Shown here in pieces: positions 1-33,582 of a DNA stretch of 33,582 bases; positions within the stretch are counted from its first letter, which is position 1; each line of letters starts with the position of its first letter. The position numbers and the translations under genes are program-made. The notes beneath the pieces were generated by a model, which saw nothing but the letters and a program-made list of their open reading frames with translations, made no database searches and was not told where the DNA came from. Origin of the DNA: Candidatus Pelagibacter sp. (GTDB lineage Bacteria; Pseudomonadota; Alphaproteobacteria; Pelagibacterales; Pelagibacteraceae). Where the stretch lies: positions 1 through 33,582 of the forward strand of contig JAPYTV010000002.1 in assembly GCA_029941985.1 (NCBI GenBank), in the 5' to 3' direction.

Positions 1-2
1 AA

Positions 3-308
3 AAATCTAGATTTGGTGATAAACCAAAATCATTTGTAAGAGGAAGAGCAGATAGACCATCAAGAGATGGAGAGAAAAAAAGTTTTGGTTTTAAAGGAAA
101 AAAAAGCTTCTTCAAAAAAGACGATTCAAGACCAACTGGCTATACAAATAACCCAAAATACTTTAGCAAAAAACCATCAGAAAATTTTTTAAATGAGGGT
201 GAAAAAAAAAATTTTGGTTTTAAAGTAAAGAAAAAATTTAAAGGTAGAAGCAATAGACCTAAAAGTTTTATCTTTAAAAAACATAGTCAAAAAAGAGCTA
301 AAATCTAA
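3..308 (+). CDS. 3' end of a gene with a basic, repetitive C-terminal tail (5' truncated)
   Basis: This open frame enters from the left edge and ends at TAA 306-308; the other two plus-strand frames stop within the first 40 bases. The visible 101 residues are rich in Lys, Arg, Phe, Gly and Ser and look disordered. A unit resembling EKKSFGFKGKKSF occurs twice (second copy EKKNFGFKVKKKF), 43 codons apart. Such tails are typical of RNA-binding proteins, notably RsuA/RluB-type pseudouridine synthases and DEAD-box helicases of alphaproteobacteria. No catalytic domain lies in the window, so I cannot choose between them. The stop overlaps the stop of the convergent small ORF at 305-418. It is absent from the ORF track because it has no start in the window. 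Confidence 0.7.
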   Translation, partial: KSRFGDKPKSFVRGRADRPSRDGEKKSFGFKGKKSFFKKDDSRPTGYTNNPKYFSKKPSENFLNEGEKKNFGFKVKKKFKGRSNRPKSFIFKKHSQKRAKI

Positions 309-418
309 GACTTTTTAGATTTCTCTTTTTTAAGTTTTCTTTTTTCTTTCAGACTTAATTTAGGTTTTTTGCTAACACTTGAATCTTTAAATGATTTTCC
401 ACTATATCTTTTTGACAT
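305..418 (-). CDS. 37-aa very basic small protein, unknown function
   Basis: This ORF is too short for the supplied track. It reads ATG at 418 to TAG at 305 and encodes MSKRYSGKSFKDSS followed by a Lys-rich stretch ending KKEKSKKS. Nearly half of the residues are Lys or Arg. It fills the space between the groESL terminator and the convergent left-edge gene, and its stop overlaps that gene's stop in CTAA. No clear Shine-Dalgarno precedes it, but a TATAAG -10-like hexamer lies about 13 bases upstream of the ATG, between groEL's terminator and this ORF. A nucleic-acid or ribosome-associated role is only a guess from charge. It could be spurious: in Lys-rich AT-rich DNA, short frames arise by chance. 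Confidence 0.5.
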   Translation of the reverse strand: MSKRYSGKSFKDSSVSKKPKLSLKEKRKLKKEKSKKS

Positions 419-442
419 TTTTAAATCTTATAACAGGTTCAT

Positions 443-475
443 AAAAAAAAAGGCCATCTTAAAAGATGGCCTTTT
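443..475 (-). terminator. Intrinsic terminator of groES-groEL
   Basis: AGGCCATCTT (451-460) pairs perfectly with AAGATGGCCT (463-472) around a two-base gap. Flanking A and T residues can extend the stem. On the minus strand the stem is followed by a run of nine T residues (443-451, its inner end shared with the stem), the classic Rho-independent form. It begins 25 bases after the groEL stop. It is the only convincing intrinsic terminator I can find in the window. Confidence 0.9.
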
Positions 476-500
476 AGAATTTTTAATTGAGTAGAAATGA

Positions 501-2192
<1,692 letters not shown>

Positions 2193-2197
2193 TTAAA

Positions 2198-2488
2198 TTA
2201 TTTATCTGAAATACCCATAATGTCTGATTCTTTCATTATGCTGTATTCTTTGCCATCGATTTTGATTTCAGTTCCAGACCATTTGCCAAAAAGAACCTTA
2301 TCACCAACTTTAACATCCATCGGCATTATCTTTCCATCTTCAGTTTTTGCACCACCGCCAATAGCAATCACTTTACCTTCTTGGGGTTTTTCTTGCGCTG
2401 TATCAGGGATGATTATTCCTCCAGCAGTTTTTTCACTGCTGTCTAAAACTTCTATTAAAACTCTATCGTGTAACGGTTTAAATTTCAT
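2198..2488 (-). CDS. groES: Co-chaperonin GroES (Hsp10)
   Basis: GroES is the heptameric lid of the GroEL folding chamber. The product is 96 aa, the usual length, and opens with [14 protein letters not shown]. The mobile loop follows (about residues 17-34, [20 protein letters not shown]), then [21 protein letters not shown] near the C-terminus. The start at ATG 2488 follows an AGGA Shine-Dalgarno. It is the first gene of the groES-groEL operon and sits directly behind an RpoH-like promoter (2512-2542). Confidence 0.99.
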
Positions 2489-2511
2489 AAAATTTTCCTT
2501 TCAATATGCGA

Positions 2512-2542
2512 CTCATATAGCCACTAGCGAGACTATTTCAAG
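2512..2542 (-). promoter_or_regulatory. Heat-shock (RpoH-type) promoter of groESL
   Basis: Read on the minus strand, CTTG (2539-2542) is followed after exactly 17 bases by GCTATATGAG (2512-2521). The alphaproteobacterial RpoH consensus, as I remember it, is CTTG-N17/18-CYTATNTNNG, so only the first C of the -10 element differs. The predicted start falls near 2505, giving a leader of about 17 bases that contains the AGGA Shine-Dalgarno. I see no CIRCE element (TTAGCACTC-N9-GAGTGCTAA), so HrcA control is not supported. Confidence 0.75.
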
Positions 2543-2560
2543 GTTATAGAAAAAAAATAT

Positions 2561-2609
2561 GTGAGGTAAAAAACCAGAGAAATTGTGTTTTTTATGAGTT
2601 ATACCTCAC
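2561..2609. repeat. Inverted repeat GTGAGGTA / TACCTCAC between groES and the HAD gene
   Basis: GTGAGGTA at 2561-2568 is exactly complementary in inverted orientation to TACCTCAC at 2602-2609, with a 33-base spacer. The right arm lies between a TTATAC -10-like hexamer and the ATG at 2613; the left arm lies upstream of the groESL -35. It could be a pair of operator half-sites or a chance match of eight bases. No binding protein can be named from the window. Confidence 0.35.
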
Positions 2610-2612
2610 GTA
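2599..2612 (+). promoter_or_regulatory. Putative -10 element giving a leaderless HAD/ribF/ileS transcript
   Basis: TTATAC (2599-2604) ends eight bases before the ATG at 2613. There is no Shine-Dalgarno between them. If TTATAC is a -10 hexamer, transcription would start at or within two bases of the ATG, making a leaderless mRNA. No good -35 is visible, so this is tentative. Confidence 0.3.
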
Positions 2613-3431
2613 ATGACCAAAAATTTAGATAATGAGGGATTAAGATCGATAGTAGATAATTATGACATATTTTATATCGATTTATGGGGGGTAGTTCATA
2701 ATGGAATCGTTCTTCATAAAAAGGCAATTGAAACGCTAATGGAGATTACTAAAGCAAAAAAAAATTATGTGCTTTTAACTAATGCACCAAGACCAAATAA
2801 AACAGTAAAGACATTTTTAGAAAAAATGAGCATGGATAAAGAAATTAGAGCAAAGGTATATACATCAGGAGAAGCTGCTTTAACTTATCTAAAAATAAAT
2901 CACTTAAATGAAAAATTTTATCATATAGGTCCACCAAGAGATTTTGATTTATTTGTAGACTTTGACGATAGTAAGACAAAAAATATTAATGACAGCACCT
3001 ATCTGCTATGCACTGGATTATTTGAAAATCATGATGAGGGTTTAAATCATTATAAAAAGTTATTTGAAAATCATATTAATAAGAAAATGATCTGCACTAA
3101 TCCAGATTTGATAGTGGATAGAGGTGGAAAAAGAGAATTATGTGCAGGTTCTGTAGCATTAGTATTTGAGAAAATGGGAGGAGAAGCCATTTATTTTGGA
3201 AAACCCTTTCCAGAAGTTTACAATCAATCAATAGATAATACTAATAAAAAAATATTATCAATTGGGGATAATTTAAATACCGATATTAAAGGAGCAAATC
3301 TTTTAGATTATGATTCTTTATTAATTTCAAATGGGGTTCATAAAAATGAGATTAAGAAAGATGGAGTAGAAAAAGTTTTAAAGAAATATGAAGTTGTAGT
3401 TAATTTTATACAAAGCGAACTTAAGTGGTAA
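2613..3431 (+). CDS. HAD superfamily class IIA hydrolase (TIGR01459-like)
   Basis: The 272-aa protein matches the alphaproteobacterial HAD-IIA family often found beside ribF. HAD motif I is FYIDLWGVVHNG with the nucleophile Asp at residue 23; the position normally held by the second Asp of DxD is Trp25. The cap region follows. The C-terminal motifs are FGKPFPEVY and SIGDNLNTDIKGAN, the latter supplying the metal-binding acidic residues. The physiological substrate is unknown; class IIA relatives act on sugar phosphates, nucleotides and small phosphate esters. Nothing better than ATG 2613 is available, because motif I must stay close to the N-terminus. It leads the ribF-ileS-lspA gene string. 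Confidence 0.85.
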   Translation: MTKNLDNEGLRSIVDNYDIFYIDLWGVVHNGIVLHKKAIETLMEITKAKKNYVLLTNAPRPNKTVKTFLEKMSMDKEIRAKVYTSGEAALTYLKINHLNEKFYHIGPPRDFDLFVDFDDSKTKNINDSTYLLCTGLFENHDEGLNHYKKLFENHINKKMICTNPDLIVDRGGKRELCAGSVALVFEKMGGEAIYFGKPFPEVYNQSIDNTNKKILSIGDNLNTDIKGANLLDYDSLLISNGVHKNEIKKDGVEKVLKKYEVVVNFIQSELKW

Positions 3432-3435
3432 AAAA

Positions 3436-4353
3436 ATGAGATTGTATAAAAATTTTAATATTTTTAAAAAACATAAAAAATCAATAATCTTAATTGGAAA
3501 TTTTGATGGCGTACACCTAGGTCATCAAAAATTATTTAAATTAGCAACAAAGTACAAAAAAAAATTTAAATTAAAAATTGGTGTGGTGACTTTTGAACCA
3601 ATGCCTAAAATGTACTTTAATCATAAGATTAAAAATTTTAGAATTTCAAATATAATTCAAAAAAATAAAATTTTAAAAGATTTGGGAATTGATTTTGTAA
3701 TTACAAAAAAATTTGATAAAAAATTTTCTAAAATTAAAGCTAACTTTTTTATAAAGAATATTTTATATAAAAAATTAAATGCCAAATATATATTTGTTAG
3801 CAATAATTTTAGATTTGGAAATAAAAGAGAAGGAGATGTTAAGCAATTGATAAGAAGTGAGAAAACTTATAACTATAAAATAATAAAACCAAAACCATTA
3901 ATATTAAAAAATAAAGTTATTTCCTCGTCATTTATTAGAAAGCTTTTAGAGAAAGGAAAATTAAAAAAAGTAAATAGCCTTTTAAATAGAAAATGGTCCA
4001 TCGAAGGAGTCGTTCAAAGGGGAAGGCAGCAAGGTAAAAAAATTGGTTTTCCAACTTGTAACATAGATATTAAAGATTACGTGATTGCTATGCCAGGAGT
4101 ATATGCAGCTAAAGTGAGACAACAAAATGTCAAGAAACCTTTAAAAGCAATAGCCAACCTTGGTTATAGGCCTACTTTTAATCAAAAAAAAATTTTATTG
4201 GAAGTTCATATTTTTAATTTTTCTGGAAATCTTTACAATAAGTATTTATCAGTTGAATTTATAAAATTTATTAGAAAAGAAAAAAAATTTAATAATGTTA
4301 ATCAGTTAAAAAAACAAATTCAAAGTGATCTAAAGACTGCTAAAAAAAGTTAA
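3436..4353 (+). CDS. ribF: Bifunctional riboflavin kinase / FAD synthetase
   Basis: RibF phosphorylates riboflavin to FMN and adenylates FMN to FAD. The 305-aa protein has both domains. The N-terminal nucleotidyltransferase starts with GNFDGVHLGH at residues 21-30, and ISSSFIRKLL near 170 is the conserved SSTxIR-type motif. The C-terminal kinase begins about residue 185 with GVVQRGRQQGKKIGFPTCNI, followed by PGVYAA and the LEVHIF segment. The gene starts four bases after the HAD gene and ends one base before ileS, so the three are surely cotranscribed. It is Lys-rich, like most proteins here. Confidence 0.96.
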   Translation: MRLYKNFNIFKKHKKSIILIGNFDGVHLGHQKLFKLATKYKKKFKLKIGVVTFEPMPKMYFNHKIKNFRISNIIQKNKILKDLGIDFVITKKFDKKFSKIKANFFIKNILYKKLNAKYIFVSNNFRFGNKREGDVKQLIRSEKTYNYKIIKPKPLILKNKVISSSFIRKLLEKGKLKKVNSLLNRKWSIEGVVQRGRQQGKKIGFPTCNIDIKDYVIAMPGVYAAKVRQQNVKKPLKAIANLGYRPTFNQKKILLEVHIFNFSGNLYNKYLSVEFIKFIRKEKKFNNVNQLKKQIQSDLKTAKKS

Positions 4354-4354
4354 A

Positions 4355-7072
4355 ATGAGCAAAGAAAATATAAATTTACCTAAAACAGCCTTTTCAATGA
4401 AGGCTAATTTGCAAAATAAAGAACCTGAAATTTTAGAATATTGGAAAAAAATTGATCTTTATAAAGAACTAAGAAAATCTAACAAAGGTAAGGAAAAATT
4501 TATACTTCATGATGGGCCTCCATATGCAAATGGAAACATTCATATGGGTACTGCATTAAATAAAATTCTTAAAGATATTATTGTTAAATTTCATCAAATG
4601 GATGGAAAAGACTCAGTTTATGTTCCAGGGTGGGATTGTCATGGACTACCCATTGAATGGAAAATTGAAGAACAATATAAAAAAAATAAAAAAAATAAGA
4701 ATGAAGTCCCAATAATAGAATTTAGAAAAGAATGTAGAACTTTTGCAGAAAAATGGATTGAAGTTCACAAAGAACAATTTAAGAGATTAGGTGTTGTGGG
4801 AGATTGGGAAAATCATTATTCCACAATGAGCTTTGATGCTGAAGCGCAAATAGTTAGAGAGCTTGGTAAATTTTTAAAAGAAGGAAGTCTTTACAGGGGA
4901 TTTAAACCTGTTCTTTGGTCAACTGTAGAAAAAACTGCGTTAGCAGATGCTGAAGTTGAATATCAAGACCATAAGTCAGACACAATCTATGCTGCCTTTT
5001 CGGTAAAAAAATCAAATTTAAAAGATCTTGAAGGAACAGATGTTATTATTTGGACCACAACACCTTGGACAATACCAGCAAATAAGGCTTTAGCTTATAA
5101 TGAAGCGCTAGATTATTTAATCATTCAAATAGACGATGATGGAGATTTTAAAAATAAAAAAATAGTAATTGCAGAAGCGCTATTAGATTCAATCATAAAG
5201 GGTTGTTATATTAAAAGTTATAAAGAAATTAAAAAATTTAAAGGAATAGAATTTAAAGATACAATTTGTAGTCATCCATTTTTAGACATTGGTTATGATT
5301 ATGAAATTCCAATGTTAGAAGCAAGATTTGTAACAACAGAGCAGGGCACAGGCATAGTACACTGTGCACCCAGTCATGGTCCTGATGATTTTAATCTTTG
5401 CCTAAACAATGGAATAAAAGCAATTGAAACTGTTGATGGAGATGGAAAATATACAAAAAACCTTCCTTTGTTTGAGGGAATACATATATTTAAAGCAAAT
5501 CCAATTGTAATTGAAAAATTAAAAGAACAAAAAAGATTATTATCTAATGGAGAGCTAGTCCATTCTTACCCTCATTCATGGAGATCAAAAGCTCCTCTTG
5601 TTCATAGAGCAACTCCCCAATGGTTTATTTCAATGGAAAGCCATGGTCTTAGAAAAAAAGCATTAAAAGCTCTTGATGACACAACATTTTACCCAAACAA
5701 AGGTAGAGAAAGAATAAAAGCAATGATCGAAACAAGACCTGATTGGTGTGTTTCAAGACAAAGAGTCTGGGGAGTTCCATTGCCTATATTTGTTCATAAG
5801 GTAACTAAAGAAATTTTAGTAGATGATGAGGTAAATGAAAATATTGCAAATATTTATGAAAAAGAAGGTTCAGATTGTTGGTTTTCAGACAATCCACAAA
5901 GATTTTTGGGTGAGAAATATAAAGCAGAAGATTACGATAAATTAAGTGATATTGTTGAAGTTTGGTTTGATAGTGGTTGTACACATTCATTTGTTTTGGA
6001 AAAAAGAAAAGATCTTCAATGGCCAGCATCAATGTATTTAGAAGGATCAGATCAACATAGAGGCTGGTTTCATTCTTCGCTCCTTGAATCATGTGGAACT
6101 AGAGGTCGTGCACCCTATGAATCAATTCTATCACACGGTTTTGTTGTTGATGGCAAAGGACTTAAAATGTCTAAATCACTTGGCAACGTAATTGCACCAG
6201 AAGATATATTGAAAAAATATGGTGCTGATATTTTAAGAATATGGGTTGCTTCTTCAAATTATGAAGAAGATCTAAGAATAGATAATTCGATAGTAGAGCA
6301 ACATGCAGATTCATATAGAAAAATACGAAATACTTTTAGGTATTTACTTGGCAATTTAAATGATGAATTTAAATATATAGATTTTAATAAATTAAATTTA
6401 AAAGATTTACCAGAACTTGAGCAATATATGCTACACAAAGTTTATCATTTAAATAAAAATTTTAAAAAATATTTTAGCAATTATGATTTTCATAATCTTT
6501 ACAAAGAATTATTAAATTTTTGCACTGTTGATTTATCAGCTTTCTATTTTGATATAAGAAAAGATTCCTTATATTGTGATACTAAAAATTCAGATAAAAG
6601 AAAAAGTTGTATTGTGGTATTAAATATTATACTTGAATCTTTACTTAAATGGTTTGCTCCCATACTTTCATTTACAACAGAAGAAATTTATACTTTAATT
6701 AATAAAGATAAAAAAAGTATTCACTTAGAAAATTTTGTTGAAATACCTAAAATGTTTGCAAATGAAAAATTAAATGAAAAATGGATAGAATTAAAAAAAA
6801 TTAGAGATATTTGTAACATTAGTATTGAAGTGAAAAGAGTAAGTAAAGAAATCGGATCAAGTCTTGAAGCTAATTTGATAATAAATTTAAATAAAAAAAT
6901 ATTTGAAATTACAAAAAATATAGACTTTTCAGAATTATGTATTACTTCTGGTGCAAAAATTGAGAAAACAACTTCAGAAGAAATAAGTGTTAAAACAGAA
7001 AAGGCCGAAGGGAATAAATGTCCTGTTTGTTGGAAAATCAATAAAGATCAATGTGAAAGACATCCAGCTTAA
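4355..7072 (+). CDS. ileS: Isoleucyl-tRNA synthetase
   Basis: IleRS charges tRNA-Ile and edits misactivated valine. The 905-aa protein is near the bacterial length. The HIGH-type signature is GNIHMG at residues 60-65, after DGPPYAN. The CP1 editing domain carries WTTTPWTIPANKAL and GTGIVHCAPSHGPDDF. The KMSKS loop is at residues 604-608 within GLKMSKSLGN. The C-terminus ends in a shortened zinc-ribbon, CPVCWKINKDQCERHPA, where the usual fourth Cys is missing and a His may replace it. It is followed after five bases by lspA, the ileS-lspA order common in proteobacteria. Confidence 0.98.
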   Translation: MSKENINLPKTAFSMKANLQNKEPEILEYWKKIDLYKELRKSNKGKEKFILHDGPPYANGNIHMGTALNKILKDIIVKFHQMDGKDSVYVPGWDCHGLPIEWKIEEQYKKNKKNKNEVPIIEFRKECRTFAEKWIEVHKEQFKRLGVVGDWENHYSTMSFDAEAQIVRELGKFLKEGSLYRGFKPVLWSTVEKTALADAEVEYQDHKSDTIYAAFSVKKSNLKDLEGTDVIIWTTTPWTIPANKALAYNEALDYLIIQIDDDGDFKNKKIVIAEALLDSIIKGCYIKSYKEIKKFKGIEFKDTICSHPFLDIGYDYEIPMLEARFVTTEQGTGIVHCAPSHGPDDFNLCLNNGIKAIETVDGDGKYTKNLPLFEGIHIFKANPIVIEKLKEQKRLLSNGELVHSYPHSWRSKAPLVHRATPQWFISMESHGLRKKALKALDDTTFYPNKGRERIKAMIETRPDWCVSRQRVWGVPLPIFVHKVTKEILVDDEVNENIANIYEKEGSDCWFSDNPQRFLGEKYKAEDYDKLSDIVEVWFDSGCTHSFVLEKRKDLQWPASMYLEGSDQHRGWFHSSLLESCGTRGRAPYESILSHGFVVDGKGLKMSKSLGNVIAPEDILKKYGADILRIWVASSNYEEDLRIDNSIVEQHADSYRKIRNTFRYLLGNLNDEFKYIDFNKLNLKDLPELEQYMLHKVYHLNKNFKKYFSNYDFHNLYKELLNFCTVDLSAFYFDIRKDSLYCDTKNSDKRKSCIVVLNIILESLLKWFAPILSFTTEEIYTLINKDKKSIHLENFVEIPKMFANEKLNEKWIELKKIRDICNISIEVKRVSKEIGSSLEANLIINLNKKIFEITKNIDFSELCITSGAKIEKTTSEEISVKTEKAEGNKCPVCWKINKDQCERHPA

Positions 7073-7077
7073 ATTAA

Positions 7078-7566
7078 ATGTTCAAAATAAATTTTAAAAA
7101 TACATTAATAAATCTATTAATTATTTTGATTATTTTTTTAGCGGACAGAATATCAAAAAATTATATCCTCAAATTAGCTGAGTTAGAAAATACTGTAGAC
7201 ATATATTTAACATCATACTTAAATCTATATCTAATTTGGAACAAGGGAATAGCTTTTGGGCTATTTTCTTTTGATGACAATTCTGTTTATAATTTAATAA
7301 GCTTAATAATAATTATTATAACTTTTGTTATTCTAATTATGATTATAAAATGTAATGGTTTTAAAAAATACTGTTTAATATCTATATTTGGAGGTTCAAT
7401 AGGTAATCTTTTTGATAGAATTTATTTCTCAGCAGTTCCAGATTTTATTGATCTGCATGTAAATAATTATCATTGGTTTATCTTTAATATTGCAGATATA
7501 TTTATTACAATAGGTGTATTATGCCTTATTTATATAGAAATATTCATTGATAATAAAAAAAAATGA
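7078..7566 (+). CDS. lspA: Lipoprotein signal peptidase (signal peptidase II)
   Basis: LspA is an inner-membrane aspartyl protease that cleaves diacylglyceryl-modified prolipoproteins. The product is 162 aa with four hydrophobic helices. Family blocks are visible: DRISKNY near residue 23, WNKGIAFGLF near 54, GGSIGNLFDRI near 104, then PDFIDLH and FNIADIFITIG, which hold the two catalytic Asp residues. The stop overlaps the start of the next gene in ATGA after a run of nine A residues. That next gene encodes a lipoprotein, a likely substrate of this enzyme. Confidence 0.97.
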   Translation: MFKINFKNTLINLLIILIIFLADRISKNYILKLAELENTVDIYLTSYLNLYLIWNKGIAFGLFSFDDNSVYNLISLIIIIITFVILIMIIKCNGFKKYCLISIFGGSIGNLFDRIYFSAVPDFIDLHVNNYHWFIFNIADIFITIGVLCLIYIEIFIDNKKK

Positions 7567-7895
7567 AAAACATAACTAAAAATTTATTTTATTTATTTGT
7601 AATTTTAATTTCTCTAGGCGCCTGTCAAAGTGCAAGAGATGCTTTGGAAGGAAAAAAAAAAGGTGGTGGAGATGAATTTTTGGTGCAAAAAAAAAATCCC
7701 TTAGTGCTACCTCCAGAATTTGATGAATTACCTGAACCCACAACATCTACTAGCGAGGATAAAAACAAAGAAGAAGAAATAGATTTGCAAATTATTTTTG
7801 GAAAAAGCTCAGGCTCAATTAGCACCAACTCAAAAATCAAAACTACCAATGGTCCACTAGAAAAATCTATAATGGAAAAAATTAAAAATAATTAA
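7563..7895 (+). CDS. BamF-like outer-membrane assembly lipoprotein (DUF3035)
   Basis: The 110-aa product starts with a lipoprotein signal: two Lys, a hydrophobic stretch and the lipobox LGAC, so Cys21 should be lipidated. After a Gly/Lys linker comes DEFLVQKKNPLVLPPEFDELPEP, which matches the characteristic DEFxVxxxxPLxxPPxF block of DUF3035, the family of the Caulobacter BAM subunit BamF. The rest is acidic and low complexity. Family assignment rests on that one block, but position after lspA supports it. It overlaps lspA by four bases and its TAA overlaps the pgi start by one base. Confidence 0.75.
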   Translation: MKNITKNLFYLFVILISLGACQSARDALEGKKKGGGDEFLVQKKNPLVLPPEFDELPEPTTSTSEDKNKEEEIDLQIIFGKSSGSISTNSKIKTTNGPLEKSIMEKIKNN

Positions 7896-9052
7896 TGCTA
7901 ACAAAAAATATTAATTTTAAAAATTTTCAATATAAAAAAAATACTAAAAAAATTAGAAATGATTTAAAGGTATTTTTAAAAGAAAATACAGAAACATATA
8001 AATCATTAAGCTCAAGTTATAAAAATCATTATGATAAAAAAGTTGTTAAAAAATTAAAAAAATATTCTAAAATAAGAATTATTGGAATGGGTGGTTCAAT
8101 TTTAGGAACCGAGTCTATTTATGATTTTTTGCAACATAAAATTAAAAAAAAATTTTATTTTATTAATAACATTCAACCTAAAATTAATTTTAACAACAAA
8201 AAAAAAGATTATATTAATTTAATAGTTTCTAAATCTGGAAACACACTTGAAACAATATCAAATGCAAATATTATTATTAAAAAAAAAGATACAAATGTAT
8301 TTATCACAGAGAATAAAAAAAGTTATTTATGGTTGTTAGCCAAAAAATTAAAAGCTGAAATTGTTCATCACAATAATTTCATAGGAGGGAGATACTCCGT
8401 ATTATCTGAAGTTGGTATGTTACCTGCAGAATTAATGGGATTAAATATAAAAAAATTTAAACAAATAAATAATTTAGTTAAAAATAAAAACTTTGTAAAT
8501 TTGTTAACCTCAAATGTCAGCAATACACTTTATTTTTTAAAACAAAAAAAATTTAATTCTGTTATTCTTAATTATGATGAAAAATCTAAAAATTTATTCA
8601 AATGGTATCAACAATTAATAGCTGAGAGCTTAGGAAAAAAAAAAAATGGAATTTTGCCAATAATTTCTTCAATGCCAAAAGATAATCATAGTCTTATGCA
8701 ATTTTATCTAGATGGCCCTAAAAATAACTTCTTCACTTTTTTTTACGTAAAGGAGAAAAATTCTTCTAAGATTATTAATAAAGAAGTTCTTTCTTCTCAT
8801 TTCTATTTAAAAAATAAAAATATAAATCAAATAATGTTTTCTCAAAAATTAGCTACGCAAAGTGTATTTTCTAAGAAAAATATACCATTTAGAAGTTTTG
8901 AAATTTCAAATAGAGATGAAAAAACTTTAGGTGAACTTTTTTGTTTTTTTATTTTAGAAACAATCCTAATAGGTAGAGCATTAAAAATTAACCCTTATGA
9001 TCAGCCTTCTGTAGAATTAATTAAAAAAGAAACAAAAAAAATTTTAGTTTAA
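7895..9052 (+). CDS. pgi: Glucose-6-phosphate isomerase (short form)
   Basis: Pgi interconverts glucose-6-phosphate and fructose-6-phosphate. At 385 aa it is much shorter than the 450-550 aa of most Pgi enzymes, but the core is present: GMGGSILGTES (about 66-76), the sugar-phosphate-binding VSKSGNTLET (about 111-120), GGRYSVLSEVGMLPAELMG, the catalytic Glu in LIAESLG, the catalytic His in DNHSLMQFYLDGP, and the C-terminal YDQPSVELIKKE with the active-site Lys. An uninterrupted run of 12 A residues lies in codons at 8635-8646. It starts at the last base of the BamF-like stop (TAATG). Its stop shares TTAA with convergent rsmD. Confidence 0.93.
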   Translation: MLTKNINFKNFQYKKNTKKIRNDLKVFLKENTETYKSLSSSYKNHYDKKVVKKLKKYSKIRIIGMGGSILGTESIYDFLQHKIKKKFYFINNIQPKINFNNKKKDYINLIVSKSGNTLETISNANIIIKKKDTNVFITENKKSYLWLLAKKLKAEIVHHNNFIGGRYSVLSEVGMLPAELMGLNIKKFKQINNLVKNKNFVNLLTSNVSNTLYFLKQKKFNSVILNYDEKSKNLFKWYQQLIAESLGKKKNGILPIISSMPKDNHSLMQFYLDGPKNNFFTFFYVKEKNSSKIINKEVLSSHFYLKNKNINQIMFSQKLATQSVFSKKNIPFRSFEISNRDEKTLGELFCFFILETILIGRALKINPYDQPSVELIKKETKKILV

Positions 9053-9612
9053 GCACAATATCCAAAAATAATTTTTGAAATACCATAAGTCTTTTGTTCT
9101 ATAAGATTGAAACTATTAGGAAATTCATCTTCTTCTTTTTTATGTCTATGAATAATAAATATACCTTCTTTTTTTAGTATATTTGATTCAATTATTTTTT
9201 TTAATAATGTGTGTAATCTTTTTTCTTTATATGGTGGATCCATGAAAATAATATCAAATTCTATTTTTAAGTTATTAAAATCTAATTGATCAAATATATC
9301 TTTTTCAATTATTGAAGAGTTATTTAGATAATTTAAATTAAGAATATTTTTTTTTAAGATAGGAAGTACTTCTTTATAGTTTTCAACAAAGATCGAAGTC
9401 GACGCCCCTCTTGATAAGCACTCCAATCCAAATGAACCAACACCTGAAAATAAATCCAATATATTTGATTCTTCTATATTTATATTAAATTTATTTGAAT
9501 GTTTAATTATATTAAAGATGGATTCTTTTGTTAAATCTTTAAGTGGTCTTGTAGATTTATCTTTAGGTGAAAGAATTTTTTTACCTTTAAAGTTTCCAGA
9601 TATTATTCTCAT
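9049..9612 (-). CDS. rsmD: 16S rRNA (guanine(966)-N2)-methyltransferase
   Basis: RsmD methylates G966 of 16S rRNA in the assembled small subunit. The 187-aa protein begins MRIISGNFKGKKI, the family start, followed by RPLKDLTKESIFNI. The SAM-binding motif is ILDLFSGVGSFGLECLSRGA (about 51-70), and the catalytic motif is DIIFMDPPYKEK. It overlaps the purD stop in ATGA, so it is translated with purD. It converges on pgi and the two stops share the palindrome TTAA at 9049-9052. Confidence 0.95.
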   Translation of the reverse strand: MRIISGNFKGKKILSPKDKSTRPLKDLTKESIFNIIKHSNKFNINIEESNILDLFSGVGSFGLECLSRGASTSIFVENYKEVLPILKKNILNLNYLNNSSIIEKDIFDQLDFNNLKIEFDIIFMDPPYKEKRLHTLLKKIIESNILKKEGIFIIHRHKKEEDEFPNSFNLIEQKTYGISKIIFGYCA

Positions 9613-10874
9613 TCATTTATTACCTTATATCCAATATCTTTACGAAAAAAACCACTATCCCAATTTAATAATTTTATTAAATTAAATATTTTATTTCTAC
9701 TCTTGTGAAAATCTTCAGACACACAAATAAAATTTAGCACACGACCTCCGTTTGCATATATTGCTCTTTCAATAATTTTTGTTCCAGCGTGATAACAGTA
9801 TTCATCATTATCAAGTTTAATTTTATCTATATTATTAATTAATATATTTTTCTTAAATTTCTCAGGATATCCTTTTGAACACAAAACAACGCACAAGCTT
9901 TTTTTGTTACGCCATTTTATTTCTGTTGTATCTAATTTTTCATCACAACAAGCTATGAATATATCTAATAAATCTGAATCAAGTTTTGGTAAAATAGTTT
10001 GGCACTCTGGATCACCCATTCGAACATTATATTCAATTAAATAAGGTTCATCTTTTATGATCATTAAACCTACATATAAAAAACCTTTATAGTTAGTGCC
10101 AATTTCTTTAAGACCTTTTATCGTTGGTTTTACTATTTTGTCTAATATTTTTTTTTCTAACTTATTATTAATTAATCTTGATGGTGAGTAGGCTCCCATT
10201 CCACCAGTGTTTTTACCTTTATCTCCCTCTAATACCCTCTTATGATCTTGAGCAGTCTGAAAATTTTTTATTGTTTTTCCATCACTTATGATGAAGAAAC
10301 TCATCTCTTCACCTTTAAGAAATTCTTCAATAAGTAAATTTTCAGCTTTGCCAAATTTACCTTCAAATATTTCTTTTATTGCAAGTTGGGCTTCCACTTT
10401 ATCATCGCATATATAAACTCCCTTACCAGAGGCTAAACCATCAGCTTTTATAACTAATGGGTAGTTAGTTTTTTCTATAAATTTTTTTGCATCATTATTA
10501 TTTTTAAAAATTCCAAATTTTGCAGTTGGAATTTTGTATTTTTCACAAAGTTTTTTTGTAAAAATTTTAGAACCTTCAAGTTGTGACGCAATTTTATTAG
10601 GTCCAAACACTTTTATATTATGTTTTTCTAAGAAATCTACAATGCCATCTACCAAAGGTTTTTCCGGACCAACAACAATTAGATCAATTTTATTTGACAG
10701 TGTAAAATTTTTGAGTTCATTAAAGTTATCTAAATTTAAGTTAATATTTGTTGCATTCTGTGCTGTTCCAGCATTGCCTGGAAAGCAGTATATTTTATCA
10801 ATTTTTTTAGATTTACTTAAAGCATGACAGATGGCATGCTCACGTCCACCACTTCCTATTATTCCAACTTTCAT
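9609..10874 (-). CDS. purD: Phosphoribosylamine--glycine ligase (GAR synthetase)
   Basis: PurD is an ATP-grasp ligase that joins glycine to phosphoribosylamine in purine synthesis. The 421-aa protein is full length. It begins MKVGIIGSGGREHAICHAL, then GPEKPLVDGI, the ATP-grasp lid segment LVIKADGLASGKGVYI, the family signature QDHKRVLEGDKGKNTGGMGAYSP, and the metal-binding EYNVRMGDPECQ. It is the first gene of a purD-rsmD pair (4-base overlap). Its start lies 21 bases from the divergent DUF2093 gene, so the promoters must share that AT-rich gap or sit inside the neighbouring gene. Confidence 0.98.
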   Translation of the reverse strand: MKVGIIGSGGREHAICHALSKSKKIDKIYCFPGNAGTAQNATNINLNLDNFNELKNFTLSNKIDLIVVGPEKPLVDGIVDFLEKHNIKVFGPNKIASQLEGSKIFTKKLCEKYKIPTAKFGIFKNNNDAKKFIEKTNYPLVIKADGLASGKGVYICDDKVEAQLAIKEIFEGKFGKAENLLIEEFLKGEEMSFFIISDGKTIKNFQTAQDHKRVLEGDKGKNTGGMGAYSPSRLINNKLEKKILDKIVKPTIKGLKEIGTNYKGFLYVGLMIIKDEPYLIEYNVRMGDPECQTILPKLDSDLLDIFIACCDEKLDTTEIKWRNKKSLCVVLCSKGYPEKFKKNILINNIDKIKLDNDEYCYHAGTKIIERAIYANGGRVLNFICVSEDFHKSRNKIFNLIKLLNWDSGFFRKDIGYKVINE

Positions 10875-10895
10875 GTATTAATATATAAACTAAAA

Positions 10896-11084
10896 ATGAA
10901 TAAAAAATTAGCCAAAATAAAATACTTACCAAATAATTTTAAAGTTATTGAAGAAGGAGATCATGTAATTTGTGCTATATCTGGCAAAATAATAAAATTA
11001 GAGGAACTTAATTATTGGAATGTAGACCTCCAGGAGCCATATTATTCATATAAAGAAGCATCAAAAAAAAGAGAGAATAGTTAA
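10896..11084 (+). CDS. DUF2093 family small protein
   Basis: The 62-aa product resembles the alphaproteobacterial DUF2093 family: basic start, then KIKYLPNNFKVIEEGDHVICAISGKIIKLEELNYWNVDLQEPYYSY, matching the family pattern of a YLxxxFxVxxxGDxVxCAVTG box and a YWxVxxQExY box. The ORF track extends this frame to 10824, but the extra 24 residues overlap purD antisense and match nothing; ATG 10896 gives the family length. The function is unknown. In other alphaproteobacteria, as I recall, DUF2093 genes sit next to lpxK, and here it converges on the lipid A block with only eight bases between the stops. Confidence 0.85.
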   Translation: MNKKLAKIKYLPNNFKVIEEGDHVICAISGKIIKLEELNYWNVDLQEPYYSYKEASKKRENS

Positions 11085-11095
11085 AGTAGTCTTTA
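11082..11095. other. Small hairpin spanning both stops of the DUF2093 / lpxL convergent pair
   Basis: TAAAG (11082-11086) and CTTTA (11091-11095) form a perfect five-pair stem with a TAGT loop. It contains the complete TAA of DUF2093 and the complete stop of lpxL on the other strand. It is weak and A+T-only apart from one pair. It may be a bidirectional end signal or a coincidence. Confidence 0.25.
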
Positions 11096-11953
11096 TTTCC
11101 AACGGTTATGAGACCAAATCCATTGTTCAGGATTTTTTAAAATCATTTTTTCAAGTAAGTTATTTAAATCTAAAGTTATAGATGCAATTGATTCATCTTC
11201 TGAGTATTCTAGGGGTTTACTGACACTTATTTTAAAATTTACATCTTTTATTCGCTGAATATAAATTGGTACCACTTTACATTTAAATTTTTTTACAAAT
11301 TGTGCAGGTATAGTTGTTGTATAAGCTTCGTGTTTAAAGAAATTAGATCTAATACCTTGCGAAACTCTTTGATCAATCATTAGAGCAATTGATGTACCAT
11401 TTTTAAAAAATGAAAGTAACTGTTTTGTACCTGAAATACCTTTTTTTATTTGTTTTTTACAAATGTAACTTTCTCGTATTTTCTCCATTACAAAATTTAA
11501 AAACTTATTATTAAGGGGTCTATAAATAGCAGCTAAATTAATGCCTGATTTTTCAATATGCATAGCCATTAATTCAAAATTATTAAAATGTCCTGAGATA
11601 AATATTACAGGTTCTTTATCTTTTTTTATTTGATCTAAAATTTCTTGACCTTCGACCTGTATAATATTTTCTGATTTTGACTCTCTAAAATCTTTTATAA
11701 AAACATATTCTGATAAAATTCTTCCATAATTACCCCACATATTATTAACAATTTTTTTGAGTTCTTTTGAATCTAAATTTGGAATAGCTTTCCTTATATT
11801 GTTCTCAATTAATTTTTTAGACCTAAAAAATGGACCAATTAAAGATACAATTTTACTAGAAATATTTGACGCGAACTTTAACCCGATGATTTTAAATATA
11901 ATAAAAAAAATTGATATTATAAAAAATTGTAAAAAATATTTTATTGAATTCAT
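11093..11953 (-). CDS. lpxL: Lipid A biosynthesis acyltransferase (LpxL/HtrB family)
   Basis: This inner-membrane enzyme adds a secondary acyl chain to Kdo-lipid A. The 286-aa protein has an N-terminal membrane anchor (about residues 6-28), the LPLAT catalytic motif HFNNFE (His122, Glu127, HX4E) in FISGHFNNFELMAMH, a second block AIYRPLNNKFLN, MIDQRVSQGI, and the C-terminal signature PEQWIWSHNRWK. I cannot tell LpxL from LpxM or another late acyltransferase. It overlaps lpxK in ATGA and is the last gene of the ubiA-msbA-waaA-lpxK-lpxL string. Confidence 0.9.
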   Translation of the reverse strand: MNSIKYFLQFFIISIFFIIFKIIGLKFASNISSKIVSLIGPFFRSKKLIENNIRKAIPNLDSKELKKIVNNMWGNYGRILSEYVFIKDFRESKSENIIQVEGQEILDQIKKDKEPVIFISGHFNNFELMAMHIEKSGINLAAIYRPLNNKFLNFVMEKIRESYICKKQIKKGISGTKQLLSFFKNGTSIALMIDQRVSQGIRSNFFKHEAYTTTIPAQFVKKFKCKVVPIYIQRIKDVNFKISVSKPLEYSEDESIASITLDLNNLLEKMILKNPEQWIWSHNRWK

Positions 11954-12888
11954 ATATTTGATTTAATAAAATTAATTAATTCATTTTCTTCTTTTATAAC
12001 AAGCTCAATTTCTAAAAATTCAATTCCATCTGCTGCATTATCATTAAGTTTTACAAAATCTTTTTCAGTAGTTAAAATTTTAGCATTTAAATTAATTGCT
12101 TGTAATTTAATTTTATCGATATCTTTTTGTGTATATCTATAATGATCTGGAAATTTAATTTCTTTAATTATATTAAAATTATTTTTAGTTAAAGTTTTTT
12201 TAAAACTTTCTGGATTACCAATTCCAGAAAAAATTACATATTTATTTTTATCATTAAATTTATTAATATTAATTGGCTTATAATATGTTTCAAAAATTTT
12301 AATGTTTTTGTTGTATTTTTTTATCAATAACTTTAGATCAGAAGTGTCTTCTTCATTGCCATTAAGAAATATAGCATCATATTTTGATATACTTTCTATT
12401 TTTTCTCTAAGGGGTCCTGCTGGAATTAAAAAACCATTGCCAATCCATTTAACAACATTAAAACAAACAAAGCTTAGGTCATAATTTATTGAGCTATCTT
12501 GTAAACCATCATCAAATATTACAATCTCTAAATTGTCTTTGATGGCTTTATCCAGCGCTACTTTTCTTTTGTCAAAACAATATAGTTGTGCTTTATTAGA
12601 CAATAGTTTTTGTTCATCAACTTGATTTTTATAAAATTTTTTTATTATTCCAGTTTTGAGGTTTAATTTTTTTAAAATTTGATTTATTTTTATAGATAAA
12701 GGTGTTTTAGCTGTGCCTCCAATATAGATATTACCTATACCAATTTTTTTAATATTTTGATTGTTTGAATTTTTTTTTAAACTTATAAAAAAATTATTTA
12801 TAATAATTGGTATTGTTAGTGGCAGCAGCATATAAGATAAAAAATTAGGCTGCTTGTAATCCCAAAAATCAGGTTTTTTTAATATCAT
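11950..12888 (-). CDS. lpxK: Tetraacyldisaccharide 4'-kinase
   Basis: LpxK phosphorylates the lipid A disaccharide 1-phosphate at the 4' position on the inner membrane. The 312-aa protein has the N-terminal amphipathic region (residues 15-36), an atypical P-loop IYIGGTAKTPLS (residues 54-65), the VIFDDGLQDSSI block around 125-135 with the catalytic Asp pair, and PAGPLREKIESISKYDAIFLNG. The C-terminal LTTEKDFVKL motif is also typical. It overlaps waaA by 20 bases and lpxL by four, indicating coupled translation. Confidence 0.96.
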   Translation of the reverse strand: MILKKPDFWDYKQPNFLSYMLLPLTIPIIINNFFISLKKNSNNQNIKKIGIGNIYIGGTAKTPLSIKINQILKKLNLKTGIIKKFYKNQVDEQKLLSNKAQLYCFDKRKVALDKAIKDNLEIVIFDDGLQDSSINYDLSFVCFNVVKWIGNGFLIPAGPLREKIESISKYDAIFLNGNEEDTSDLKLLIKKYNKNIKIFETYYKPININKFNDKNKYVIFSGIGNPESFKKTLTKNNFNIIKEIKFPDHYRYTQKDIDKIKLQAINLNAKILTTEKDFVKLNDNAADGIEFLEIELVIKEENELINFIKSNI

Positions 12889-14134
12889 TTTTTTTGATAA
12901 AAAAGTTTACTTCTTTTAGTGTTGAATTTAAAATTTTATTACCTAAATTTTGAATTTTATATTTAATGTTGTGAGAGCTAGTTTTATTTTTTAATATTTT
13001 ATTAATATTATAAATTATTTGGTTTGAATTTTTCACTTTATTGGATACTCCATGTTCATTTAAGAGGTTATAAATTTCATAAAAATTCCAAATATTTGGA
13101 CCGTGTAAAATTTGACAGCCGTATCTGGCAGCCTCTAATGGATTCTGTCCTCCGTGTTTAATTATTGAACCACCTAAGAAAACAGTTTTACAAATCTTAA
13201 AAAAAGCTTTTGTTTTACCATAAGAATTGACCAAGTATATATCTGTATCTTTATCAATTTTATTTTTTGAATCATGGGTGTGAATTTTGAGATTTAATTT
13301 TTCTATTTCATCTATGATATTTTTAGTTCTATCTATATGTCTTGGAATAATAATTGTTAATAAGTCTTTATATTTTTCTTTAAGTTTTTTGTGAGTTAAT
13401 GCGCAAATTTTTTCTTCACCATTATGAGTGCTAGCTGCACACCATATTTTTTTCGATATAAAAAATTTTTTTAAATTATTATTTAATTTATACTCATTAT
13501 TTTCAGTTTGAGAAAATTTTAAATTACCAACATATTTTATTTTTTTTACACCAAGTAATTTTAAATATTTTTTTGATTCCATACTTGCAGATAAACAAAT
13601 ATCAAATTTTTGAAAAATTTTTTTTGCACTAGAAATAAAAATTTTCCACATTTTAAAAGATTTTTTAGTTATTCTTGCATTTAAAAGTATTAGTGAGATA
13701 TTTTTTTTTTTAATATTAGTAATCATATTGGGCCATATTTCGGAATCTATAAAAATAGCTACTGAAGGTTTCCAATAATCTAAAAATTTTTTAGTATGAT
13801 AATTAGTGTCTATAGGAAAAAACTGGTGAATAGTTTTTTTTAATTTTAAATTAGATAAAATTTTTGATGAACTTAGTGTATTTGATGTTATTAAAATTTG
13901 ACTAATTTTTTTATTTTTTTCTAATTGTTCAATTGTTGGTATTACACTTAGTATTTCGCCAACACTTGCGCCGTGAAGCCATATTAATTTTCCTTTAATT
14001 TTTTTTTTTGAAAAAAAACAAAATTTTTCTTTAAATCTTACAGGATCTTCTTTTTTTTTAAATAATCGAAATAAAATAATAATAGGAGAGGCAAATAAAA
14101 TTAGATTTATTACTATTCTATAGATTAGGAACAT
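12869..14134 (-). CDS. waaA: Kdo (3-deoxy-D-manno-octulosonic acid) transferase
   Basis: WaaA transfers Kdo to lipid IVA at the inner membrane. The 421-aa protein has an N-terminal anchor (about residues 4-22), the KdtA N-lobe motif LIWLHGASVGEILS with the catalytic Glu, FFPIDTNYHTKKFLDYWKP, and the C-lobe CMP-Kdo site with GGSIIKHGGQNPLEAARYG near 320-340. It overlaps msbA by one base and lpxK by 20. Coding DNA includes an 11-base T run at 13701-13711 (A11 in the mRNA), a possible slippage site. Confidence 0.96.
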   Translation of the reverse strand: MFLIYRIVINLILFASPIIILFRLFKKKEDPVRFKEKFCFFSKKKIKGKLIWLHGASVGEILSVIPTIEQLEKNKKISQILITSNTLSSSKILSNLKLKKTIHQFFPIDTNYHTKKFLDYWKPSVAIFIDSEIWPNMITNIKKKNISLILLNARITKKSFKMWKIFISSAKKIFQKFDICLSASMESKKYLKLLGVKKIKYVGNLKFSQTENNEYKLNNNLKKFFISKKIWCAASTHNGEEKICALTHKKLKEKYKDLLTIIIPRHIDRTKNIIDEIEKLNLKIHTHDSKNKIDKDTDIYLVNSYGKTKAFFKICKTVFLGGSIIKHGGQNPLEAARYGCQILHGPNIWNFYEIYNLLNEHGVSNKVKNSNQIIYNINKILKNKTSSHNIKYKIQNLGNKILNSTLKEVNFFIKKNDIKKT

Positions 14135-15873
14135 TAGCCTTTTTTAATTTGTTTGTCGTAGAAATTTTTGTAAACAGGAGAATTTTTTAATAGTTCTTCA
14201 TGTTTTCCTTCTCCAACAACTTTTCCAGATTCTATTACATAAATTTTATCGGAATTTAGAATGGTAGATAATCTATGAGCGATTACTAATGTAGTTCTAT
14301 TTTTTGTTAAAAAATTAATTGCGCTTTGTATTTTACTTTCAGTTTCAGCGTCTAAAGAGGATGTTGCTTCATCTAATAATATAATTTGACTTTTTTTTAG
14401 TATTGCTCTTGCAATTGATAATCTTTGTTTTTCGCCACCTGAAAGTCTAATCCCATTTTCCCCTATGAGAGTGTCATATTTATTTGGTAGTTTTTCGATA
14501 AATTCATTTGCAAATGAGTATTTTGCTGCTTCTTCTATTTGTTCTTGTGTAGCATCTGAAATTGCATAAGCAATATTATTTCGGACTGTGTCATCAAATA
14601 AAGTTGTATCCTGACTTACAAGAGAAATATTTTTTCTTAAAGATTGAATTTTTGAGGAATAGATTGATTGATTATCAATAGTTATGTCCCCCTCATTACA
14701 ATCATAGAATCTAGGAATTAAGTTTAAAATAGTAGATTTTCCAGCACCACTGTGTCCGACTAATGAGGTCATTTTACCACCTAAAATATCTATGTTTACA
14801 TTTTTTAAAACTTCAGACTCTGCAGAATTATATTTGAAGGTAATATTTTTAAATTTTACTTCTGCGTTAGTTATTACAATATTAACATCACTATCATTTT
14901 CATTTATCTCATTCTTATAATCAATTAGAGGCAGGATTCTTCTTGCACCTGCTAGACCCTGATTGATTGCAATATTTAGAGTAGCGAGAGATCTTACTGG
15001 TTGATAAGCCAACATCATTGCAGCTAAAAAAGAAAAAAAATTGTTCACCTCTAATTCACCGTTAATTATAAGTTTAGCAGAAAAAAATATTAAAAAAGCA
15101 ATCATTATTCCTGTAAGCGATTCCATTATTGGTGATGCCCTAACAAATACAACTGCAATTTTTTTTGATTTTTCTTTTAGATGAGTAATAAATTTATCTG
15201 CTCTAATATTTTCATAAGTTTCTTTTTGAAAAATTTTAATTAATTTATGGTTTTTAAATATTTCCATTAGATAAGTATTTAAAATTCCTGCACTATCCAT
15301 TTGTTGAGTAGAAACTTTACCTATTCTTTTTCCTAAACTTCTTGCGGCAACAGAAGCTAATGGTATCATTATTAGTGCAATTAATGAAAGTTTCCAATTT
15401 TGATAAAACATTACTGACAGTAATCCAATTAAAGTTAAGCTATCTTTAAATAAATTTAATATTCCAGTACTAATCATATTAGTTATCATGCCAACATCAT
15501 GAGTTAAGTGAGTTATAAATTTTCCAGAGTGTTTACTATCAATTAATTGAGTATCAGCTTTGATTAATGAATTAAGCATATCTTTCTGAAGATCTTTATT
15601 TACTTCTAAAGAAACACCTATCATTATTACTTTAGCCACATATAAAGATCCGCCTTTTATAAGAAATGCAAAAATTATAAAAAATGGTATTATAAAAATT
15701 AACGTCTGATCTTTTTCAACGAACAATTTTTTAATTGCAGGATCAAGTAAATAAGCAACAGAAGAAGTGCTTCCAGCTAACAATATAGAAAAAAAAACTG
15801 AAAGTAATATTTTATTTAAATATTTTTTTGTATAGTCATTATAAAGTCTTTTTAGAATATAAATATTATCCAT
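14134..15873 (-). CDS. msbA: Lipid A export ABC transporter, ATP-binding/permease (MsbA)
   Basis: MsbA flips lipid A-core across the inner membrane. The protein has an N-terminal six-helix transmembrane domain and a C-terminal ATPase. Walker A is GHSGAGKST (about residue 370), the Q-loop is LVSQDTTLFDDTV, the signature is LSGGEKQR, Walker B is IILLDEATSSLD and the switch His is in VIAHRLS. The track starts at a TTG (15891) inside the ubiA end. I prefer ATG 15873 (579 aa), four bases after the ubiA stop, which starts the protein at MDNIYILKRLY, like other MsbA proteins. Context with waaA, lpxK and lpxL favours MsbA over a generic multidrug exporter. Confidence 0.93.
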   Translation of the reverse strand: MDNIYILKRLYNDYTKKYLNKILLSVFFSILLAGSTSSVAYLLDPAIKKLFVEKDQTLIFIIPFFIIFAFLIKGGSLYVAKVIMIGVSLEVNKDLQKDMLNSLIKADTQLIDSKHSGKFITHLTHDVGMITNMISTGILNLFKDSLTLIGLLSVMFYQNWKLSLIALIMIPLASVAARSLGKRIGKVSTQQMDSAGILNTYLMEIFKNHKLIKIFQKETYENIRADKFITHLKEKSKKIAVVFVRASPIMESLTGIMIAFLIFFSAKLIINGELEVNNFFSFLAAMMLAYQPVRSLATLNIAINQGLAGARRILPLIDYKNEINENDSDVNIVITNAEVKFKNITFKYNSAESEVLKNVNIDILGGKMTSLVGHSGAGKSTILNLIPRFYDCNEGDITIDNQSIYSSKIQSLRKNISLVSQDTTLFDDTVRNNIAYAISDATQEQIEEAAKYSFANEFIEKLPNKYDTLIGENGIRLSGGEKQRLSIARAILKKSQIILLDEATSSLDAETESKIQSAINFLTKNRTTLVIAHRLSTILNSDKIYVIESGKVVGEGKHEELLKNSPVYKNFYDKQIKKG

Positions 15874-15877
15874 CAAA

Positions 15878-16741
15878 TTAAAGTTTTCCAATTAGAATAT
15901 TAATAAAAATTATAAAACCAAAAGTATTATTACTTTTAAAAATGTTAAAACAATTTTTAGGATTATTGATTTGTAAGTTTTTTATTTGATAATTTATTAA
16001 GTGAAGAGCAGGAATTATTGAGAACATAAAAAAAAGATAATTAAATTTCATTAAAATACCAGTTACGAGAATACAAATAATAAATACTAAATAGCATATA
16101 ACTAAAAATTTATGTGGGTTTTTTTTAAATTTAATCGAAGTTGATTTTACACCTATATTTTCATCATCCTTTATATCTTGATACCCATAAATAGTGTCGT
16201 ATCCAAGTGTCCAAAATATGGCTCCTAAATAAAGTATTATTGGAATAATATCCAGTTGATTTTTTATGCATACCCATCCCAAAATTAAACCATAATTAAA
16301 AGTAATACCCAAAAATAATTGTGGCCAATAAGTATATCTTTTCATTAATGGATAACTAAATGCTAGAGGCATAGATCCTAAAGCTATAATGATTGTAAGA
16401 GTGTTAAAATTTATTAGTACTAATAGAGCTAAGAGACAAAGAATTGTAATATAAATTAATCCAAGTTTTATTGATATTTTTCCCGAAGCGATAGGTCTTT
16501 GTTTTGTTCTAATAACTCTTTTATCAAATTCTTTATCCGAGATATCATTTACTATGCATCCTGCAGATCTCATTAAGACTGAACCTAAAAAAAATAAAGT
16601 TAGATAAAAAAAATAATCATTAAGATTTTTTGAAAAATCATATGCGATTGTTAACCCCCATACACAGGGCCAAAATAAAAGCATAAAACCAATTGGTTTT
16701 TTTAATCTAGTTAATTCAATAAACAGGCTTAATTGTTTCAT
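15878..16741 (-). CDS. ubiA: 4-hydroxybenzoate polyprenyltransferase
   Basis: UbiA attaches the polyprenyl tail to 4-hydroxybenzoate in ubiquinone synthesis. The 287-aa protein is almost entirely hydrophobic helices. It has the first Mg-prenyl-diphosphate motif, Asn65-Asp66-xx-Asp69-xxx-Asp73 (NDISDKEFDKRVIRTKQRPIASG), and a second, YDTIYGYQDIKDDENIGVKS, near 180-200. RTKQRPIASG is the UbiA signature that separates it from CtaB (also in this window) and chlorophyll synthases. It is the first gene of the lipid A string; only four bases separate its stop from the preferred msbA start. Confidence 0.95.
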   Translation of the reverse strand: MKQLSLFIELTRLKKPIGFMLLFWPCVWGLTIAYDFSKNLNDYFFYLTLFFLGSVLMRSAGCIVNDISDKEFDKRVIRTKQRPIASGKISIKLGLIYITILCLLALLVLINFNTLTIIIALGSMPLAFSYPLMKRYTYWPQLFLGITFNYGLILGWVCIKNQLDIIPIILYLGAIFWTLGYDTIYGYQDIKDDENIGVKSTSIKFKKNPHKFLVICYLVFIICILVTGILMKFNYLFFMFSIIPALHLINYQIKNLQINNPKNCFNIFKSNNTFGFIIFINILIGKL

Positions 16742-16793
16742 AATAATTTACTTGTAAATAGCAAAGGCTAGTTTCATAATCAAATTGATTCGT

Positions 16794-17198
16794 ATGAATA
16801 TAGATTACACAGTAACAGCTTTAATGTTTCCGGCTATTCCTCTTTTAATGAATATCTATAGTAACAGATTTCACTCACTGAGTAAGCTTATTAGACAACT
16901 ACATGATGAACATGTTTATGAAAATCATATTCCACCTGAGTGGAAAAAGCAGTTTATAAATTTAAATGGAAGAATTGTTTTATTGAAGTGGACAGTCATG
17001 TTTGCAGCATTTGGTCTTTTATTTAATTTGCTAACTGTTTTCGCTCTTTATCTAAATGAAATTTTTGTTGCAAGAATAATTTTTGGTTCTTGTTGCTTAT
17101 CTATGATGGTTTCAATTATTATTTTTTTAAGAGAAATTCAGGTGTCAACCAATGCACTTAAGTTGCACATGTCAGACATGGATGTTAATTTAGATTAA
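16794..17198 (+). CDS. DUF2721 family membrane protein
   Basis: The product is a small membrane protein. Hydrophobic helices lie at roughly residues 7-22, 67-89 and 93-113. The N-terminal FPAIPLLMNIYSNRFHSLSKLIRQL block is typical of DUF2721, whose function is unknown. The track begins at TTG 16785, but ATG 16794 (134 aa) is a better start and loses only three residues. It stands alone on the plus strand; its stop and the quinone oxidoreductase stop share TTAA at 17195-17198. The promoter would have to sit in the 52-base gap with divergent ubiA. Confidence 0.85.
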   Translation: MNIDYTVTALMFPAIPLLMNIYSNRFHSLSKLIRQLHDEHVYENHIPPEWKKQFINLNGRIVLLKWTVMFAAFGLLFNLLTVFALYLNEIFVARIIFGSCCLSMMVSIIIFLREIQVSTNALKLHMSDMDVNLD

Positions 17199-18169
17199 GG
17201 TATAATTATTGCTGGACCAGTAATTTTTCTTGTTTCTAAATCTTGGTGCGCTTTAACTACTTCTGATAAAGCATATCTTTTGAAGATTTTTAAATTAAAC
17301 TTATTTGATTTAAACATTTCAAAAACCTTATTTACTGCCTCATCAAGATCTTCTCTAGTTGTTGTATAATGTGCTATACTTGGTCTCGTTAAGTATAATC
17401 CTTTTGGTGCTAAGGATTTTGTTACATTACATGGATCTAAAGGACCAGAAGCATTTCCAAAGGAAACCATTGTTCCTCTAATCTTTAAACATTCAATAGA
17501 GCCATCAAAAGTTTTTTTACCAACACCATCATAAACAACTGGAACTCCATCTCCATTTGTTATTTCTTTAACTTTTTCTGCAAAGTTTTCTTTTGAATAA
17601 TTAATAACATGATCACAACCATTAGCTTTTGCAATTTCAATTTTTTCATCAGAGCCAACAGTACCAATAACTGTGCAACCTAAACTTTTTGCCCACTGGC
17701 AAAGTATTTGACCAACACCGCCTGCTGCCGCATGAAACAAAATAGTTTCACCAGATTTTACAGGGTAGGTTTTATGTAGAAGATAAAAAGTTGTAATTCC
17801 TTTAGTCATTAGAGTAACTACATTTTCTAATTCAATTCCTTCAGGAACTTTAACTAGTTTTTTTGTTGGAAAAATTCTATGTGTTGAATAAGAACCAATT
17901 GGCATTGAAGCATAAGCAACTTTATCACCGGCTTTAAAATTTTTTACATTTGGTCCAATTTTTTCAATTATACCAGCACCTTCTAGTCCAACGTTTGAAG
18001 GTAGTTCCACAGGATAAAGACCTGATCTATGATAAGTATCAATATAATTTAAACCAATAGCTTTATTTTTAATTAATACTTCATTAGATTTAGGATCTTC
18101 TAGTTTAATATCTTTAAGTTCTAAAACTTCTGGTCCACCAACTTTTGAAATTATTATTGCTTTCATCAT
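17195..18169 (-). CDS. NADPH:quinone oxidoreductase, zinc-independent MDR family
   Basis: The 324-aa protein belongs to the quinone oxidoreductase branch of the medium-chain dehydrogenases. It begins MMKAIIISKVGGPEVLEL, followed by IGLNYIDTYHRSGLYPVELPSNVGLEGAG and the Rossmann segment HAAAGGVGQILCQWAKSLG near 148-166. It lacks the catalytic and structural zinc Cys sets of alcohol dehydrogenases. Members reduce quinones with NADPH by one electron or act on activated alkenes. It is the last gene of a four-gene string and overlaps the pirin stop by four bases (ATGA). A second ATG directly follows the first. Confidence 0.9.
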   Translation of the reverse strand: MMKAIIISKVGGPEVLELKDIKLEDPKSNEVLIKNKAIGLNYIDTYHRSGLYPVELPSNVGLEGAGIIEKIGPNVKNFKAGDKVAYASMPIGSYSTHRIFPTKKLVKVPEGIELENVVTLMTKGITTFYLLHKTYPVKSGETILFHAAAGGVGQILCQWAKSLGCTVIGTVGSDEKIEIAKANGCDHVINYSKENFAEKVKEITNGDGVPVVYDGVGKKTFDGSIECLKIRGTMVSFGNASGPLDPCNVTKSLAPKGLYLTRPSIAHYTTTREDLDEAVNKVFEMFKSNKFNLKIFKRYALSEVVKAHQDLETRKITGPAIIIP

Positions 18170-19005
18170 TTTACAAATGTACCATTATGATAATCTTGAA
18201 CAGCTTGCAAGATCTCTGCTTTAGTATTCATAACAAATGGACCACCTCTTGCAATAGATTCTCCAATAGGCTTTCCTGATATAAGTAAAAATTTAGCTTT
18301 AGTTAAACTAGAAACTTTCAATTTTTCACCTCTCGTTAAAATAATTAAAGTAGAATCCTTAACTGCATCATGATTTTCTTCTCCAACTTTAATTTCACCA
18401 TCAATTAAGTAAATTAATGAATTGTGAGTTGCGGGTAATTCAAAATTAAACTCTTTCCCTTTTTCGATTTCTATATCAAAGTATATTGGCTCAATATTAT
18501 GACCTTTAACAGGTCCTTCTGCTTCACCAAATTTTCCAGCTATAATTTTTATTTTTTTTTCATCATCTTTATGAATCTGCATTTCTTTTGCATCGATATA
18601 AATATATTCAGGCTTGTTCATTTTAAACTTTGCCGGCATATTTACCCACAATTGAAATCCATGAAGTTTACCTTCTGTCATTGCAGGCATTTCAGAATGA
18701 ATTATTCCACCACCAGTTTTCATCCACTGAACATCTCCTGCAGACATTCTACCCTTAGCACCCGTGCTATCTTCATGTTCAAATTTACCACTTAGCATAT
18801 AGGTAACTGTTTCAATTCCTCTGTGAGGGTGAGGAGGGAAGCCTCCTATATAATCGTCTTTATTTTCAGAGCCAAATTCATCTAACATTAAAAAAGGATC
18901 GTGGTAATTTATAAGGTGTGTTCCAATACTTCTCTTTAGTTTAACTCCAGCACCATCTGATGCTGCAACTGGTTCTATGATTTTTTCTACTTCTATTTTA
19001 CTCAT
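18166..19005 (-). CDS. Pirin family protein (cupin; possible quercetin 2,3-dioxygenase-like)
   Basis: The 279-aa protein is a two-domain cupin of the pirin family. The metal ligands are all visible: His59 and His61 in GFPPHPHRGIETVTYML, then His103 and Glu105 in GGGIIHSEMP. Pirins bind Fe and have been assigned quercetinase-like oxygenase or redox-sensing roles; the substrate here is unknown. It lies in an operon with DoxX, a CDGSH protein and a quinone oxidoreductase, a context that suggests redox or aromatic/quinone stress. Its ATG overlaps the doxX stop by one base (TAATG). Confidence 0.93.
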   Translation of the reverse strand: MSKIEVEKIIEPVAASDGAGVKLKRSIGTHLINYHDPFLMLDEFGSENKDDYIGGFPPHPHRGIETVTYMLSGKFEHEDSTGAKGRMSAGDVQWMKTGGGIIHSEMPAMTEGKLHGFQLWVNMPAKFKMNKPEYIYIDAKEMQIHKDDEKKIKIIAGKFGEAEGPVKGHNIEPIYFDIEIEKGKEFNFELPATHNSLIYLIDGEIKVGEENHDAVKDSTLIILTRGEKLKVSSLTKAKFLLISGKPIGESIARGGPFVMNTKAEILQAVQDYHNGTFVK

Positions 19006-19379
19006 TAGCTAAATTTTTTATCTAAACTAAAATCTTTTGCTCCATTAACAACCAGAAATAAAAAACCTCCAGCAAGTCCAATATTTTTCATAAATGATAT
19101 AAACTGCATTTGATTTGAAAAATCATTGTGGAAAATAACAGCTGTAGCAATACAAAATAAACTTAATAAAGCTGCTGAGATTTTTACTTTATATCCAACC
19201 ACAATTAATATTGGAGCACCAATTTCAAGTATGATTGTTGGAATTAAAAAACCCCCTGACATACCTAAAGACTCCATCCATCCAACTGTTCCTTCGTAAT
19301 TGCCAATTTTATTGATTCCACTTAATAAAAAAACAAGTGAGATAAAGATTCTTCCTACTAAATCTAATAAATTTGTCAT
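19005..19379 (-). CDS. DoxX family membrane protein
   Basis: The 124-aa product has four hydrophobic helices (about 4-20, 42-62, 66-84, 92-112). The N-terminal RIFISLVFLLSGINKIGNYEG and central PTIILEIGAPILIVVGYK match the DoxX/DoxD family (COG2259). Some DoxX proteins pair with quinone-linked redox enzymes, and one mycobacterial DoxX is linked to oxidative stress. It starts three bases after the CDGSH gene and overlaps pirin by one base, so all three are translated together. Confidence 0.9.
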   Translation of the reverse strand: MTNLLDLVGRIFISLVFLLSGINKIGNYEGTVGWMESLGMSGGFLIPTIILEIGAPILIVVGYKVKISAALLSLFCIATAVIFHNDFSNQMQFISFMKNIGLAGGFLFLVVNGAKDFSLDKKFS

Positions 19380-19382
19380 AAT

Positions 19383-19619
19383 TTATTTTTTATGTGATCC
19401 ATCACAAAATGGTTGATTATTAGTTTGTTTGCAAACACAAAAAAACATCTTTTTTGTTTCTTCAGCTTTGTAAACAACTGGATTAAATTCTGTTCCTTTA
19501 TGAGAAGCGTCGCAGAAAGGTTGCTTTGAACTTTTTCCACATGAACACCAATAATAAGACTTACCTTTTTCAACCTCAACTGCAATTGGTTCGTAACCTG
19601 CTCTTTGTCCTTTTATCAA
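19383..19619 (-). CDS. Tandem CDGSH iron-sulfur domain protein
   Basis: The 78-aa protein holds two complete CDGSH [2Fe-2S] motifs with 3Cys-1His ligands: Cys25, Cys27, Cys36 and His40 (WCSCGKSSKQPFCDASH), and Cys61, Cys63, Cys72 and His76 (FCVCKQTNNQPFCDGSH). The first has Ala where the motif has Gly. CDGSH proteins carry redox-active, acid-labile clusters. The start is TTG, supported by an AAAGGG Shine-Dalgarno and by the family N-terminus just before GKSYYWCSCG. It heads the pirin/DoxX/quinone reductase operon. The overlapping 69-aa frame in the track (19376-19585) is a shadow. Confidence 0.94.
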   Translation of the reverse strand: MIKGQRAGYEPIAVEVEKGKSYYWCSCGKSSKQPFCDASHKGTEFNPVVYKAEETKKMFFCVCKQTNNQPFCDGSHKK

Positions 19620-19662
19620 TTTTTACCCTTTGGTTATTTGATATTTAAGTATAGGTGTTTGA

Positions 19663-20325
19663 CTAAATAATTTCAAGTAGCTGCCTTAAGTTTTTCACTT
19701 CATTTTTTGGTTTGTAATCAAGATTGTCAAAAATATTATTATTCCTGTTAACCCAAATAGAACTGTAACCATAGTTTCCACCACCCGATACATCCCAGGT
19801 ATTGGCACTTAAAAATGCAGCTTCTTCTTTTTGTATTTTATATTTTTTAATTGGTATGTCATAAACTTTTGAATCTGGTTTATATATTCCAACTTCTTCA
19901 ATTGAAAAAATATCATCAAATATATTATCTAAACTATTACTCTTAACTAATTCGTTAAGAAGAGAAGGTGTCCCATTTGAGAGAATTGCTAGTTTATAAT
20001 TTTTTTCTTTTAGATTATTTAGAACTTCTTTTACTTCTGGAAAAGTAGAAAGAATTTTATAAAGGTCTAATAATTCATTTCTCATTGAAAGATCTATTTT
20101 AAAAGCCTTCATAGATTTATCCAAGCTATCTTCTGTAACTTGCCAAAAGTCTTTATGTCTATTCATTAAACTTCTAAGCCAAGTATATTCTAATTGAGTG
20201 GTACGCCAATAATTTGCAAAGCCTTCCCATTTATTACCAATTTTGTCTCTGCACTTTTCTGCAGCTGAATTAACATCAAATAAAGTGCCATAAGCATCAA
20301 AAATTATTGCTTTAATATTTTTCAT
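19663..20325 (-). CDS. Haloacid dehalogenase, type II (L-2-haloacid dehalogenase family)
   Basis: The 220-aa protein has the complete residue set of L-2-haloacid dehalogenases: nucleophile Asp10 and Thr14 in FDAYGTLFDV, Arg41 before TTQLEYTWLRSLM, Ser116-Asn117 in LSNG, Lys149 in GIYKPD, Tyr155, and Ser173, Asn175 and Asp178 in LSANTWD. These match the known enzyme almost position for position. The family hydrolyses short 2-haloalkanoates such as chloroacetate to hydroxy acids. The substrate in vivo is not shown. Its ATG is only 17 bases from divergent rsmE. Confidence 0.93.
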   Translation of the reverse strand: MKNIKAIIFDAYGTLFDVNSAAEKCRDKIGNKWEGFANYWRTTQLEYTWLRSLMNRHKDFWQVTEDSLDKSMKAFKIDLSMRNELLDLYKILSTFPEVKEVLNNLKEKNYKLAILSNGTPSLLNELVKSNSLDNIFDDIFSIEEVGIYKPDSKVYDIPIKKYKIQKEEAAFLSANTWDVSGGGNYGYSSIWVNRNNNIFDNLDYKPKNEVKNLRQLLEII

Positions 20326-20342
20326 AAATTAACTTAACAATT

Positions 20343-21044
20343 ATGAGTAATATTAGATTATTTTTTTCAGAAAGTTTATCAATTAATTTAACCGCTAAAC
20401 TAGATAAATCACAATCTCATTATGTAAATAAAGTAATGAGAATTAAAGTAAATGAGGTTTTTTCTTTGTTTAACAGCAATGGTGAATGGGAAGCAAAGAT
20501 TTTAGAAATATCAAAAAGTATAGTTGAATTTAATGTTACAAAGCAATTAAGACAGAAAGAAAATACTAAAGAACTGTGGCTAGCTTTTTCACCTATTAAA
20601 TCTAATTATTTGAATTTTATGATTCAAAAAGCAACGGAATTGGGTGTAACTAAATTTTTACCTATTATTTTTGACAGAACAGTTGTTAGAAAAATAAATA
20701 AAGAACGAATTGAGAAAGTAATTATAGAAGCCGCAGAACAATCAAATCGAATTAACGTACCGTCGATTGAAGAACCACAAAATTTAAATTTTTTTTTGGA
20801 TAATAAAATTGACTTAATATTTACTGATTTAAATTCTAAAAATAAGAAATTAGATTTAGAAAAATTAACAGAAAATCCAACATGTATAATCATTGGTCCA
20901 GAAGGCGATTTTTCAGAAGCTGAGAGGGAACAAATTCTTTCTTTTAAAGGTGTTCAGCCAATTAGAATAAATGAAAATATATTAAGATCAGAAACCGCAG
21001 TTATTTCAGCAATTTCTATAATTAATTATTGTTTAGATTTATAA
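20343..21044 (+). CDS. rsmE: 16S rRNA (uracil(1498)-N3)-methyltransferase
   Basis: RsmE methylates U1498 of 16S rRNA. The 233-aa SPOUT protein shows SQSHYVNKVMRIKV near residue 23, LWLAFSPIKSNYLNFMIQKATELGVTKFLPI in the middle, and the C-terminal knot motifs IIGPEGDFSEAE and INENILRSETAVISAISI that bind SAM. Length and motifs are standard. It diverges from the haloacid dehalogenase across 17 bases, and its last six bases overlap the end of sco1 on the other strand. Confidence 0.96.
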   Translation: MSNIRLFFSESLSINLTAKLDKSQSHYVNKVMRIKVNEVFSLFNSNGEWEAKILEISKSIVEFNVTKQLRQKENTKELWLAFSPIKSNYLNFMIQKATELGVTKFLPIIFDRTVVRKINKERIEKVIIEAAEQSNRINVPSIEEPQNLNFFLDNKIDLIFTDLNSKNKKLDLEKLTENPTCIIIGPEGDFSEAEREQILSFKGVQPIRINENILRSETAVISAISIINYCLDL

Positions 21045-21626
21045 ATATTTCTTAACTATCTTAAAAATATTATCTAAATTTTCATGATGACTAATACGAT
21101 CAATGTATTTTCCATTATCAAGTAGAAGTATCGAAGAACTATGGTTAATTAAGTAACTGCCATCTTCATTAAAAATTTTTTCACTTAAGACACCCCAAGA
21201 TTTTGAAAGTAAAAATACTTTTTCTGGATCACCTGTTATTCCATAAATTTCATTTTTAAATGAATCCAGATAATTTTTAATTATTTCAGGGCTATCTCTT
21301 TCAGGATCAATACTTACAAAATAAACTTTGAATTTTTCTTTTTTTACGTTATCTAATTTTTCAATAACTTCATCTAGATTAGCTAAGGTCAGTGGACATA
21401 CATCAGGGCAGTTTGTAAAACCAAAAAAAATGGCAGTTAATGACCCTTGAAAAGATTTTTCTGTTACTGGGTTATTATTTACATCTTTTAATATAAATGT
21501 AGAACCAGTATACGATGCGACAATATCCTCTTTTTTTTCTTGTACCGATAATACAATAGGTAGCATAATAAATATAAAAATTCCTAAGCAACCTCCCAGT
21601 ATCGTAATTGAAGTCTTTAATTTCAT
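21039..21626 (-). CDS. SCO1/SenC copper chaperone for cytochrome c oxidase
   Basis: The 195-aa protein has one N-terminal membrane anchor (about residues 8-27) and a periplasmic thioredoxin-like domain. The copper-binding motif is FGFTNCPDVCPL with Cys73 and Cys77, and the third ligand is the His in YLINHSSSILLLD. VYFVSIDPERDSPEIIKNYL is also typical. Sco proteins help build the CuA centre of subunit II. It sits head-to-head with a subunit III-like gene and close to the main cox genes, which fits that role. I see no Cox11/CtaG in the window, so Sco may be the main copper insertion factor encoded here. Confidence 0.95.
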   Translation of the reverse strand: MKLKTSITILGGCLGIFIFIMLPIVLSVQEKKEDIVASYTGSTFILKDVNNNPVTEKSFQGSLTAIFFGFTNCPDVCPLTLANLDEVIEKLDNVKKEKFKVYFVSIDPERDSPEIIKNYLDSFKNEIYGITGDPEKVFLLSKSWGVLSEKIFNEDGSYLINHSSSILLLDNGKYIDRISHHENLDNIFKIVKKYL

Positions 21627-21658
21627 AATTTAATCATTATATATTACACATAATAATT

Positions 21659-22339
21659 ATGTCTAAATTTTTTAAAAACCTTTTTGGCGCACTTTCCGAT
21701 AAACCTTGGGATAAAGAGCAGATGGCAATTGACAATTATCATCAAGGTAAAACATTTGATATTTCAAACCAAACATCAGCAGTTATAGTAATTTTTGGAG
21801 TAAGCACTGTATTGTTTTCTTTAGTAGTCACGGGTTATCTTTATAGCGTTCCTGTAGGCCAAGACACTAGCTATTTATTAAAACCAAATTTATTATGGTT
21901 AAATACTTTAGTTTTATTATTTGTCACTTATTTTTTTAACAAAGTTACAAAAAGCTTAAAAAAAAATAATACAGATAATGTTAAAAATAACTTAATTATA
22001 GTTGGATTTCTAAGTTATGTATTTTTGTTTGGACAATTATTTTTTTGGCTGCAATTGATGAAAAGTGGAAATTACGTTTCTACAAATAATTATTTTTCAT
22101 CTTTTTATATTTTCACTGCACTTCATGGACTTCATTTGCTAGGTGGATTATTTTTTTGGGGAATAGTTTTTTCTAAAGTTCGCAAAGCTGAACAAACACA
22201 AATCATAAGTCAGAAAAAAAGTATAGAAGCTTTATCTCTTTATTGGACTTTTTTGTTAATTGTTTGGGTTATGTTTTTTTTAATTATGTATGTTTTTAAT
22301 GATACCGTAGTTGCTTGGTGTCGAGCTTTGCTTAGCTAA
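21659..22339 (+). CDS. Cytochrome c oxidase subunit III-like protein, five-helix form
   Basis: The 226-aa protein is a heme-copper oxidase subunit III family member. About five hydrophobic helices are visible (near 39-62, 75-95, 109-133, 145-170, 190-212), like CyoC or NorE-type forms and unlike the seven-helix CoxC at 25340. The block FTALHGLHLLGGLFFWGIVF corresponds to ITGFHGTHVSIGVIFLF of CoxC, and LSLYWTFLLIVWVMFFLIMY to LGLYWHFVDLVWVFIFAFFY, with His-Phe-Val-Asp replaced by Thr-Phe-Leu-Leu. It is divergent from sco1 across 32 bases (TATATT-rich). It may be an extra oxidase subunit or assembly factor. Confidence 0.85.
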   Translation: MSKFFKNLFGALSDKPWDKEQMAIDNYHQGKTFDISNQTSAVIVIFGVSTVLFSLVVTGYLYSVPVGQDTSYLLKPNLLWLNTLVLLFVTYFFNKVTKSLKKNNTDNVKNNLIIVGFLSYVFLFGQLFFWLQLMKSGNYVSTNNYFSSFYIFTALHGLHLLGGLFFWGIVFSKVRKAEQTQIISQKKSIEALSLYWTFLLIVWVMFFLIMYVFNDTVVAWCRALLS

Positions 22340-22344
22340 ATATT

Positions 22345-22536
22345 TTAAAGAAATAACATTAAAATAGCACCAACTACGATTATAAGAACTAATAAAATAT
22401 TTACAGATTTTAAATATTTTTTTATTTCAGGACTTATTTTTTTTTTTGAAAATAATCCTGCACCTAATGATATTACAATAAAAAAGAGAAATACTAATGC
22501 AAGTATAACTATAAAAATTCCAAATTTTCCTAGCAT
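22345..22536 (-). CDS. 63-aa twin transmembrane helix protein inside the cox island
   Basis: This small ORF fills the space between the subunit III-like gene and coxB, on the opposite strand. It has helix 1 at about residues 6-28, a basic linker FSKKKISPEIKKYLKSV and helix 2 at about 48-62. That architecture matches twin-transmembrane proteins (DUF2909) and HIG1-domain proteins seen near cytochrome oxidase genes in other bacteria. Sequence similarity to either is not clear enough by eye to assign. Its stop is five bases from the preceding convergent gene. The clean hairpin-membrane design and tight packing suggest a real gene, not an antisense artefact. Confidence 0.65.
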   Translation of the reverse strand: MLGKFGIFIVILALVFLFFIVISLGAGLFSKKKISPEIKKYLKSVNILLVLIIVVGAILMLFL

Positions 22537-22625
22537 ATTTGGATGGTTATATAGGCTTAATAGACAATTTATTAAGACATTTTGTCTCTAGATTATATGT
22601 ATATTTCTTCTATAACTTCGAGAAT

Positions 22626-23468
22626 ATGCACGCAGGTTTTATTTTTTTAGCAGTAATTGTTGGTTCAGTGCTGTTCCATATTTTTACTCCATGGTGGTGG
22701 ACGGACATAGCTTCAAATTGGGGAGCAATGGATGATACAATCAATTTAACTTTTTGGATTGGTGGTGGAGTATTTATCTTAGTTTGCTTATTTATGGTGT
22801 ACTGTGTTTTCAAGTTCTCTTATAAAGAAGGTCGTAAAGTTGAATATAAACCTGAAGATCATAAATTAGAAAAAATATTAACTATTGCAACTACCATAGG
22901 AATTATTGCTCTTTTGGCACCAGGGCTTATAGTTTATAAAAATTATATTGATACTCCAAAAAATGCATTGCACGTTGAAGTGAATGCTTGGCAATGGGGA
23001 TGGCAATATAGGTTGCCAGGAGAAGATGGAATATTAGGTACGGCTCAAGTTGCAAAAATTAGTGATGATAATCCTTTTGGAATAAATTTAGATGACCCAA
23101 ATGGAAAAGATGATATTTTGATTCAAAGTGATGAACTTCACTTAAAAACAGATAAACCAGTAAAAATTTTATTAAGATCACTTGATGTTTTGCATAATTT
23201 TTATGTTCCACAATTTAGAGCAAAAATGGATGCTATTCCGGGGATAATTAGTTATTATTGGTTTGAACCAAATAAAGTTGGAGAATATGAAGTTCTTTGT
23301 GCCGAATACTGTGGAGTAGGACACTACGGTATGAGAGCGATAGTTATAGTTGATAGTGAAGAGAATTATGAAAACTGGATTAATGAACAGGAAACTTTTT
23401 CAAGTTTAATAGCTAAACAGGATAATAACAAATTAAAAACAACAAGAATTGCAAAAAATAATAATTAA
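22626..23468 (+). CDS. coxB: Cytochrome c oxidase subunit II (CuA)
   Basis: Subunit II takes electrons from cytochrome c through its CuA centre. The CuA ligands are complete: the His in SLDVLHNFYVPQF and CAEYCGVGHYGM (C-x3-C-x3-H-x2-M). The electron entry segment is VNAWQWGWQYRLPG. Three N-terminal hydrophobic segments are seen, the first ending in HIFTPWWWTDIASNWG, so this is the PWWW-type subunit II and not the common two-helix form. The ORF track starts at TTG 22539, adding 29 residues unlike any subunit II I know. I prefer ATG 22626 (280 aa), which leaves about 89 bases for the promoters of this gene and the divergent small gene. The start is uncertain. Confidence 0.9.
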   Translation: MHAGFIFLAVIVGSVLFHIFTPWWWTDIASNWGAMDDTINLTFWIGGGVFILVCLFMVYCVFKFSYKEGRKVEYKPEDHKLEKILTIATTIGIIALLAPGLIVYKNYIDTPKNALHVEVNAWQWGWQYRLPGEDGILGTAQVAKISDDNPFGINLDDPNGKDDILIQSDELHLKTDKPVKILLRSLDVLHNFYVPQFRAKMDAIPGIISYYWFEPNKVGEYEVLCAEYCGVGHYGMRAIVIVDSEENYENWINEQETFSSLIAKQDNNKLKTTRIAKNNN

Positions 23469-23485
23469 AATAATATAAGGATAAT

Positions 23486-25324
23486 ATGCCAGACGAATAT
23501 AATCAGAAAAATACTCCTCTTGAAGCCCAGTCTTCAGAAACAATGTCAGGATCTTCTGGTTCGACAACAGATATTGATTATGTAAGACCTGCGGAAGTTC
23601 CAGAACAAGATCTTTATCATGGTCATAGCTTTATTACTAAGTGGGTTTTTTGCCAAGATGCAAAAGTTATTGGAATACAATATTTTCTTACGGCAGTATT
23701 TACGGGAATTGTTGGTTTAATACTTTCATGGTTAATGCGTTTGCAATTAGGTTTTCCAGAATTAGTTCCATTCATTACAGCTGAACACTATTATCAGTTT
23801 GTAACTATGCACGGGATGATAATGATAGTCTACTTTTTAACAGCTTTATTTTTGGGAGGTTTTGGAAATTATTTAGTTCCTTTAATGGTTGGTGCAAGAG
23901 ATATGGTTTTTCCATATGTAAACATGGTTAGTTTTTGGATGTTCTTTATTGCAGTTTGTGTTCTTATGGCTAGCTTTTTTGTTCCAGGCGGACCAACCGG
24001 AGCAGGTTGGACACTCTATCCCCCACAAGCAATTTTACCAGGAAGTCCAGGCTCAGGAATAGGAATTATTTTGATGCTTGTATCTTTATCTTTATTTGTA
24101 ATTGGATTTACTATGGGCGGATTAAACTACTTAATTACAATTTTACAAGCTCGTACTAGAGGTATGACATTAATGAGAATGCCACTGACTATTTGGGGTA
24201 TTTTTACAGCAACTGCTTTAGCCATGTTAGCTTTTCCTGCTTTATTGGTTAGCTGCATAATGATGACTTTAGATAAAGTTTTAGAAACTAGCTTCTTTAT
24301 GCCAGCAATAATACAGGCAGGAGAGGTGCTAGATTATGGCGGGGGAAGTCCAGTTCTTTTCCAACATTTATTTTGGTTCTTTGGTCACCCCGAAGTTTAT
24401 ATTGTAGCTCTTCCTGCTTTTGGAATTGTTTCAGATTTAATATCAGTTCATGCTAGAAAAAATATTTTTGGATATCGAATGATGGTTTGGGCTATTGTCG
24501 GTATTGGAGCTTTAAGTTTCTTTGTATGGGCTCACCACATGTATGTAAGTGGTATGAATCCTTGGTTTGGGTTTTTCTTTGCAACAACAACACTTATTAT
24601 TGCAGTTCCAACTGCATTGAAAGTTTACAACTGGATAATAACATTATTTAAAGCAAATATAAGAATGAATACTGTAATGCTTTTTTGTTTAGGTTTTATT
24701 GTAACCTTTGTAAATGGAGGAATTACTGGAATTTTTTTAGGCAATGTTGCTGTAGATATTCCTTTGTCTGATACTTATTTTGTTATAGCTCATTTTCATA
24801 TGGTGATGGGTATTGCTCCACTTATGGTAATCATGGGAGCTGTTTATCATTGGTTTCCTTTAGTTACAGGAAGAATGCTAAATGAAAGGTTAGGTAAGTG
24901 GCATTTTTGGTTTACTTTTCTAGGAGCTTATTCAATTTATTTCCCAATGCATTATCTTGGCTTTATTGGAGTACCAAGAAGATATTTTGAAATGTATGAT
25001 AGTCCTTATGTGACTTCTGCTACTGGATTGAATGAATTTATAACTGTAGCAGCTTTAATTGTTGGTATTTCACAATTTATTTTTATTTATAATATTATAA
25101 CAAGTTTAAAAATGGGAAAACCAGCCGGAAAAAATCCTTGGAAAGCAAATTCTTTGGAGTGGTTAACTCATGAAGTGCCACCAACTCATGGTAACTGGGG
25201 AGAAAATTTGCCAGTTGTTCATAGATGGCCTTATGATTTTAACGTTCCAGGAGCAAAAGAAGATTATATAACTCAAACAACAGCACCAAGCGAAGTTTTA
25301 GGTGCCGAGGTTGAAAAAACTTAA
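23486..25324 (+). CDS. coxA: Cytochrome c oxidase subunit I (aa3-type, A1)
   Basis: CoxA is the catalytic subunit, reducing oxygen at the heme a3-CuB site and pumping protons. The 612-aa protein has about 12 helices and an N-terminal hydrophilic extension of about 55 residues. Key residues: a heme a His in YQFVTMHGMIMI; the D-channel entry Asp in PLMVGARDMVFPY; CuB His, cross-linked Tyr and D-channel Glu in WFFGHPEVYIVALPAFG; the His pair in WAHHMYVSGM; and heme His ligands in HFHMVMG. The Glu in GHPEVY marks an A1-type oxidase. An AAGG Shine-Dalgarno precedes the ATG, 17 bases after coxB. Confidence 0.98.
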   Translation: MPDEYNQKNTPLEAQSSETMSGSSGSTTDIDYVRPAEVPEQDLYHGHSFITKWVFCQDAKVIGIQYFLTAVFTGIVGLILSWLMRLQLGFPELVPFITAEHYYQFVTMHGMIMIVYFLTALFLGGFGNYLVPLMVGARDMVFPYVNMVSFWMFFIAVCVLMASFFVPGGPTGAGWTLYPPQAILPGSPGSGIGIILMLVSLSLFVIGFTMGGLNYLITILQARTRGMTLMRMPLTIWGIFTATALAMLAFPALLVSCIMMTLDKVLETSFFMPAIIQAGEVLDYGGGSPVLFQHLFWFFGHPEVYIVALPAFGIVSDLISVHARKNIFGYRMMVWAIVGIGALSFFVWAHHMYVSGMNPWFGFFFATTTLIIAVPTALKVYNWIITLFKANIRMNTVMLFCLGFIVTFVNGGITGIFLGNVAVDIPLSDTYFVIAHFHMVMGIAPLMVIMGAVYHWFPLVTGRMLNERLGKWHFWFTFLGAYSIYFPMHYLGFIGVPRRYFEMYDSPYVTSATGLNEFITVAALIVGISQFIFIYNIITSLKMGKPAGKNPWKANSLEWLTHEVPPTHGNWGENLPVVHRWPYDFNVPGAKEDYITQTTAPSEVLGAEVEKT

Positions 25325-25339
25325 TTAATTAAATATTAA

Positions 25340-26044
25340 ATGTCTGATCATACTTTAGATAAATTGCCAGGTGGTTACAAAGGTATGGCTGCAGATATGA
25401 GCTCAGATCAAACTGCGTTTAAAGGTGTCCAGTGGGGCAAAACTATGATGTGGATTTTTCTACTAAGTGATACTTTTATATTTAGCTGTTTTTTAATTTC
25501 ATATATGAAAGGAAGAGCTTCAACAGTAGTAGATTGGCCAAATACAAGTGAAGTTTTTTCATTGCACGTTGGTGATGTGCCTGTTCCATTATTATTAATT
25601 GCAATTATGACGTTTGTTTTGATCACAAGCAGTGGAACTATGGCACTTGCTGTTAAATATGGCTATGAAAGAAACAGAAAAATGTGCGCATGGCTAATAT
25701 TAGCTACAGCAATAGGTGGACTTACTTTTGTTGGGATGCAAGCATTTGAATGGTCAAAACTAATACATGAAGGTGTTAGACCTTGGGAAAATCCATTTGG
25801 AGCTAAACAGTTTGGTTCTTTCTTTTTTATGATTACAGGATTTCACGGAACTCACGTTTCAATTGGTGTGATTTTTTTATTTATTTTTGCAAGAAAAACT
25901 TTTAGAGGTGATTTTGATACTGGTAAACGAGGGTTTTTTACAACAATGAAATCAGATTATGTAGCAATAGAGATTTTAGGTCTTTATTGGCACTTTGTTG
26001 ATTTGGTGTGGGTATTTATATTTGCTTTCTTTTATTTATGGTAA
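25340..26044 (+). CDS. coxC: Cytochrome c oxidase subunit III
   Basis: The 234-aa protein is the canonical subunit III of this operon. It has several hydrophobic helices; the first is in KTMMWIFLLSDTFIFSCFLISY, with the conserved FLLSD-type motif. Later blocks are GMQAFEWSKLI, FFMITGFHGTHVSIGVIFLF, and the C-terminal LGLYWHFVDLVWVFIFAFFYLW, all diagnostic. It lies 15 bases after coxA and eight before the subunit IV gene, so the order is coxB-coxA-coxC-cox4. A second, shorter subunit III relative is at 21659. Confidence 0.96.
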   Translation: MSDHTLDKLPGGYKGMAADMSSDQTAFKGVQWGKTMMWIFLLSDTFIFSCFLISYMKGRASTVVDWPNTSEVFSLHVGDVPVPLLLIAIMTFVLITSSGTMALAVKYGYERNRKMCAWLILATAIGGLTFVGMQAFEWSKLIHEGVRPWENPFGAKQFGSFFFMITGFHGTHVSIGVIFLFIFARKTFRGDFDTGKRGFFTTMKSDYVAIEILGLYWHFVDLVWVFIFAFFYLW

Positions 26045-26052
26045 ACTAATTT

Positions 26053-26388
26053 ATGGACGAGACACAAAACAAAGCACAAGGAAGTACACATAAGATTGGA
26101 ATATATCTTTGGATCTGGGGCCTATTATTTGTGCTTAGTTTCTGCTCTTACATGGTTGATTGGTTTGCTTTTCAAGGATTATTGAGATGGTCATTAATTG
26201 TGATATTTATGCTTCTTAAAGCTGGCTTAATAATGGCTTTCTTTATGCATTTATTTTGGGAACGTTATGCATTAGTTAATGTTTTATTATGGCCAATGAC
26301 AGCAATAGCATGCTTTATTGTACTTATGGCAGCAGAAGCACAATATACTGTTTTTACTAGAGCGTTTTATTTTTTTGTAGGAGGATAA
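26053..26388 (+). CDS. Cytochrome c oxidase subunit IV (prokaryotic type)
   Basis: The 111-aa membrane protein has three hydrophobic helices. The middle block WSLIVIFMLLKAGLIMAFFMHLFWER matches the prokaryotic COX4 family (CyoD/CtaF-like), including the Lys followed by FFMHL. This subunit stabilises the oxidase. Its C-terminal codons for Gly-Gly (GGAGGA) form the Shine-Dalgarno of the next gene, whose start lies four bases after this stop, so translation of the two is tightly linked. Confidence 0.9.
   Translation: MDETQNKAQGSTHKIGIYLWIWGLLFVLSFCSYMVDWFAFQGLLRWSLIVIFMLLKAGLIMAFFMHLFWERYALVNVLLWPMTAIACFIVLMAAEAQYTVFTRAFYFFVGG
26379..26384 (+). promoter_or_regulatory. Full-consensus Shine-Dalgarno AGGAGG inside the end of the subunit IV gene
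   Basis: AGGAGG lies eight bases before ATG 26393 and encodes the last residues of the preceding gene. Most genes here have weak or no Shine-Dalgarno sequences. Comparable ones precede groEL and atpE, both very highly expressed genes. This decides the start of the unknown 87-aa gene and suggests it is made in quantity. Confidence 0.8.
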
Positions 26389-26392
26389 TTTA

Positions 26393-26656
26393 ATGGATGG
26401 ATATACTGTACTTTATGGAGCTTTAATATTTTTTGGTTTTTTTATTTATGTGACCTGGTTTGGAACTACCATAAAAATTGAAAGTCAAAAAGAAGAAGGT
26501 CCTAATATAAAAATTAATCCTTACGATAATCTGCCAACACATAGAAAATTTATTGATAAAAAAAATAAACAAGTAGGAATTTTTGATTTAGGGAATCATA
26601 TTCTTATTATTGGAATGGTACTGTTGGTGATTTTCGTTTCAATAAATGCAGGTTAG
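26393..26656 (+). CDS. Unknown 87-aa membrane protein in the cytochrome oxidase operon
   Basis: I do not recognise this protein. It has an N-terminal helix (about 6-23, ALIFFGFFIYVTWFG), a charged middle of about 40 residues with KINPYDNLPTHRKF, and a C-terminal helix (about 68-85, ILIIGMVLLVIFVSINAG). It sits between the subunit IV gene and ctaB with gaps of four and two bases, has the strongest Shine-Dalgarno of the operon, and must be cotranscribed with coxA. An accessory oxidase subunit, a CcoQ-like stabiliser or a heme-delivery partner of CtaB are all possible; none is shown by sequence. Confidence 0.85.
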   Translation: MDGYTVLYGALIFFGFFIYVTWFGTTIKIESQKEEGPNIKINPYDNLPTHRKFIDKKNKQVGIFDLGNHILIIGMVLLVIFVSINAG

Positions 26657-26658
26657 TT

Positions 26659-27567
26659 TTGCCTAGTATATTAAAAAAAATAAACATTCAAATAGATTTG
26701 GGTAGTTATATTAAATCTTTATATTTACTCATGAAACCAAGAGTAATGTCACTTGTTATATTTACATGTGCGGTTGGTTTTTTAACTTCAAATTCAAGCA
26801 CAAGCATTACGGATGCAATGATTGGTATATCTTTAGTAGCTTTAGGAGCGGGTGCAGCAGGATGTTTAAATATGTGGTATGAGTCAGATTTAGACGCACT
26901 GATGACAAGAACATGCTTAAGACCAATTCCAACAGGAAAAATTAATAGAAAACAAGCTCTTATTTTTGGAATATTATTATCAGTTATTTCAGTTGGAGCT
27001 TTAAATTATTTTTCAAATGTTTTGTCTGCATCCTTATTATTATTTACAATTTTTTTTTATTTGTTTGTTTATACAATTTGGTTAAAAAGAAAAACGCCAC
27101 AAAACATTGTTATAGGTGGAGCTGCAGGAGCATTACCACCAGTTATAGGATGGACTATAGCTACTAATGCAATTAGTCTAGAACCACTAACTTTATTTTT
27201 TATAATTTTTTTTTGGACACCTTCACACTTTTGGGCATTAAGTTTATATAAAGCTGACGATTATAAGAAAGCAAAAATACCAATGTTGCCTTTAACAGAT
27301 GGTATTGAAAAAACAAAAGTATATATTTTTATATATTCTTTACTAATGTTACCAGTTATAGTTTTTCCATATTTAATTAACTTTTCAGGTTTAACCTACT
27401 TGATACCAGCATTAATTCTTACAATTTACTATAATGCTATTTGTTATGATCTATATAAATACAAGAAAAATAAATTTGATTTAAAGAAAGCTAAAAAAGT
27501 CTTTGGTTATTCGATTTTATATTTATTTTTAATTTTTGTATTATTTTTAATTGATAATTTAATTTAA
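26659..27567 (+). CDS. ctaB: Heme O synthase (protoheme IX farnesyltransferase)
   Basis: CtaB farnesylates heme b to heme o, the precursor of heme a for the oxidase. The 302-aa UbiA-superfamily protein has many hydrophobic helices. The start region LMKPRVMSLVIFTCAVGFL is diagnostic, as is the active site NMWYESDLDALMTRTCLRPIPTG, in which the first Asp of the usual NxxxD motif is Glu. Later blocks are GGAAGALPPVIGW and FFWTPSHFWALSLY. The start is TTG 26659, two bases after the preceding stop; the next ATG (26731) would begin directly at the conserved KPRV and remove the usual N-terminus. Confidence 0.95.
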   Translation: MPSILKKINIQIDLGSYIKSLYLLMKPRVMSLVIFTCAVGFLTSNSSTSITDAMIGISLVALGAGAAGCLNMWYESDLDALMTRTCLRPIPTGKINRKQALIFGILLSVISVGALNYFSNVLSASLLLFTIFFYLFVYTIWLKRKTPQNIVIGGAAGALPPVIGWTIATNAISLEPLTLFFIIFFWTPSHFWALSLYKADDYKKAKIPMLPLTDGIEKTKVYIFIYSLLMLPVIVFPYLINFSGLTYLIPALILTIYYNAICYDLYKYKKNKFDLKKAKKVFGYSILYLFLIFVLFLIDNLI

Positions 27568-27570
27568 AGA

Positions 27571-27598
27571 TTGCGACTAAAAAAAATTGCGATAGAGT
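27571..27598 (+). promoter_or_regulatory. Possible promoter of thrC
   Basis: TTGCGA (27571-27576) and TAGAGT (27593-27598) are separated by 16 bases, each matching four of six consensus positions. Transcription would start near 27605, about ten bases before the thrC ATG. The heptamer ATTGCGA occurs twice (27570 and 27586), one copy overlapping the -35 and one just before the -10. The 47-base gap holds nothing else. The assignment is weak. Confidence 0.25.
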
Positions 27599-27614
27599 AT
27601 TTGCAAAATCATAG

Positions 27615-28991
27615 ATGAAATATATAAGCACAAGAAATAACTCAAAAGAGTACAACTTTGAGGAGGTTTTTATCAAAGGCCTAGCTGATGATGGTGGTTT
27701 ATTTGTTCCCAAATCATTAAAAAAATTTACAAATGACGAATTGAATTCGTTGAGTAAACTGAACTATCAAGACCTCGCAAAAAAAATTATATTTCCTTTT
27801 ATTGGAGACTTTATGTCTGAAAGTGAATTCTCAGAAATAATTAAGAAGTCATATTCAGTTTTTAGAAAAGATAATACGGTCAACGTTATCAAAATCGGAG
27901 ATACTAATGTTTTAGAGTTATTTCATGGTCCAACACTAGCGTTTAAAGATATAGCAATGCAATTACTGGGAAATTTTTATGAATACTACCTTAGCAAAAA
28001 CAACAAAAGTATAAATGTTATTGTTGCAACCTCTGGAGACACAGGCGCTGCAGCAATAGATGCTATTAAGGGAAAGAAAAATATGAATATATTTGTTCTG
28101 CATCCACATAATAAAGTTTCAAGTATACAAAGAAAACTAATGTCGACAGTTAAAGATGAAAATGTTTTTAATATAGCCATAGAAGGTAATTTTGATGATT
28201 GTCAGAACTTAGTTAAGTCTATGTTTTCGGATAAAGAGTTTTCTAAATCAATTAATATGTCGGGGGTTAATTCAATAAATTGGGCAAGAATTATTGCTCA
28301 AGCTGCATATTATTTTTACACTTATTTTTTATTAAAAAATAAAAAACCAATAAATTTTTTTGTACCAACTGGAAATTTTGGGGATGTCTTTGCTGGCTAT
28401 TTATCTAAAAAAATGGGCCTTCCAATAAATAAGCTTATCGTTGCAACAAATCAAAATGATATTCTTCATAGAGCGATCTCCAATGGAAAGTATGAAGCTG
28501 AAACTGTATTTGAAACAATATCACCAAGCATGGATATCCAAATTGCAAGTAATTTTGAAAGATTAATTTATGACTTGAACAATTATGACGATGTTGAAAC
28601 CAAGAATGTGATGACAGAAATTAAAGAGAAAGGAAAATATATTATTCCAAAAGAAAAGCTTGATAAAATTAAAAAAGATTTTTTATCAGCAAGCATGGAT
28701 GAGACTGAAGTTTTAAATGTTATTAAAGAAATTTATGAAAAATATAAAATTATATTAGATCCTCATAGCGCAATAGGGTTTGGTGCCTTAAAGAAAGTAG
28801 AATTAGAAGGTAACAATGTTGTGTTAGCAACAGCACACCCATGTAAATTTCCAGATGCAATTGTTAGATCAATTAATGTTAAACCAAGTCTTCCAAATGA
28901 ACTAAAGTATGTTCTAGATGAAAAGGAAAATTATGATATAATTTCTAACAACCTAGACAAAATAAAAAAATATATTAAAAGCAAAATATAA
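27615..28991 (+). CDS. thrC: Threonine synthase
   Basis: ThrC converts O-phosphohomoserine to threonine with PLP. The 458-aa protein has the long-form N-terminus (YISTRNNSKEYNFEEVFIKGLADDGGLFVP). The PLP Lys is Lys111 in FHGPTLAFKDIAMQ, and the cofactor phosphate loop is PTGNFGD near 254-260. ATSGDTGAAAIDAI and LATAHPCKFPDAI are conserved. Homoserine kinase, the preceding step, is encoded 0.9 kb further on the other strand. The stop overlaps the peroxiredoxin start (TAATG), so the two are coupled. Confidence 0.97.
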   Translation: MKYISTRNNSKEYNFEEVFIKGLADDGGLFVPKSLKKFTNDELNSLSKLNYQDLAKKIIFPFIGDFMSESEFSEIIKKSYSVFRKDNTVNVIKIGDTNVLELFHGPTLAFKDIAMQLLGNFYEYYLSKNNKSINVIVATSGDTGAAAIDAIKGKKNMNIFVLHPHNKVSSIQRKLMSTVKDENVFNIAIEGNFDDCQNLVKSMFSDKEFSKSINMSGVNSINWARIIAQAAYYFYTYFLLKNKKPINFFVPTGNFGDVFAGYLSKKMGLPINKLIVATNQNDILHRAISNGKYEAETVFETISPSMDIQIASNFERLIYDLNNYDDVETKNVMTEIKEKGKYIIPKEKLDKIKKDFLSASMDETEVLNVIKEIYEKYKIILDPHSAIGFGALKKVELEGNNVVLATAHPCKFPDAIVRSINVKPSLPNELKYVLDEKENYDIISNNLDKIKKYIKSKI

Positions 28992-29476
28992 TGAAACTAA
29001 AAGAAAATGATATCATTCCTAGTGTAGAAATTTTTGTTGTTGAAAATGGAGAACCAACCAAAAAAAATATTACAGAATTATTGAAAGATAAAAAAGTTGT
29101 TTTATTTGGTTTGCCAGGGGCTTACACTTCGGTTTGTTCCGCTAAACATTTGCCAGGCTATGTAAATAGTCATGAGAAGTACAAAGCTAAAGGAATTGAT
29201 CACATTATATGCATGTCTGTGAACGACCCTTTTGTTATGGATGCCTGGGGAAAAAGTCATAACGTAGGTGATAAAATTATAATGATAGGAGATCCTTTTT
29301 TAAACTTTACCAAATCTATTGGTGCAGATGTTGATAAAAGTGCCAGAGGATTGGGAATTAGATCTAATAGATACACAATGTTAATTGATAATTTAAAAGT
29401 AGTTAAGTTGCAGGAAGAAAAGGATGCCGGATCTTGTGAAATATCAGCAGCTGAAAATTTTTTAAATTTAGTTTGA
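28991..29476 (+). CDS. Peroxiredoxin, Prx5-type
   Basis: The 161-aa thiol peroxidase belongs to the PRDX5 group. The peroxidatic Cys49 lies in LPGAYTSVCSAKHLPGYV, where family members have PGAFTPTCS. A second Cys near residue 151 (AGSCEISAAE) is in the position used for the resolving Cys of Prx5 proteins. VNDPFVMDAWGK and GDPFLNFTKSIGADVD are also typical. It reduces peroxides in the cytoplasm using glutathione or thioredoxin. It is coupled to thrC by a one-base overlap, and its last nine bases overlap the end of rnhA. Confidence 0.94.
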   Translation: MKLKENDIIPSVEIFVVENGEPTKKNITELLKDKKVVLFGLPGAYTSVCSAKHLPGYVNSHEKYKAKGIDHIICMSVNDPFVMDAWGKSHNVGDKIIMIGDPFLNFTKSIGADVDKSARGLGIRSNRYTMLIDNLKVVKLQEEKDAGSCEISAAENFLNLV

Positions 29477-29893
29477 TTCAGCCGCTTTTTTAGCGAGTAA
29501 ATCAACCTCTTCATTAAGGGTATTTCCCACATGCGCCTTAACCCATATCCAATTAATTTCAAAGGTCTTGCTTAATTCATAAAGCTCTACCCATAGCTCT
29601 TTATTTTTAACATCTTCTTTTTTAGAGGTTTGCCAGTTATTTTTTGTCCATTTATGGATCCACTCAGTGATCCCTAATTTAACATATTTAGAATCTGTAT
29701 ATATCTCAACTTTTTTATCTTTATTAATTTTTTTAAGAGCACTAATGGGAGCCATTAATTCCATTTTATTATTAGTTGTATTTTTTTCACTTCCACTTAT
29801 TTTTAAAATTTCCCCATCATTATTTATAATAGCTGCCCATCCTCCATCTCCTGGGTTATTTAAACATGAACCATCTGTATAAATTTTAATCAT
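29468..29893 (-). CDS. rnhA: Ribonuclease HI
   Basis: RNase HI cuts RNA in RNA-DNA hybrids. The 141-aa protein has all four catalytic acids: Asp7 in YTDGSCLNNPGDGGW, Glu in NKMELMAPISAL, Asp in EIYTDSKYVKLGI, and Asp in NEEVDLLAKKAA, plus the His of VKAHVGN. It overlaps the thrB stop by one base (TAATG), completing the ispH-thrB-rnhA string that is common in alphaproteobacteria. Confidence 0.97.
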   Translation of the reverse strand: MIKIYTDGSCLNNPGDGGWAAIINNDGEILKISGSEKNTTNNKMELMAPISALKKINKDKKVEIYTDSKYVKLGITEWIHKWTKNNWQTSKKEDVKNKELWVELYELSKTFEINWIWVKAHVGNTLNEEVDLLAKKAAESN

Positions 29894-30861
29894 TAATTAT
29901 AATAATCTTTATAACTATTTAGATTGTTGTGTATGATAAGTTTTTGAAAATATTCTTTAGGATCTTTAATGTTAATCAAAGCTGTTTTAGGAGTATTAAA
30001 ATAATCATAAATTCTAGTCAAAAGATATCTTAGAGCAGCTCCTCTACACAATATATTTAAAGCATTTTTTTCTTTTAGTGATATTTTTTTTACACTTTGG
30101 TATCCTTTAATCAAACTTTTAACTTTTTGGTTGTTTAATATAAACTTGTTTTTTTTATTATCAAAGCATAAAGCATTAATGCCTATTGCAATTTCATACA
30201 TCAAATAGTCATTACATGAAAAATAAAAATCTATAAATCCAGCAAATTTATTTTTATTAAAAAAAATATTATCAATAAATAAATCGCCATGAATAATTCC
30301 TTTAGGAATATTTTTAGGCCATTCTTTTTTAATTTCTTCTAAATTTATTTTTAATACAGATTCAAGATTTGGAACAATGTCCTTAGATTTAAACTTAATA
30401 CTTTTTAATAGTGAATCTAAATTATTAATAGACATAGAGTTTTTTCTATATAATTTTATTTTATTTGAAGCTTTATGAAGTGTTCCAATATTTTTTCCAA
30501 CATCATAACAGTTTTTATTATTTAGGTTTTTTTTATCTTTACCTTTTAGAAAAGTAACAATGCAAGCAGCTTTATTTTTTATTAAAGTTAAATATTTATC
30601 ATTTTTATCTTTTAATGGTTTGGGACAATTAATTTTTTGTTGATTAAATTTATCCATTAACTTCATAAAAAAAGGAAGATCTTTTTTTTGAACTCTTTTT
30701 TCAAAAATTGTTAATATATACTTTTTATTATTAGTTTTTAATAAATAATTAGTATTTTCTATCCCTTGCTTGATTCCTTGAAATTTTATTATTTTACCAA
30801 GATTAAATTTTTTAGATAATGATGATATGTCTTTATTATTTATTTTTGTATATACAGCCAT
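29893..30861 (-). CDS. thrB: Homoserine kinase (APH-fold type)
   Basis: This ThrB phosphorylates homoserine for threonine synthesis. The 322-aa protein has the aminoglycoside-phosphotransferase fold used by alphaproteobacterial homoserine kinases, not the GHMP fold. The N-terminus MAVYTKINNKDISSL and GIKQGIENTNYLLKT are typical, and the catalytic loop is GIIHGDLFIDNIFF near 190-203, followed by GFIDFYFSCNDYLMYEIAI with the metal-binding Asp. It abuts ispH without a gap and overlaps rnhA by one base. Gene order supports ThrB over another APH kinase. Confidence 0.93.
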   Translation of the reverse strand: MAVYTKINNKDISSLSKKFNLGKIIKFQGIKQGIENTNYLLKTNNKKYILTIFEKRVQKKDLPFFMKLMDKFNQQKINCPKPLKDKNDKYLTLIKNKAACIVTFLKGKDKKNLNNKNCYDVGKNIGTLHKASNKIKLYRKNSMSINNLDSLLKSIKFKSKDIVPNLESVLKINLEEIKKEWPKNIPKGIIHGDLFIDNIFFNKNKFAGFIDFYFSCNDYLMYEIAIGINALCFDNKKNKFILNNQKVKSLIKGYQSVKKISLKEKNALNILCRGAALRYLLTRIYDYFNTPKTALINIKDPKEYFQKLIIHNNLNSYKDYYN

Positions 30862-31806
30862 TTAGTTTAATTTTCCTGGAACTTTAAAAATAATATTTTC
30901 TTTTACTATTTCAACCTCATCAATTTTAACATTAAATTTAGTTTTAATTTTATTGATAAAATTTTCAACCAAAATTTCGGGGGCAGAGGCACCAGATGAT
31001 ATTCCTATTGTTTTGCAATTTTGGATTTTATCAAAAGGTATTTCACTTTCAGAATGTATTAATTCAGAATCTTTGCAGCCAGACTGTTGAGCAACCTCAA
31101 CTAATCGCACTGAATTAGACGAATTTTGGCTTCCCAAAATAAAAAACATCTCACAATTTTTTGCTATATTCTTTACCGCAGATTGACGGTTAGTTGTTGC
31201 GTAACAAATATCCTCTTTATAAGGCTCTTTTATTTTTGGGTATTTTTTTTTAAGTGATGCTATTATATTTTTTGTATCATCTACAGACAATGTAGTTTGA
31301 GTAACATAAGCAATCTTCTTTCCTGCTTCTAGAGTGTAATTTTCAACATCGTTTTCATTTTGTATTAAATCAATTGAATTTTTAGGTAATTGACCCATAG
31401 TTCCAATTACTTCAGGATGGTTAACATGGCCAATTAAAACAATATGGTGGCCAGCTTTATACAAATTTTCAGCTTCTCTATGAACTTTTGATACAAGGGG
31501 GCATGTCGCATCTATATACTCTATCTTATACTCATCTGCTTCAGTTGGAACAGATTTTGGAACTCCATGCGCTGAAAATATTACTGGTCTAGATTTATCT
31601 TTAATCTCCCTAAGCTCTTCCACAAAAATTGCACCAATTTTTTTAAGACTATCAACCACATATTTGTTATGAACTATTTCATGTCGCACATAAATAGGAG
31701 CACCATATTTGGCTATGCTCTTTTTTACAATTTCTATAGCCCTTTCAACACCAGCACAAAAACCACGAGGTGCTGCTAATAAAATTTTGATTTCTTTATT
31801 TTTCAT
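30862..31806 (-). CDS. ispH: 4-hydroxy-3-methylbut-2-enyl diphosphate reductase
   Basis: IspH makes IPP and DMAPP in the last step of the MEP isoprenoid pathway using an iron-sulfur cluster. The 314-aa protein has the three cluster Cys: in APRGFCAGVERAI near residue 18, in DATCPLVSKVHREA near 102, and in SQQSGCKDSE-type context near 240 or KEDICYATTNRQSAV near 198; the latter is the family position. HEIVHNKYVV and SSNSVRLVEVA are also conserved. It is the first gene of ispH-thrB-rnhA. Its start lies 39 bases from the end of atpF on the same strand, so read-through from the ATP synthase operon is possible. Confidence 0.97.
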   Translation of the reverse strand: MKNKEIKILLAAPRGFCAGVERAIEIVKKSIAKYGAPIYVRHEIVHNKYVVDSLKKIGAIFVEELREIKDKSRPVIFSAHGVPKSVPTEADEYKIEYIDATCPLVSKVHREAENLYKAGHHIVLIGHVNHPEVIGTMGQLPKNSIDLIQNENDVENYTLEAGKKIAYVTQTTLSVDDTKNIIASLKKKYPKIKEPYKEDICYATTNRQSAVKNIAKNCEMFFILGSQNSSNSVRLVEVAQQSGCKDSELIHSESEIPFDKIQNCKTIGISSGASAPEILVENFINKIKTKFNVKIDEVEIVKENIIFKVPGKLN

Positions 31807-31845
31807 TTTTTTAATTTACAGTTTTTTATGAAAAATGTAAGTGAC

Positions 31846-32343
31846 TTATGAATTAATTTTTTTTAATGCTACTTTTGTTTCTTCTAGGTTTTTACTAAAA
31901 AGATTATCAAGTTTTGATTTGTCAACTGATGTAGTAATAATTTTTTTAACCGAGTCCACTGCAATTTTAATTGATACATTTTTTATTTCTTTAAGTGCAG
32001 TTTCTTTTATTTGGGTAATTTTATTTTCGGCTAAATTCTTTTTTATTTCAGAAGATTTATGAAACTTGTCATTCATTTCTATTACTAAATGATCGCTGTC
32101 TTTTTTTGCTTGCTTTAAAATATCATTACTAACTGCTTGAGCAGTATTTAATTTACTTTGTGCATTATCTAATAGAACCTTTGCTTCTGATCTTAATTTT
32201 TCACTCTCATCAATTTCATTTTTAATGTCAGAAATAAGTTTGGTTAAAACATCATTAATTTTTTGAGGTATTTTTAAGTAAATCAACACAGCAAAAAAAA
32301 TTATAAAGGATACCGCTACCCAAAAAGTTGCATTAATTACCAT
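31846..32343 (-). CDS. atpF: F0F1 ATP synthase subunit b
   Basis: Subunit b forms the peripheral stalk with b'. The track starts at 32376, but the ATG at 32343 (MVINATFWVAVSF) gives the normal start with the membrane helix at residues 4-22 and a protein of 165 aa. The rest is a long charged coiled coil (IKNEIDESEKLRSEAKVLLDNAQ and onward). It overlaps the atpF' stop by 11 bases, is the last atp gene on this strand, and its stop sits in the palindrome TAAGTCACTTA. Confidence 0.93.
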   Translation of the reverse strand: MVINATFWVAVSFIIFFAVLIYLKIPQKINDVLTKLISDIKNEIDESEKLRSEAKVLLDNAQSKLNTAQAVSNDILKQAKKDSDHLVIEMNDKFHKSSEIKKNLAENKITQIKETALKEIKNVSIKIAVDSVKKIITTSVDKSKLDNLFSKNLEETKVALKKINS

Positions 32344-32923
32344 AATATTTATCCATTTTTTTTTTGGAAAGATCATTAACTATTGCTGATATACTGCTAC
32401 TATTAACGTCAATTCCTATTAGCTTGTGAATTAGGTCGGCAGATGTTTCTATTGCAATTCTGTTAATTTTTTCTGGGGCCTTGCCTCTTAAATCTTGTAT
32501 TTCAGATTCTGCTTTTTCTATTATTTCATTAAGTGTTTTATCCAAATCCTTTTTTTTTATATCAATACTCTTAATCACTTTTTTTCTATTTTGGTTAAAG
32601 TAATTTTTGGCTTCATTTTTACTATCTTGAATAATCTTTTCATATTCTTTTATTTTTAGTTCGCTTTCTTTTCTTTGCTTCTCAGCTACCTCAATATTAT
32701 CCAAGATTTGTGATTTTCTTATTTCAAGATTAGCACTAATTTTTGGAAGTATAAATTTAGAAAGAACAACATATAAAATTCCAAATGTTATAGTTAACCA
32801 AAAAATTTGAGAAATCCAGAATTCAGGATTCAATTGAGGCATACCACTGCTTTCAGCTGCAAAAGCTTCCATTAAAAACAGGAAGCTTAAAAATATTGAC
32901 TGAAAAAATATTTTTTTAATCAT
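32333..32923 (-). CDS. atpG: F0F1 ATP synthase subunit b'
   Basis: The 196-aa protein is the second, diverged b-type stalk subunit (b', AtpF2/AtpG in alphaproteobacteria). It begins with a hydrophobic stretch resembling a signal peptide (residues 6-22, ending AFAAE), then GMPQLNPEFWISQIFWLTITFGILYVVLSKFILPKI, the b' membrane helix and exit motif, followed by a charged coiled coil. The b plus b' pair is typical of alphaproteobacteria and phototrophs. It lies five bases after atpE. Confidence 0.93.
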   Translation of the reverse strand: MIKKIFFQSIFLSFLFLMEAFAAESSGMPQLNPEFWISQIFWLTITFGILYVVLSKFILPKISANLEIRKSQILDNIEVAEKQRKESELKIKEYEKIIQDSKNEAKNYFNQNRKKVIKSIDIKKKDLDKTLNEIIEKAESEIQDLRGKAPEKINRIAIETSADLIHKLIGIDVNSSSISAIVNDLSKKKMDKYYGN

Positions 32924-32928
32924 TAAAT

Positions 32929-33156
32929 TTAAAACGCAAATAAAATAATTAATGCAACAACTAGTCCAAATAGGCCAGTGGCCTCAGCTAAAGCAAATCC
33001 TAATAAAAGATTAGGAAATTGTTTTTGAGCTGCAGATGGATTTCTCATTGCGCCAGAAAGGTAATTACCAAAAATAATTCCAATTCCAACACCGGCACCG
33101 GCTAGAGCTATTGCTGCTAGTCCTGCCCCGATCATTTTTGCTGCTTCTAACTCCAT
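32929..33156 (-). CDS. atpE: F0F1 ATP synthase subunit c
   Basis: Subunit c forms the proton-driven rotor ring. The 75-aa protein is two helices joined by the polar loop Arg38-Asn39-Pro40. The ion-binding carboxylate is Glu58 in FALAEATGLFGLV. The Ala after Glu58, where Na+-binding rings have Ser, favours proton use. The glycine-rich first helix (AGAGVGIGIIFG) is standard. An AAGGAGGA Shine-Dalgarno (33161-33168) precedes the start, as expected for the most abundant subunit. Confidence 0.97.
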   Translation of the reverse strand: MELEAAKMIGAGLAAIALAGAGVGIGIIFGNYLSGAMRNPSAAQKQFPNLLLGFALAEATGLFGLVVALIILFAF

Positions 33157-33175
33157 TATATCCTCCTTATGTTAG

Positions 33176-33582
33176 TTAATGGTGTAAATTTAATGCATCA
33201 TTTAAATAGATGCAGGTTAGAATTGCAAAAACATATGCTTGAAGAAAAGCAACTAGTATCTCCAAACCAGTTAGTGCAACCGAAAAACTTAGTGGAAGCC
33301 ATCCACCAACTATTCCAAGGCTTATTACAAAGCCCCCAAAAACTTTCATCATAGTGTGACCAGCCATCATGTTTGCAAATAAACGAACGGAAAGACTTAT
33401 AGGTCGACTTAAATAAGAAATAATCTCTATAACAACAATTAAAGGTAAAAGAACAGCAGGCACACCGCTAGGCATAAATAATTTTAGATAACCCAGTCCG
33501 TGTTTCATAAAACCAATAATGGTTACCCCAATAAAGATAAATGCCGCCAAAATAAAAGTAACAATTATATGACTTGTAACTG
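33176..33582 (-). CDS. atpB: F0F1 ATP synthase subunit a (5' end beyond window)
   Basis: Subunit a holds the proton half-channels. The frame is open to the right edge; the TTG at 33550 in the track is internal, because upstream codons read [11 protein letters not shown], family sequence. The visible 135 residues include [15 protein letters not shown], the essential Arg in [13 protein letters not shown], and the C-terminal helices with [20 protein letters not shown]. It precedes atpE by 19 bases. The N-terminal part and any atpI lie outside the window. Confidence 0.96.

Follow-up and report, generated by a model that had tools for sequence, protein, structure and literature searches.

The window analysed here is the whole 33,582-nucleotide stretch of contig JAPYTV010000002.1 from an incomplete genome of Candidatus Pelagibacter sp. 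(Pelagibacteraceae; SAR11). It carries a cytochrome c oxidase operon in which an open reading frame of 87 amino acids, here called X, occupies positions 26393-26656 of the forward strand. As the preliminary description had stated, X follows cox4, which ends at 26388, after four bases and precedes ctaB, which starts at 26659, by two. The features of the locus are the following.

21039..21626, reverse strand: gene for an SCO1/SenC-like copper protein, adjoining the operon (read from the sequence; position kept in relatives)
21659..22339, forward strand: cox3a, second COX3 homologue, CyoC-like (PF00510)
22626..23468, forward strand: coxB, subunit II (PF00116)
23486..25324, forward strand: coxA, subunit I, 612 amino acids (PF00115)
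25340..26044, forward strand: cox3b, COX3 homologue (PF00510)
26053..26388, forward strand: cox4, subunit IV (PF03626, COX4_pro)
26379..26384, forward strand: Shine-Dalgarno sequence AGGAGG of X, inside the final cox4 codons (Val-Gly-Gly-stop)
26393..26656, forward strand: X, two-helix membrane protein, 87 amino acids (translation, dN/dS, AlphaFold)
26405..26464, forward strand: first transmembrane helix of X, approximate, residues 5-24 (sequence; model helix 3-34)
26465..26587, forward strand: positive loop of X with the conserved NPYDxxP..RxxIDKKN, probably cytoplasmic
26588..26647, forward strand: second transmembrane helix of X, approximate, residues 66-85, with the conserved FDLGNH at its start
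26659..27567, forward strand: ctaB, heme O synthase, TTG start (TIGR01473)

The longest coxB reading frame begins at a TTG at 22539, overlapping the divergent upstream space; the ATG at 22626 is the more likely start and is supported by relatives. Between cox3a and coxB, a 63-residue two-helix reading frame without a Pfam match lies on the reverse strand (22345-22536). Most main-lineage loci retain it, and a relative with 39% identity is found in genus g9, away from the oxidase (L148:332-523). Judged by eye, it is possibly of the HIG1/DUF2909 kind. Some SAR11 genomes have a DUF1467 gene in antisense orientation between ctaB and thrC (for example at L150:1861-2106, forward strand).

A COX3 doublet within the COX cluster is described as the mark of the A1 type, subtype a-III (PMC6431628). 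The window operon contains coxB, coxA, COX4 and such a doublet, with both cox3a and cox3b matching PF00510, and by this gene content its oxidase classifies as A1 subtype a-III and not as the usual SAR11 type b. In a CoxA tree calculated without a Bradyrhizobium reference, 28 a-III rows stand apart from type b with a support of 100/100, the a-III label itself resting on the COX3 doublet. The 16 a-III sequences from alphaproteobacteria other than SAR11 group together, apart from those of SAR11, in a tree that does not fix the root inside a-III. SAR11 bacteria have been said to possess type b operons only (PMC4013037), and the a-III type has already been reported for Pelagibacterales from oxygen minimum zones or close to them (PMC8879329). 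We found an a-III CoxA in 24 of 197 Pelagibacterales genomes, all belonging to a single family (f1), and a COX4 matching a-III in 23 genomes of this sample; most of the others carry the ordinary type (about 41% identity; 41% for the CoxA of the window against the ordinary SAR11 CoxA). Among the Pelagibacteraceae genomes sampled, roughly one in six has the a-III oxidase, which joins or replaces the usual oxidase there. An ordinary type-b CoxA accompanies it only in genomes G195 and G179, which have both types side by side. No type-b CoxA was found in the other 22 of the 24 genomes, a count that includes the incomplete genome of the window; since these show a-III alone, the a-III oxidase has mostly replaced the ordinary one.

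X is a real protein gene under purifying selection, as indicated by low dN/dS values (0.015-0.22 in 13 pairs; two deeper pairs were saturated at synonymous sites). The protein has two hydrophobic helices, separated by a loop of some 38 residues that carries the motif NPYDxxP..RxxIDKKN..G.FDLGNH. The mean net charge of this loop is +2.85 over 80 sequences, so that the positive-inside rule would place the loop on the cytoplasmic side of the membrane and the two termini on the periplasmic side. The AlphaFold model is a hairpin with helices at residues 3-34 and 49-85 (pLDDT 72, pTM 0.40). Cysteine is found in none of the 80 sequences, and a single histidine is conserved. Comparison of the window with genome G179 gives 26% identity for X, against 77% for CoxA.

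The ribosome-binding site of X had been singled out as a full-consensus site and the best of the operon, and our calculations bear this out. The AGGAGG lies eight bases upstream of the ATG and, with a generic anti-Shine-Dalgarno sequence, forms the strongest duplex among the 36 genes of the window (−10.2 kcal/mol); the value for groEL is −8.8, and that of the next best gene of the oxidase operon, coxA, is −4.9. The site overlaps the end of cox4, GTA GGA GGA TAA. Either AGGAGG or GGAGG precedes X in 62 of 80 distinct genes, with a mean energy of about −10; the site in the window is therefore no accident of one genome. Moreover, nearly every cox4 directly preceding X ends in or near Gly-Gly, compared with few of those that X does not follow, and the need for this Shine-Dalgarno sequence seems to have shaped the C-terminal end of cox4. 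The site is absent where X is located differently, as in g9 and G179.

No family had been recognised for X, and the searches agree with this: nothing significant was obtained in Pfam, NCBIfam or PDB sequence searches. For profile work we used a set of 42 X sequences less than 90% identical to each other. A Pfam scan of this set gave nothing for the set as a whole; the lowest single E value (0.0023) came from one member with a Mycoplasma family and is not shared by the others. A profile search of PDB sequences returned only SEC63 matches at an E value of about 9, and Foldseek found no match in the PDB for the X model. The comparison with CcoQ, CtaG and small oxidase subunits, proposed along with the preliminary description, likewise yielded no significant match. 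X does not match PF03626, and hhalign gives a probability of 0.1-0.2% for X against cox4 and of at most 0.4% against type-b CoxC, cox3a or cox3b, so that X does not look like helices 1-2 of a split subunit III. We also considered whether X is a duplicate or fragment of cox4, cox3a, cox3b, CoxC, coxB, the 63-residue reading frame, SCO, SURF1, Cox11 or DUF1467; all of these profile comparisons were negative.

Small two-helix proteins of oxidase operons are known, namely the DUF2909 and HIG1/Rcf1 kinds. X resembles them in its size, its two helices and the location of its gene within or close to an oxidase operon, but it has its own 38-residue loop motif, and none of the 42 members matches HIG1/Rcf1 (PF04588) or DUF2909 (PF11137), the latter having been called COX4-like (PMC4013037). 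FixQ/CcoQ (PF05545) of the cbb3 oxidases is, like X, a small noncatalytic membrane protein encoded beside oxidase genes. However, CcoQ has one helix and X has two, and only one of the 42 members gives a match, at a nonsignificant E value of 0.042. CtaG/Cox11 (PF04442) and Caa3_CtaG (PF09678) are also membrane proteins encoded with oxidases, but X matches neither, contains no CFC motif and no cysteine, and occurs both with and without Cox11. As far as these tools show, X constitutes an undescribed family; nor is it described in the literature that we met on SAR11 oxidase variants, a partial survey. Small oxidase subunits confined to one lineage are already known, however, and X would make for a variation on the known a-III oxidase.

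X was recognised in 22 of the 24 a-III Pelagibacterales genomes. The 23rd, G179, contains a divergent 81-residue reading frame beside cox4 (L147:7064-7309), which scores an E value of 1.2e-7 among 110 locus reading frames with a profile built without the G179 sequence. In the 24th (G009) the contig ends inside coxA, so that X cannot be judged. No convincing X was found in the genomes without an a-III oxidase in the sample of 197 Pelagibacterales, about 160 of which have the ordinary oxidase. The order cox4-X-ctaB occurs in all 80 loci fetched from the genome_contigs collection (drawn from 184 confirmed matches). This order, whose conservation had been proposed as a check, is thus general in these SAR11 loci, but it is not the only one: in genus g9 X lies directly before coxB and far from ctaB, and X and cox4 are convergently oriented in G179. 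The a-III cluster of G179 (L147:6364-13046), with a CBS-domain gene and the divergent X, is situated between an ordinary coxA and ctaB-ctaG-coxC-surf1. In all three places X remains inside or beside the a-III cluster; it therefore goes with the oxidase rather than with a fixed location, which argues for a functional tie. The association of X with the a-III oxidase in SAR11 is well supported, and the assignment of X to the oxidase gene set holds in our sample even where X has moved.

Outside SAR11, the picture is different. Our sample of 385 alphaproteobacterial genomes includes about 22 with a COX4 of the a-III kind. The window operon shares coxB, coxA, two COX3 and COX4 with the a-III operons of these bacteria (the Bradyrhizobium coxMNOP kind; PMC6431628, PMC8879329), with identities of 47-58% for COX4 and about 69-75% for CoxA. 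Yet none of the 18 a-III loci fetched from other alphaproteobacteria contains an X-like reading frame, and class- and phylum-wide profile searches found X in the window's own genome only (a 23-residue partial match in genome G496, with an E value of 0.005 in the class-wide search, was disregarded). The same core operon thus exists elsewhere without X, which is therefore not obligatory for an a-III oxidase. X is best regarded as an addition made within the SAR11 family, restricted to Pelagibacteraceae; an ancestral part lost elsewhere is less likely. The view of X as a gene of the SAR11 oxidase operon consequently needs to be narrowed: it does belong to an oxidase operon, but one of the minority a-III type, the core of which is found elsewhere without it. 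Similarly, its absence from relatives that keep the operon, named beforehand as something that would refute the proposal, is seen outside the family, whereas inside the family X is present wherever it could be judged. Other genes adjoin a-III operons in these loci. A gene for a multi-helix membrane protein of the DUF2189 family (PF09955) does so in five of them (L165, L170, L174, L175 and L176), and in family f51, with genomes of 1.3-1.4 Mb, a reading frame directly follows cox4 in three (L172, L178 and L179), with a Sel1-repeat protein in the first two.

Genes for oxidase maturation were also compared. Cox11 (PF04442), present in 119 of 143 genomes of the family, is missing from 17 of the 21 nearly complete SAR11 genomes that have a-III alone; among the absentees listed, most are a-III genomes. 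In the four a-III-only genomes that keep Cox11, the matches do not extend over the N-terminal portion of the model. The remaining Cox11 copies that we read (L004 and L148) keep the CFC motif. This loss suggested that X might replace Cox11. Such a replacement is unlikely, since four f51 alphaproteobacteria with an a-III-type COX4 and without X are also without Cox11. Cox11 is likewise missing in G232, G243, G317 and the incomplete G585. Judging from these gene contents, it seems to be the a-III oxidase itself that is independent of Cox11. Caa3_CtaG gave no match over the cutoff in a-III SAR11 genomes. Nearly all genomes (26 of 28) encode a heme A synthase; in the genome of the window its gene lies elsewhere than in the operon. 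We also rejected, as poorly supported, X as a heme or copper carrier: it has no cysteine and one conserved histidine, and CtaA and CtaB are present. Of the structural or heme-delivery role first suggested for X, the structural or accessory part fits our results; heme delivery does not, given the residue content, the adjacent ctaB and the encoded heme A synthase. Finally, in genera g7 and g9 the a-III genes are accompanied by a gene for a small protein with one helix, in which the motif C[AS]VC[IV]S is conserved (L147:11812-11979, reverse; L148:8623-8796, forward; L149:3558-3731, reverse). A motif search did not find it in the window. It may serve oxidase assembly as a metal or thiol protein.

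What, then, would X do? We favour, with a probability of roughly 55%, an accessory subunit of the a-III aa3-type cytochrome c oxidase that is particular to the SAR11 lineage. The reasons are the selection on the gene, the association maintained through three gene orders, the strong and conserved Shine-Dalgarno sequence, and a product with two hydrophobic helices, no cysteine and one conserved histidine. Made in quantity through its strong ribosome-binding site, X would form a two-helix hairpin with periplasmic termini and a positive cytoplasmic loop, would probably pack on the exterior of the oxidase near the COX3 and COX4 subunits, and may stabilise or tune the complex. Several points speak against this reading: X has no homology to any known oxidase subunit, the a-III core does without the gene elsewhere, the model is moderate (pLDDT 72) and Foldseek returned nothing. 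In addition, the fast divergence of X relative to CoxA would suit an assembly factor equally well.

An assembly or maturation factor, acting transiently (for example by holding subunits or heme A insertion intermediates) and absent from the finished enzyme, is a possible alternative, to which we give about half the weight. The position of X directly before ctaB in the main lineage would agree with it, as would its lineage specificity and rapid evolution; moreover, the frequent absence of the CuB-insertion factor Cox11 from a-III-only SAR11 implies that maturation is altered there. However, the strongest Shine-Dalgarno sequence of the window suggests an amount nearer that of a subunit, X precedes coxB and is far from ctaB in g9, the protein offers no cysteine and a single conserved histidine, and the f51 genomes, which lack both Cox11 and X, argue that X is not what permits the loss of Cox11. 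It is unlikely that X instead links the a-III oxidase to another respiratory complex or to cytochrome c, working in the manner of Rcf1/HIG1 without being HIG1. X is a two-helix hairpin of similar size and is tied to an oxidase the core of which does without it, and the partner complexes of its lineage may differ from those of other a-III hosts; but there is no HIG1 match, and no tested result points to complex III. A function unrelated to the oxidase, with X merely carried in the operon, seems very improbable: the lack of homology to oxidase proteins and the existence of the same operon without X would allow it, but co-occurrence persists through three rearrangements, and X is not seen in about 160 relatives with the ordinary oxidase. 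We give hardly any credence to X being a distant MAPEG-like half protein, equivalent to the first helix and loop of MAPEG: our first X profile gave weak matches to proteins of family f2, confirmed as MAPEG (per-genome E value of 5.7e-4 at best), with an hhalign probability of 70% over 43 columns, but these matches are one orthologous set, about 0.1 such matches are expected by chance over 197 genomes (not significant after correction), the fuller X profile gave none in 385 genomes of the class, none of the 42 X sequences matches MAPEG in Pfam, and MAPEG has four helices.

Returning to the accessory subunit, a more speculative proposal, which we regard as rather doubtful, is that X arose in Pelagibacteraceae as a supernumerary subunit and helped the a-III enzyme to become the sole terminal oxidase of many SAR11 lineages, which then lost the type-b oxidase and Cox11.

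Few bacteria in the ocean are as abundant as SAR11, and much of the respiration there passes through their terminal oxidase. About one-sixth of the sampled Pelagibacteraceae have a second oxidase type that has mostly replaced the standard one; X accompanies it in every complete locus, and Cox11 is usually missing. Should X prove to be a subunit, it would represent a component that a respiratory enzyme has gained in one lineage, although the genomes concerned are extremely streamlined. It would then also offer a small and defined starting point for studying why one oxidase gave way to another.
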